DNA from: an uncultured Lachnospiraceae bacterium
GTDB lineage: Bacteria; Bacillota; Clostridia; Lachnospirales; Lachnospiraceae
Length of the DNA: 50,574 nt
Reading direction: 5' to 3'
NCBI GenBank assembly: GCA_947570615.1
Contig: CANOVJ010000024.1
Coordinates: 1 to 50,574 of the forward strand
In this document: piece by piece, positions 1 through 50,574 of the stretch
Layout: the number at the start of each line of letters is the position of its first letter
Numbering within the stretch: position 1 is the stretch's first letter
Made by a program: the position numbers and the translations under genes
Notes under the pieces: generated by a model
What the model was told of the DNA's origin: nothing
The model's input: only the letters and a program-made list of their open reading frames with translations
Database searches by the model: none

Positions 1-189
1 ATTACACTATGCCGCAACCTGCTTGGCTGTAAGAAATACATTTCCAGGCTTAAGGATCTTGATACGCCCGCTATTATCAGGCTGCTCTATAACAAGGATG
101 TCTGCAAATGCTCATCCTGTGGAGGGAACATCATTCCCCTGCCATCCGGCAGGTATTACATAAGACCCGAGCAGCACTCATTATGTTGA
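1..189 (+). CDS. 3' end of a probable transposase (partial)
   Basis: Frame 1 is open from the window edge to a TGA at 187-189 and gives 62 residues, beginning inside the protein. The product is basic and holds a C-x2-C pair (residues about 37-40, CKCSSCGG) near its C-terminus, followed by a short tail. A cysteine knuckle this close to the end is typical of several transposase families, such as IS91-like or zinc-ribbon types, but no catalytic region is visible, so the family is a guess. No ribosome binding site or terminator can be tied to it. It may be a whole element that continues to the left or a remnant. Confidence 0.45.
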   Translation: MTLCRNLLGCKKYISRLKDLDTPAIIRLLYNKDVCKCSSCGGNIIPLPSGRYYIRPEQHSLC

Positions 190-647
190 ACACCAGTAGC
201 TGAATATTTTAAAAAAAGCTTCCTGTGGAGGCTTATTCGCAGTGCGCTGGAAATGATTTCAAAAACATCTCTCTCCATATGCACAGGTATTCAACAGACT
301 GTTTTGCAAAGAGCGTCAAAATTGAAAGCCCATATACAGAGGCTGCCCGGACGCGCCTTTGTTCAACCAGGAAAAATCGAAAGTGATGCAAACGAAAGGG
401 CAGTTATCGAAAGATCAAAGCTGCTTTTTCGTTTGCACCACCTTCGATTCTTTCCTTAACGATTTGTGCAATAGAAATACACAGTCCCTGTGGGATATGA
501 TAAAAACGGTTACAGAGGCAGAGAACAGCAGACAGGGATTTACAGGCAGAAATATGGAGAGCATCATTTGTGGAAAAATCATCTGCGGGAGATTCTCCGG
601 CGGATAACTGTCTGCGGAAAGTTCTCAGAAAGAAAGGAGATTCAGGT
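190..647. other. Gene-free stretch upstream of the first sugar operon
   Basis: No convincing gene is seen; the short open frames here lack ribosome binding sites and family resemblance. It holds a small palindrome CACAG-TCC-CTGTG (480-492) and an imperfect 16-base direct repeat (582-597 and 611-626, 13 of 16 identical) just before the ribosome binding site of the next gene. Either could bind a regulator. No convincing -35/-10 pair was found, although the operon's promoter presumably lies here. Confidence 0.4.
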
Positions 648-2105
648 ATGAAAATGAAGAAGTTATTAGCAGTGTTGCTTGCCGGCGCGATGGTGATGTC
701 CATGGCGGGCTGCGGCGGCAGCGGGGGAAGCGGTAGCGCGGACTCCGGCAGCACAGGGAGCGACGCGGCGGCGGACGCCGGGGATACCGGTTCGTCAGCA
801 GATACGGGAAGCGCGGCGGACACAGGGAGTGCGTCGGAGAGCGGCGACGTTGTGGAGATCCGCTTTACGGAGTGGGACGGCGGCGACACCCTGGCCGTGT
901 ACGAGGAGGTGGCGGAGAAATTCAATTCCACCCATCCGGGTATTCATGTAACCGTTATGAACATTCCGGACGAGTACGACACCAAGATCACCACCATGAT
1001 TGCGGGAAACGATGTGCCGGAGGTGTGCTGCATGAACAGCGATACGCTTCTTTTCCCTCTGGCTGAGGAAGGGATTATAGCCAATCTGCAGGAGTATATT
1101 GACAATGATCCGGATTTCGATACAGAATGCGTCGGCGATCAGTTTAAGTATATGCTGAATGCGGACTATATGGCAGGCTACGGAGTTGGATCCGAGAATA
1201 TCACCATGTTCTACAACCCGGCTCTGTTTGCCCAGTATGGGGTGGAAGAACCCCCTGCGAGCTATGCGGACGCCTGGGACTGGGATACCTTTGTGGAGAA
1301 TGCGCAGAAGCTGACCATCGATAAGAATGGAAAGAATGCGCTTGACCCGGATTTTGATCCTGAGAATATCGACGTTTACGGAGTGACCATCTCCAAGTGG
1401 TGGGCTGGCTATATGCCCTTCCTGTTCAGCCAGGGCGGCGATTATCTGACAGCCGACGGCTCCGCCATCGGATATGCCACCCCGGAGGGTAAGGATGTGC
1501 TCCAGAAGCTGGCGGATCTTACTTATGTTTACCATGTAGCGCCTACGCCCACCACCAGCCAGACCATGCCCGGCCTTTCCGAGGCGCTGGCGACGAACAA
1601 GGTGGCCATGAGCTTTGACGGACAGTGGTCCAATGCGACCCTGATGAACGACGGCGTGGAGTACAATGTGGCGGCCCTTCCGAAGATGGGAGACAAGGCC
1701 CAGACCGTGGCAACCTTTGGCGCAATCGCGCTGATGAACACGGAGAAGGCGGACGCGGCCTTTGAGTTTGTCAAATTCATGATGACCGAGGTTGGGGCCT
1801 GCGAGCCTTTGTTCCTCTCCGGCCTGTGGCTTCCCACCAACATGAAGGAATACAACGATGATTATATCCAGTCAGTCATCACAGACAAGCATCCTTCCAA
1901 CTATTATGAGACCATTGTAAAGCCCATGATGGACGGGACGGCCAATACCCCGATCACTGCCTATGTGAAGAACTTTAACAAGATCAACGACGTCATCAGC
2001 CCTGCGCTGGATGATCTCTGGTCCGGTGAGAAGACTGCCGACGAGGCGATCAGCTCTATTGAAGCGGACGCCAATGCAGAGGTAGCGGGCTTCTACGGGA
2101 AATAA
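648..2105 (+). CDS. Sugar ABC transporter substrate-binding lipoprotein
   Basis: Extracellular solute-binding protein of the carbohydrate (CUT1) ABC type, 485 residues. The start is ATG 648, after AAAGGAG (634-640); an in-frame ATG at 570 lacks a ribosome binding site. Residues 1-21 are a signal peptide and Cys22 is the lipidated cysteine of the lipobox (SMAG-C). A linker of Gly, Ser, Ala and Asp runs to about residue 68, then the mature bilobed domain begins (VEIRFTEWDGGD). The protein should sit on the outer face of the membrane and deliver sugar to the permeases encoded next. The sugar is not evident, but the GH127 gene at the end of the operon suggests an arabinose-containing oligosaccharide (inference). 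Confidence 0.93.
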   Translation: MKMKKLLAVLLAGAMVMSMAGCGGSGGSGSADSGSTGSDAAADAGDTGSSADTGSAADTGSASESGDVVEIRFTEWDGGDTLAVYEEVAEKFNSTHPGIHVTVMNIPDEYDTKITTMIAGNDVPEVCCMNSDTLLFPLAEEGIIANLQEYIDNDPDFDTECVGDQFKYMLNADYMAGYGVGSENITMFYNPALFAQYGVEEPPASYADAWDWDTFVENAQKLTIDKNGKNALDPDFDPENIDVYGVTISKWWAGYMPFLFSQGGDYLTADGSAIGYATPEGKDVLQKLADLTYVYHVAPTPTTSQTMPGLSEALATNKVAMSFDGQWSNATLMNDGVEYNVAALPKMGDKAQTVATFGAIALMNTEKADAAFEFVKFMMTEVGACEPLFLSGLWLPTNMKEYNDDYIQSVITDKHPSNYYETIVKPMMDGTANTPITAYVKNFNKINDVISPALDDLWSGEKTADEAISSIEADANAEVAGFYGK

Positions 2106-2130
2106 GCGTCAGAGAGATCGGAAACTTTGG

Positions 2131-2160
2131 GAGTTGCCGCCGCAGGGCGGCAACTCTTTA
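2131..2160 (+). terminator. Hairpin after the binding-protein gene (partial terminator)
   Basis: A perfect 11-bp stem, 2131-2141 with 2146-2156, closes a GCAG loop and is followed by only a short run of T. It lies between the binding protein and its permeases. In such operons hairpins here commonly let some transcripts stop, so the binding protein is made in excess. Confidence 0.7.
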
Positions 2161-2227
2161 TCGGTAAGCCGATGCGCTAGGCGAGCCGTGTCTGATGACT
2201 GAAGCGGGGATTTGGAACTGTAAACGA

Positions 2228-2269
2228 CAGATATCCGGAGGCCGCACACAGAGGCCGGGGAGATATCTG
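2228..2269 (+). promoter_or_regulatory. Second stem-loop ahead of the first permease
   Basis: Inverted repeat CAGATATC (2228-2235) with GATATCTG (2262-2269), with an inner GGCC/GGCC pairing. It has no T tract and ends about 12 bases before the permease ribosome binding site. It could stabilise the permease mRNA or regulate it; no function is shown. Confidence 0.35.
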
Positions 2270-2293
2270 CGAAGCCAGAACAGGAGAATTTAT

Positions 2294-3202
2294 GTGAAAA
2301 AGAAGAAAACCATTAAAATGTCAACCTGGAACAACATTGTGGGGTGGGGCTTTGCGCTGCCAGCCGTGCTGGGGTTTTTGATTTTTAATCTGGTTCCCAT
2401 GGTGCTGAGCGGGTATTACAGCCTGTGCGACTACAATATCATCAAAACCCCGGAGTTTGTGGGATTTAAGAACTTTATCGCGCTTTTCACCGGTCAGGAA
2501 AAGACCTTCTGGCTCTCGGCCAAAGCGACGGTGCTCTACGCCATCATGGCGGTTCCGGCCAACCTGATCTTTGCCTTCATGATCGCCCTGCTCCTGAACT
2601 GCGATATGAAGATGAGAGCGTTCTTCCGCTCCCTGTTTTATCTGCCCTGCATTCTTCCGGCGGTGGCCAGCAGCTTTGTGTGGATCCTGCTGATGAACCC
2701 GGATTTCGGGCTCTTTAATACGATCCTGGAATGGCTCCACCTGCCAAAGAGCCAGTTCTTCTGGGGAAAGGACAGCGTTCTGCCCTCTATCGTCTTTATG
2801 GGGATCTGGGGCACGGGCTCCACCCAGGTGATCTTCCTGGCCGGTCTGCAGGATATTCCTTCCGTCTACTACGAGGCCCTGGAGATCGACGGCGGGAACG
2901 CCTGGCACAAATTCTGGAACGTGACCCTGCCCATGATTTCCTCCACCCTGTTCTTCAATCTGGTGATGGGGATCATCAACGCGCTGCAGGTGTTCGGCCA
3001 GGCCTACATCATCACCGAGGGCGGGCCCAACAACGCCTCCCTGTTCTATGTCTACAACCTGTGGCGGCAGGCCTTTAAATACATGGATATGGGAATGGCC
3101 TCAGCCATGGCCTGGGTGCTGTTCCTGGTGGTGCTGGTGCTGACGGCCTTTGTATTTAAGACGTCCAACAAATGGGTTTACTATGAAGGAGGCGAGGAAT
3201 GA
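2294..3202 (+). CDS. Sugar ABC transporter permease 1 (CUT1, MalF/UgpA type)
   Basis: Integral membrane permease, 302 residues, with about six hydrophobic segments and the conserved cytoplasmic loop that docks the ATPase (EALEIDGGNAWHKFWNVTLP, close to the family EAA signature EAA---G-----F--I-LP). GTG 2294 is taken as the start because AGGAG (2282-2286) lies seven bases upstream; the ATG at 2195 gives an atypical Arg-rich leader without a Shine-Dalgarno sequence. Its last four bases overlap the second permease. The operon has no ATPase gene, so a shared MsmK-like ATPase encoded elsewhere probably drives transport, as is usual in Firmicutes. Confidence 0.93.
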   Translation: MKKKKTIKMSTWNNIVGWGFALPAVLGFLIFNLVPMVLSGYYSLCDYNIIKTPEFVGFKNFIALFTGQEKTFWLSAKATVLYAIMAVPANLIFAFMIALLLNCDMKMRAFFRSLFYLPCILPAVASSFVWILLMNPDFGLFNTILEWLHLPKSQFFWGKDSVLPSIVFMGIWGTGSTQVIFLAGLQDIPSVYYEALEIDGGNAWHKFWNVTLPMISSTLFFNLVMGIINALQVFGQAYIITEGGPNNASLFYVYNLWRQAFKYMDMGMASAMAWVLFLVVLVLTAFVFKTSNKWVYYEGGEE

Positions 3203-4125
3203 TGGCGGGAAAGGGACAGACAAAAGAGGCGGCGCAGGCCATGGACGGAGGAGTCGTGTTGCATCCGCAGAAAAAAATGAGAAAAAAAAGAAGGCCTTAC
3301 TTCTATGTCAAAAAGGTGTTATTCTATACAGTATTACTGGCGCTTTCGCTGATCTGCGTGATCCCGCTCTACTGGATGCTGCGCTCCTCCTTCATGAAGA
3401 ACACGGATATCTACAGTATGAGGCCGTTTATCTTCTGGCCGAAGGAGATGCTCTGGAGCAATTATACGGACGCCCTGAAATCCGCAGACTTTGGACGGTA
3501 TGCAGTGAATACCATGGTCATCGTGATCGGATGCCTGGCAGGGACGCTTCTGACCTCCTCCATGGCGGCCTACGCCTTTTCCAGAGTGAAATGGAAGGGG
3601 CGGAGCTTCTGCTTTGCCATGATCCTGACCACCATGATGCTGCCCGGCTCGGTGACGCTGATCCCCCAGTTCATGATCTGGCGTAACCTGAATCTGGTGG
3701 ACACCTACCGGCCCCTGATCCTGCCCTCCTTTTTCGGCGGGGGAGCCTTCAATATCTTCCTGCTGCGGCAGTTTTTCCTGGGGATCCCTAGGGATCTGGA
3801 CGACGCGGCCAGGATCGACGGCGCGGGGCCCTTTCAGATCTATACCAGGATCATGCTGCCCTTATCCCGCTCGGCCATGGTGGTGGTGGCGCTGTTTACC
3901 TTTTTAAACTGCTGGAACGATTTCTTCGGTCCGATTATTTATTTAAACACCAAGGAAAACTTCACGCTGGCGGTAGGGCTGTTGCAGTTCCGGGGGGATT
4001 ATTCCACCAAGTGGAACCTGCTGATGGCGGCCTCCACCATCGTGGTGGCACCCTGTATCGTGATCTATCTGTTCGGGCAGAAGCAGCTCATAGAAGGAAT
4101 TTCGCTGACGGGCCTGAAAGCGTAG
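3199..4125 (+). CDS. Sugar ABC transporter permease 2 (CUT1, MalG/UgpE type)
   Basis: Second transmembrane subunit, 308 residues, with a basic cytoplasmic N-terminus of about 40 residues before the first membrane segment. The ATPase-docking loop is present (DAARIDGAGPFQIYTRIMLP). ATG 3199 overlaps the stop of the preceding permease by four bases and follows GAAGGAGG, so the two subunits are translationally coupled. A second ATG directly follows the first. It pairs with the upstream permease and binding protein to form one importer. Confidence 0.93.
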   Translation: MMAGKGQTKEAAQAMDGGVVLHPQKKMRKKRRPYFYVKKVLFYTVLLALSLICVIPLYWMLRSSFMKNTDIYSMRPFIFWPKEMLWSNYTDALKSADFGRYAVNTMVIVIGCLAGTLLTSSMAAYAFSRVKWKGRSFCFAMILTTMMLPGSVTLIPQFMIWRNLNLVDTYRPLILPSFFGGGAFNIFLLRQFFLGIPRDLDDAARIDGAGPFQIYTRIMLPLSRSAMVVVALFTFLNCWNDFFGPIIYLNTKENFTLAVGLLQFRGDYSTKWNLLMAASTIVVAPCIVIYLFGQKQLIEGISLTGLKA

Positions 4126-4165
4126 GGACGGGTTTCGCGGGTTGCCTTCAGGATTTATCCGCTGT

Positions 4166-4186
4166 CAGGGCCGGTTGCCGGCCCTG
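4166..4186 (+). promoter_or_regulatory. Stem-loop between permease 2 and GH127
   Basis: A perfect 9-bp stem (4166-4174 with 4178-4186) with a three-base TTG loop and no T tract. It is too GC-rich and tail-less to be an obvious terminator, and may act as an mRNA end or attenuation point between the transporter and the hydrolase. Confidence 0.4.
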
Positions 4187-4252
4187 CGGGAAGTCCATGA
4201 AAGGATCGGCGTTAAAGCATTTCATGAAAAAATACGGAAGGTGAGGAAAGAG

Positions 4253-6127
4253 ATGGAAAAATGTATGCCGGCAGGCTTTGAAAAAAGCAGCGTGACCGGG
4301 GGATTCTGGAAGAGGTATCAGGATCTGTTCCGGCGGGTGACCATCGATGCGGTGTATGACCGCTTCGAGGAGACCGGGCGCTTTGAGGCGCTGAAATTTA
4401 ACTGGAAGGAGGGAATGCCGAATAAGCCCCACATTTTCTGGGAGTCGGATGTGACCAAGTGGATCGAGGGGGCGGCGTATTTCCTTCAAAAGCAGCGGGA
4501 TCCGGAGCTGGAGGCGCGGATCGACGAGCTGGTGGAGCGGATGGAGCGTACCCAGGGGGAGGATGGCTACCTGAATGCGTACTTTACGGTGGTGGAGCCC
4601 GACGCCCGCTTCACAAGAAGGACGGATCATGAGCTGTACTGCGCGGGGCATCTGATCGAGGGAGCCATCGCCTACGCCAGGGCCACAGGAAAGGAGAACA
4701 TGCTCCGGGTTGCCATCCGGTATGCGGATCTCATCGACCGGGTGTTCCGGGCAGAGCACAGCGCGGCCTTTGACACCCCGGGACATGAGGAGATCGAGCT
4801 GGCCCTGGTGAAGCTCTACCACTATACGGGGCAGGAGCGGTATTTAAAGCTGGCGCAGTATTTCGTGGACACCAGGGGAACCAGCGGACGGGACGGGACA
4901 TATGATTTCACGGATCAGGAGCACATGCAGTCCCATCTTCCCGTGCGCAGCCAGAAGACGGCGGAGGGCCACAGTGTGCGGGCCCTGTATCTGTACAGCG
5001 GCATGGCGGACCTGGCCATGGAGAGAGGGGACGAGGAGCTGTTTTCCGTGTGCAGAGCGCTCTTTGACAACATTGTGAACCGGAGAATGTACATTACCGG
5101 AGGGGTGGGCTCCACCTGCCGGGGCGAGTCCTTTACCCTTGACTATGACCTGCCGGAGTACACGGCCTACAACGAGACCTGCGCCTCCATCGCGCTGGCG
5201 CTGTTCTGCCGCAGGATGTGGCTGATGGATCCCGACGGGCGTTATGGCGATGTGGCGGAGCAGGCCATCTACAACACGGTTCTCAGCGGCGTGTCCCTGT
5301 CGGGAGATGAGTTTTTCTACGAGAATCCCATGTCCACGGATCCCAGGAGGAATGCCTTTAACGACAGCAGGCCGAACGGGCTCAAGGAGCATCTGCCCAT
5401 TTTAAAGAGAGTGAAGGTGTTCGACTGCTCCTGCTGTCCTCCCAACCTGCTGCGGGCGGTGGGGAGCATCGCGGATTATCTGTACTCCACAGAGGGGAAC
5501 ACGATTTACGCCTACTGCTATATGGAGGCGGACACGGAGCTCTCCCTGGGGGAGAAAAAGATCCGCCTTGTGCAGAAGACAGGCTATCCCTTTGAGGGAA
5601 AGATCGTCATCACGGCAGAGGCAGAGGGGGATTTCACCCTGGCTCTGCGGATTCCCGGCTGGTGTCAGGGGGCCCGGATCACGGTCAATGGCGAGGCGCT
5701 TTCCTTACGGACGCAGAAGGGCTTTGCCTTCATCGAAAGAAGCTGGAAGAATGGGGATCAGGTTATTCTCGACCTTCCCATGGAGGCAAAGTGGATCAGC
5801 GCCAACCCGCAGGTCATCGACGCCTGCGGACGGGTGGCGGTCACAAGAGGGCCGCTGGTGTACTGTGCGGAGGGGATGGACAACGGCGACAGGCCCCTTA
5901 AGGACGTGCGCATCGCCAGAAACAGCCCGGTAGAGATCTCCATGGAGGAGATCGCAGGCTTCGCATTTCCGGTGATCCGCATGGAGGCGTCCTGCCGAAA
6001 GCCCTTTGAGGGGCTCTACAGTCAGGATCCTTTGGAGGAGGAGAGCTTTACGCTGAAGCTGATCCCGTATTTCGCCTGGACCAACCGGGACGTGACGGAG
6101 ATGACCACCTGGTTTCTGGAGAAATAA
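4253..6127 (+). CDS. GH127 beta-L-arabinofuranosidase-like glycoside hydrolase
   Basis: 624 residues, cytoplasmic (no signal peptide), the usual size for glycoside hydrolase family 127. ATG 4253 follows GTGAGGAAAG; the open frame extends further upstream without a ribosome binding site. The zinc/cysteine active site of the family is intact: Glu308 and Cys310 (NETCAS) and Cys394-Cys395 (CSCCPP), one of which is the nucleophile by analogy with HypBA1, while Glu292 (GESFT) fits the acid/base position. Family members release L-arabinofuranose from beta-arabino-oligosaccharides such as those on plant hydroxyproline-rich glycoproteins. As the last gene of the transporter operon it probably processes the imported oligosaccharide. 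GH127 includes other specificities, so the substrate is inferred. Confidence 0.88.
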   Translation: MEKCMPAGFEKSSVTGGFWKRYQDLFRRVTIDAVYDRFEETGRFEALKFNWKEGMPNKPHIFWESDVTKWIEGAAYFLQKQRDPELEARIDELVERMERTQGEDGYLNAYFTVVEPDARFTRRTDHELYCAGHLIEGAIAYARATGKENMLRVAIRYADLIDRVFRAEHSAAFDTPGHEEIELALVKLYHYTGQERYLKLAQYFVDTRGTSGRDGTYDFTDQEHMQSHLPVRSQKTAEGHSVRALYLYSGMADLAMERGDEELFSVCRALFDNIVNRRMYITGGVGSTCRGESFTLDYDLPEYTAYNETCASIALALFCRRMWLMDPDGRYGDVAEQAIYNTVLSGVSLSGDEFFYENPMSTDPRRNAFNDSRPNGLKEHLPILKRVKVFDCSCCPPNLLRAVGSIADYLYSTEGNTIYAYCYMEADTELSLGEKKIRLVQKTGYPFEGKIVITAEAEGDFTLALRIPGWCQGARITVNGEALSLRTQKGFAFIERSWKNGDQVILDLPMEAKWISANPQVIDACGRVAVTRGPLVYCAEGMDNGDRPLKDVRIARNSPVEISMEEIAGFAFPVIRMEASCRKPFEGLYSQDPLEEESFTLKLIPYFAWTNRDVTEMTTWFLEK

Positions 6128-6258
6128 GTACTTTTGGCATGTTGGCGGAAGGATGTACGGGAATGGCATATCTGCCAGAAGAAACAGGAATAATGGGAGA
6201 AGCCGGAGGCTGAAAATCAGAACAGACGCAGCCGCGCTTCGCGAGCCGGCTTATTTAA

Positions 6259-6304
6259 GAAGATCGGGCAGGGGAAATTGTTTTCCCCTGCCCGATCTTC
6301 CCTT
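6259..6304 (+). terminator. Strong terminator hairpin ending the GH127 operon
   Basis: A perfect 19-bp inverted repeat (6259-6277 with 6282-6300) with a TTGT loop. The following tail (CCTTAG) is T-poor, but the ends of the stem are A- and T-rich inside, so it could work in either direction. It separates the arabinan-type operon from the lower-GC cassette downstream. Confidence 0.75.
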
Positions 6305-6458
6305 AGTTGGAAAATCCTGACACCCTGGCTGTCGAACACCAGGGAACCAGGATCATCTCATCGGAATGCTACATTGAAAAATACTTTTCTCACAATTTTA
6401 TCCACAGGGACAGCAGTTGTCCAGTCGGTGTGTTATAATAAATCCATCAGGTATCCTC
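6305..6458. other. Non-coding stretch before the WYL remnant
   Basis: With 6128-6258 and the hairpin this makes about 330 bases without an intact gene. A TATAAT at 6434-6439 is present, but the best upstream hexamer (TTGTCC, 6417-6422) is only 11 bases away, so it is not a convincing promoter. Nothing else was recognised. Confidence 0.3.
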
Positions 6459-6713
6459 GAAAGTGAGGAATTTGTGAGGGGATACTTCAAGTACAGCGGC
6501 TATGTCAAACAGGGCGTCTAATATGGCGGGAAATTGGAGCATATCCAATTCCGCTATATGGGACCGTCTCTGGAGGCGGTGCTGGACCGTTTGCCGACGG
6601 CGGAGGCTGTAAGTGATGAGAATGGCGGATGGATCATTCGGGCAGAGGTGTTTGGAAAAGGGATTGATATGTGGCTGAGAAGTCAGGGCGACTATATTCA
6701 AAAAACAGATTAG
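6459..6713 (+). pseudogene. Decayed WYL-domain transcriptional regulator (C-terminal part)
   Basis: The frame ending at TAG 6711-6713 translates as the end of a WYL domain: a beta-strand region followed by LEAVLDRLPTAEAV and VFGKGIDMWLRSQGDYI. An in-frame TAA at 6519-6521 interrupts it, and the frame upstream (EFVRGYFKYSGYV) still looks like the same domain. The N-terminal helix-turn-helix region is missing. WYL-domain proteins are ligand-sensing transcription factors, often found next to defence genes. The fragment ends 12 bases before the next gene and shares its lower GC, so it may be the lost regulator of the cassette that follows (inference). Confidence 0.65.
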
Positions 6714-6725
6714 GGGGGATGATTT

Positions 6726-7565
6726 ATGCTCTATGCTAAACCGAAAAATGAAGCGCTTACCATCCATGAGAAAGCAGTCGCAAAATATAATGCTGCTTTC
6801 AGGAGGATGGAACAAATGGGAGGCCGTCTCTATGACAAGCGGTGTGATTGCGTTATATTAATCCGTGAGATTGAGTCTCTGGTGAACAGTATCGCGAACC
6901 GTCCCAAAGAATTTGAGAAGAAGATCTCTGAAATTCAGGCAGCGCGGGAAAAATTCCGGGAAACTGAGACTTATGCCGTGGAAGCGGTGGACGCCGTTGT
7001 GAAATCCGGAATGAGCGTTGTCGCCGGAGTGGCAGGTGGAGCAGCCGTGGCCAGTATGGCGCCCTCTGCCGCAATGTGGGTGGCCACAACCTTTGGAACT
7101 GCCTCTACCGGAACCGCAATATCAGCCCTGCATGGTGCGGTTGCTACAAAAGCTGCTCTGGCATGGCTGGGGGGCGGCGCATTATCTGCCGGCGGCGCGG
7201 GAATTGCAGGTGGTCAGGCCCTTCTGGCTTTGGCCGGCCCTATTGGCTGGGGAATCACCGGAGTGACTACGGCCGCGTCTGCTGTCGCGTTGGGACACAA
7301 GAATAAGCAGATTGCGGATGAGGCAATTGCCGAGGCCCGGAAAATTACTCTGGCCGGTGCGGAAGTGAACGAAACCTGCGCAAAAATTCAGCATCTTACG
7401 GACGAAACCATTATGCTCAGGGGGGCTCTGCGAGAACTGATGCAGGCCAATAAACCGCTGAAGGGAGCAAACTATCCGGAATTGTCTGAAGATCAGCAGT
7501 ACCGGCTTGGAACTATGGTAAACAACACTTTGACGTTGGCAGAGATGCTGAACAGAACGATTTAA
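6726..7565 (+). CDS. Unknown protein with helical arms and Gly/Ala-rich membrane core
   Basis: 279 residues; family not recognised. Residues 1-94 are charged and predicted helical, with heptad-like spacing (EFEKKISEIQAAREKFRETE). About 95-190 is a long Gly/Ala-rich hydrophobic stretch with glycine-zipper spacing, able to form several membrane helices, and 191-279 is helical again. This helix/hydrophobic-hairpin/helix plan recalls alpha-helical pore-formers or membrane-remodelling proteins, but no family motif supports that. There is no signal peptide. ATG 6726 follows GGGGGGATGATTT. It is the first of three genes spaced 15 and 16 bases apart, clearly co-transcribed, and by eye of lower GC than the flanks. 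Confidence 0.75.
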   Translation: MLYAKPKNEALTIHEKAVAKYNAAFRRMEQMGGRLYDKRCDCVILIREIESLVNSIANRPKEFEKKISEIQAAREKFRETETYAVEAVDAVVKSGMSVVAGVAGGAAVASMAPSAAMWVATTFGTASTGTAISALHGAVATKAALAWLGGGALSAGGAGIAGGQALLALAGPIGWGITGVTTAASAVALGHKNKQIADEAIAEARKITLAGAEVNETCAKIQHLTDETIMLRGALRELMQANKPLKGANYPELSEDQQYRLGTMVNNTLTLAEMLNRTI

Positions 7566-7580
7566 GGAGGGGGGTCCGTC

Positions 7581-9047
7581 ATGGACGTGGCGCGAATCGT
7601 AAAAAGTACGCAGGAACAGGGTTTGGCAGCATGGGTGGATTACCTGAATCAGATGCGGTTAAACGAGTTGCTGGCTAAACTGGCTGCACAGGATATAAAC
7701 TTGGAGCAGGCGTTGGCGGAGCTTCAGAAGATGAAGTTGAATATTGCTGAGTTAATTGCCAGTAACCGTGGCGGAGCAAAGGGAATCCATGGCTATATCG
7801 CAGAGCCGGCGGAGGCCGGCATTGAAAATGCCCGAAATCTTGTCAGAGGATTGCCGGCTGCCTGTAAGTGGATTAATGATAACGGGCCAATAGACCTGAT
7901 GCGGGACGGGGTGCCTGTTCAGCAAAAGTTTGTCAGAGCATTTTTCTCTTTGGGGAAAAATGGCGGCGTCCTGGAGCACTTTGAGGACTATCCTTTCTTT
8001 GTGAAGCAGGGCGGTAAATATCAAATCCCAAAGGATTTTTATGATGTTGTAATGGAGCTATGGGAAATGCCCCAGGATGTGGCAGGAAAGCTGGTTAAGA
8101 ACAGTCCCGATGGAGCGAGAGGGCTGACATATGAAAACTGGCAGAAGATTCACGATTTTTTTGAAAGCAGCGGCATTCATCCGGATGATCTGGAGCCTTC
8201 TGTGTTGAATTACGACGACGTACAAAAAGGGACGATTGACAGAACCATTCAACGGGAAGAAGCCTCCATCAAAGAGACCGATCAGCGCCGTCGGGATGCG
8301 GCCTATGAAGACAGTAAACCCACGCTGAAACAGGGGGCGCAGGCTGCGGCAGTTTCTGCGGCGGCGGAGGGCGGTATGGCCTTCTGCCTGGGTGTGGCCA
8401 AAAAGCGGAAACAGGGAAAACACCTGGCGGAGTTCTCGGCAGAGGACTGGAAGGAAGTTGGCATTGACACAGCCAGAGGAACTGTTCAGGGAGGCATCCG
8501 GGGCGGAACCATTTATGCAATGACGAATTTCACCGCAACGCCCGCCGCGGTGGCAAACGCCTTGGTAACGGCGTCTTTCGGCGTTGCTGCGCAGGCTTAT
8601 CAGCTTCGACAGGGAAATATTACGCAGGAGGATTTCATTGTCAACTCAGAGGTGCTCTGCCTTGACGTATCCGTAAGCGCGGTCGCTTCCCTGCTGGGGC
8701 AGACGCTGATTCCGGTTCCCGTTCTTGGCGCGGTCATCGGTAATGTGGCTGGTATGTTCCTGTATCAGATCGCAAAGGAGAATCTCTCCGCCAGGGAACA
8801 GACGCTGATTTCCAATTATCAGGAAAGCTTCGAAAGTCTCAACAGAGTGCTGGAGCAACGATATCAGAAACTGATTGCCCAGTTGAAAAAGGAGCTTGCG
8901 AGATACGCGTCCATGTTGGAACTGGCTTTTGACCCGGATGTCAATATTGCCTTTGGCGGCTCTATTGCACTGGCAGACTATGTCGGCGTATCACAGGAAA
9001 AGGTATTGAGAGACAAACACGATATCGATAAATACTTTATGAATTAA
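7581..9047 (+). CDS. Unknown 488-residue protein with glycine-zipper-like segments
   Basis: Family not named with confidence. The N-terminal ~240 residues are soluble and include what look like conserved motifs (SNRGGAKGIHGYIAE near 60-75; WINDNGPIDLMRDGVPVQQK near 95-115; GGKYQIPKDFYD near 140). Three small-residue-rich hydrophobic stretches follow, at about 249-270, 301-342 and 362-398. The C-terminus is charged and helical (LSAREQTLISNYQESFESLN) and may form a coiled coil. ATG 7581 follows TAAGGAGGGGGG. As the middle gene of the three-gene cassette, it probably works at the membrane with its neighbours. No enzymatic motif was seen. Confidence 0.75.
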   Translation: MDVARIVKSTQEQGLAAWVDYLNQMRLNELLAKLAAQDINLEQALAELQKMKLNIAELIASNRGGAKGIHGYIAEPAEAGIENARNLVRGLPAACKWINDNGPIDLMRDGVPVQQKFVRAFFSLGKNGGVLEHFEDYPFFVKQGGKYQIPKDFYDVVMELWEMPQDVAGKLVKNSPDGARGLTYENWQKIHDFFESSGIHPDDLEPSVLNYDDVQKGTIDRTIQREEASIKETDQRRRDAAYEDSKPTLKQGAQAAAVSAAAEGGMAFCLGVAKKRKQGKHLAEFSAEDWKEVGIDTARGTVQGGIRGGTIYAMTNFTATPAAVANALVTASFGVAAQAYQLRQGNITQEDFIVNSEVLCLDVSVSAVASLLGQTLIPVPVLGAVIGNVAGMFLYQIAKENLSAREQTLISNYQESFESLNRVLEQRYQKLIAQLKKELARYASMLELAFDPDVNIAFGGSIALADYVGVSQEKVLRDKHDIDKYFMN

Positions 9048-9063
9048 AAGGAGGACACTTTAG

Positions 9064-9588
9064 ATGGAAACAAACGATAAGATGGATTATGAGGATGATT
9101 TTCTGGAAGATATTCAGGAGTATGAGTACCAGGAAATGTTTGAAAAGGCCAATAACATCGTACTTGGATTTACGGCGACGACTGGAGCGACAGGGGCGAT
9201 TCCGCTTCCTTTTGCGGATGCCCCACTGCTGATTGGACAGCAGGTGGCTATGATGATGGCTATTAATGGTGTTTTTGAATTTGATATTGACCGTGATGCG
9301 CTTGCGTCCCTGGCAACGGCAGTCATCGGCGTTGGCGGCGCAACAGTAATTGGAAAAACGGTGGTGTCCAATCTTCTGAAATTCATCCCCGGAGTGGGTA
9401 CGGTTGCAGGCGGCGCAATTTCCGCCGGTACGGCAGGGATTATCACATTGGCACTGGGGAAAGCCTATATCGAAGTCTGTAAGGCAATTAAAATGGGAAA
9501 ACTGGATCAAAGTGATCTGTCCAGGCAGGCTGGAAAGGATATGCTGAAAAAAGCTTTCAGAGAGCAGATGAAGCAGAACAGGAAGTAG
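9064..9588 (+). CDS. DUF697-like membrane-associated protein
   Basis: 174 residues. An acidic N-terminus (1-30) precedes two hydrophobic regions: about 34-62 (TGAIPLPFADAPLLIGQQVA) and 80-140, which includes LLKFIPGVGTVAGGAISAGT. That last pattern is characteristic of the DUF697/YcjF-like domain, usually found C-terminal to dynamin-like or Era-like GTPases. Here it stands alone, with no GTPase motif. The C-terminus is basic (MLKKAFREQMKQNRK). ATG 9064 follows AAAAGGAGG, 16 bases after the preceding stop. DUF697 proteins associate with membranes, but their biochemical role is unknown. Confidence 0.8.
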   Translation: METNDKMDYEDDFLEDIQEYEYQEMFEKANNIVLGFTATTGATGAIPLPFADAPLLIGQQVAMMMAINGVFEFDIDRDALASLATAVIGVGGATVIGKTVVSNLLKFIPGVGTVAGGAISAGTAGIITLALGKAYIEVCKAIKMGKLDQSDLSRQAGKDMLKKAFREQMKQNRK

Positions 9589-9613
9589 TCCTGGACACAG
9601 GGCTGTTCAAAGA

Positions 9614-9649
9614 GCCCGGGCCATCCGCTTTTAGCGGGCGGCCCGGGAC
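9614..9649. terminator. GC-rich hairpin between convergent genes
   Basis: CCCGGGCC pairs with GGCCCGGG, and an inner CCGCT/AGCGG stem closes a TTT loop, with one mismatch and one wobble pair. There is no T tract on either strand. Its position between a plus-strand operon and a minus-strand gene fits a bidirectional transcription end. Confidence 0.55.
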
Positions 9650-9682
9650 AATGTTCGCGCTGACGGCTCAGAATTAATCAGA

Positions 9683-9838
9683 TCAGTTGTCCTCAATCCC
9701 CTTTTGCGTGTCCTCTATGAGCTTTTCTGTCATTGTTGACGCCTTCTCATACTCATGATTTTTCAGGGCATCATTTAAGTCTTTCAAATCCTGCAGCAGT
9801 CTTCTCAGATAACTTTTAAATACACTCATTTCCTCCAT
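9683..9838 (-). CDS. Small 51-residue helical protein, unknown function
   Basis: On the minus strand ATG 9838 follows a clear AAAGGGGGGGGAG ribosome binding site, making 51 residues; the longer open frame to 9913 has no ribosome binding site. The product is charged and helical throughout (LLQDLKDLNDALKNHEYEKA), probably a short coiled coil, with no signal peptide or membrane segment. No family was recognised. A promoter candidate lies upstream at 9891-9920. It is transcribed away from the kinase gene's 3' end and could be the distal gene of the YesM/YesN transcript, but its own promoter is more likely. Confidence 0.6.
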   Translation of the reverse strand: MEEMSVFKSYLRRLLQDLKDLNDALKNHEYEKASTMTEKLIEDTQKGIEDN

Positions 9839-9890
9839 GTACGCTCCCCCCCCTTTCGGATCATTCTCCCGGGCTGCCGGGATTAACTGT

Positions 9891-9923
9891 ATTATATCCT
9901 GTTTTACAGGCAATTCCAGCAGA
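9891..9923 (-). promoter_or_regulatory. Candidate promoter with palindrome for the 51-residue gene
   Basis: Minus-strand -10 TATAAT (9891-9896). A TGGAAT-like -35 lies 16 bases upstream and is weak. Between them is the palindrome CCTGT-TTT-ACAGG (9898-9910), which could be an operator. Confidence 0.4.
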
Positions 9924-9964
9924 TAAATGGATTTGTATCAAAAAATTATTGCGAGGCGCCTCCT

Positions 9965-11831
9965 TCAGGCCGTCTGCGCCGGAATCAGGATCCTGACTAC
10001 TGTCCCCGCTCCCGGCTCAGATTCAATGGTAAGACTGTAACTTTCCCCGTAGAGCAGATCAAGTCTCTGCCGGACATTGGAAAGGCCCACGTGGCCCTGC
10101 GGATGAGAGAGCAGCATGTAATTTGCAAGCTGCTCTTTTGTCATGCCCTGCCCGTTGTCCCCGATCAGGAAAAGGATCTGCTCCCCCGCCCGGGAGACGG
10201 TGATGGAGAGAAGCCCCCCTTCCCGGGTATGGGAAAATCCGTGGAGAATGGAGTTTTCCACCAGAGGCTGGAGCAGAAGCTTGGGAACGAGCATGTCCAT
10301 CAGGTTCTCGTCGATGTCCATCCGGGTGCTGAAGACATTGTCGTAGCGTCTTGCCATGATGTGGAGATAACTGGAGACCCAGCCGATCTCCTCGGACAGG
10401 GGCATCTTTTCCGCGAAGCTTTTGAAGGTGTACTGGAGCATCTCGGAGAGATCCACGATCAGATCGGAGGTTTCCTCGTCGTCGTTCTGGATGGCCAGCA
10501 GGTTGATGGTGTTTAAGGTGTTGTAGAGAAAATGAGGATTGATCTGCATGGACAGGGCGGCAAGCTGGCTCTCCTTCTCCCGCAGGGAGATCTCATAGTT
10601 TTCCAGAATCAGCCGGCTGATCTCCCGCTCCATGTGGTTGAAGCTCTCCGTGAGGAGCTTAAAATCGCCGCCCCCGGGCACCGGCGTGTTGGCGGAAAAA
10701 TCCCCTCCGGCCACCCGCAGGGATGCGTCGGTCAGCCGCTGGATGGGCTGGGTGATGGTGCGGGAGAGGAAGAAGGCCACCAGAAAGGAGCAGATGACCA
10801 GGATGGCCACGCTGAAAAACTGGATACGGCGGATGGCAGAGACAGTGCTCTGCATCAGGATATCCCGTGGCACCAGGGCCAGGGACAAAAGCCCGCCGTC
10901 CGCCAGGGGGTCGTAGCACAGCAGGAATTCCCTGCCGTCGATCCGGCAGGCGAGATAGCCGGAGGAGGAAAAGAGGGGGGAGAAATCCGGCAGACCAAAA
11001 TCCGCCCCTGCCTGCTCCGCAAACGTCCCTCCTGTGGGGAAGCGGGCGTTGTCGGAGGAGATCACGCGCCCCTCCCGGTTGATGATAAGGCACAGGCTTC
11101 CCGGAAAGCTCAGACTGCCCTGATAGAGCTTACGCAGATCCTGCTCCAGGATATGAACCACCAGGATGGGCTTTTCCGTCTTCCCGGAGAGCTTCTGGTA
11201 GGCGCTTTGGGAATGGAACTGGAAGTCCATCTCCCGCACCATGGTCAGGGGATACTGATAGTCGTAGCTTCCCTTTTTCTGCAGGAAGTCTGATCCGATG
11301 CGCTCCCCGTAGTCGTAGCCGCTGATCCAGCAGGGAGCGCCCGCGCCCTCCCGTGCGATCCGGTCAAAGCCGGCCTTTCGCATGCCCTCCCCGGTGATGG
11401 GCAGCACGCTGGCGTTGGTGTTGAAAATCCATTTACTGGTGTAGAGGCAGGTCTTGTACACGTTCTGCTGGAGGGAAAAATCTCTGGCCATCTCCGCCGG
11501 CAGCAGGCGGTCATATCGCAGACAGTCCCCCACCGTAAGCTCATCCAGCCGGGAAAAAATTTCATAGTAAAATTCGTTGTTCAGCATCAGGTTGGAGGCG
11601 TTCTCAACCCCCCTCCAGGAGCACGTTGATCACGTTGTTGTTGGCCCTGACCACGGAGAGGGTGCTGCGGGAGGCCTCGGTGATAAGGCGCCGCTCGTAC
11701 AGATGCATCATGAGCTGCTGGATGCTGAGCAGGGGAACCAGGGCAAACAGAAGCAGGATGAGGGTCAGCCGGCTGGCGAACGTGAGGGAGGAGAGCTTTT
11801 GCAGGAATTTGTGAAGGAGTTTTTTCAGCAT
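9965..11831 (-). pseudogene. YesM-type sensor histidine kinase, interrupted by a +1 frameshift
   Basis: Two adjacent open frames form one kinase gene. The first (11831-11604, 75 residues) holds the start, a basic leader and the first membrane helix (LTLILLLFALVPLLSIQQLM). The second (from 11587, 540 residues) has the extracellular sensor region, a second membrane helix, HAMP (RLTDASLRVAGGDFS), the His_kinase box (SMQINPHFLYNTLN) and the ATPase domain (GDNGQGM). They are out of register by one base in a G6 tract (plus-strand C6, 11608-11613). With five G the frame reads through as VLLEGVENASNLMLNN, giving a normal kinase of about 620 residues. The start overlaps the regulator stop by seven bases. 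It may be a sequencing error, phase variation or real decay. Confidence 0.85.
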
Positions 11832-13435
11832 TTTTTGTGGGCCTTTCTGTATTGCTCCGGTGAGGTGCCGTATTTGCGGTGAAAAATGCGGTTGAAGTAG
11901 CTGCTGTCCCTGTAGCCGCAGGCACTGGCAATGTCCATGACCTTAAGATCCGTCTCCAGAAGAAGCTGCCTTGCCTTTTCCGTGCGCAGATAGCCCAGAT
12001 AGCTGCTGTAGGTCATGCCCGTCTTTTTCAGGATCTGGGCGGAGAGGTAGCTGGCGGAGAAATGCACCTGGTCCGCCAGCTGCTTAAGGGAGAGCTCTTC
12101 GGTGAAATGCTTTTTCACAAAGGCGATCACATCCTCCACCGTATCGTACTGTCCGCTCTCCTGGGAAAAGCAGGCGGCGGTGCGCTCAAGAAGGGAGAGG
12201 GAGATGGAAAACAGATCCTCCAGGGCGTCGCAACCGCTGTAAAGGTGGTAGGCGTCGTTTAAGATGCTGTCGTATTCCCCGCTGGAGACCATGCCGTCCA
12301 GATCCTTGATGAGGGACACTGTCAGGGAGGAAACGCCGTGGCGCACCCGTGAGGGGGAGAGAAGAGGCTCCCGGGAAAGCTCCCTTTTCAGGCACAGGAG
12401 CACCTCCCGGATTCCCGTAAGATTCCCGGTGTGAACCGCTCTGCGGATGTCCTTTTCGAAGCCGGAGAGGGAGGGCAGGGGCAGGTCCGGCCCGATCCGC
12501 TCATCCGCGCAGGAAAAGAGCATGGTCCGGCCGGGAAAATAAAAGGAGAAGGAGAGCGCCTCCTGAGCCTGGCACAGGGAGGCGTTCAGGGCCGGAAAGA
12601 GCTCCTCCTGCTCTGAGGATATCCCGGCCTGGAAGACGATCTCCTCCTCCTGACACAGCTCCATGAGCCTTTTAAGCGCGGCCTGACAGTCGGGGACGCG
12701 AAAGCCGGGGAGCAGAAGAGCCAGGCGGCGTTCGCCGCTGTTCAGGGGATTCTCCAGGGGGACCAGGGCCTGTGTGGAAAAAATCTGGCGGATATGCTCT
12801 GTCAGTATTTCCTGTCTGCGGCGGGAGAGAGCGAAGGCGGGAGGGGAGACGCCTGCGGGGGCCGTCCGTGTGATCCATCTGAGAACGACCAGAAGACCCG
12901 GGCGGCGCAGGGAATCGGCCAGAGCATCATAAAGGGGCGAGGGCTTTGGGGAACGGACGGCGTAGAGCAGACCGAGAAGGAGCTTCTGTCTCTCGTCCCG
13001 GAGATTCTGCTCGAGAAGGGCCTCGTAGTCCATACTGCGCTCTGCGTCCCTGTGCAGGGCGGAGATTCTCTCCTGCATTTTGGACAGGAGCCTGCGGATA
13101 TCCTCCACCCGAAACGGTTTGATCAGATATTCCGAGACGCCGCAGGAGATGGCGCTTCTGGCATAGTCGAATTCCTGGTAAGCGCTGATGAGCACGATGG
13201 CGATGTGGGGATACTGGGCGGATACTCTGCTGATCAGCTCCATGCCGTCCATGGAGGGCATGCGGATATCGGTGATCAGAAGCTCCGCATCGCCCTCCTG
13301 GATCGCCTGCCAGGCTTCCTGACCGTCACAGCACAGCGCCAGCTCCGTGGCGGGCGTGAGCCTGTGGATCAGGGAGCTCAGTATTTTGAGCTGGGTGCCC
13401 TCGTCGTCGGCCAGCACAATTTTTCGGATGTACAT
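11825..13435 (-). CDS. YesN-type response regulator, AraC DNA-binding domain
   Basis: 536 residues. The N-terminal receiver domain has the acidic pair D10-D11, the phosphoacceptor Asp56 (LLITDIRMP) and Lys106 (YLIKPF). A long linker of about 300 residues follows, then a C-terminal AraC-type double helix-turn-helix (SLKQLADQVHFSASYLS and IASACGYRDSSYFNRIFHRKYG). It should activate sugar-utilisation genes when phosphorylated by the overlapping YesM-type kinase. ATG 13435 follows GAGAGGAG. A near-consensus promoter lies about 60 bases upstream. The pair sits between two carbohydrate loci and is divergent to the GH106-like gene, so either could be its target. With the kinase frameshifted, this regulator may be unresponsive. 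Confidence 0.93.
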   Translation of the reverse strand: MYIRKIVLADDEGTQLKILSSLIHRLTPATELALCCDGQEAWQAIQEGDAELLITDIRMPSMDGMELISRVSAQYPHIAIVLISAYQEFDYARSAISCGVSEYLIKPFRVEDIRRLLSKMQERISALHRDAERSMDYEALLEQNLRDERQKLLLGLLYAVRSPKPSPLYDALADSLRRPGLLVVLRWITRTAPAGVSPPAFALSRRRQEILTEHIRQIFSTQALVPLENPLNSGERRLALLLPGFRVPDCQAALKRLMELCQEEEIVFQAGISSEQEELFPALNASLCQAQEALSFSFYFPGRTMLFSCADERIGPDLPLPSLSGFEKDIRRAVHTGNLTGIREVLLCLKRELSREPLLSPSRVRHGVSSLTVSLIKDLDGMVSSGEYDSILNDAYHLYSGCDALEDLFSISLSLLERTAACFSQESGQYDTVEDVIAFVKKHFTEELSLKQLADQVHFSASYLSAQILKKTGMTYSSYLGYLRTEKARQLLLETDLKVMDIASACGYRDSSYFNRIFHRKYGTSPEQYRKAHKKC

Positions 13436-13496
13436 ATCAATCGGACTCCTCTCATATGGAAGCGGAAGGGAAATGGTATAAAAGTAAATGATATTT

Positions 13497-13525
13497 ATTA
13501 TATAATATTCTTATCCGCAGGACAA
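13497..13525 (-). promoter_or_regulatory. Promoter of the response regulator/kinase operon
   Basis: Minus strand: -35 TTGTCC (13525-13520), a 17-base spacer, and -10 TATAAT (13502-13497). This is near-consensus for the housekeeping sigma factor, with transcription starting about 50-60 bases before the regulator ATG. Confidence 0.75.
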
Positions 13526-13600
13526 TATTTTTGCGTAAACTGGCGGAAAATGAGAAGATTTTAAGGGAAAGAAAAAATTAAGGTCACGGGAGAGGGGGAT

Positions 13601-13642
13601 ATGATATTTACATTGACATATCATTTCCTGCTGACCTATAAT
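13601..13642 (+). promoter_or_regulatory. Promoter and putative operator of the GH106-like gene
   Basis: -35 TTGACA (13613-13618), an 18-base spacer, and -10 TATAAT (13637-13642). The word ACATATCATT (13616-13625) overlaps the -35 and recurs at the transporter promoter. An inverted repeat ATGATAT (13602-13608 region) with ATATCAT (13618-13624) brackets the -35. A repressor bound here would block RNA polymerase. The GntR/LacI-type protein encoded downstream is the likely ligand (inference). Confidence 0.75.
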
Positions 13643-13711
13643 GGAGGTATCGACGAGAGTAAGCCGCACAGGCCTGACATTGGGGGTTCGGGCAGAAAGG
13701 GGTTACAGAAA

Positions 13712-16700
13712 ATGAAGGACTTTGACACATTGTTTCAGAATCCGGACAGCCGTTTCCGGGGAGCGCCCTTCTGGGCATGGAATACGAAGCTGGAGAAGGA
13801 GAGACTGAAAAAGCAGATCGCCTGCTTTAAGGAGATGGGCATGGGGGGCTTTCACATGCACAGCCGGACAGGGCTGGACACGCCCTACATGGAGGAGGAA
13901 TTCCTCTCCATGGTCAGATTCTGTGTGGAGCAGGCAAAAGAGAACGGGATGTACGCATACCTCTACGACGAGGACAGATGGCCCTCCGGGGCGGCCGGCG
14001 GGAAGGTGACGCGCAACGAGGCGTACCGCAGCCGCTACCTGGTGATCACGCCCTTTCCAAAGGAGAGCAGGCAGGAGGGGGAGAAGGAATATATTTCCTC
14101 CGCCCAGGTGAAGGCCAACGGGAAGGGCGAGCTGACGGCGCTCTACCGTCTGACCTGGGAGGGCCCGTATCTGGCGGGATATGAGAGACTTCCCCTGGAG
14201 GAGGCGGCATGTCCCTCCTCGAAAGAAGCGGACACAGAGCTCTGGTACGTGTATCTGGAGAGGGCCCAGGAGAGCCCCTGGTACAACAACCAGACCTATG
14301 TGGACACCTTAAACCCCCAGGCTATCCGGGAGTTTATCCGCCAGACCCATGAAAAATATTACGAGGCGTTAACGGATGAGGTGGGCGGATGCGTGCCCTC
14401 CATCTTTACGGACGAGCCCCAGTTCGCCCACAAGACGCTGCCGGGGGCGGCGAGGGAGAGGGCGGACATTGTACTGCCTTACACGGAGAGCTTTGAGGAG
14501 CGCTATCAGAGAGAGTACGGGGAGAGCTTTTTTGACCGTCTGCCGGAGGTGGTGTGGGAGCTGGCCGGGGGCGCGGGACACGGGGTACGCTACCGCTACC
14601 ACGAGCTTCTGGCGGAGCAGTTTGCCCAGGCCTTTGCGGATACCCTGGGTAAGTGGTGTGAGGAGCACGGACTGGCCCTTACCGGTCACATGATGGAGGA
14701 GCCCACCCTCCAGAGCCAGACGGCGGCCCTGGGGGAGGCCATGCGCTCCTACCGCAGCTTCCAGCTGCCGGGCATCGATATGCTCTGTGACCGAAGGGAA
14801 TACACCACCGCCAGACAGGCCCAGAGCGCGGCCCGTCAGTACGGGAGAAAAGGGGTCTTAAGCGAGCTCTACGGGGTCACCGGATGGGACTACGATTTCC
14901 GCAGGCACAAGCTTCAGGGAGACTGGCAGGCGGCTCTGGGGGTTACGCTGCGGGTGCATCATCTCTCCTGGATGAGCATGGCCGGGGAGGCAAAGAGGGA
15001 TTATCCCGCCTCCATCTTTTATCAGTCGCCCTGGTATAAGGAGTACCGTCTTCTGGAGGATCACTTTGCCCGGGTGAACATGGCGCTGATGAGCGGAAAG
15101 CCTGTGGTTAAGATCGGCGTGATCCATCCCGTGGAGAGCTACTGGCTGCACTATGGGCCCCAGGAGTTAAACGGCCGGATCTGTCAGGAGATGGAGGAGC
15201 GGTTCGAGGGGATCACCCGCTGGCTTCTCTTCGAGCATCTGGACTTTGACTTTATCGCCGAATCCCTCCTGCCGGAGCTGTGCGGGGAGGCTTTTGGCAC
15301 TGCGTCCGGAGAAGAAAAGACCGGGGCCGCAAAAGCCGGCGAAAGGCCCAGCCTGAGGGTGGGAGAGATGCGCTACGAGGCCGTGATCGTGCCCGCCTGC
15401 GAGAGTCTGCGGCGCACCACCCTCTCTGCACTGAGAGACTTTGCCCGGGAGGGCGGGACGGTGATTCTCATGGGGAATCCGCCCTCCTGCCTGGACGGAG
15501 AGCCGGATGAAGGGGCCGCGGAGATTGCCAGGTGGAGCCGTTGTATCGCCTTTGAGCGCAGCAGTCTGTGCGATGCGCTGGAGCCTTTCCGCACGGTCCG
15601 GATCCGCGGCGAAAAGGGGGAGGAGGCCCCGGAGTGGATCTGTCAGCAGCGCAGGACCGGGGAGGATACCTGGGTCTTTGTGGCCAGAGGCATTGAGCAG
15701 GGCAATCCCGACGTGGAGAGGGCGCAGGAGCTTTCGGTGAGCATTCCGGGAGAATATGAGGCCTTTCTCTACGACACCCTCACGGGTGAGATCAGAAGGA
15801 GCGGGGCCGTCGTCCGGGAGGGGACCACATCGGTGAGGCTCAGGGCCTTTGAGCACGACAGCTTCCTGCTCCGCTTCCGCCCCGTCAAGGACGTGAAAGG
15901 GCAGAACCGAAAGGAGCCGGAAAGGGCCGGGGAAAGCGCTCCGGCATGGGACTTTGGAGCCCCGGAAGGCCTTCCCCTGTGGGAAAGAAATCTCGGCCAG
16001 CCCAGGGGCTACGTCCTGTCGGAACCGAACGTGATGCTTCTGGATATGGCCGGGTACCGGCTGGACGAGGGGGAATGGCAGCAGAGAGAGGAGATTCTGC
16101 GGATCGACGACGCGATCAGGGAGCGTCTGGGGTATCCGGGCAGAATGGAGGCGGTGGCCCAGCCCTGGACCATCCGCAGGGAGAAGCCCTCCCATACGGT
16201 GGAGCTGCTTTTCCATATAAAGACCCGGCAGGCTCTTGCGGGAGCGCAGCTTGCCCTGGAGCTGGAGGAGGGCTGGGAGATTTTCTTAAACGGCGCGCCG
16301 GTCCCCATCCGGGACCGGGGGTATTTCGTGGACGAGTGTATCCGGAAGGTGGAGCTTCCCGCGCTTGCGGAGGGGGACAATGAGCTTCTGGTGCGGATCC
16401 CCTTCGGGGAGAAGACCAACCTGGAGTGGTGTTATCTTCTGGGGGATTTCGGCGTGGAGCTTCGGGGGGATGAGAGCATTGTAATCCCCATGCCGGAGCG
16501 GGTGTGCTTCGGAGACTATACGGTCCAGGGATTTCCCTTTTATGCGGGAAATATGGAGTATGTGTGCCGCGTCAGCACACAGAAAGGGCGCTACGGACTG
16601 AAGGCGACCAGGTTCCGCAGTCCCCTGCTGAGAGTGTGGGTGGACGGCCGGGACTGCGGTCCTGTCATGATCGCGCCCTACGAGGCGCAGCTGGGAGAGC

Positions 16701-16975
16701 TGGAGGCGGGAGAGCACGAGATCCGGATTTTGTCCTACGGAAACCGGGCCAACGCCTTTGGCGCCGTACATAACTGCGACGAGACCCTTTCCTGGGGCGG
16801 GCCCAACGCCTGGCGCAGCAGAGGGGACGCGTATTCTTACGAGTATCAGCTCAGACGGATGGGAATCCTGAAAGCGCCGGTGCTGGTGTGCTACGGGAGC
16901 GAAAGCGGGCCGCAGGATTTCAGCCGGTGTGACCATATCTCTTCGGGCTTTGAAAGGAGTAATGCTGAAATTTGA
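13712..16975 (+). CDS. GH106-like glycoside hydrolase, specificity unknown
   Basis: 1087 residues, cytoplasmic. ATG 13712 follows AGAAAGGGG; the open frame from 13601 would begin upstream of the promoter's start point, so it is rejected. The N-terminal domain carries the signature of the Glyco_hydro_106 group: APFWAWN, MGMGGFHMHSRTGL, and YLYDEDRWPSGAAGG, a TIM-barrel core. The C-terminal third looks like beta-sandwich, sugar-binding-like modules (ELLVRIPFGEKTNLEW). Characterised GH106 enzymes are alpha-L-rhamnosidases, but many relatives have no assigned activity. Its place at the head of an alpha-mannan-type locus, under the same putative operator as the transporter, suggests it removes a side-chain sugar. 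It is probably co-transcribed with the overlapping regulator gene. Confidence 0.8.
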   Translation: MKDFDTLFQNPDSRFRGAPFWAWNTKLEKERLKKQIACFKEMGMGGFHMHSRTGLDTPYMEEEFLSMVRFCVEQAKENGMYAYLYDEDRWPSGAAGGKVTRNEAYRSRYLVITPFPKESRQEGEKEYISSAQVKANGKGELTALYRLTWEGPYLAGYERLPLEEAACPSSKEADTELWYVYLERAQESPWYNNQTYVDTLNPQAIREFIRQTHEKYYEALTDEVGGCVPSIFTDEPQFAHKTLPGAARERADIVLPYTESFEERYQREYGESFFDRLPEVVWELAGGAGHGVRYRYHELLAEQFAQAFADTLGKWCEEHGLALTGHMMEEPTLQSQTAALGEAMRSYRSFQLPGIDMLCDRREYTTARQAQSAARQYGRKGVLSELYGVTGWDYDFRRHKLQGDWQAALGVTLRVHHLSWMSMAGEAKRDYPASIFYQSPWYKEYRLLEDHFARVNMALMSGKPVVKIGVIHPVESYWLHYGPQELNGRICQEMEERFEGITRWLLFEHLDFDFIAESLLPELCGEAFGTASGEEKTGAAKAGERPSLRVGEMRYEAVIVPACESLRRTTLSALRDFAREGGTVILMGNPPSCLDGEPDEGAAEIARWSRCIAFERSSLCDALEPFRTVRIRGEKGEEAPEWICQQRRTGEDTWVFVARGIEQGNPDVERAQELSVSIPGEYEAFLYDTLTGEIRRSGAVVREGTTSVRLRAFEHDSFLLRFRPVKDVKGQNRKEPERAGESAPAWDFGAPEGLPLWERNLGQPRGYVLSEPNVMLLDMAGYRLDEGEWQQREEILRIDDAIRERLGYPGRMEAVAQPWTIRREKPSHTVELLFHIKTRQALAGAQLALELEEGWEIFLNGAPVPIRDRGYFVDECIRKVELPALAEGDNELLVRIPFGEKTNLEWCYLLGDFGVELRGDESIVIPMPERVCFGDYTVQGFPFYAGNMEYVCRVSTQKGRYGLKATRFRSPLLRVWVDGRDCGPVMIAPYEAQLGELEAGEHEIRILSYGNRANAFGAVHNCDETLSWGGPNAWRSRGDAYSYEYQLRRMGILKAPVLVCYGSESGPQDFSRCDHISSGFERSNAEI

Positions 16976-18084
16976 AAAAAGAACCTTTATACCTGAAAAT
17001 ATATAACGATCTGCTCCTTGGGATGAAGGAGGGACTTTATCCCGCAGGGAGCAGACTGCCCTCCGAAAAGGAGCTCTCGGAGCAGTACCAGGTGAGCCGG
17101 ATCACCAGCAAGAAGGCCCTGGAGATGCTCTCCGACGGAAATATGATCACCCGGATGCCGGGAAAGGGCTCCTATGTGCTGGAGACCGGGGAGGATACCG
17201 GGCAGAAGAAGCAGGACGGGGCCGGGACGGGCTCCCGGCGGCTTCTGGGTATCGTGCTGGATTCCTTTGGCACGGCCTTCGGAGGCGATCTGCTGGCGGG
17301 GATCGAGCGGGAATGCAGGAGAACAGGCTTTTACCCGGTGCTGAAATGCACCTACGGCAGCATGGAGGAGGAGACCAGAGCCATCCGGGAGCTGACCGCC
17401 CTGGGGGTGTCGGGAATTATCCTCATGTGCGCCCAGGGGGAGGTGTACAACGAGACGGTGCTGCGCCTTTCCGTGGAAAAGTTTCCCATTGTGCTGGTGG
17501 ATCGAGAGCTTAAGGGCCTTCCCATCCCCTTTGTGGGCACGGACAATTACAGCGCGGCCAGGGAGCTCACGGAGATACTGCTGCGCCGGGGACACACCGA
17601 AAACTGCTTTCTCTCCCACCCCTTTATGAGAACCTCGTCGGTGAAGGCAAGGTTCAACGGGTTTCGGGACTGCCATCTGGAGCACAGGCTCCTGACGGGC
17701 GAAAGCCTCTGGATTACGGACATCGGCTCCATGCTTCCCACGCCGGACGAGAACGAGGTGGCGGAGTATGAGGACGTAAAAAAGATCGAGGGGTTCGTGA
17801 AGGCGCATCCGAAGGTCACGGGATTTTTTGCGGTGGATCACACCATCGGCGTGATGGTGTACAAGATCCTGAAAAGGCTGGGGCTGGAGAGGGAAAAGGA
17901 AGTGGTATTCTTCGACGGACTGGACGAGGCCAATGATTCCAACCCGGTATTCACCCACGTGATGCAGGGGGAATTTCTGATCGGCGTGCGCGCGGTGAAA
18001 TGCCTGCGGGACCGCATCGAGGGGAAGGAGGTGGCGGAGACGACCTATATTCCCTACCGGATTGTGCAGGGGGAGAAGAAATAG
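16972..18084 (+). CDS. GntR/LacI-type hybrid transcriptional regulator
   Basis: 370 residues. The N-terminal GntR winged helix (about 1-70; AGSRLPSEKELSEQYQVSRI, then GKGSYV) is fused to a LacI/periplasmic-binding-protein-like sensor (about 88-365; LLGIVLDSFGTAFGGDLLAG, GVSGIILM, RGHTENCFLS). This is the AraR-like arrangement: a repressor released when a sugar binds the sensor. The start is TTG 16972, overlapping the GH stop by four bases, with AGGAG at 16955-16959. A nearer ATG (16962) is in the wrong frame. It probably represses both the GH106-like and ABC promoters, which share a motif, and so controls its own transcription. Confidence 0.9.
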   Translation: MKKEPLYLKIYNDLLLGMKEGLYPAGSRLPSEKELSEQYQVSRITSKKALEMLSDGNMITRMPGKGSYVLETGEDTGQKKQDGAGTGSRRLLGIVLDSFGTAFGGDLLAGIERECRRTGFYPVLKCTYGSMEEETRAIRELTALGVSGIILMCAQGEVYNETVLRLSVEKFPIVLVDRELKGLPIPFVGTDNYSAARELTEILLRRGHTENCFLSHPFMRTSSVKARFNGFRDCHLEHRLLTGESLWITDIGSMLPTPDENEVAEYEDVKKIEGFVKAHPKVTGFFAVDHTIGVMVYKILKRLGLEREKEVVFFDGLDEANDSNPVFTHVMQGEFLIGVRAVKCLRDRIEGKEVAETTYIPYRIVQGEKK

Positions 18085-18116
18085 CCCGACGAAGCCGCCC
18101 CGCAGGAGCGGAAAAG

Positions 18117-18170
18117 GCCTCCTCTCTGATGAGAAGCGGATATGGCCGCTCTCATCGGAGAGGAGGCTTT
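18117..18170 (+). terminator. Terminator after the GntR/LacI-type regulator
   Basis: Long hairpin: a 10-bp outer stem GCCTCCTCTC/GAGAGGAGGC, a wobble pair, an inner GATGAG/CTCATC stem, and AGCGG/CCGCT with one bulge. TTT follows. It separates the regulator transcript from the transporter operon. Confidence 0.75.
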
Positions 18171-18173
18171 ATA

Positions 18174-18183
18174 ACATATCATT
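18174..18183 (+). promoter_or_regulatory. Putative operator copy (ACATATCATT)
   Basis: An exact copy of the 10-base word found over the -35 boxes at 13616 and 18330. It lies about 150 bases upstream of the transporter promoter and could serve as an auxiliary site for DNA looping. Confidence 0.45.
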
Positions 18184-18326
18184 TATTCTAATCTATATGC
18201 GCATCAGAATCATCCACAAAAAACAGATAAAAGCAAAAATAACCCCAAAATTCTTTCGCAAAACAAAATTGTATACAATATGCTTTATAAAACATGAAAT
18301 TGCGTCCAAAAAATAAAAAATATGTA
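18184..18326. other. AT-rich non-coding stretch ahead of the transporter promoter
   Basis: Part of the roughly 370 bases between the regulator and the permease gene. It is strikingly AT-rich against GC-rich neighbours, with A-tracts that could bend DNA. No gene or RNA structure was recognised between the two operator copies. Confidence 0.4.
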
Positions 18327-18380
18327 TTGACATATCATTATATAATATATATAATATGGATTAATAAATGACATATTATT
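18321..18380 (+). promoter_or_regulatory. Consensus promoter with operators for the mannan ABC operon
   Basis: -35 TTGACA (18327-18332), 17-base spacer, -10 TATAAT (18350-18355): a full match to the housekeeping consensus. ACATATCATT (18330-18339) overlaps the -35, and the dyad ATATGT-ATTG-ACATAT (about 18320-18335) is centred on it. A variant, ACATATTATT (18371-18380), lies just after the likely start point. This is a classic arrangement for a sugar-inducible repressor. Confidence 0.8.
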
Positions 18381-18451
18381 TCTGTAACAGACGACGCCGA
18401 AACCGGTATGGCATGGAGGCGGGCGTGGATGCTGTGAAGGAGGAAAGCCGC

Positions 18452-19345
18452 ATGAAAAGAAAAGAGAAGGTTACAGAGGAGAAGGTGGTGAGCAGGCAGA
18501 ACCGGATGGGCAGGCTGTTCGTGTCGCCGCCGGTGATCCTGTTTCTGATGTTTACCCTGCTGCCCATGCTGATGGCCATCGGCCTGAGCTTTACGAAGTA
18601 CGATATCATCAACCCGCCCCGGTTTGTGGGACTGTCCAATTTTAAGAAGATGGTAAACGACGAGTTTTTCTGGATCGCCATGAAGAACACCTGCGTATAT
18701 ACGCTTATGTACGTGCCGGCGGGACTGCTTCTGTCCCTGGGGGCGGCCATGTTCCTGAACGCGGAGCAGAAATTTGTGGGACTGTTCCGGACGCTGTTCT
18801 ATCTTCCGGTGCTCTCCTCCACGGTAGCCACCGCCACGTTGTGGTTCTGGATCTTAAACCCGCAGCTCGGCCTGTTGAACGGGGTGCTGGGACTGTTCGG
18901 GATCAGCGGGAAGGCCTGGCTCTACGACTCGAAGCTGGCCATGTTTTCCATCGTGCTCATGAGCCTGTGGGCGGGCTTTGGGGGAAACATGATGATCTTT
19001 CTGGCGGGCCTTAAGGGAATCCCGTCCATCTACTATGAGGCGGCCCAGCTTGAGGGTGCCAGCAAATGGCAGATGTTTACCAGGATCACCATCCCCTCCA
19101 TCACCAAGACTACCTTTCTGGTGTCCACGATGCTCATCATCGGCACCTTTCAGGTGTTCGACCAGGCCTTTGTGCTGACCAAGGGAGGCCCGGGCAACGC
19201 CACCATCACCATCGTTTACTACATATATAACAACGGCTTTAAAAACCTTGATATGGGCTATGCCTCCAGTATTTCTCTGGTGCTGTTTGCCATCATCCTG
19301 ATCATGACGGTGATCAACAGTAAGATCAACAAGGCGGATATATAA
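18452..19345 (+). CDS. Sugar ABC transporter permease 1 of the mannan locus
   Basis: CUT1 permease, 297 residues, MalF/UgpA type, with about six membrane segments and the docking loop EAAQLEGASKWQMFTRITIPS. ATG 18452 follows AAGGAGG (18437-18443) at good spacing; the ATG at 18368 would begin almost at the transcription start and has no ribosome binding site. A basic N-terminus of about 25 residues precedes the first membrane helix. It is the first gene of the operon, 11 bases before the second permease. No ATPase gene is nearby, so a shared ATPase is expected. Confidence 0.93.
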   Translation: MKRKEKVTEEKVVSRQNRMGRLFVSPPVILFLMFTLLPMLMAIGLSFTKYDIINPPRFVGLSNFKKMVNDEFFWIAMKNTCVYTLMYVPAGLLLSLGAAMFLNAEQKFVGLFRTLFYLPVLSSTVATATLWFWILNPQLGLLNGVLGLFGISGKAWLYDSKLAMFSIVLMSLWAGFGGNMMIFLAGLKGIPSIYYEAAQLEGASKWQMFTRITIPSITKTTFLVSTMLIIGTFQVFDQAFVLTKGGPGNATITIVYYIYNNGFKNLDMGYASSISLVLFAIILIMTVINSKINKADI

Positions 19346-19356
19346 AGGAGGTAAAC

Positions 19357-20232
19357 ATGAACAGAAGGACAGCAAAAAAGGTAAGAAGCGTTTTCTGGTA
19401 TATCGGGGCGGTCATTATTTCCCTGATCACCGTGTACCCGTTTTTGTGGATGATCGCCACATCCTTCAAGCCGGAGGTGGAGATTTATTCCAACTCTCTC
19501 TCGCTCTTTTCCGAGAGATTTTCCATGGACAATTACAAAAAGGTGTTTGACACCATCCCATTTGCCAGATATTTCATGAATTCCCTGTTTCTGGCGGTGG
19601 CCGGGGTGGTGACGAATGTATTCCTGGGAGCGCTGGCGGGATACTCCTTCGCCAAGCTGAAATTTAAGGGGAGAAAGGTCACATTTTCCCTGCTTCTCTC
19701 CTCCATGATGATCCCGGGGGTGGTCACCATGATTCCCCAGTTCCTGGTGCTTAAGAATTTCCCCCTGGTGGGAGGAAACAACATTCTGGGACAGGGAGGA
19801 CAGGGCTTTATCAACAACTACGCGGCCATCGTCCTGCCGGGAGCGGTGGGAGCCTACGCGGTGTTCTTTATGAAGCAGTTTTTTGAGACGCTTCCGGACG
19901 ATCTGGCGGAGGCGGCCAGGATGGACGGGTGCAGCGAGTTCCGGATCTTCTGGAACATTTATCTTCCGCTGATTCTGCCCGCGGCCATCACGCTGGGGAT
20001 CATGACCTTCCAGTCCGGCTGGAACAGCTTCATGTGGCCCATGATTGTACTTAATTCAAAGGATATGATGACGATCCAGGTGGGGCTTTCCACCTTCCAG
20101 TATCAGTACAACACCATGTACGGCCCGCTGATGGCGGGAACGGTGATCGCCACCATCCCCACGCTGCTGGTATTTATCTTTGCACAGAAATACTATATTC
20201 AGGGAATCGCCTTCAGCGGGGGCAAGGAATAA
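19357..20232 (+). CDS. Sugar ABC transporter permease 2 of the mannan locus
   Basis: CUT1 permease, 291 residues, MalG type. The docking loop is EAARMDGCSEFRIFWNIYLP. It begins at ATG 19357 after a strong AAAGGAGG. It forms the channel with the preceding permease, and the binding protein follows. The order here (permease, permease, binding protein) differs from the first operon, so the two transporters are probably not recent duplicates. Confidence 0.93.
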   Translation: MNRRTAKKVRSVFWYIGAVIISLITVYPFLWMIATSFKPEVEIYSNSLSLFSERFSMDNYKKVFDTIPFARYFMNSLFLAVAGVVTNVFLGALAGYSFAKLKFKGRKVTFSLLLSSMMIPGVVTMIPQFLVLKNFPLVGGNNILGQGGQGFINNYAAIVLPGAVGAYAVFFMKQFFETLPDDLAEAARMDGCSEFRIFWNIYLPLILPAAITLGIMTFQSGWNSFMWPMIVLNSKDMMTIQVGLSTFQYQYNTMYGPLMAGTVIATIPTLLVFIFAQKYYIQGIAFSGGKE

Positions 20233-20395
20233 CAAAATGATCCAACATCAAAACCAATGCCGGAGGGATGGCGCCGAGAGGGGCGGGGGAAATAGGGCCC
20301 GCCTGCCGGAGGCCTTCTTCCCGGCCTGGGATAGAGGCTTACAAAAGTCTTGAAAGTCAGAGGTTAGTGCTTTTAAGCACGGAAGGGAGAAAAAT

Positions 20396-21772
20396 ATGAA
20401 AAGAAAATGGATGGCAGGGCTGCTTGCGGCAGCGCTTACGGTGACCGCGCTGACAGGGTGCGGCGGCGGAAACGGGGGGACGTCCGATGCCGGCGCTTCC
20501 ACAGCGCAGGATGGCGATTCACAGACGGGCGGGGATGCGTCCGATACCCAGAGCGCTGAGGATACGTCCGGGACAGAGGCGGACGCCGGAAACGGTGAAG
20601 TGGTCGAGCTCACCATGTGGGGCTCCTGGGGCGGAGATCAGGTAGGACAGCTTGAAAAGCAGCTGGAGAGCTTTAATTCCTCCCAGAGTCAGTACCATGT
20701 GACTTACGCTGTGCAGGACAGCATGGAGCAGAAGCTTCTCACGGCGATCGCAAGCAACGAGGTGCCGGATATCGTGCTCTGGGACAGATTCAATACAGGC
20801 GTATACGCCCCCAAGGGAGCGCTGGCGCCGCTGGATGATTACATTGCCAGGGACAGCGTGGATATGTCCCAGTTCTACGCCCCGGCGGTGGATGAGATGA
20901 CCGCCAACGGCGTGGTTTACGGAATTCCTCTCACAGTGGATTCCAGAATCCTTTTCTATAACAAGGATCTGCTGGAGGAAGCGGGCGTGGATCCGGCCTC
21001 CATCACAGACTGGGACAGCCTGCGCGAGGCGGCCATCAAGCTCACCAAATGGGATGGCGACAAGCTGGTTCAGTCGGGCTTCTCCTTAAAGGACGTGGGC
21101 CTTTTCAACAACTGGATCGGACAGGCAGGCGGAAAGATGATCGACGACAGCACCAATCCTCCCACCGCCGCGTTTAATACGGAAGCGGGGCTTAAGGTAC
21201 TGGAATACTGGGATCAGCTTCTCAATGAGGATAAGGTTTATCAGCTTGGATTCGAGGACGGCTTCGGCGGAGACGGCTTCAAGGCGGGCAAGGTCGCCAT
21301 CACCTTTAACGGCCCCTGGACGCTGGAATCCTACAGGGAAGCGGGGCTGAACTTCGGTGTGATCGGGCAGCCCACAGGATACAACGGAGAAAAGTCAGCC
21401 ATGATGGGCGGCTTCGGGCTGATCATTCCCAAGGGCGCGAAGAACTCCGACGGAGCATGGGAGTTCATCAAATGGTGGACCATGCAGCCTGAAAACGGCG
21501 TGGAATTCTGCAAGATCAGCGGAAACCTTCCCGCCAATGTGAACGCGGCACAGGATCCTTATTTCATGGACGACGAGATCCTGAAGGTGTTCTCGGAGAC
21601 CATGGAGTATGCAGGAATCCGCTCCAAGGTGTTTGGATACTCTGATCTGGAGGGACTGGCTCTGATCCCGCAGCTTCAGAAATATGTGGCCGGAGAGATC
21701 ACGGCGCAGGAAGCTCTGGACAATGCGGAGAAGCAGGGTAATCAGATTCTGAGCGATGCGGCGGCACAATAA
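20396..21772 (+). CDS. Sugar ABC transporter substrate-binding lipoprotein, mannan locus
   Basis: 458 residues. A signal peptide ends in the lipobox ALTG-C with lipidated Cys22; an acidic, Gly/Ser/Thr/Asp-rich linker runs to about residue 65; then comes the binding domain (VVELTMWGSWGGDQV). The start ATG follows GGAAGGGAG. A small hairpin, GTGCT/AGCAC (20367-20380), sits directly before the ribosome binding site, and the 163-base gap to the permease gene has another weak GC-rich stem (20310-20327). These may set the level of this abundant protein. By context it should bind oligosaccharides released by the surface mannanase (inference). Confidence 0.92.
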   Translation: MKRKWMAGLLAAALTVTALTGCGGGNGGTSDAGASTAQDGDSQTGGDASDTQSAEDTSGTEADAGNGEVVELTMWGSWGGDQVGQLEKQLESFNSSQSQYHVTYAVQDSMEQKLLTAIASNEVPDIVLWDRFNTGVYAPKGALAPLDDYIARDSVDMSQFYAPAVDEMTANGVVYGIPLTVDSRILFYNKDLLEEAGVDPASITDWDSLREAAIKLTKWDGDKLVQSGFSLKDVGLFNNWIGQAGGKMIDDSTNPPTAAFNTEAGLKVLEYWDQLLNEDKVYQLGFEDGFGGDGFKAGKVAITFNGPWTLESYREAGLNFGVIGQPTGYNGEKSAMMGGFGLIIPKGAKNSDGAWEFIKWWTMQPENGVEFCKISGNLPANVNAAQDPYFMDDEILKVFSETMEYAGIRSKVFGYSDLEGLALIPQLQKYVAGEITAQEALDNAEKQGNQILSDAAAQ

Positions 21773-21860
21773 CTGAGCGCGCGTTTTGAAAGATGAAGAA
21801 GGCCTGACTGCGGCGGCGCGGGAGGGCCTTCTTTTGTCAGAAAAGAAAAGGAGGGAAAGG

Positions 21861-22907
21861 ATGGATTTTACGAAAATGGGATGGGCGCGGCAGGCCTCCC
21901 GGGAGGCGCAGGAGGCGCTCTGGAGGAATTTCCGGAATGAGGAGGAAGGGATTTTTCAGGATCATTTCCCGGTGAAGGAGCAGGAGGGCTGGCCCTACTG
22001 GTGGCATGCCCACGCGCTGGACGCTCTGCTGGACGGATATCTGAGAAGCGGTGACGGGGTTTATCTGGAACGGTTTGAGAAGGAGTATGCGGGTACGTAC
22101 AAAAAGAACGGAAATACATTCCTTCACAACTGGTACGACGATATGGAATGGATGGCCCTGGCATTGCTTCGGGCATATGATGCTACCGGGAGGGAGCTTT
22201 ACCGGGAGCAGGTGCAGATCATATGGGAGGATATCAAAACCGCCTGGAACGATCACTGCGGGGGCGGGATGGCCTGGAAGAAGGATCAGCGGGATTACAA
22301 GAATACGCCTGCCAACGGTCCAGCGGCGATCCTGGCGTTCCGGCTCTTTCAGCGGTTTGGGGATGAGCGGGATCTGGAATGGGGCAGGAGGATCCTGGAC
22401 TGGAATCTGGAGCACCTGATGGACCCGGAGACCTGCTTTGTGTGGGACGGTATGAACCGGCTGGGGGACGGAAGGATCGATTATGAGTGGAAATTTACCT
22501 ACTGTCAGGGGGTGATCCTGGGGGCGGCCCTGGAGTATTACAGGATCAGCGCGGATCCCGGGTACCTTGCGCTGGCGGGGCGGGTGGCCCGCAGGGCGGT
22601 TACAGAGCTGGCCGATGGGGACGGGATTTTCCCTTATGAGGGGCCGGACGACTGCGGGCTGTTCCGGGGAATCTTTTTCAGGTATGTGTGTGAGCTCGTG
22701 AAGGCCTCGGATGAATTTGGGGATCTTAAGGAGATCATTGTGAAAAACGCCCGTTTTCTGGCGGAGAATGGAAGGAACGGCGACGGGCTCGTCGGCGGGC
22801 ACTGGGAGCGCAGGGAAGAGGGACGCGTGGACCTGGCCCAGCACCTGAGCGCCGTGATGGCGCTGGAGATGGCGGCGGCTTTGCAGGAAGGAAAGGACAC
22901 GGAATGA
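21861..22907 (+). CDS. GH76 endo-alpha-1,6-mannanase, cytoplasmic
   Basis: 348 residues without a signal peptide. Glycoside hydrolase family 76 is recognised from the (alpha/alpha) barrel motifs and the paired catalytic aspartates Asp93-Asp94 (WYDDMEWMALALLR), followed by NGPAAILAFRLF and FTYCQGVILGAALEYY. ATG 21861 follows AAGGAGGGAAAGG. Family members cut internal alpha-1,6 bonds of mannan backbones, such as yeast cell-wall mannan. An intracellular copy would shorten imported oligosaccharides. A second, lipoprotein GH76 is encoded at 25482. Confidence 0.88.
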   Translation: MDFTKMGWARQASREAQEALWRNFRNEEEGIFQDHFPVKEQEGWPYWWHAHALDALLDGYLRSGDGVYLERFEKEYAGTYKKNGNTFLHNWYDDMEWMALALLRAYDATGRELYREQVQIIWEDIKTAWNDHCGGGMAWKKDQRDYKNTPANGPAAILAFRLFQRFGDERDLEWGRRILDWNLEHLMDPETCFVWDGMNRLGDGRIDYEWKFTYCQGVILGAALEYYRISADPGYLALAGRVARRAVTELADGDGIFPYEGPDDCGLFRGIFFRYVCELVKASDEFGDLKEIIVKNARFLAENGRNGDGLVGGHWERREEGRVDLAQHLSAVMALEMAAALQEGKDTE

Positions 22908-22964
22908 AAGACCGACAGGCGTGCGCGCCGCGCAGGGCCTGCGGACTGTGAAAGGAGTAGAACG

Positions 22965-25478
22965 ATGCGAAAAATACATCTGATCTGTAACGCCCACCTG
23001 GATCCGGTATGGCTCTGGAGATGGGAGGAGGGGTGCTGCGAGGCGCTCTCCACCTTCCGGGTGGCCGAGGGCTTTACGGACGAATTTCCCGGTTTTGCCT
23101 TCAATCATAACGAGGCGATCCTGTATCAGTGGGTGAAGGAGAACGAGCCGGATCTGTATGAGCGGATAAAGGAGAAGGTGAAGGCGGGGAAATGGCATAT
23201 CATGGGGGGCTGGTATCTGCAGCCGGACTGCAACATGCCATCCGGGGAATCCATGATCCGTAATATCACGGAGGGAAGACGGTTCTTTGAGGAGGAGTTC
23301 GGCGTGACCCCCTCCACCGCCATCAATTTTGACTCATTCGGTCATTCGCAGGGGCTGGTGCAGATCATGAATCTGGCAGGATATGACTCCTATGTGGTCT
23401 GCCGTCCCGCGAAGGACAATTTTGATTTTCCGGATCAGAATTATCTCTGGAAGGGCTTTAACGGCTCCCGGGTGGTGGTACACCGTTCCGACGAGAACTA
23501 CAATTCGGTTCACGGCCATGCGGCCGGGGAGCTTGCAAAATTTCTGGAGGAGACGCAGGATGAGGAGGTATCTCTGTTTCTCTGGGGCGTAGGCGACCAC
23601 GGGGGCGGCCCCTCCAGAGGGGATCTTCAGGAGCTGGAGAAGCTGATGGAGGAGAAGAAGGAGGAGTATCAGATCGTACACTCGGATGTGGAGAGCTTTT
23701 TTAAGGAGCTTGCAGAGAGCGGCGCGTCCCTTCCGGTGGTGGAGCGGAGCCTGAATCCGGTGGCCCAGGGGTGTTATACCTCCCAGATCCGGGTGAAGCA
23801 AAAGCACAGGCTGTTGGAAAACGAGATTTATTCAGGAGAAAAAATGTTCTGCGCGGCCAGCCTGCTCTGCGGCCGGGAATATCCCCAGCAGGCCCTTGAC
23901 GAAGCGGTCCGGGATCTGCTCTTTTCCGAGTTCCATGACGCCCTGCCCGGGTCGGGAACGCAGCTTGTGGAGGAGGACACCCTGCGTATTCTGGATCACG
24001 GGCTGGAGATTCTCTCCAGGGAGAAGATGAAGGCGGCTATCGCCCTCACCGCGGGACAGGAGAGGATAGAGGAGGGCACATCCTGCGCCTTTATCTACAA
24101 TCCGCACCCGTATGAGATCACGGGACAGTTTGCCTTCGAGGTGGGACTGCCGAAACAGAACTGGGAGAATGTCTTTTATTACCCGTCCGCCCGGTGCAAC
24201 GGGGAGATGGTGAAAACCCAGGGCGAGATGGAGAGCAGTCATTTCTGCATCGACTGGAGAAAGAAGGTGGTGATCCAGGCCACGTTAAAGCCCGCCTGCA
24301 TGAACCGGATCGACGTGAGCTTTCAGGCCCTGCCCTCCCGTCCCGTCTTTGATCCCATCATCGGGCAAAGGGAGTTTGTCTTTGAAAACGACAGGATGAG
24401 AGCGGTGGTGAACACGGGTACCGGTCTTCTGGATTCTTACGTGGTGGATGGAACGGAGTATATAAAGCCCGGGAGCTTTCGCCTGACGGCCTGCGACGAC
24501 ACGTACAATTCCTGGGGGCTGGGGGAATGCGGAAGCTATGGGGAGCGGAATATGACGCTCTTAACGCCCCATGAGGGCAGCGCCTTTTCCGGTCTTTCCG
24601 ATCAGGTGATCCCTTCGGTGAGGGTGATCGAGGTCGGCGCGGTGCGCACCGTGGTGGAGGCGCTGTTCGGATGGCACGACTCGAAGGCATACCAGCGCTA
24701 TATTTTCCCCAAAGAGGGAGCGGATATGGAGATCGAGACGGGCGTGTACTGGAATGAGAAGGACACATACCTGAAGCTGAAAATCGCCTCCGCCATGGAG
24801 CAGGGCGACTATCTGGGACAGGTGATGTTTGGCAGGGAAGCCCTGCGGCAGGAGGGCCGGGAGGTGGTTGCCCAGAAATGGAACTGCTTCACGGACGGTG
24901 AGAAGGCCCTGGCGGTGATCAACTGTGGAAGTCACGGAAGCAGTGTGGAAAACGGGGAGATCGGACTGACTCTTCTGCGCAGCGCCGGGTATTCCGCGGC
25001 GGATGGGAACTTTGAGCGCACCCTCCGGGAGCGGCGGCACACGGTGAGGATGGAGCAGGGCGAGAGAATCTTCCGTTTCCGGATACTGGCGGGCCGGTCC
25101 GGAGAACTTTTGCCGGAACTGGACAGACAGGCCCAGATCTTCAACGAGGCTCCTTATGCCTTCGCCTTCAGCCCCTCCGGAAACAGCCCTTCCCGGAAGG
25201 ATCCTTCATGGAAGATCCTTTCACAGAGGGGGGAGAAAACGGGGACGTTCTTTACCATCGACAATCCCTCCGTGATCCTCTCCGCCTGCAAGAAGGCCGG
25301 GAGACGGGATGGTTTTGTGCTGCGGGTGTACGAGGCGGCGGGGGAAGAAAACCGCGCCAGGATCGACTTCCCGGCGCTGGATTTATCCTGCGAGGTGGCC
25401 CTTGCGCCCTTTGAGATTCAGACGCTGTATCTGGACATGCACAAACGCACGATAACACAGACGGGACTTTTGGAGTGA
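22965..25478 (+). CDS. GH38 alpha-mannosidase
   Basis: 837 residues, cytoplasmic. The N-terminal catalytic domain shows the zinc-binding ICNAHLDPVWLW motif (His11, Asp13) and the nucleophile Asp123 in NFDSFGHSQG. A later HD pair (FSEFHDALPGSGTQ) supplies another metal ligand, as in the family. The C-terminal half is beta-rich, as is usual. GH38 enzymes release alpha-linked mannose, with alpha-1,2/1,3/1,6 specificity varying by member; this bacterial type often removes side-branch mannose. ATG 22965 follows AAAGGAG, 57 bases after the GH76 gene. The length is slightly below the longest bacterial GH38 proteins but appears complete. Confidence 0.9.
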   Translation: MRKIHLICNAHLDPVWLWRWEEGCCEALSTFRVAEGFTDEFPGFAFNHNEAILYQWVKENEPDLYERIKEKVKAGKWHIMGGWYLQPDCNMPSGESMIRNITEGRRFFEEEFGVTPSTAINFDSFGHSQGLVQIMNLAGYDSYVVCRPAKDNFDFPDQNYLWKGFNGSRVVVHRSDENYNSVHGHAAGELAKFLEETQDEEVSLFLWGVGDHGGGPSRGDLQELEKLMEEKKEEYQIVHSDVESFFKELAESGASLPVVERSLNPVAQGCYTSQIRVKQKHRLLENEIYSGEKMFCAASLLCGREYPQQALDEAVRDLLFSEFHDALPGSGTQLVEEDTLRILDHGLEILSREKMKAAIALTAGQERIEEGTSCAFIYNPHPYEITGQFAFEVGLPKQNWENVFYYPSARCNGEMVKTQGEMESSHFCIDWRKKVVIQATLKPACMNRIDVSFQALPSRPVFDPIIGQREFVFENDRMRAVVNTGTGLLDSYVVDGTEYIKPGSFRLTACDDTYNSWGLGECGSYGERNMTLLTPHEGSAFSGLSDQVIPSVRVIEVGAVRTVVEALFGWHDSKAYQRYIFPKEGADMEIETGVYWNEKDTYLKLKIASAMEQGDYLGQVMFGREALRQEGREVVAQKWNCFTDGEKALAVINCGSHGSSVENGEIGLTLLRSAGYSAADGNFERTLRERRHTVRMEQGERIFRFRILAGRSGELLPELDRQAQIFNEAPYAFAFSPSGNSPSRKDPSWKILSQRGEKTGTFFTIDNPSVILSACKKAGRRDGFVLRVYEAAGEENRARIDFPALDLSCEVALAPFEIQTLYLDMHKRTITQTGLLE

Positions 25479-25481
25479 GCC

Positions 25482-26771
25482 ATGAAAAAAAGGAAAATAA
25501 GCAGAAGAGGTATCCTGATATGTGTCCTTTCTCTGGCGCTGGCGGCGGTGGCGGCCGGATGCGGGAGTCCGAAAAGGGACGCCGGAGAAACCGGGCAGGG
25601 GCGGGAGACGGCCGCCCCTGCGCAGAGCATCCAGGGCGAGGATGCGGGGCAGGGGGAGCGGGAAGCGTCCCCTGCCGGGAAGGAAGACGGAAACGAGGTG
25701 AAAGAGATGGGAACAGAGAAAGAAAAAGACAGTGCGGCTTCGTCCGGGATGAGTCCGGCCGGCTCCAAAACGGACGGCCCGGATGGGGTGAGCCTGGAGG
25801 CGGCCTCCCTGGCCATGGAAAAGTACATGAAGAATTTTTATGTGGAGGAGGAGGACGGCAGCGGAGAGATCGCCGGGGAGCAGTTCTGGCCCAGGGCGGA
25901 GATCCTGGAGATCGTGGTGGACGCCTTTGAGAAGACCGGGGACGCGGCGTATCTGGAGCTGTTTGACGGGATGTATGAGGGGTTTGTCAGGGATTACAGA
26001 CAGGACTGGTCCTCCAACGATTTTAACGACGATATCATGTGGATGACCATCGCCTGCGCCAGAGCGTATCAGGCCGGAGGAAAGGACACCTACCGGCAGC
26101 AGGCGGAGCGTCATTTCAATCTGGTCTACGACCGGGCCTTCAGCGACGATCTGGGAGGCGGCCTGTTCTGGAAGACGGACAACACCACCAAGAATTCCTG
26201 TATCAACGGCCCGGCGGCCATCGCCGCCTGTCTGCTGTATCAGATCACAGGGGAGCAGGCTTATCTGGATAAGGCGCTGGCAATCTACGACTGGCAGTGC
26301 GAAAATCTCCTGGGGCCCACGGGAGCGGTGTACGACGCCTGGGATCTGGAGAAGGGGATCAACGAGTGGTGCTCCACCTACAATCAGGGTACCTTTATCG
26401 GGGCCAGCGTGTATCTTTATCAGATTCTGGGGGAGGAGCGGTTTCTGGAGAACGCCGTCCTGGCGGCGGATTATACCATGAACGACATGTACGCGCAGGG
26501 GGTGATCAACACCGAGGACGAGGGCAACGATCTGCCGGGCTTTAAGGGGATCCTTGCCAGATGGATGGGGAAGCTGATCCATGAATGCGGACAGGAGCAG
26601 TACCTTCCCTGGATGGAAAAGAATGCCCGCACGGCCTGGGAGAACCGCAACAGCAAGGATATTATGTGGACAAAATGGGCGGATCAGACCCAGGATACCT
26701 TCTACACCGCCTGGGGATGCTCCGCGGGGGTATCGCTTCTGTGGAGTGTGCTGCCGCCTGCGGAGCTGTGA
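25482..26771 (+). CDS. GH76 endo-alpha-1,6-mannanase, surface lipoprotein
   Basis: 429 residues. A signal peptide ends in the lipobox AVAAG-C with Cys27 as the anchor. Residues 28 to about 100 are a low-complexity linker rich in Gly, Glu, Lys and Ser, which would hold the catalytic domain away from the cell wall. The GH76 domain follows, with the paired aspartates Asp183-Asp184 (FNDDIMWMTIACARAY) and NGPAAIAACLLYQ. It begins three bases after the GH38 stop. The surface location fits a first cut of the mannan backbone before import. Sequence differs clearly from the cytoplasmic GH76, so the two are old paralogues. Confidence 0.88.
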   Translation: MKKRKISRRGILICVLSLALAAVAAGCGSPKRDAGETGQGRETAAPAQSIQGEDAGQGEREASPAGKEDGNEVKEMGTEKEKDSAASSGMSPAGSKTDGPDGVSLEAASLAMEKYMKNFYVEEEDGSGEIAGEQFWPRAEILEIVVDAFEKTGDAAYLELFDGMYEGFVRDYRQDWSSNDFNDDIMWMTIACARAYQAGGKDTYRQQAERHFNLVYDRAFSDDLGGGLFWKTDNTTKNSCINGPAAIAACLLYQITGEQAYLDKALAIYDWQCENLLGPTGAVYDAWDLEKGINEWCSTYNQGTFIGASVYLYQILGEERFLENAVLAADYTMNDMYAQGVINTEDEGNDLPGFKGILARWMGKLIHECGQEQYLPWMEKNARTAWENRNSKDIMWTKWADQTQDTFYTAWGCSAGVSLLWSVLPPAEL

Positions 26772-26825
26772 AAGAACAACGCACAGCGCGCCTGGCGGAC
26801 GGTCTTTATGTTAATTATAAAAGGT

Positions 26826-26861
26826 AACGCCCGGAAAATCAAAAACGGGCGTTTCTTTTTT
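26826..26861 (+). terminator. Terminator after the lipoprotein GH76 gene
   Basis: AACGCCCG (26826-26833) pairs with CGGGCGTT (26846-26853), followed by a T-rich tail (TTTCTTTTTT). It is a good intrinsic terminator and implies that the GH125 gene can be transcribed separately. Confidence 0.85.
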
Positions 26862-26874
26862 GAGGAAAAACGTT

Positions 26875-26880
26875 TATACT
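26875..26880 (+). promoter_or_regulatory. Possible -10 element before the GH125 gene
   Basis: TATACT at 26875-26880 lies about 44 bases before the GH125 start. The matching -35 would fall in the T tail of the terminator and is poor. It is offered only as the best candidate for separate transcription of GH125. Confidence 0.3.
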
Positions 26881-26923
26881 GATAGCAGATAACCCGGATT
26901 TTGGAAGGAGGAAGCTGAACGAA

Positions 26924-28201
26924 ATGAAAATACCTGAAATTCTGCAAAGGCAGGCGCAGAGGCTGGAGGAATACTACAGCGCCCATTACAGGCCGCTGGC
27001 GCCCCTTGTGAAGCAGTGCTTTTTAAACACCATGGAGACCACGGTAAAGGAGCTTGAGGACGGCAGCTATTTTGTGATCACGGGAGATATCCCGGCTATG
27101 TGGCTGCGGGATTCCGCGGCCCAGGTGCGGCCCTATGTGCGCTTCGCCAGGGAGGATGAACAGCTGCAGAGGATTTTGGAGGGCGTGATTGAGAAGCAGG
27201 CCCGGCTGGTGTGCATCGACCCCTACGCCAACGCCTTCAACGAGAGCGCAAGCGGCGTCGGGCATCAGGATGAGACGAAGCTGAACGACCACGTGTGGGA
27301 GCGCAAGTATGAGGTGGATTCCCTGTGCGCACCTCTTTATCTGGCATATACCTACTGGAAGACCACGGGCATCGACCGGATCTTTACGGACACCTGGCAT
27401 GAGATGCTGGAGCATGTGGCGCAGACCTTCGCCACGGAGCAGGAGCACGATCGCTCGGAATATTTTTTCCGCCGGTATGACTGCGTGAAATCGGATACCC
27501 TCCCGGCTAGGGGAAAGGGACGTCCGGTAAATAAAACGGGCATGACCTGGTCGGGCTTTCGGCCCTCCGACGACTGCTGCAAATTCGGCTATCTGATTCC
27601 CGCCAATATGATGGCGGTCAGAGCCCTTGACTATGGGGAGCAGATCTGCCGGGAGTGCTATCAGGACGGGGCTCTGGCGGACCGCTGCCGGGATCTGGCG
27701 CAGGATATCCTGGACGGAATCATGGACTACGGCATCGTGGATCATCCAAAGTACGGAAGAATCTATGCCTACGAGACGGACGGCTTCGGTAATTATAACC
27801 TGATGGACGACGCCAACTCTCCCAGCCTTCTGGCCATGCCTTACCTGGATTTCTGCGACAGCCAGGATGCGCTCTACCGCAATACCAGAAGATTTCTGCT
27901 CTCCCCGGACAATCCTTACTATTATGAGGGAAAGATTGCAAAGGGTATGGGAAGTCCCCACACCCCGGCGGGATATGTGTGGCATATCGGTATCGTGATG
28001 CAGGCCTTAACCTCCACGGACCGGCAGGAGATTCTGGACTGTCTGGAGATGCTCTCCCGGACCCACGCGGGGACAAACTACATGCACGAGGGCTTTGACC
28101 CCGATGACCCGCAGCAGTACACCAGGCCCTGGTTTGCCTGGGCCAACACCCTGTTTGCGGAGCTGATGGTGAATCTGATGGAGGAGGGCTTCTTTGAGTG
28201 A
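26924..28201 (+). CDS. GH125 exo-alpha-1,6-mannosidase
   Basis: 425 residues, cytoplasmic. Strong family features include GDIPAMWLRDSAAQVRPY near the N-terminus, YANAFN, DETKLNDHVWERKYEVDSL, GMTWSGFRPSDDCC and the C-terminal HEGFDPDDPQQYTRPWFAWAN. Family members are inverting exo-acting alpha-1,6-mannosidases that need no metal; the acid Asp lies in the SGFRPSDD region and the base Glu in HEGFD, by analogy. ATG 26924 follows GGAAGGAGG. It would trim alpha-1,6-linked mannose from oligosaccharides made by the two GH76 enzymes, which completes the backbone pathway. Confidence 0.92.
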   Translation: MKIPEILQRQAQRLEEYYSAHYRPLAPLVKQCFLNTMETTVKELEDGSYFVITGDIPAMWLRDSAAQVRPYVRFAREDEQLQRILEGVIEKQARLVCIDPYANAFNESASGVGHQDETKLNDHVWERKYEVDSLCAPLYLAYTYWKTTGIDRIFTDTWHEMLEHVAQTFATEQEHDRSEYFFRRYDCVKSDTLPARGKGRPVNKTGMTWSGFRPSDDCCKFGYLIPANMMAVRALDYGEQICRECYQDGALADRCRDLAQDILDGIMDYGIVDHPKYGRIYAYETDGFGNYNLMDDANSPSLLAMPYLDFCDSQDALYRNTRRFLLSPDNPYYYEGKIAKGMGSPHTPAGYVWHIGIVMQALTSTDRQEILDCLEMLSRTHAGTNYMHEGFDPDDPQQYTRPWFAWANTLFAELMVNLMEEGFFE

Positions 28202-28297
28202 GGCCGAGTCTGGTCTGAATGAGCGTACTGAGCCTGGCAAAGACGAATTGATCTGTCTGATTTGTACGCGTGTCGGTGTACGCAGAAGGGAGCAAAG

Positions 28298-29272
28298 ATG
28301 AACCGTTTACAGGAAAATCAGAAAAATTTTATTAACCTGCGCCTTGGTACTTTTATCCATTTTAACAGCGCTACGGTCCAGTTCAACGCGGGGGAGACGG
28401 CCGACTGGGAGTATGACCACGAGAATGAAGGGACGCCCAGGCGGTATCCCTTTGATGAGAAGGACTGGAACCCGGTCAGTCTCGACTGTGAGCAGTGGGC
28501 GCGCACGGCCAGGAGCGCAGGCTGCCGATTCGCTGCGCTGACCACCAAGCACCACGAGGGCTTTGCGCTCTGGCCTACGGATTACGGTACCCATTCGGTT
28601 AAGTATGCGTCCGGAACGGAGGATGTGGTGGCCGCTTATCTGGATGCCTTTCGAAAGGAGGGGATCGCGGCCGGACTGTATTTTTCCGTCATGGATCTGA
28701 CCGCCGGAATCGGGAAGAGATCCTGCACGCCGGAGCAGAAAAGGCTCATTAAGGGGCAGATCACAGAGCTTCTGAGCAATTATGGAGAGATCCCCTTTCT
28801 GATTGTGGATGGGTGGAACGCCATGTGGGGAGGCCCGTCCTATGAGATGCTTCCCTTTGCGGAGCTGGACGATCTGGTCAAGTCCCTGCAGCCCGACTGT
28901 ATGCTTATGAATATTGGCTGCGATGACGCGCTGAACGGTACGGATGTGGTTTTTTATGAAAATGCGGCCGGACAGGAAGTGGAAGGGGAGTTCCATGGTC
29001 CGGGGGTGAGCTGTAATAAACTGACCGGCGCATGGTTCTGGAGGAAGGATGATCCGGTTACCCCGCCCACCCCGGCGTCCTGGGCGATTGAAAAAATGTG
29101 GCAGTATTTCCCCATGAACATCAATTTTATGCTGAATCTCTCCCCCGACCCGTCGGGACGCCTGGATGAAAACCTGGTGCGGGAATTCGCCGCAATCGGG
29201 GAAGCGGTTTCTCTGCCGAAGCCCCTTGAAAAGCTGCCGGAGGGGTGGCTTGTGAGGGAGGAAGACAGATAA
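28298..29272 (+). CDS. GH29 alpha-L-fucosidase-like enzyme
   Basis: 324 residues, cytoplasmic; ATG 28298 follows GAAGGGAGC. The GH29 barrel is recognised from RLGTFIHFN, CRFAALTTKHHEGFALWPT, YFSVMDLT and FLIVDGWNAMWGG, where the Asp is in the nucleophile position. It is shorter than common GH29 fucosidases (about 450 residues) and lacks their C-terminal beta domain. Some short relatives have other specificities. Next to alpha-mannosidases it could remove fucose from N-glycan-like substrates or act on another deoxy-sugar (inference). Confidence 0.78.
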   Translation: MNRLQENQKNFINLRLGTFIHFNSATVQFNAGETADWEYDHENEGTPRRYPFDEKDWNPVSLDCEQWARTARSAGCRFAALTTKHHEGFALWPTDYGTHSVKYASGTEDVVAAYLDAFRKEGIAAGLYFSVMDLTAGIGKRSCTPEQKRLIKGQITELLSNYGEIPFLIVDGWNAMWGGPSYEMLPFAELDDLVKSLQPDCMLMNIGCDDALNGTDVVFYENAAGQEVEGEFHGPGVSCNKLTGAWFWRKDDPVTPPTPASWAIEKMWQYFPMNINFMLNLSPDPSGRLDENLVREFAAIGEAVSLPKPLEKLPEGWLVREEDR

Positions 29273-29350
29273 GGCCGGGAACGATCCGGTGCGGGAGCGA
29301 AAGGAGCAGAGCAGGGCGTTTGTCCAAAAGACATTCAGAAAGGACAGGAT

Positions 29351-29641
29351 ATGCAGGCGGAAGAAGTGGTTAAAGAGATAGCAGAGCTCTGCCGGAAATA
29401 CGCCGCGGATCAGGGGATTTTGTTCGGCTCCCGGGCGAAGGGAACGGCGCTCCCCGGAAGCGATATCGATGTGGCGGTTTCCGGCGTGGAACGGTTCTCT
29501 GCGCTGCAGGAGGAGATAGAGAATCTGCCGACGCTTTTTACGGTGGATCTTGTGGATATGGATACCTGCGCCAATTCGTTGCTGCTGGAGGATATCAGAA
29601 AATATGGAAAAAAAATTTATGAGAAGGCTTCAGTCCTTTAA
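29351..29641 (+). CDS. MNT-domain nucleotidyltransferase (HEPN partner)
   Basis: 96 residues: a minimal nucleotidyltransferase. The signature GSRAKG (26-31) is followed by SDIDVAV, with metal-binding Asp38 and Asp40, and a third acidic region TVDLVDMD. Such proteins pair with a HEPN protein encoded next door. In characterised MntA-HepT pairs the transferase adds AMP to the HEPN toxin and silences it. ATG 29351 follows AAAGGACAGG. It overlaps the HEPN gene by 38 bases, so the two are made together. Confidence 0.9.
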   Translation: MQAEEVVKEIAELCRKYAADQGILFGSRAKGTALPGSDIDVAVSGVERFSALQEEIENLPTLFTVDLVDMDTCANSLLLEDIRKYGKKIYEKASVL

Positions 29642-30014
29642 AAAGTCTCTGGAAGCGCTCGCACAGGCCAGGGAAAGAGATATGAGCGATTCCTTTGTAC
29701 TCAGCGGTACAAGTGCGAAATTCAGCATCACCTTCGACCTGGCATGGAAAATCATGAAGGATATTCTGATTGAATACTACGCGATCACGGATTTTGTGGC
29801 GGGCTCTCCACGGGAGGTTCTGCGAAAAGCGTTTCAGGCAGGGATGATCACGGGGGATGAATGGATGCAGATGCTGGAGGTGCGCAATCGTCTGATCCAT
29901 GATTATGATGGCGAGATCGTGAAAGCGCACTGCCAGAGCATAGTGAACATTTATATCGAAAAGTTTCAGGAGTTTTTGCTTTGGACGGAAGGAATCGAGG
30001 GAGAAGAAAATTGA
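29604..30014 (+). CDS. HEPN protein of the HI0074 (nucleotidyltransferase-binding) family
   Basis: 136 residues, all-alpha. It matches the HI0074-type HEPN family by FSITFDLAWKIMKDILIEYY, PREVLRKAFQAGMI and the C-terminal Arg94-Asn95-x3-His99 motif (RNRLIHDYD), the RNase-type active site of HEPN toxins. ATG 29604 has GGAGG at 29587-29591. With the upstream MNT gene it forms a probable toxin-antitoxin-like pair. HI0074-type pairs are less well characterised than MntA-HepT, so toxicity is inferred. Its stop overlaps the start of the next gene. Confidence 0.88.
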   Translation: MEKKFMRRLQSFKKSLEALAQARERDMSDSFVLSGTSAKFSITFDLAWKIMKDILIEYYAITDFVAGSPREVLRKAFQAGMITGDEWMQMLEVRNRLIHDYDGEIVKAHCQSIVNIYIEKFQEFLLWTEGIEGEEN

Positions 30015-31090
30015 AAAAAGCAGTGAAACGGATAATCTTTATCTTACTCGTCATCATCATTGCATTCGGCGCCTACGCCGTGTATGTCTTCCGGGCGTAT
30101 TACCGGCTGCCGGACAAATTGACTCTGGAAGTCAAAAGAAGCGGGGAGAACGCCAGCTTCCGGGAGGATTTTCGGGTCAGTCCGGGTGGCGCTTACTTTA
30201 TCATGACCTACAATATTGGCTTCGGCGCATACCGCAGGGATTACAGCTTTTTTATGGACGGAGGCAAATCCTCCTGGGGGAAGGATGAGGAGAGCGTCAT
30301 GGCGGCCGTGTGCGGCATGGGCGAGATCGTGAGTACGGTGAATCCCGATTTTGTCCTGCTCCAGGAGGTGGATCTGGACGGCACCCGTTCGTATCATATC
30401 GATGAGCTGGAGCTGATCAACCAGTTTATCAGAGGGTATTACTATGACGTGGCGCAGGATTACGATTCGCCGTTTCTGTTTTTCCCGCCCTGGGAGCCTC
30501 ATGGGGCCAACAGGAGCTGTCTGGTCACCTATTCCCGCGGGGAGATCACGGATACCATGAGAAGGAGTCTTCCCATATCAGAGTCGGTGAGCAAGCTTGT
30601 GGATCTGGACAGGTGCTATTCCATCTCCCGGATCCAGGCGGAAAACGGCAGGGAGCTGTGCATTTACAATGTCCACACCTCCGCCTACGGGGGCAGCGAT
30701 GAGATCAGACAGGCGCAGCTTTCCATGCTCTATGAGGATATGGTTTCCGATTATAAGAAGGGGAATTATGTGATCTGCGGCGGCGATTTTAACCACAATC
30801 TGAAGGATGACGCAGGGGAAAACGCACCGGAGTGGGCGTATCCCTTTCCGAAGGATACGCTGCCGGAAGGGTTCCATATGGCCATCGACGGGGTCGGGAA
30901 AAAGGAGGATATCGCCCACAACACCTGCCGCAGCGCGCAGACGCCCTATGATGAGGAGAGCACCTACACGGTGACGCTGGACGGCTTTATCGTTTCGGAC
31001 AATGTGCAGGTCAATTATTACCAGAATATGGACTGGGGATATGAGTTCTCCGACCATGATCCGGTTCTGATGCAGTTTATTCTGGAATAA
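30011..31090 (+). CDS. Membrane-anchored EEP-family phosphodiesterase/nuclease
   Basis: 359 residues. One N-terminal membrane helix (about 5-26; IIFILLVIIIAFGAYAVYVF) anchors an endonuclease/exonuclease/phosphatase domain. Catalytic motifs are present: TYNIGF, LLQEVDLDG, GGDFNH and a final SDHDPVL. The domain should lie outside the membrane. The substrate could be nucleic acid, a phospholipid or an inositol phosphate; the sequence does not tell. The start is TTG 30011, overlapping the HEPN stop by four bases and preceded by GAGGGAG; an ATG at 29981 also exists but lacks a good site. Translational coupling to a MNT-HEPN pair is unusual. Confidence 0.8.
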   Translation: MKKAVKRIIFILLVIIIAFGAYAVYVFRAYYRLPDKLTLEVKRSGENASFREDFRVSPGGAYFIMTYNIGFGAYRRDYSFFMDGGKSSWGKDEESVMAAVCGMGEIVSTVNPDFVLLQEVDLDGTRSYHIDELELINQFIRGYYYDVAQDYDSPFLFFPPWEPHGANRSCLVTYSRGEITDTMRRSLPISESVSKLVDLDRCYSISRIQAENGRELCIYNVHTSAYGGSDEIRQAQLSMLYEDMVSDYKKGNYVICGGDFNHNLKDDAGENAPEWAYPFPKDTLPEGFHMAIDGVGKKEDIAHNTCRSAQTPYDEESTYTVTLDGFIVSDNVQVNYYQNMDWGYEFSDHDPVLMQFILE

Positions 31091-31113
31091 ATGCCGGAGA
31101 AAAAGCCACAATA
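31084..31113 (+). promoter_or_regulatory. Candidate forespore (sigma-G) promoter of spoVAA
   Basis: GGAATA (31084-31089), a 17-base spacer and CACAATA (31107-31113) match the sigma-G consensus TGHATR and CATRHTA at 5 of 6 and 6 of 7 positions. It lies about 70 bases before the spoVAA start, overlapping the end of the upstream gene. Confidence 0.4.
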
Positions 31114-31183
31114 ATCCTGTCAGCGTACATCTGCCCCGGCGGCGGAGCGGATGCGCGGAAAAAACGGACGGGAGGCTTTTTGT

Positions 31184-31810
31184 ATGGCGAATACGGTTTT
31201 GTATCTGAAGGCAAAACAGAATGCGGAGGTGATGCAGGAGCGCGTGTGCGTGAAGGATATCGCCTCCGTTTATTGTGCGGATAAAGCGGTCTGTGCGAAG
31301 GCCAGAGCCCTGAAAATATATCAGTTTGGGGAAAAGGACCGGAAACGACAGGTGATCAGCGTCCTTAAGGTGATCGAGCAGATCGAGAGTCAGTGCCAGG
31401 GGGTGAGTGTGGAGAGTCTGGGGGAGAACGATATATTGATCGAGCTGGTCAATGTGGACGAACACAAGGGCTTTTTGCAGTGGCTGAAGCTGACATTCGT
31501 GGCGGCGGTGAGCTTCTTCGGAACAGGCTTTACCATCATGGCGTTTCATAATGACATCAGCGTCAACAAAATTTTTTCCCATGTGTACGAGCTTGTCATG
31601 GGGTATCCGTCGGATGGCTACAGCATTCTGGAGGTGTCCTACTCCATCGGGCTGGCGGCCGGCATCATCCTGTTTTTCAACCATATCGGCGGCCGGCGGA
31701 TCACCAAAGACCCCACCCCCATCGAGGTGGAGATGCGGGTGTATGAGACGGACGTGAACAAGGCGCTGATCGAGACGGCGGACAGGGAGGGAAAGAGCAT
31801 CGATGCCTGA
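31184..31810 (+). CDS. spoVAA: Stage V sporulation protein AA
   Basis: 208 residues. The N-terminal half is a soluble domain (VLYLKAKQNAEVMQERVCVKDIASVYC); two membrane helices follow, at about 105-125 (LTFVAAVSFFGTGFTIMAF) and 150-170. This layout is that of SpoVAA, part of the inner-membrane channel that moves dipicolinic acid into the forespore and out during germination. ATG 31184 follows GGGAGG; the open frame extends 33 bases further upstream. It overlaps spoVAB by eight bases. The usual partners spoVAC and spoVAD are not in the window. Confidence 0.87.
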   Translation: MANTVLYLKAKQNAEVMQERVCVKDIASVYCADKAVCAKARALKIYQFGEKDRKRQVISVLKVIEQIESQCQGVSVESLGENDILIELVNVDEHKGFLQWLKLTFVAAVSFFGTGFTIMAFHNDISVNKIFSHVYELVMGYPSDGYSILEVSYSIGLAAGIILFFNHIGGRRITKDPTPIEVEMRVYETDVNKALIETADREGKSIDA

Positions 31811-32312
31811 GAGATTCGTTTTTTTGAAACAGATTTTTCTGGGGGTGTGCGGCCTGAGCTTCGGTTTTCTGGCCTCCGCGGGTGTGTTTACGGTGCTGGT
31901 GTCCGTGGGGCTGATCCCCAGGTTCGCCGGAAAGATGCATGTGGCCAGGAAGGTGTTCGCGCTGGAGGAGGCGGTGGTGCTTGGGACCATCTGCGGCGGT
32001 TTTTTAAGTGTGTTCTCCGAGTACGGCCATCTGGGAGGCTTCGTCCTGTCCAGGCAGATCTTCGGGGAGGAGACGGTGCTGATCTGGAAGTGGATCGGGA
32101 GCACGGTGCTGATTCTGTGGGGGTTCTTTGCCGGGATGTTCGTTGGATGCCTGGCGCTGGCCATCGCGGAAATGCTCAACTCCATTCCGATTTTTGCCCG
32201 CAGGATCGGATTCCGTCACGGGCTGGGAGTGGCCATCGCCGCGGCGGCCCTGGGTAAGCTGCTGGGGAGCCTGATCTACTTTGCCAGGGGGATTTATCTC
32301 TCGGGGATGTGA
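31803..32312 (+). CDS. spoVAB: Stage V sporulation protein AB
   Basis: 169 residues with about four membrane helices. It matches SpoVAB by its context and by the GLSFGFLASAGVFTVLVSVG and NSIPIFARRIGF regions. It is an inner-membrane partner of SpoVAA in dipicolinic acid transport during sporulation. ATG 31803 lies inside the end of spoVAA, so the pair is coupled. Expression should be in the forespore. Confidence 0.87.
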   Translation: MPERFVFLKQIFLGVCGLSFGFLASAGVFTVLVSVGLIPRFAGKMHVARKVFALEEAVVLGTICGGFLSVFSEYGHLGGFVLSRQIFGEETVLIWKWIGSTVLILWGFFAGMFVGCLALAIAEMLNSIPIFARRIGFRHGLGVAIAAAALGKLLGSLIYFARGIYLSGM

Positions 32313-32396
32313 AACCCGGCGGATATTCATTAACATAAGGATGTCTGGCGAATCCTGGCATCCGTTGTTTCTCATTTATAATCTGGCGTTTCAGGA

Positions 32397-32425
32397 TTGA
32401 AAAATTTTTCCACAGCGATTACAAT
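32397..32425 (+). promoter_or_regulatory. Promoter candidate for the 80-residue gene, ridA and the following operon
   Basis: TTGAAA (32397-32402), a 17-base spacer and TACAAT (32420-32425), both close to the housekeeping consensus, about 50 bases before ATG 32479. Confidence 0.6.
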
Positions 32426-32478
32426 AAGAAGTAACCGGAGAGATTCCGGAGGAAAATCCGGCGAAAAGGAGGGACTGC

Positions 32479-32721
32479 ATGCGGCGGATGGAGTTTAAAA
32501 TGGAGCGTCCGGGCCTTTTGAAGGAGGGGGATGCGGTGACGGTGACGGAAGGGGTGCTGCCCAGCAATTACTATTACACCATCGATCCGGCGCTTGCCAT
32601 GTCGGGGAACATTCCTTTCCGGGAGAGGATGCTTGCCAGGGAAGGAACAGTGGTGAGTATCGTTGAGAATGAGAGGGGATTTTACGTAACAGCAGAGTTT
32701 AAGGAGGATAAGACATGTTAA
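32479..32721 (+). CDS. Small 80-residue protein, unknown function
   Basis: No family recognised. The protein is soluble and mixed, beta-rich, ending in a repeated-strand-like segment ([20 protein letters not shown]). It begins at ATG 32479 with AAAGGAGG upstream and overlaps ridA by seven bases, so it is certainly translated. Its link with ridA suggests a role in the same process, but none can be named. Confidence 0.75.
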
Positions 32722-33089
32722 AAAAAGTAGCTACAGAAAAAGCGCCGGCGGCCATAGGGCCTTATTCCCAGGGGATCATTGCGGGAGGCTTTCTCTTCGC
32801 GTCCGGGCAGATTCCCATCATACCGCAGAGCGGGGAGATTGCCAGCGGTGATATCAGCGTGCAGGCGCAGCAGGTGATGAAGAACGTGGGAGAGGTTTTG
32901 AAGGCGGCGGGGACGGATTTTGAGCATGTGGTGAAGACCACCTGCTTTTTGGCGGATATGGCGGATTTTGCGGCCTTTAACGGCGTCTATGAGCAATATT
33001 TTACCGGAAAGCCTGCCAGAAGCTGTGTGGCTGTAAAGGAGCTTCCAAAGAGCGTGCTCTGCGAGGTCGAGGTCATCGCGGCGGTATGA
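32715..33089 (+). CDS. ridA: RidA-family enamine/imine deaminase
   Basis: 124 residues, the standard length. Motifs: [18 protein letters not shown], and the C-terminal PARSCVAV with the carboxylate-binding Arg, then [10 protein letters not shown] with the catalytic Glu. RidA hydrolyses reactive enamine/imine intermediates made by PLP enzymes such as threonine dehydratase, and so protects the cell. ATG 32715 lies within the upstream gene; its stop overlaps the next gene by four bases. Confidence 0.93.
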
Positions 33090-33577
33090 AAAACCTGATA
33101 CTGATCGGAATGCCGGGAGCGGGAAAGAGCACCGTGGGCGTGGTGCTGGCCAAGAAGCTGGGATACCGGTTTCTTGACAGCGACCTGGTGATCCAGGAAA
33201 AAACCGGAAAACTGCTTCACCAGCTCCTTGAGGAGCGGGGGGAAGCAGGTTTTCTTATGTTGGAAAACCAGATCAACCGGGAAATTGGCGGGGCCAGGCT
33301 GGTGATCGCCACAGGAGGCAGCGCGGTTTACGGAGAGCAGGCCATGGCCCACTTTAAGGAGATGGGCGAGGTGATTTATCTGCGTCTCGGCTGTGAGGAG
33401 ATCGCCGCAAGGCTGGGAGACCTCCATGAACGGGGAGTGGTGATTCGAGAGGGGTGTACGCTGCGGGATCTGTATGAGGAGCGGGTCCCTCTCTATGAAA
33501 GGTACGCGGATCGCACCGTGGACTGCGGCGGCAGGCAGATCCGCGATATTGTGGAGGAGATAGCGGCATACTTATGA
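33086..33577 (+). CDS. Shikimate-kinase-like P-loop kinase with altered substrate site
   Basis: 163 residues. The Walker A motif GMPGAGKST (8-16) and FLDSD (Asp33) match shikimate kinase (AroK). But in the GExxFRxxE motif the shikimate-binding Arg is Leu57 (GEAGFLMLE), and the GGG loop reads GGS (Ser79). The lid and C-terminal Arg/Tyr region ([11 protein letters not shown]) is kept. These changes fall on residues that bind shikimate in characterised enzymes. It may therefore be a kinase for a different small molecule, or a shikimate kinase that has adapted. It overlaps ridA and the following permease by four bases each, with no other aromatic-pathway gene nearby. Confidence 0.8.
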
Positions 33578-34497
33578 AAAAATTACTGTTGCTTCTTGCG
33601 GCGCTGATCTGGGGCGTCGCTTTCGTGGCCCAGAGCGTGGGCATGGACTATATGGGCCCCTTCACCTTTAACGGCGCGCGGTTTCTTATGGGAAGCGCGG
33701 TGCTGCTTCCGTTGATTTTTTTCCGAAGGAAAAATTTCCGCGGGGAAATTTCCCGTGGAGAGAGCTGCGAGGCTTACGGGCGTGAGCGCAGGAGCCGGAA
33801 CGGGAGACGGACGGCTCTTGCCGGGGGCGTCTGCTGCGGTCTGGCCCTGTGCCCTGCCGCTCTGTTCCAGCAGTTCGGGATCCTCCACACCACGGTGGGA
33901 AAGGCGGGGTTTATCACGACCCTCTATATCATCCTGGTGCCCCTTGCGGGGATCCTTCTGGGGAAAAAGCCCGCAGGGCGGGTGTGGATCGGGGCGGCTC
34001 TGGCATGCCTGGGCTTCTATCGTCTGTGCATGAGCGGGGGCTTTTCCTTAAGTCTGGGGGATGGACTGGTGTTTGTGGGAGCTGTCCTGTTTACTGTACA
34101 TATTCTGGTGATCGATTATTTTTCCCCCAGGGCGGACGGGGTGGAGCTGTCCTGCATCCAGTTTTTGACCGCCGGAGTCATCAGTACGGTTCTGGCACTG
34201 ATCTTTGAGCGGCCGGATCTTTCTGCCCTGGGAGAGGGGATCGTTCCCCTGGCCTACGCGGGAATCATGTCCTGCGGCGTGGCGTATACCCTGCAGGTGA
34301 TCGGGCAGAGGGATACGGATCCGGCGGTGGCCTCCCTTCTTCTGTCCATGGAATCAGTATTCTCCCTTCTGGCAGGATGGATGATTCTGGGACAGGCCTT
34401 AAGCCCCAGAGAGCTGAGCGGGTGCGCGCTGGTGTTCGGCGCGGTGATTCTGGTGCAGCTTCCGGAGAGGAAAGCGAAAAATGTAAGCGGAGTGTAA
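33574..34497 (+). CDS. EamA/DMT-superfamily permease
   Basis: 307 residues with about ten hydrophobic helices in two repeats. The first has the family motif LLAALIWGVAFVAQ, the second VLFTVHILVIDYFSP. A basic cytoplasmic loop (about 48-75) is longer than usual. DMT-family members export amino acids or other metabolites; the substrate is unknown. ATG 33574 overlaps the kinase-like gene by four bases, so it is the last gene of a tightly coupled set (80-residue gene, ridA, kinase, permease). Export of a kinase-related metabolite is an inference. Confidence 0.88.
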   Translation: MKKLLLLLAALIWGVAFVAQSVGMDYMGPFTFNGARFLMGSAVLLPLIFFRRKNFRGEISRGESCEAYGRERRSRNGRRTALAGGVCCGLALCPAALFQQFGILHTTVGKAGFITTLYIILVPLAGILLGKKPAGRVWIGAALACLGFYRLCMSGGFSLSLGDGLVFVGAVLFTVHILVIDYFSPRADGVELSCIQFLTAGVISTVLALIFERPDLSALGEGIVPLAYAGIMSCGVAYTLQVIGQRDTDPAVASLLLSMESVFSLLAGWMILGQALSPRELSGCALVFGAVILVQLPERKAKNVSGV

Positions 34498-34584
34498 GAC
34501 GGCGGCGGTCCCGGGGCGGACGGCCATCTGCGCCGGCGCGCTAAAGGGCGGCCGCGGAATATCAAATCAGAGAAGGAGACGAGT

Positions 34585-37053
34585 ATGGCATTTGGGAAGC
34601 TGAAAAACTATTATGTATCGGGACAGAGGGTGATATTTACCTTCGAGGGCGCCGGAGAGACTTTGCGGCCCTGTGTGGAGGCGATTGCGGACACGATTTT
34701 CAATGTGTTTGTTGACTATGACGGTCAGGGACATCGCACCCGGGCCATCGAGGGAGAGCTGGGGGAGCGTCTGAACAGCCAGACGGCCATTTGCGATGCA
34801 GGAAAGGAAAACGGGCAGGAAATTTTACAGCCCGGAAAGGATATCGGAGAGGGAGCCGTCCGGGAAATTTCTCTGCCGGAGGGAAAAACGGCGCGGGTGT
34901 CATGGGAAGATGGCGCCGTGGTGATTCGAAGCGAAAAATTGACTGCAAAAGTCAATGACGGCTTCGCGGTGGATTTTTACGACGGGCAGGGCGCGCCTCT
35001 CAGCCTCGCCTACAGAGGAAAGCGGAAGGAGAGAAGCGGCCTGAGCCAGACGGAGGTGGCTCTGCTGGCGGGAGAGGGACATGCCCTGGCCACCGGAAAG
35101 TCTCTGGAGAGGCAGGTGCAGGAGCTGCGCTGCCTGGAGAAGGGAGACTGCATCTATGGCCTGGGGGATAAGACGGGCGTTCTCAACAAGAGGCATTACG
35201 AATATGAAATGTGGAATTCGGATATTCCCGCCCCCCACGAGGACAATTTCAAGTCCCTCTACAAGAGCATCCCGTTCATGATGGTTCTGAAGGAGAAGGC
35301 CGCTTACGGGATTTTCCTGGACAATCACTGCAAAACCTTTTTTGACCTGGGAAAGGAGAGCGGGGACTACTGTCTGTTCGGCGCGGAGCAGGGAAACCTG
35401 GATTACTATTTCATGGCGGGAGAGAGTCTTAAGGATGTGATCTCGCAGTATACCTGGCTCACCGGACGCTCCCCCATGCAGCAGCTCTGGACGCTGGGGT
35501 ATCATCAGTCCCGGTGGGGCTACGAGTCTGAGGAGAAAATCCGTGAGATTGCCCGGGGACTTCGGGAAAACGATCTGCCCTGCGACTGTATTCATTTCGA
35601 TATCGATTACATGGATCACTACAAGGTCTTTACCTGGAACCAGGATACCTATCAGGACGAGAGGAAGGTGATCTCCGATCTGAGAGAGATGGGGATCAAA
35701 GCGGTCACCATTATAGATCCCGGTGTGAAGGTGGAGAAGGATTATTACGTCTACGAGGAGGGGCTTGCGAAAGGATTCTTCGCCAGGGTTCCCGGATATA
35801 AGGAAAAGGAAGGGGCAGAAAGCGGCGGGACGTCTGCGCAGCAGGACGTTTGCGGAGACTGTGGGCAGAGAGCCGCCGCGCAGCAGGGCGTCTACGTAAA
35901 CGAGGTCTGGCCCGGCGACGCGGTATTTCCCGACTTTGGAAACCCGGCTGTCCGTGCCTGGTGGGCGGATAAGCAGAGGTTCCTCATCGACCGGGGCGTG
36001 TCCGGCCTGTGGAACGATATGAACGAGCCCGCCAGCTTCCGCGGGCCCCTTCCCGACGATGTGGTGTTCACCGACGAGGATCAGCCCGCGCCCCACTCCC
36101 GGATCCACAATATCTACGGTCACAATATGGCCAAAGCCACCTATGAGGGCTGGAAAAAGTATTCCGGCAAACGGCCCTTTGTGATCACCAGAGCCTGCTA
36201 CAGCGGTTCCCAGAAATATACCACCGCCTGGACCGGGGACAATCACAGCCTCTGGTCCCATATCCGCATGATGATTCCCCAGATCTGTAATCTGGGCATG
36301 TCGGGCATGAGCTTTGTGGGGGCGGATGTGGGAGGCTTCGGGAGCGACGCCACGCCGGAGCTCTTCGCCAGATGGATCCAGGCCGGGTGCTTCATGCCTC
36401 TTTTCCGGAACCACTGCGCCCTGGGACGCCGCTCCCAGGAGCCCTGGCAGTTCGGGGAGGAGGTTCTCTCCATCAGCCGGAAATACATCAGCCTGCGCTA
36501 CGAACTGCTCCCCTATCTGTATGACCTGATGCGGGAGACGGAGCTGACCGGGATTCCCATGGTGCGCCCCCTGGTGCTGGAGTATGAGGGGGATGAAAAT
36601 GTCCGCAACCGCAACGACGAGTTTATGCTGGGGGACCGGATGCTGATCGCCCCTGTGGTGGAGCAGGGGGCCAGGGAGAAGCTGGTCTACCTTCCGGAGG
36701 GCGTATGGTACGACTACTGGACGGGGGAGCGCAGAGAGGGCGGGAGCTTTTTCGTAAAGGAAGCGCCTCTGGACGTGTGCCCCGTCTATGTGAAGGCGGG
36801 AGCGGTGATCCCCAAATATCCGGCACGGCTGTGCGTAGGGCCGGACAAGGATGATCTGCTGATCCTGGAGGCCTGGCCGGGGGAGGGGACTTATCTTCAC
36901 TACCAGGATAACGGGGAGGATTTCGACTACCGGCAGGGAGCCTTCAACGAGTATGTGATCGTAAACCGTGACGGAGAGGTGACGGCAGAGAAGCGGCATG
37001 AGGGATACAGGGATTATGGGAGGATTGAGATAAAGCCCGTTTTAGCAAAATAA
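34585..37053 (+). CDS. GH31 alpha-glucosidase
   Basis: 822 residues, cytoplasmic. The nucleophile is Asp478 in GLWNDMNEP and the acid/base Asp552 in AWTGDN. Other barrel motifs include HFDIDYMDHYKVFTW, ITRACYSGSQKYTTAW and MPLFRNHCALGRRSQEPW. Family 31 of this type hydrolyses alpha-1,4/1,6-linked glucosides. The protein carries an extra stretch of about 30 residues (near 411-440, AESGGTSAQQDVCGDCGQ) between the barrel and its insert; it has low complexity. ATG 34585 follows GAAGGAG. It stands alone between the permease and spoVAE, without a transporter, so a housekeeping role in maltodextrin or glycogen turnover is likely. Confidence 0.92.
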   Translation: MAFGKLKNYYVSGQRVIFTFEGAGETLRPCVEAIADTIFNVFVDYDGQGHRTRAIEGELGERLNSQTAICDAGKENGQEILQPGKDIGEGAVREISLPEGKTARVSWEDGAVVIRSEKLTAKVNDGFAVDFYDGQGAPLSLAYRGKRKERSGLSQTEVALLAGEGHALATGKSLERQVQELRCLEKGDCIYGLGDKTGVLNKRHYEYEMWNSDIPAPHEDNFKSLYKSIPFMMVLKEKAAYGIFLDNHCKTFFDLGKESGDYCLFGAEQGNLDYYFMAGESLKDVISQYTWLTGRSPMQQLWTLGYHQSRWGYESEEKIREIARGLRENDLPCDCIHFDIDYMDHYKVFTWNQDTYQDERKVISDLREMGIKAVTIIDPGVKVEKDYYVYEEGLAKGFFARVPGYKEKEGAESGGTSAQQDVCGDCGQRAAAQQGVYVNEVWPGDAVFPDFGNPAVRAWWADKQRFLIDRGVSGLWNDMNEPASFRGPLPDDVVFTDEDQPAPHSRIHNIYGHNMAKATYEGWKKYSGKRPFVITRACYSGSQKYTTAWTGDNHSLWSHIRMMIPQICNLGMSGMSFVGADVGGFGSDATPELFARWIQAGCFMPLFRNHCALGRRSQEPWQFGEEVLSISRKYISLRYELLPYLYDLMRETELTGIPMVRPLVLEYEGDENVRNRNDEFMLGDRMLIAPVVEQGAREKLVYLPEGVWYDYWTGERREGGSFFVKEAPLDVCPVYVKAGAVIPKYPARLCVGPDKDDLLILEAWPGEGTYLHYQDNGEDFDYRQGAFNEYVIVNRDGEVTAEKRHEGYRDYGRIEIKPVLAK

Positions 37054-37071
37054 AGGTAAAAACAGAACAGA

Positions 37072-37101
37072 CGCATAGCCCTGTAGAATATGCACATAAT
37101 A
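37072..37101 (+). promoter_or_regulatory. Candidate forespore (sigma-G) promoter of spoVAE
   Basis: CGCATA (37072-37077), a 17-base spacer and CATAATA (37095-37101). The -10 fits the sigma-G consensus CATRHTA fully and the -35 fits at 5 of 6 positions. It lies about 48 bases before the spoVAE ATG. Confidence 0.5.
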
Positions 37102-37148
37102 ATCCATGAAAACAATCCGGCAGAAAAACTGCCACTAAGGAGGTTATC

Positions 37149-37505
37149 ATGGATTATTTTAATGCGTTCTGGGTGGGCGGCCTGATCTGCGCCCTGGTGC
37201 AGATCCTCATGGAAAAGACCAGGATGATGCCCGGGCGGATCATGGTGCTGCTGGTCTGCACGGGAGCGGTTTTAAGCATGCTTGGCTGGTACCAGCCCTT
37301 TGTGGAGTTTGCGGGGGCGGGAGCCTCGGTGCCCCTTCTGGGCTTTGGAAACGTTCTGATGAAGGGGGTAAAAGAGGCCGTGGACCAGAAGGGCTTCATG
37401 GGACTGTTCTCCGGGGGCTTTAAGGCGGGGGCCGTGGGGACGTCGGCTGCGCTGATCTTCGGCTATCTGGCCAGCCTTGTGTTTAACCCGAAGATGAAGA
37501 AATAA
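37149..37505 (+). CDS. spoVAE: Stage V sporulation protein AE
   Basis: 118 residues with three or four membrane helices, the normal size for the SpoVAE(b) type. Characteristic motifs are FWVGGLICALVQIL and GFGNVLMKGVKEAV, followed by GLFSGGFKAGAVGTSAALIF. It belongs to the dipicolinic acid channel. In most relatives it directly follows spoVAC and spoVAD; here it stands alone after a GH31 gene, with its own candidate sigma-G promoter and terminator. ATG 37149 follows TAAGGAGG. It may be a second copy or a relocated gene. Confidence 0.88.
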   Translation: MDYFNAFWVGGLICALVQILMEKTRMMPGRIMVLLVCTGAVLSMLGWYQPFVEFAGAGASVPLLGFGNVLMKGVKEAVDQKGFMGLFSGGFKAGAVGTSAALIFGYLASLVFNPKMKK

Positions 37506-37547
37506 ACCTGAGTTTCCGTAAACTGTACATGAAACCCCGTAAAACAT

Positions 37548-37599
37548 AAAGAACCGATGGCCCTGTGAAGGATAAACGCACAATGCATCGGTTCTTTTT
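37548..37599 (+). terminator. Terminator after spoVAE
   Basis: AAAGAACCGATG (37548-37559) pairs with CATCGGTTCTTT (37586-37597), a perfect 12-bp stem with a 26-base loop and a five-T run. It closes the spoVAE transcript. Confidence 0.75.
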
Positions 37600-37670
37600 G
37601 CCTGAGTCAGTAAGATTATATTCCACATGGGGAGATACCTCTTTGTAGTCATAACGGATAATAAAACCGT

Positions 37671-37697
37671 CGGCTTCCGGTTCCCGAAGCCGTTTTT
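37671..37697. terminator. Bidirectional terminator between spoVAE and the ECF module
   Basis: CGGCTTC (37671-37677) pairs with GAAGCCG (37686-37692), followed by TTTTT on the plus strand and flanked by AAAA on the left, which serves as a T tract on the minus strand. It lies between convergent genes. Confidence 0.75.
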
Positions 37698-37707
37698 GTC
37701 AATTTCC

Positions 37708-38484
37708 TTATGCAAAAGGCTTCTCGATAATCTGTTTAATATATCCGTTTTCAATTATAAAGAAAAATGGCATTTTGGGCTCTCCATTATCATAGGTTTC
37801 TATGTATTTTTGAAATTCTTCAATATCTGTTGTGGTATATTCTTCTGGAGACTCTGCTCCCGTAAAATCTCCATTCCAGTCAATAAATGTATAAACTGTT
37901 TCTGCATTACATTTCCATATGGTTACTTCCTCATCTGAGTTAAAAATATAGCAGCCATCTGGCATATCCTCCTCTGTTATTTTCAGTTCCTTTATCCTTT
38001 CCTTGTTCGTGTCTGTGATGTATTCTACAATATCAACTGTGATATTATCAGCCAAAACATTTTTGATAAATGCTGCCACATCTTCTTCATATACAGCCTG
38101 TTCAGATTGTATAATACTATTTAAATCGGCAGGTTCTTTTGGCACAAATTGTATCCATTGTCCATTCAGATTGACGGCAATACCATTACCATTAAATATT
38201 ATTCCAGAACCAATGCATCCGAAGTTTGATTGAAACTCCACGCCCGGTTCTTTCGTTCTACTGACGGCAGATTCGATTATGCCAATATAGGGTGAATCAT
38301 ATTCTGAAACTTCTGCTTCCTGAAGAACCATTTCTGAAACATCCTGATTTGTGGACACAAATAATCTGCCTGAAACAAAAACCATTTGTTGCTTTTTTGT
38401 TAATGCAGGAAAAAGTACCGCTATAACAACTATAATAACAACACTGATAACCCCAATACCTGCCGTGATTTTCTTCTTGTTCAT
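37708..38484 (-). CDS. Membrane-anchored protein in an ECF-sigma module, unknown role
   Basis: 258 residues. One N-terminal membrane helix (about 6-28; ITAGIGVISVVIIVVIAVLF), then an extracytoplasmic domain rich in acidic residues. No family was named. ATG 38484 is chosen because AAAGGAG lies just upstream; the frame opens 24 bases earlier without a site. It is the last gene in the minus-strand set, 57 bases after the probable anti-sigma gene, and may be a sensor or target of the sigma factor. It is AT-rich compared with the GC-rich neighbours. Confidence 0.7.
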   Translation of the reverse strand: MNKKKITAGIGVISVVIIVVIAVLFPALTKKQQMVFVSGRLFVSTNQDVSEMVLQEAEVSEYDSPYIGIIESAVSRTKEPGVEFQSNFGCIGSGIIFNGNGIAVNLNGQWIQFVPKEPADLNSIIQSEQAVYEEDVAAFIKNVLADNITVDIVEYITDTNKERIKELKITEEDMPDGCYIFNSDEEVTIWKCNAETVYTFIDWNGDFTGAESPEEYTTTDIEEFQKYIETYDNGEPKMPFFFIIENGYIKQIIEKPFA

Positions 38485-38541
38485 GCCTGTAGCACTCCTT
38501 TCTTTCATCGCATTTGTCCATTGCAGGCTGCTCTTTGACAG

Positions 38542-39153
38542 TTACTTCCCGAATACATCATCAACCACAAATTGAATATCTTTAATTTCAGACATCATTT
38601 TACTATATGCTGTTTTCTGTTCTTCATTCTCCGGATCATACTGTACATCACTCGCATAATGAAGAACATATGTCTTGTTACTTGTCGCTAAAATATATCG
38701 ATACGCCGTGAAATCAAGACCATTTTCTATGAATTGTTCTTCTGTCATAGCTTCTTCGTAGCAGACAATCGTAAAAAGGACGCCGCCGTCCCACGGGCTT
38801 ATTCTGTCACTGACATTTTTTTTGCTCTGTAAATGATAAACAATATAGTTCTGCCCATTCTTTTCTACCACATATTGACCTTTCCAACTATCGGGAAATA
38901 TTAGTGAAAGATTGATTCCCTCTAATTCTATAATTTCCTGGGTTACTGGCACTTCTACAATGATTTCGCGGGAAAAAGCCATTGCGCCAACACTAAAGCT
39001 GGATAACATCAGTACCAGAACAGCCGCAGTTGCTAAAAGTTGTTTTATTCTCCTTTTCCGATTCCGCATGACATAATTAGGAATCTGCTCTGCTTGTTGA
39101 ACAAGTCTGTCATCAATGTTTCCAATATGCTCTGAAATCTGTTTTTTATTCAT
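38542..39153 (-). CDS. Probable anti-sigma factor (membrane protein)
   Basis: 203 residues: a cytoplasmic N-terminus of about 36 residues (KKQISEHIGNIDDRLVQQAE), one membrane helix (about 37-62, LLATAAVLVLMLSSFSVGAM) and an external domain of about 140 residues. This is the layout of anti-sigma factors, with the cytoplasmic part holding the sigma factor. ATG 39153 overlaps the sigma gene stop by four bases (ATGA), the usual sigma/anti-sigma coupling. The external domain resembles no family I can name. Confidence 0.72.
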   Translation of the reverse strand: MNKKQISEHIGNIDDRLVQQAEQIPNYVMRNRKRRIKQLLATAAVLVLMLSSFSVGAMAFSREIIVEVPVTQEIIELEGINLSLIFPDSWKGQYVVEKNGQNYIVYHLQSKKNVSDRISPWDGGVLFTIVCYEEAMTEEQFIENGLDFTAYRYILATSNKTYVLHYASDVQYDPENEEQKTAYSKMMSEIKDIQFVVDDVFGK

Positions 39154-39707
39154 ACCTCAAATCCCTCGCTTTCTAAGTAACCTCTTAACTTTTGACGCAT
39201 TCCATATAGCATGGATTTTACTTTGCTTTGCGAAAAACCCGTACTTTTACAAATGTTTTCAATGGAATCAAAATACCAGTAACGCCTGATGAAAACATTC
39301 CTCTTTTCCTCACTCTGTCGCCAAAGAAATTTATCAATTGTGCGTTCTATATGCCGTTTTTCAATTTCAGATTCGACACTGTTTGTTCCAGATACACAAT
39401 CCCCCAATTCATCTAAAGATGTAATTGCAGCAGGATTTCTCTTTACCGCAGAAAGATATTCATATTTTTTTAATGCCAAATTTCTTGTAATTCTGCTCAC
39501 AAAAGCTGAAAATCTATTTGGACGCTCATCTGGAATCGCATTCCATACAGCAAAAAATGTATCATTCACACATTCCTCGCTATCTTCGTAGCTGGATAGA
39601 ATATTTTGAGCAATATGTGTGCATAATCCACCATATTTTAAAGAGGTTTCTTTAATTGCCTGTTCATTTCGCTCCCAGTATAATTCTACAATCCTATTAT
39701 CTTCCAC
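39150..39707 (-). CDS. ECF-type RNA polymerase sigma factor
   Basis: 185 residues. Sigma region 2 is seen in YEDSEECVNDTFFAVWNAIP and FVSRITRNLALKKYEY; region 4 in FIRRYWYFDSIENICKSTGF and SKVKSMLYGMRQKLRGYL. GTG 39707 is preferred as the start since AGGGGAGG lies just before it; an ATG at 39749 has no such site. It should direct RNA polymerase to a small set of promoters, probably including its own. The gene's AT-rich codon use differs from the surrounding chromosome, which suggests acquisition from elsewhere. Confidence 0.9.
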   Translation of the reverse strand: MEDNRIVELYWERNEQAIKETSLKYGGLCTHIAQNILSSYEDSEECVNDTFFAVWNAIPDERPNRFSAFVSRITRNLALKKYEYLSAVKRNPAAITSLDELGDCVSGTNSVESEIEKRHIERTIDKFLWRQSEEKRNVFIRRYWYFDSIENICKSTGFSQSKVKSMLYGMRQKLRGYLESEGFEV

Positions 39708-39732
39708 ATGAATTTTCCTCCCCTGTATCTTT

Positions 39733-39749
39733 TTGAAAGCTGCTTTCAA
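39733..39749. promoter_or_regulatory. Perfect inverted repeat upstream of the ECF gene
   Basis: TTGAAAGC-T-GCTTTCAA, a perfect 8+1+8 inverted repeat, 26 bases before the ECF start codon on its leader side. It could be a regulator site or a small mRNA hairpin. Confidence 0.4.
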
Positions 39750-39779
39750 TATATAAGTACGGTTTTCCCTGCGTAAGTT

Positions 39780-39797
39780 GTAAATTTTAAAATTTAC
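39780..39797. promoter_or_regulatory. 18-bp perfect palindrome upstream of the ECF gene
   Basis: GTAAATTTTAAAATTTAC reads the same on both strands. It lies between the minus-strand promoter and the ECF gene. It is a plausible dimer-binding site, though AT-rich palindromes can occur by chance. Confidence 0.45.
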
Positions 39798-39825
39798 TTC
39801 AAATTTTTGCTTTCAGGATTTTTCT

Positions 39826-39854
39826 ATTATATATATTCTAATGAACAATAACAA
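39826..39854 (-). promoter_or_regulatory. Promoter of the ECF-sigma module
   Basis: Minus strand: -35 TTGTTA (39854-39849), 17-base spacer, -10 TATAAT (39831-39826). It is near-consensus for the housekeeping sigma factor. A separate self-promoter for the ECF factor was not identified. Confidence 0.65.
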
Positions 39855-39907
39855 CATTGGCATTGCTATTTGCCAATATGGAAATCAAACTCAGGGAAAT
39901 AAAAGCA

Positions 39908-39936
39908 TTGTCCTTTTCCTTTTTCGTGAGTATAAT
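39908..39936 (+). promoter_or_regulatory. Promoter of the aminopeptidase/HAD/AddAB gene cluster
   Basis: -35 TTGTCC (39908-39913), 17-base spacer, -10 TATAAT (39931-39936), giving a leader of about 110 bases before the aminopeptidase start. Confidence 0.7.
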
Positions 39937-39946
39937 GAAAAGGAGA

Positions 39947-39992
39947 GTCTGCGCGCCGGACAGGTGTAGAAGGCGCAGACGTTGTTGCGCCT
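39947..39992 (+). promoter_or_regulatory. Leader with two mutually exclusive hairpins
   Basis: GTCTGCGC (39947-39954) can pair with GCGCAGAC (39973-39980). AGGCGCA (39971-39977) can instead pair with TGCGCCT (39986-39992). The two stems share bases 39973-39977, so only one can form at once. This is the geometry of an attenuator or RNA switch, but there is no T tract and no known riboswitch class is recognised. Confidence 0.4.
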
Positions 39993-40053
39993 GAACCTCC
40001 GGGGCGGAAGCAAAGGTGGTTTCAGGTATTCTGAAAGGAGAAGGATTTCAAAG

Positions 40054-41859
40054 ATGATACAGGAAAGATTGGAGAAACTGAGACAGGCCATGAGAGAGCG
40101 GGGGATCGACTGCTGTCTGATTCCCACGTCGGATTATCACGACAGCGAGTATGTCAGCGGATTTTTCCGGGTGAGGGAATTTTTCAGCGGGTTCACGGGC
40201 TCGGCGGGGACGCTGGTGGTGAGCTTGCGGGAAGCGGCCCTCTTTACCGACGGAAGATATTTCATCCAGGCCGAAAGGCAGCTGCAGGGAACCGGAATCC
40301 GGTTGATGAAGATCGGGGAGCCGGACGTGCCCTCCTTAAAGGACTATCTGGATCAGACGCTGCAGGAGGGAGAGTGCCTGGGCCTGGACGGCAGAGTGGT
40401 GAAGGCCCGGGACGCCGCGCAGTACGAGGAGATTCTCGGAAGGAAGCATGGCAGGCTGAGCTGGGATCAGGACCTGGCGGAAGGGATCTGGGAGGAGCGC
40501 CCCAGGCTCGTTCATCAGCCGGTGTATGTCCTTGAGGAGCGCTGCAGCGGGGAGAGTACCGCCTCCAAAATCGCCCGGGTGCGGGAGAAGATGAAGGAGG
40601 AGGGGGCCACCGTACATATCCTTACCACCCTGGACGATATCGCCTGGCTTTTTAATATAAGAGGAAATGACGTGAAGTGCTGCCCGGTGGTTCTGGCCTA
40701 CGCGGTGATCACCATGGAGAAGGCGCTGCTTTTTGCCCGGGAGGAGCAGGCCGCAGCGGGGAAGGAGGCCTGGTCTTCGCAGGTGCAGTCCTATCTTGAG
40801 GAAAACGGGATTACCCTTCTGCCCTATGAGGATTTTTACAGCCATATCTCCGCCCTTCACGGGGAAAAGGCTCTGCTGTGCCTGGAGAGGGTGAACTGCC
40901 GCGTGAAAAAGGAGCTGGCGGAGGATGTGGAGATCATCGACAAATCCAACCCCACCACCCTGATGAAGGCCGTCAAAAACCCGGTGGAGATGGAGAATCT
41001 GCGCGTTTGCCACTTAAAGGACGGCGTGGCGGTGACCCATTTCATGTACTGGCTGAAAACCAATGTGGGGAAAATTCCCATGACGGAGTTAAGCGCCGCC
41101 GATCAGCTTGAAGGCCTGCGCAGGCAGCAGGAGGGATTTATCGAGCCCAGCTTTGGAACCATCTGTGCCTTTGGGGCGAACGGGGCCATCGTCCATTACA
41201 GCGCCACCCCGGAGGACTTCGCCCGGATCCGTCCCGAGGGACTTTTGGTGGTGGACAGCGGCGGACATTACCCGGAGGGGAGCACGGACATCACCAGGAC
41301 GTTCGCCCTGGGGCCCCTGACCGGAGATATGAAAAAGCACTTTACCCTGGTGCTGAAAGCGATGCTCAACCTGAAAAGTACCAGATTCCTTTACGGATGC
41401 AGGGGGCTCAATCTGGATGTGCGGGCCAGAGAGGCGCTCTGGGAGTACGGGCTCGACTATAAGCACGGAACCGGCCACGGTGTGGGGTATCTTCTGAACG
41501 TCCATGAGGGGCCCAACGGTTTTCGCTGGAAGATGGTGGAGCATGAGGAGAACGCGGTGCTCGAGGAGGGCATGGTGACCACCGACGAGCCCGGTCTTTA
41601 TATAGAAGGAAGTCACGGAATCCGCATCGAAAACGAGCTTCTCTGCCGCAGGGGGGAGGAGAATGAGTACGGTCAGTTCATGTACTTTGAGGATCTGACC
41701 TGCGTGCCCATCGATCTGGACGCCCTGGAGCCGTCGCTGATGACGGATACGGACAGAGCGAGACTGAACACTTATCACAGACAGGTTTTCGAGAGACTTT
41801 CCCCGTACTTTGAGGGGGAGGAGCTGGCGTGGCTTAAGGAAGCTACGAGAGAAATCTGA
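40054..41859 (+). CDS. Xaa-Pro aminopeptidase (aminopeptidase P, M24 family)
   Basis: 601 residues, the three-domain long form of aminopeptidase P. Two creatinase-like N-terminal domains are followed by the M24 catalytic domain with all dinuclear metal ligands: Asp401 and Asp412 (VDSGGHYPEGSTDITRTF), His475 (GTGHGVGY), Glu512 (TTDEPGLY) and Glu526 (GIRIENE). It removes an N-terminal residue preceding proline and is cytoplasmic. ATG 40054 follows AAGGAGAAGG; the frame opens earlier within the leader. It begins a plus-strand cluster with HAD, addB and addA. Confidence 0.93.
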   Translation: MIQERLEKLRQAMRERGIDCCLIPTSDYHDSEYVSGFFRVREFFSGFTGSAGTLVVSLREAALFTDGRYFIQAERQLQGTGIRLMKIGEPDVPSLKDYLDQTLQEGECLGLDGRVVKARDAAQYEEILGRKHGRLSWDQDLAEGIWEERPRLVHQPVYVLEERCSGESTASKIARVREKMKEEGATVHILTTLDDIAWLFNIRGNDVKCCPVVLAYAVITMEKALLFAREEQAAAGKEAWSSQVQSYLEENGITLLPYEDFYSHISALHGEKALLCLERVNCRVKKELAEDVEIIDKSNPTTLMKAVKNPVEMENLRVCHLKDGVAVTHFMYWLKTNVGKIPMTELSAADQLEGLRRQQEGFIEPSFGTICAFGANGAIVHYSATPEDFARIRPEGLLVVDSGGHYPEGSTDITRTFALGPLTGDMKKHFTLVLKAMLNLKSTRFLYGCRGLNLDVRAREALWEYGLDYKHGTGHGVGYLLNVHEGPNGFRWKMVEHEENAVLEEGMVTTDEPGLYIEGSHGIRIENELLCRRGEENEYGQFMYFEDLTCVPIDLDALEPSLMTDTDRARLNTYHRQVFERLSPYFEGEELAWLKEATREI

Positions 41860-41886
41860 TGCGGCAGACACAGTGGGAGAATTACA

Positions 41887-42699
41887 ATGTACATACCTGA
41901 GATCGACAGAGACGAAAAAGGAATTCTGAAACAGATCAGATGCTTTGCGCTGGATATGGACGGAACCGTCTATCTGGGAGAAAAGTGGATTGACGGCGCC
42001 AGGGATTTTCTTAAGGCCGTGGAGGATGCGGGAAAGAAGTACGTTTTTCTTACCAACAATTCCTCCAAAAACCCGAAGGCATATCTGGACAAGTTAGAGA
42101 GAATGGGGCTTAAGGTGGGGCAGGACAAAATCGTCACCTCCGGCATGGCCGCCATCGATTATCTGAAGGAGCATTTTCCCGGAAAAAGAGTGTTTCTCCT
42201 GGGAAATGAACTGTTGCGGGAGGAGTTTGAACAGGAGGGGATCTGTCTGGACGAGAAGGCCCCGGAGATGGTGGTGGTGGGATTCGACACCTCCCTCACC
42301 TATGAAAAGATGTGCAGGGTCTGCGACCTGGTGCGCCAGGGGCTGCCCTACATCTCCACCCATCCCGATTTTAACTGTCCTACCGAGACGGGCTTTATCC
42401 CCGATGCGGGGGCCATCCACGCGTTCATTCACGCCTCTGCCTTCCGCTATCCGGACACCGTCATCGGCAAGCCAAACGCCGCCATCATGGACTATCTGGC
42501 CCGCCGGGCCGGGGTAAAAAAGGAGGAGACCGCCATGGTGGGCGATCGTCTCTACACAGACGTAGCCGCCGGAGTAAACAACGGCTACTATGGTTTTCTT
42601 GTACTCAGCGGCGAAGCCGGGATGAAGGACGTGGAGGAATCCTCCGTGATCCCCCATCTGATCTTCTCCTCCGTGAAGGGAATGATCCCCTTCCTTTGA
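41887..42699 (+). CDS. HAD-superfamily (subfamily IIA, NagD-like) phosphatase
   Basis: 270 residues. The motifs are complete: nucleophile FALDMDGTVYLG, motif II LTNNSS, motif III IGKPN, and motif IV MVGDRLYTDVAAG. The cap domain of type IIA lies between motifs II and III. Members dephosphorylate small sugar phosphates or nucleotides; the exact substrate cannot be read from sequence. It begins 27 bases after the aminopeptidase gene and is followed 50 bases later by addB. Confidence 0.9.
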   Translation: MYIPEIDRDEKGILKQIRCFALDMDGTVYLGEKWIDGARDFLKAVEDAGKKYVFLTNNSSKNPKAYLDKLERMGLKVGQDKIVTSGMAAIDYLKEHFPGKRVFLLGNELLREEFEQEGICLDEKAPEMVVVGFDTSLTYEKMCRVCDLVRQGLPYISTHPDFNCPTETGFIPDAGAIHAFIHASAFRYPDTVIGKPNAAIMDYLARRAGVKKEETAMVGDRLYTDVAAGVNNGYYGFLVLSGEAGMKDVEESSVIPHLIFSSVKGMIPFL

Positions 42700-42748
42700 G
42701 AGGACAGCATCCGGCTGAAACAATACACCTTTACCCCAGGAGCGACCT

Positions 42749-45700
42749 ATGTCATTGCAATTCTACTTCGGAGGCTCCGGCTCCGGCAAAAGCCGTCTCC
42801 TCCATCAGACTATCGCCCGTCAGGCGGGCAGGGAGCCCCGCCGCAATTTTCTTTTTCTGGTGCCGGATCAGTTCACCATGCAGACCCAGGTGGATCTGGT
42901 GAACGCCAGCGACTGCGGCGGAATCATGAATATTGACGTGCTCAGCTTCGGTCGTCTGACTCACCGGATCTTTGAGGAGACGGGCTTTGGCAACAGGCCG
43001 GTTCTGGACGACACCGGAAAAAGCCTGGTGCTGCGCAGGGTGGCGGCCTCCCTGCAGGATAAGATGCCGGTGATCGGCAAAAACTTAAACCGGATCGGTT
43101 ATATCCACGAGGTAAAATCCGCCATTTCCGAGTTCATGCAGTATGGACTGGGAGTCAGTCAGGTGGGAGAGCTGGCCGAATTTGCCAGGGGCCGGGGAGC
43201 CCTGCATCATAAGCTGAAGGATTTAGAGGTAATCTATCAGGGCTTTGTGGACTACATACAGGATCGTTTCATTACCACGGAGGAGACCCTGGAGCTTCTG
43301 ACCAGGGCCGTTGGTAAATCGCAGATCATAAGGGGAAGCGTGGTGGTCTTTGACGGATTCACCGGCTTCACGCCCATCCAGTATCGGCTGATTCAGGAGC
43401 TTCTGAGACTGACCGAGCGAGTCATCATTTCCATAACAATTGATATCACAGAGGATCCCTTCAAAATGAAAGGGGAGCAGGAGTTGTTTTACCTGAGCAA
43501 AAAGACGGTGAGCGATCTCTGCCGCCTGTGCGGGGAGCTTTCGGATCCGGAAAAGCGCAGACGGGAGAAGGATGTCTATCTGACAGAAAGCCCCCTGCCA
43601 AGGTTTAGGGACAATGGGGAGCTGGCCCATCTGGAACAGCGCCTGTTCCGGTATCCGCTCTGTCCGTATCAGTCCGGGGAGCCAGAAGTCCGGGAGCCGA
43701 AAGCTCAGGAATCAGAAGCCCGGGAGCCAAAAGCGCCTGCGGCGGAACGTTCAGATGATGATGGCCGGAAGGGGATCGCGCTCATGGAGGCCTTAAATCC
43801 TGCCCAGGAGGTAAGGCAGGTGTGCATTAAAATCCGGGACATGGTTCTCAGAGAAGGGTACTGCTACCGGGATATCGCAGTGGTAACAGGTGATATGGAA
43901 ACCTACGGGGACTATTTTGAACGGGAATCCCTGGTCTATGATATCCCGGTTTTTCTGGACAGAACCCGGGGGCTTCTTCTCAATCCTTTTATCGAGTACA
44001 TCCGAAGCGCGCTGAAAATGGCGCTTTCCGATTTTTCTTATGAGAGCGTGTTTCATTATCTGCGCTGCGGGCTGGCGGATTTTGAGACGGAGGAGATCGA
44101 CAGACTGGAAAATTATGTGCTGGCTCTGGGGATCCGGGGAAAGCGAAAATGGAGCCAGATATTTACCAGAAAATTAAATTCAAACTTAATTATATCGGAT
44201 GTTACGGATGAGGATGAGGCGCAGCGGCAGATTCATTTTATGGAGGGGATCAATCGGACCAGGGAGCGTCTGATGGAGCAGATCGCCCCTCTGCTGGAAG
44301 CGAACGCCGTCCCCCCTGGCGGGACGGCCAGTCGTAAGGGGAAAACCGCCGGGGAGATGGTGCGGATCCTGTACGATTTTATTGTAAAGGGAAGGATCCA
44401 GGAGAAGCTCTCCGGCTTTGCGGCGTATTTCAGAGAAAACGGGAATCCTGAGCGGGCCAGGGAGTACGACCAGATCTACCGGCTGGTGATGGAACTTTTA
44501 GAGCAGATCATGGGACTTTTGAAGGACGAGCCCATGAGTCTTTCAGATTTTGCGGAGATTCTCGACGCCGGCTTTTCTGAGATCGAGGTGGGAATCATCC
44601 CCGGAAGCGTGGATCGCGTGGTTGTGGGAGATATACAGCGCACCCGCTTAAAGCAGGTGCGGGCGCTGTTTTTCCTGGGAGTAAACGATGGAAATATTCC
44701 GGGCAACAACTCGAAGGGCGGCATCATCTCCGATATCGACCGGGAATTTCTCCGGCAGTCGGAATTTGAGCTTGCCCCCACACCGAGACAGCAGATGTTT
44801 ATCCAGCGTCTCTATCTCTATATGAATATGACCAAACCCTCGGAGCGTCTGTATCTGTCCTTTTCACGGGTCAGTGCCCAGGGAAAAAGCATCCGGCCCT
44901 CTTACCTGATCGATATGATGCAGAAGCTGTTTCCGGATCTGGAAATTAAAAATACATATGTTATGAGCGAGCGGACAGAGCATCCGGCCTTTGATCAGAT
45001 TATGGGCCGCAGAGACGGGCTCACCCTGCTGGCCAGGGAGCTTCGAGAGTACGCGGCGGAGCGTCCGGGAGAGCTCACCGGGCAGGAGCTGCAGTGCTTG
45101 CGGCGGTTTTATCACGGGCAGGAGGAATGGGAGAAGTATGCCGGGGAGCTGGAAGAGGCGGCCTTTGCCAGGTATGAGCACAGGCCCCTGGTGAAGGCTC
45201 TGGCCAGGGCATTGTACGGAACCACCCTGGAGAACAGCGTCAGCCGTCTGGAGCGGTACGCGGCCTGCGCTTATTCACATTTCCTGCAATACGGGCTGAT
45301 GCTGAAGGAGCGGGAGGAATACAGCTTTGAGCCCGTGGATCTGGGCAATATTTTCCACCAGGTGCTGGAGGACTTTGCAGGAAAACTTGCAGAAAACGGA
45401 CTGACCTGGTTCGATTTTGACGAGGAGACGGGAGACAGGCTCCTGCGGGAGGCTCTCGAGGCCGCCACCATGTCGTATGGGGAGACAATTCTGTACAGTA
45501 ACGCTCGTTATGAATATATGGTGGAGCGGATGTACCGGATTTTAAGGCGCACTGTCCGAACGCTGAGGATCCAGCTTCGGGAGGGGGATTTTGTCCCGGC
45601 GTCCTTCGAGATGAGCTTTTCCAGGGTGGAAAGGCTCGAGTCCGTGAACATTGCCCTGTCCGGACAGGAGAGGATGCGTCTTAAGGGGCGGATTGACCGG

Positions 45701-46369
45701 ATCGACACCTGCGAGGATGAGGAGCATGTCTATGTGAAGGTCATCGACTACAAATCCGGCAACAGGAAGTTTGATCTTGCGGCCCTGTACTATGGATTAC
45801 AGCTGCAGCTTGTGGTCTATATGAATGTGGCCAAGGAGATTGCCGCCAGGGAGCATCCGGAAAAGGAGATTGTTCCCGCGGCCCTTCTGTACTATCACGT
45901 GAGTGATCCCGTGATCAAAATGGAGGGGGAGACGACACCCCAGGAGATCGAGCGGGAGATTCTGCGGGAACTTCGCACCAGCGGCCTGGTCAGCCAGGAT
46001 GAGAGAGTGGTCAGTCTTCTGGACAAAAACTTTACCGACAAGTCCCTGGTGATCCCGGTGGAACGCAAAAAGGACGGGAGCTTTTCCCTTCGCTCGGGCG
46101 TCATGGCCAGGGAGGATTATGAGGTGGTTTCCCGGTTTGTAAGCCATAAGATGCGCAGGCTCGGGACGGAGATTCTCTCCGGGAATATCGCGGTGAATCC
46201 CTGCGAACAGGCAGGCTCGCGCTCCTGTACATACTGCGCCTTTAAGAGCGTCTGCGATTTTGAGGAGAAGATACCGGGCTATGAGATGCGCATGCTGGCC
46301 GGGGGGAGTGCGGACGATCTGCTTTTGAGGATGAGACAGGAGCTGGAGGATGAGACAGAGGCGCCCTGA
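42749..46369 (+). CDS. addB: AddB subunit of the AddAB helicase-nuclease
   Basis: 1206 residues. The N-terminal P-loop GGSGSGKS is followed by helicase-like domains and a C-terminal RecB-type nuclease domain (VKVIDYKSGNRKFD). A four-Cys iron-sulfur cluster is likely: one Cys upstream (YAACAYSHFLQYG) and three in CEQAGSRSCTYCAFKSVC. With AddA it resects double-strand DNA ends for recombination at Chi-type sites. Residues about 311-330 hold a tandem 10-residue repeat (EPEVREPKAQ, ESEAREPKAP) in a flexible insertion. ATG 42749 follows CAGGAG. It lies directly upstream of addA, the normal order. Confidence 0.94.
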   Translation: MSLQFYFGGSGSGKSRLLHQTIARQAGREPRRNFLFLVPDQFTMQTQVDLVNASDCGGIMNIDVLSFGRLTHRIFEETGFGNRPVLDDTGKSLVLRRVAASLQDKMPVIGKNLNRIGYIHEVKSAISEFMQYGLGVSQVGELAEFARGRGALHHKLKDLEVIYQGFVDYIQDRFITTEETLELLTRAVGKSQIIRGSVVVFDGFTGFTPIQYRLIQELLRLTERVIISITIDITEDPFKMKGEQELFYLSKKTVSDLCRLCGELSDPEKRRREKDVYLTESPLPRFRDNGELAHLEQRLFRYPLCPYQSGEPEVREPKAQESEAREPKAPAAERSDDDGRKGIALMEALNPAQEVRQVCIKIRDMVLREGYCYRDIAVVTGDMETYGDYFERESLVYDIPVFLDRTRGLLLNPFIEYIRSALKMALSDFSYESVFHYLRCGLADFETEEIDRLENYVLALGIRGKRKWSQIFTRKLNSNLIISDVTDEDEAQRQIHFMEGINRTRERLMEQIAPLLEANAVPPGGTASRKGKTAGEMVRILYDFIVKGRIQEKLSGFAAYFRENGNPERAREYDQIYRLVMELLEQIMGLLKDEPMSLSDFAEILDAGFSEIEVGIIPGSVDRVVVGDIQRTRLKQVRALFFLGVNDGNIPGNNSKGGIISDIDREFLRQSEFELAPTPRQQMFIQRLYLYMNMTKPSERLYLSFSRVSAQGKSIRPSYLIDMMQKLFPDLEIKNTYVMSERTEHPAFDQIMGRRDGLTLLARELREYAAERPGELTGQELQCLRRFYHGQEEWEKYAGELEEAAFARYEHRPLVKALARALYGTTLENSVSRLERYAACAYSHFLQYGLMLKEREEYSFEPVDLGNIFHQVLEDFAGKLAENGLTWFDFDEETGDRLLREALEAATMSYGETILYSNARYEYMVERMYRILRRTVRTLRIQLREGDFVPASFEMSFSRVERLESVNIALSGQERMRLKGRIDRIDTCEDEEHVYVKVIDYKSGNRKFDLAALYYGLQLQLVVYMNVAKEIAAREHPEKEIVPAALLYYHVSDPVIKMEGETTPQEIEREILRELRTSGLVSQDERVVSLLDKNFTDKSLVIPVERKKDGSFSLRSGVMAREDYEVVSRFVSHKMRRLGTEILSGNIAVNPCEQAGSRSCTYCAFKSVCDFEEKIPGYEMRMLAGGSADDLLLRMRQELEDETEAP

Positions 46370-46436
46370 GTCCGATCAATTCTGAAACGAAACAGATACA
46401 TTTCCGGGCGGATAATCCCGGGGAAGGGTACGGAAA

Positions 46437-49400
46437 ATGGCGATAGCATTCACAGAGGAACAACAGAAGGTGATCACACTGCGGGACAGGAACCTCCTGG
46501 TGTCCGCGGCGGCCGGTTCCGGCAAGACGGCGGTGCTGGTGGAGCGGATCATCCGCATGATCACGGATGAGGAGCATCCCGTGGACATCGACCGGCTTCT
46601 GGTGGTGACCTTCACCAATGCGGCGGCGGCCGAGATGCGGGAGAGGATCGCCCTGGCGGTGAACAGACTGCTTTCCCGGGACGGGCAGAACATACACCTG
46701 CAAAAGCAGGCTTCCCTCCTGCACAACGCCCAGATCACCACCATAGACAGCTTTTGCCTCTTTGTCATTCGGAATAATTTCAATGATATCGGCCTGGATC
46801 CGGGCTTTCGGGTGGCGGACGAGGGGGAGATGCGGCTTTTAAAGCAGGATGTGATGGAGGAGCTTCTGGAGGAGCGTTACCAGCAGGGGGATGCGGGGTT
46901 TCTCTCCTGCGTGGAGTATTTCACCGGGGGAAGCGACGATAAGCTTCTGGAGGAGTATATGGCCAGGCTGTACGAGTTTTCCATGAGCTGCCCCTGGCCG
47001 GAAGACTGGATCGGTCAATGTGTCGAGGAGTATAAAATAACAGATATTTCCCGCATGGAGGAGTCCTCCTGGTGTCAGTATCTGCTCTGTTATGTAAAGA
47101 CGGTCATAAAAGAATGTGCCCGGGAGCTGGAGCAGGCTGTCCGCATCGTACAGAGACCGGACGGGCCTTATATGTACGGGGAAACGCTGGAAAGAGAGCT
47201 GGAAATGTTGAATCATGTTTTGACATTTGAAGGCTTCTCGCAGCTTCAGGAGAAAATATCAGGCGTTTCCTTTGGCAGGCTTCCCTCGAAAAAGGATGAT
47301 TCGGTGAATCCTCTGTGCAGGGAGCGGGTACAGCAGATCCGCAGGGAGGTCAAAAAGCATCTGGAAGAGCTGGAGGACTCCTTTCTGTCCCTGAGCCCGG
47401 AGCTGGCTCTGAAACGGATGGAGCTGGCCGCGCCCTTTGTGGAGGAGCTGCTCTCGCTGACGCTTTCCTATAAGGAGCGGCTGGATGCGAAAAAACGGAA
47501 GGAGAATCTCATCGATTTTCACGATATGGAGCATTTTGCCCTGCAGATCCTGATTAAAAAGACACCGGAGGGGACGCTCTTACCCACGCCTGCGGCGCTG
47601 GAATACAGACAGTTTTTTCAGGAAATCCTGATCGACGAGTACCAGGACAGCAATCAGGTGCAGGAGCTTCTTCTCAAAAGCATCTCCGGCGAGGAGGAGG
47701 GACGCTTCAACCGTTTCATGGTGGGGGATGTAAAGCAGAGTATTTACAAATTCCGCCAGGCCTGCCCTGAGCTTTTTATGGATAAATACAGCCGTTATTC
47801 TACACAGGAGGGGGAGCGGCAGAGGATCGATCTGCACAGGAATTTTCGCAGCCGCCCCCAGGTGCTCCAGGGGGTCAACCGGCTTTTTGGAAGGATTATG
47901 AGAAGGGAGTTAGGGGGAGTGGAGTACGATTCGGACGCCGCCCTCTATGAGGGGGCCGTTTTTCCCGAAAACCCGGAGGAGCCCTGCGCATACGATACGG
48001 AATATATGCTCGTCGAAAAGTCTGAGGATTCCTCCCGCCCGGTGCGGGAGCAGGAGGCGTCGGCCATTGCCGGAAGGATCAGGGAGCTCTACAGGAGCCT
48101 TCAGGTGACTGATTCGGTCAGCGGGAAACTGCGCCCGGTGAGATACAGCGACATGGTGATTTTGCTTCGGACAATGACAGGCTGGGCGGAAGAGTTTAAG
48201 AATGTGCTGGAGAGGGAGGGGATCCCCGCCTATGTCTCCTCCCATACCGGATATTTCCAGGCGGCGGAGATCAGAGGGCTTTTGCAGTTTCTTCGGGTGA
48301 TAGACAATCCGCTACAGGATATCCCTCTCTATGGAACGCTGAAATCCTTTTTCGGCGGCTTTACCCAGGAGGAGATCGCCCTTGTGAGGGGAGAGAAAAG
48401 GCAATCCTTATTGTATGAGAGCTTACTGTCCCATCAGGGGCCTCTCAGAGAAAAAATACAGGCGTTTTTAAACCGCCTTGCCCATTACCGGCAGATGACC
48501 GCCTACACGCCCATCCACAAGCTGATCCAGGAGATCCTGCAGGATACGGGATACGCCGACTATGTGCTGGCATTATCCGGCGGGGAGCAGAGGCGGGCCA
48601 ATGTGGAGATGCTGCTCACCCGGGCCGCGGCCTTTGAGAACACCAGCTATTATGGTCTGTTCCACTTCCTGCGCTATATCGAACAGCTGGAGAAATACGA
48701 GGTGGATTATGGCCCTGCGGATGTGCTGGACGAGAACGCGGACGTGGTGCGGATCATGAGCATCCATAAGAGCAAGGGGCTGGAATTTCCCGTGTGCTTT
48801 GTGGCGGGGCTGGCCCGGAAATTCAACATGCAGGATGTAAACAGCCGCATGATCGCAGATATGGAGATGGGGATCGGCGTGGACTATGTGGACAGTGTTC
48901 TGCGGGTGAGAAGCAGTACCCTTAAGAAAAACGCCGTTGCTCTTAAGATGAAGCATGATCTTCTGGGGGAGGAGCTGCGGGTGCTGTATGTGGCCATGAC
49001 CAGGGCGAGGGAAAAGCTGATCCTCACCGCCATGATCCCTTCCATCCCAAAGCTTCAGCAGGAGATTGAGCAGCGGATGGAATTTCAGGGACAGGATCCT
49101 TCCAGGCTTGCCTTCTGTGTTCTGGCGGGGGCGAACAGCGTTCTGGATTTCCTTATCCCGTGTCTGGATCTGACTGCGAATTTTGTCACTGCGACGGATA
49201 TCCTGCAAAAGGATGTGTACGCTGCGGTGCAGGATATCCGGAAAAGGCAGGAGCTGTTTCGTGCCGTGACCCGTGAGAGCGGATTGACCGAAACGGATAA
49301 CCAGATTATGGCAGAGCTGTCGGAGCGGATGGATCTTTCCTATCCCTGCCAGTATCTGTCCCGTCTTTTTGTCAAGACAACCGTGTCAGAGCTCAAGAAA

Positions 49401-50108
49401 AAGGCCATGCATGGTTTACCGAATCAGTCAACAGAGGGGATTTTGGACGCCGCCTCCTCTGGCGGGACGTCCTCCGGGGCGAATATGGAGCAGGCCTTTA
49501 CCAGAAGGCTCTTTGAGGAGCCGGAGGTTGTCCCCTACATTCCTTCCTTTATGAAGGAGGAGGAGAAACTCTCCGGCGCCGACCGGGGAAGCGCTTACCA
49601 CCGGGTGATGGAGCTTCTGGACTTTGAGAGGGTACGCAGGGCGGCGCAGGAAGGGAATCGGGAGGCGGAGATCGACCGTCAGCTTGAGAGCCTGGTGGCG
49701 GAAGGAAGACTGAGCCCTTCCTGGCGGGAGAGTATCTTCCTTCCCAGGCTCACCGCCTTTTTTGACACCTCACTGGCCCGGCGCATGAGCCTTGCATGGG
49801 AAAGAGGAGCGCTTTACAGGGAGCAGCCCTTCGTGCTGGGGCTTCCCGCCAGCCGTCTGGGGGAGGAGTTTCCCGAAAAAGAACAGGTGTTAATCCAGGG
49901 GATTATCGACGTTTTTTTTGAAGAGGATCAAAAAATAATCGTGGCCGATTACAAAACGGATGTTGTGAAATCTGAAAAGGAGCTGATCTCGCGCTACCAG
50001 GTGCAGCTCGACTATTACGCGGAGGCGCTGGAGCGTCTGACGGGCAAAAAGGTTGTCGAAAAAATCATATATTCTTTTGCACTGGGAAAAGAGATTATGC
50101 TATACTGA
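46437..50108 (+). CDS. addA: AddA subunit of the AddAB helicase-nuclease
   Basis: 1223 residues, full length. UvrD/Rep-type helicase motifs include Walker A SAAAGSGKT near the N-terminus, VTFTNAAAAEMRERI, LIDEYQDSNQVQ (Walker B), VGDVKQSIYKFRQACPELF and VRIMSIHKSKGLEFPVCFV. The C-terminal RecB-family nuclease domain has VADYKTDVV (Asp/Lys), with QVQLDYYAEAL. It is the 3'-5' motor and one nuclease of AddAB, used in double-strand break repair. ATG 46437 follows GGGGAAGGG. The 67-base gap from addB holds no terminator. Confidence 0.95.
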   Translation: MAIAFTEEQQKVITLRDRNLLVSAAAGSGKTAVLVERIIRMITDEEHPVDIDRLLVVTFTNAAAAEMRERIALAVNRLLSRDGQNIHLQKQASLLHNAQITTIDSFCLFVIRNNFNDIGLDPGFRVADEGEMRLLKQDVMEELLEERYQQGDAGFLSCVEYFTGGSDDKLLEEYMARLYEFSMSCPWPEDWIGQCVEEYKITDISRMEESSWCQYLLCYVKTVIKECARELEQAVRIVQRPDGPYMYGETLERELEMLNHVLTFEGFSQLQEKISGVSFGRLPSKKDDSVNPLCRERVQQIRREVKKHLEELEDSFLSLSPELALKRMELAAPFVEELLSLTLSYKERLDAKKRKENLIDFHDMEHFALQILIKKTPEGTLLPTPAALEYRQFFQEILIDEYQDSNQVQELLLKSISGEEEGRFNRFMVGDVKQSIYKFRQACPELFMDKYSRYSTQEGERQRIDLHRNFRSRPQVLQGVNRLFGRIMRRELGGVEYDSDAALYEGAVFPENPEEPCAYDTEYMLVEKSEDSSRPVREQEASAIAGRIRELYRSLQVTDSVSGKLRPVRYSDMVILLRTMTGWAEEFKNVLEREGIPAYVSSHTGYFQAAEIRGLLQFLRVIDNPLQDIPLYGTLKSFFGGFTQEEIALVRGEKRQSLLYESLLSHQGPLREKIQAFLNRLAHYRQMTAYTPIHKLIQEILQDTGYADYVLALSGGEQRRANVEMLLTRAAAFENTSYYGLFHFLRYIEQLEKYEVDYGPADVLDENADVVRIMSIHKSKGLEFPVCFVAGLARKFNMQDVNSRMIADMEMGIGVDYVDSVLRVRSSTLKKNAVALKMKHDLLGEELRVLYVAMTRAREKLILTAMIPSIPKLQQEIEQRMEFQGQDPSRLAFCVLAGANSVLDFLIPCLDLTANFVTATDILQKDVYAAVQDIRKRQELFRAVTRESGLTETDNQIMAELSERMDLSYPCQYLSRLFVKTTVSELKKKAMHGLPNQSTEGILDAASSGGTSSGANMEQAFTRRLFEEPEVVPYIPSFMKEEEKLSGADRGSAYHRVMELLDFERVRRAAQEGNREAEIDRQLESLVAEGRLSPSWRESIFLPRLTAFFDTSLARRMSLAWERGALYREQPFVLGLPASRLGEEFPEKEQVLIQGIIDVFFEEDQKIIVADYKTDVVKSEKELISRYQVQLDYYAEALERLTGKKVVEKIIYSFALGKEIMLY

Positions 50109-50219
50109 TAAGGAACAAAGGATGTCCCTGCAGATCCTTATGGAGGGGGGTCCTTGTGTGAACAGAGGGCGCGGCGAGGGCTGACGCCCGGATCAAATAT
50201 ACGCAGGAGGTACATAGTT

Positions 50220-50522
50220 ATGAAACTGAAGTTTGGCATTAAGGAAGTGGTAGCCATCGGCATTGGTACGGCGCTGTTTGTGGCGCTGACGGAGATTCAG
50301 ATTCCCACCGGTATTCCCAATACCTATTTACAGCCCCGTATGGCCATCATGGCCTTTCTGGCGGCAGTGTTCGGTCCCGTGGTCGGCGCAGTAGTGGGAA
50401 TTCTGGGCCATGCACTGGGTGACGCCATGTTCTACGGCAGCGTGTGGTGGAGCTGGGTGTTCCCGGATGGACTGGTAGGTCTTGTGATCGGCCTGTTTGC
50501 CGCAAAATACGCGGTGAAGTGA
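50220..50522 (+). pseudogene. ECF transporter S-component, cut short by an IS element
   Basis: 100 residues remain of a membrane protein that resembles the UPF0397/ECF S-component family: KEVVAIGIGTALFVALTE, IPTGIPNTYLQPRMAIMAFL, FGPVVGAVVGILGHALGD and YGSVWWSWVFPDGLVGLVIG. Intact relatives have about 180 residues. The reading frame ends with TGA at 50520-50522, directly before the IS terminal repeat, so the C-terminal part is displaced. S-components bind a vitamin or other micronutrient and deliver it with an EcfAA'T module, not seen here. ATG 50220 follows AGGAGG (50204-50209). Confidence 0.7.
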
Positions 50523-50524
50523 TC

Positions 50525-50574
50525 TGACCCCAAAAAGTTAGACAAAAATTTATAGTTATGCAACTGATAAGGAT
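50525..50574. mobile_element. End of an IS3-family insertion sequence
   Basis: TGACCCCAAAAAGTTAGACA (50525-50544) matches the terminal inverted repeat typical of IS3-family elements of the IS150 group. The element continues past the window, so its transposase cannot be checked. It directly follows the truncated S-component gene. Confidence 0.7.

Follow-up and report, generated by a model that had tools for sequence, protein, structure and literature searches.

A probable PDC-M09-type defence candidate with an added DUF697 gene and a decayed WYL regulator in an uncultured Lachnospiraceae bacterium

Introduction

The closest described counterpart of the locus analysed here is PDC-M09, a defence candidate of PADLOC-DB 2.0.0 that is represented by two models, PDC-M09A and PDC-M09B. 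The PDCs reportedly go back to Payne et al. in 2024, and Bunzi, a defence system to which the locus can also be compared, to Millman et al. in 2022. No experimental test of the predicted pair PDC-M09 was found, and our literature search gave no paper with the term 'PDC-M09'.

The window, a stretch of 50,574 nucleotides from an uncultured Lachnospiraceae bacterium, holds a set of three genes, here called A, B and C (Table 1). A matches PDC-M09A (E 4.4e-97, residues 1-279 on model positions 1-280 of 282) and B matches PDC-M09B (E 3.7e-211, residues 2-488 on positions 3-486 of 486), in both cases end to end, and the two genes adjoin on the same strand. The locus differs from PDC-M09 in the added DUF697 gene C, which matches neither model and lies outside the PDC-M09 definition, and in the tail of a WYL regulator. 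The original prediction had presented the cassette as a candidate for an undescribed system, perhaps one of membrane disruption, defence or competition. The defence part stands, in that the cassette is likely a defence system and was probably transferred, but it is not undescribed, as A and B are already catalogued in PADLOC-DB as PDC-M09A and PDC-M09B.

Results

Table 1. Positions of the cassette and its junction features within the window.
Feature	Position	Strand	Remarks
Possible terminator at upstream junction, 19-bp hairpin	6259..6300		RNA fold
WYL-type regulator remnant	6522..6713	+	~60 C-terminal codons left; tblastn identity
Gene A	6726-7565	+	279 aa; Gly/Ala-rich hydrophobic core, ends more polar; PDC-M09A
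Gene B	7581-9047	+	488 aa; variable N-terminal domain, then conserved hydrophobic C-terminal module; PDC-M09B
N-terminal effector-like domain of B	7722..8300	+	conserved E75, N83, D105, Q114, K116, P150, D152 (E-D-QxK)
C-terminal hydrophobic module of B	8328..9044	+	basis: relatives and hydropathy
Gene C	9064-9588	+	174 aa; stand-alone DUF697 protein; optional third gene
Possible terminator right 3' of gene C, GC-rich hairpin	9615..9647		RNA fold

The layout and composition of the cassette agree with what had been predicted. The three genes share the + strand with gaps of 15 bases (A-B) and 16 bases (B-C), within the expected 15-16, and Kyte-Doolittle hydropathy places Gly/Ala-rich hydrophobic stretches, foreseen as glycine-zipper-like segments, in all three proteins (within residues 82-191 of A, 252-274 and 311-399 of B, and 32-144 of C). 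The GC content is lower than in the flanks, as had been noted by eye: 51.3% for the cassette versus 58.7% for the upstream and 58.0% for the downstream gene, with a GC3 of 0.50-0.57 versus 0.77-0.78 in the flanking genes. As 98 of 955 equal-length sliding windows have a GC content as low or lower, this dip is real, not extreme. At the upstream junction, 6255-6310 folds at -38.9 kcal/mol (z -8.2 against 200 shuffles); the downstream hairpin lies inside the fold of 9590-9665, and the z of -3.7 is that of this whole stretch. In the window the set sits between a transporter operon and a kinase/regulator pair, whereas in G822, the congener that matches part of the window's flank best, the genes for regulator, kinase, binding protein and permeases are contiguous. 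A cleanly empty counterpart site did not turn up. This difference in gene order suggests, short of proof, that the cassette inserted between operon and pair, and we consider it probably horizontally acquired.

Directly upstream of gene A, the decayed WYL regulator was borne out by tblastn, which identified its C-terminal tail: 6522-6701 aligns at 39-63% identity with the C-terminal ~60 residues of seven intact regulators of the WYL type (best E 7e-24), and an in-frame stop at 6519-6521 lies immediately 5' of it. The WYL domain PF13280 is present in the one of these seven that was tested (locus L064). Because just the C-terminal tail survives, the remnant alone has no Pfam or NCBIfam match at E<=1 and shows neither PF13280 nor an HTH. 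Intact WYL-type regulators stand directly upstream of the set at five loci (L064, L072, L073, L075, L076), and at two more (L079, L080) small ORFs lie in between.

DUF697 usually occurs fused to a GTPase domain. Gene C was correctly predicted to encode this domain (PF05128, 42.0 bits, cut-off 27.7, 1.1e-10), which spans residues 13-155 of its 174 with no GTPase fusion; a 376-aa homologue at L172 has, by eye, a P-loop-like start. Gene C is an optional add-on to the A-B pair, which it accompanies at five of the loci read (the window, L002, L064, L169 and L170).

A and B, in turn, are found together. The A places read were the 35 listed A matches of at least 80 bits; at 32 of them a B-type gene is no more than three ORFs away on the same strand, and once the two are fused (L025, 758 aa). 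The original prediction had named two observations that would speak against it; homologues of A and B are not scattered, as these counts attest, and no significant match to a known housekeeping complex emerged. The relative at L002, 75-76% identical in A and in B, has no neighbour gene in common with the window. With the window's own genome counted, the model PDLC04408 at E<=1e-3, which misses divergent B proteins, detects B in 3 of the 37 genomes from the genus, in 10 of 200 from the family and in 6 of 398 from the phylum. Given this patchiness, we rejected a housekeeping origin of the set.

The pair has a mobile and defence-rich context. There are 61 plasmid records with B, and A was confirmed in all seven that were read; phage genes adjoin A-B in each of the four viral contigs tested, where the pair is prophage cargo. 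At E<=1e-20, 61 PADLOC families are represented among 140 neighbour proteins, against 4 among 126 control proteins. Three alignments were used to scan viral contigs for the N-terminal domain of B and hit 5, 1 and 1 loci. Six of these seven are contigs known from the preceding searches, which carry both A and B; the seventh, L160, has B and no A within its stretch, which stops at a contig end. A tblastn search of the same domain against phages gave no match.

The N-terminal domain of B carries what appears to be an active-site-like set of residues. In a 13-row alignment E75, N83, D105, Q114, K116 and P150 are invariant and D152 is at least 90% conserved; E75, D105, Q114 and K116 are also invariant in a separate 9-row alignment, and in a 25-row alignment E and K are invariant, Q is at least 90% and D105, as aligned, is below 90%. 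PD-(D/E)XK nucleases have the pattern E, D, (D/E/Q)xK in this order, and E75, D105, Q114 and K116 follow it. The domain of the homologue L095 was modelled confidently (pLDDT 90.1) as helix(E45)-strand-strand-helix-strand, with D78, Q87 and K89 at strands; E45, D78, Q87 and K89 map to E75, D105, Q114 and K116 of the window. Structure searches with this model gave no significant match, and no solved relative was detected here, so that nuclease activity is predicted from a resemblance to PD-(D/E)XK nucleases in motif and modelled topology only. The full-length model of B is of lower quality (pLDDT 60, pTM 0.41) and supports no claim made here. Foldseek gave nothing significant with it: the best E was 0.33, and proteins of complex I and the TIM23 complex, several in number, were listed at prob up to 0.82 and E 1-6. 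Sequence searches of solved structures with A, B and the N-terminal domain of B yielded nothing usable.

Different N-termini are found on relatives of B: the E-D-QxK domain in the window, an HNH-like domain in PDC-M40B and the BnzB domain in Bunzi, where the HNH-like and other N-terminus readings were made by eye, without Pfam support. All eight representative B-type proteins scanned match PDC-M09B, PDC-M40B or BnzB of PADLOC. The C-terminal module is retained in several relatives with different N-terminal domains or none, and short B proteins that lack the N-terminal domain adjoin A at some loci. At L138, a neighbour of A is weakly similar to the window-type domain (hhalign P 0.0017, probability 15%).

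This variation in the front end of B links the window's set to Bunzi. Relatives of A adjoin BnzB-type proteins at L067 (E 1e-109) and L075 (E 2e-130), the former of which also matches PDC-M09B through its C-terminus, and TerB-type genes occur in some of these arrays; B of the window, however, does not match BnzB at E<=1. PDC-M40 resembles the locus in that a member of the A family occurs close to a PDC-M40B protein (L072, E 1e-44), but there the N-terminal domain is the HNH-like one, and B and A are separated by a CxxCxxCC gene. The dynamin-like defence proteins DynA and Leo come into view through HTH-dynamin GTPases, which adjoin A-B in two congeners (there together with gene C) and on one Lactococcus plasmid. 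A has a weak similarity to LeoBC (window E 0.0013; L072 E 8.9e-8), which may be compositional; unlike the dynamin-like proteins, A shows no GTPase domain, and the window's genome has no full-length HTH-dynamin. Separately, A matches PHROG tape-measure proteins (best 1.1e-4, residues 75-224), and these matches look compositional rather than of phage tail origin.

Discussion

On balance we favour the reading that the cassette is a probably acquired, PDC-M09-type phage-defence candidate in which A serves as anchor or sensor and B as membrane-bound effector, with an extra gene for DUF697 and the remains of a WYL regulator. Because of the pairing and the one fusion, we propose that A and B form a single membrane-associated complex. 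A would be the near-constant anchor or sensor seated in the membrane, and B the effector. The C-terminal module of B would sit in or on the membrane, and the damage would be inflicted by the N-terminal domain, the part that varies among relatives. In the window, this domain would cut DNA at the membrane once infection disturbs the membrane, the target being the DNA of the incoming phage or that of the cell itself; the cleavage step, a tentative prediction from conserved residues and a homologue's model, we rate as somewhat less likely than not. DUF697 in the window, and the HTH-dynamin GTPase in the two congeners and the Lactococcus plasmid, may act as accessory membrane parts.

A rather unlikely alternative, albeit the strongest, is a membrane-acting form of abortive infection, in which A and B (with C) would, upon infection, make a pore, open one or perturb the membrane, and the N-terminal domain of B would be a sensor, not a nuclease. 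The Gly/Ala-rich stretches of all three proteins, the short B proteins beside A, the dynamin-like and DUF697 partners and an N-terminal domain with no significant structural match are all compatible with it. Membrane disruption, which the original prediction had raised, is one possible mechanism, yet the variable part of B looks enzyme-like: many of B's most conserved polar residues fall in its N-terminal domain, in active-site-like order, and relatives have HNH-like (by eye) or BnzB domains at the same place.

That the set is instead a Ter-like membrane or metal stress-response module, with any phage effect secondary, seems improbable to us. In both Klebsiella plasmids read, A-B lies <4 kb from ter genes, a likeness to the Ter systems of IncFIB plasmids, and genes adjoining A in other subfamilies include those of TerB type (PF05099 confirmed at L073) and of CxxCxxCC type (PF03692 confirmed at L072). 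Against this, HMMs built here (three, from 2-4 sequences each) find neither a TerB-type nor a CxxCxxCC ORF in the window, and defence families are commoner around the loci than in the control. TerB itself is counted in PMC10952713 among the domains of two defence systems, Bunzi and Shango. Very improbable is a polymorphic toxin for bacterial competition, an idea near one in the original prediction, in which A would deliver or translocate B and the N-terminus of B would be the toxic payload: a single near-constant partner with varied enzyme-like domains would suit it, but no delivery gene was noticed by inspection in or beside the set, a consistent immunity gene is absent (C is missing from most loci read), the A-B pair is carried inside prophages and sister forms have the Bunzi BnzB domain.

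Returning to the defence reading, we tentatively extend it to a broader proposal, one we hold with less than even confidence, that PDC-M09, PDC-M40 and Bunzi are forms of one modular immune chassis with a near-constant, Gly/Ala-rich membrane protein A, an exchangeable B effector, WYL regulation and, optionally, a TerB, CxxCxxCC, DUF697 or HTH-dynamin partner. A would then perhaps be a stalk of dynamin type that lacks the GTPase, and it would hold a B that keeps its membrane tail and swaps its N-terminal effector. If this is true, several separately named candidates and Bunzi would merge into a single modular family, for which the common A would be the handle, and dynamin-like GTPases, DUF697 and TerB would be tied to one membrane-seated mechanism. 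An untested PADLOC catalogue entry would also become a sharply testable question of how the sensing of infection and the response to it are divided between the parts.

Identity and composition of the cassette

The PADLOC models PDC-M09A and PDC-M09B match the membrane-type protein A and the effector candidate B, respectively, end to end, and the undescribed system of the original prediction therefore proves to contain a pair already catalogued as PDC-M09. Such PDCs are defence candidates derived by a 'guilt-by-embedding' approach, and our literature search found no paper naming PDC-M09. The third gene, C, is DUF697, as had been anticipated; in PADLOC it matches, at E ≤ 1, only PDC-S29 (0.069).

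All three reading frames are open and full length in the window and are bracketed by both hairpins listed below. The predicted spacing, lower GC content and WYL remnant were likewise confirmed: the intergenic gaps are as tabulated, the cassette has 51.3% GC (GC3 0.50–0.57) versus 58–59% (GC3 0.77–0.78) in the genes on either side, with GC as low or lower in 98 of 955 same-length windows within the 50.6 kb, and the segment preceding A represents only the tail of a WYL-type regulator, otherwise lost from the window copy.

The cassette separates a sugar-transport-like operon (by eye, a binding protein, two permeases and a 661-aa glycoside-hydrolase-like protein) from its sensor kinase/regulator pair; in the congener G822 (stretch L132) the transporter genes form one uninterrupted run with regulator and kinase. 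Elsewhere in the window, three genes have 35–37% GC and GC3 of 0.29–0.34, far under the values of the remaining ORFs of at least 150 aa. Their products, of 199, 203 and 266 aa, are by eye a sigma-factor-like, a membrane-anchored and an unknown protein, respectively, and the trio is perhaps a separately acquired ECF-type unit.

Coordinates of features in the window and in related stretches (L-numbers)
Feature	Position	Strand	Remarks
Hairpin before cassette	6259-6300		z -8.2 (fold)
WYL-type regulator tail	6522-6701		best E 7e-24
Gene A	6726-7565	+	ORF
Gene B	7581-9047	+	ORF; 15 bases after A
Gene C	9064-9588	+	ORF; 16 bases after B
Hairpin after cassette	9615-9647		z -3.7, value for folded stretch
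Sugar-transport-like operon with kinase/regulator pair	570-6127 and 9965-13435		separated by cassette
Three low-GC genes	37708-39749	-	
A-B-C + HTH-dynamin-like GTPase, L169	4139-9169		GTPase of 736 aa
A-B-C + HTH-dynamin-like GTPase, L170	3947-9082		GTPase of 737 aa
A-B + HAD hydrolase gene, L087	8123-18554		≤4 kb from ter
A-B + HAD hydrolase gene, L088	8153-17771		≤4 kb from ter
A-B, L093	4932-7299		between baseplate genes

Pairing of A with a modular B

PDC-M09A matches at E ≤ 1e-3 occur in 58 of 397 family genomes, that of the window included. Among all 35 listed A places scoring at least 80 bits, to which the count is confined, a B-type gene lies on the same strand within three ORFs of A in 32, a figure biased towards pairing because the B class models derive from the same neighbourhoods. 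The exceptions have a TerB-like gene adjoining A (L083), a neighbouring gene broken, by eye, by a transposase-like gene (L136), and a 490-aa neighbour that by eye shows a comparable E...D...VQxKF pattern and is weakly similar to the window-type domain by hhalign (P 0.0017, probability 15%; L138). As an independent check, eight B-type proteins were chosen as representatives, six at these 35 places and two elsewhere (L021, L024); every one matches PDC-M09B, PDC-M40B or BnzB in PADLOC. In L025, A and B are fused in a single 758-aa frame, where the PDC-M09A match covers both ends of A and leaves the middle unmatched.

The B classes differ in their N-terminal domain. The best class was BnzB-like at 14 of the 35 places, window-type at 7, HNH-like at 6 (including the partial, weakly scored L049 and L133) and a short B lacking the domain at 5; 3 had no B class. 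BnzB is a protein of the Bunzi defence system, for which PMC10952713 lists a TerB domain, and BnzB-like classes stand near A relatives. One protein, in L067, ties both families directly, since its BnzB match (37–403) is followed by a stretch (410–479) matching PDC-M09B at 2.9e-6. Many loci carry a CxxCxxCC-type gene between B and A, and TerB-type genes occur within or next to the array at some; the single example tested of each matched PF03692 and PF05099, respectively. Short B proteins (285–288 aa) lacking the N-terminal domain adjoin A in L028, L029, L030, L065 and L066; the gene that follows in L066 is kinase-like, begins with a zinc-ribbon-like segment and is perhaps a detached effector.

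Genomic context

A WYL-type gene precedes the set directly in L064, L072, L073, L075 and L076, and with small ORFs intervening in L079 and L080; L092 and L160 have weaker upstream matches (E 9e-4 and 1e-5). The stretch L002, whose A and B are 76% and 75% identical to those of the window, has no neighbouring gene in common with it and no WYL gene upstream, bar an insignificant 8-residue trace.

A PADLOC scan of neighbouring proteins (140 of 193, drawn at random) returned 61 families at E ≤ 1e-20, the 25 listed including restriction genes of types IV and II as well as AbiEii, PDC-S01 and PDC-M12A. As a control, 126 proteins encoded on 16 contig-1 stretches of A-carrying genomes were scanned and returned four (mad3, in five members, mad2, SspA and DndA), which we read as housekeeping relatives. 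Because a single protein can match many families and the contig-1 stretches were not random, the comparison is a strong hint, rather than measured enrichment, that defence genes are commoner near A-B loci.

B also occurs in 61 plasmid records, 46 of them Klebsiella, and the A model matches the gene adjoining B in all seven inspected. Both Klebsiella records inspected, the conjugative plasmids L087 and L088, have ter genes within 4 kb of A-B. McrBC adjoins B in a Leptolyngbya plasmid record, and two HTH-dynamin genes surround A-B in a Lactococcus plasmid (L085). Full A and B are present in six viral contigs; ten flanking proteins from the four contigs tested match baseplate, replication, NinB, CII-like, head or tail families. 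The L093 element, on the same contig as L159 and with A-B in opposite orientation, is probably a prophage.

Gene C and a dynamin-like companion

Of 60 relatives, the window's own genome included, 7 have a C homologue, one of these a weak match. At the five other same-genus places, A-B-C is followed by an HTH-dynamin protein of 736 or 737 aa in two (G817, G793); in one the C homologue itself has 376 aa and, by eye, starts in a P-loop-like manner; two are cut by contig ends. An HTH-dynamin search of the genus matched 25 of 37 genomes, at full length in only two, exactly the congeners with that gene order; the remaining matches, the window's genome among them, reach at most 27 bits and nearly all cover the N-terminal HTH part. 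Since lysis of infected Bacillus subtilis is delayed by DynA (PMC8844932), it is plausible by analogy that HTH-dynamin-type partners guard the membrane.

Proposed mechanism

The first half of the chain that we propose, namely the pairing, the membrane-type sequence, the differing front domains and the defence context, is directly observed. For the complex, trigger, target and outcome, we infer that A and B would form a membrane-bound complex, that infection would disturb it, and that the front domain of B may then act on nucleic acid near the membrane. C could aid membrane seating or remodelling, and expression may formerly have been controlled by the now decayed WYL gene.

Relative to the literature searched, in which we did not find them, the three-gene form A-B-C, the near-constant partner tying the cassette to Bunzi and PDC-M40, the HTH-dynamin protein accompanying the set in congeners, and a high-confidence predicted model of an unassigned effector-like domain appear to be new. 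The cassette is a real defence candidate, catalogued before as a pair, which this Lachnospiraceae bacterium has probably acquired.
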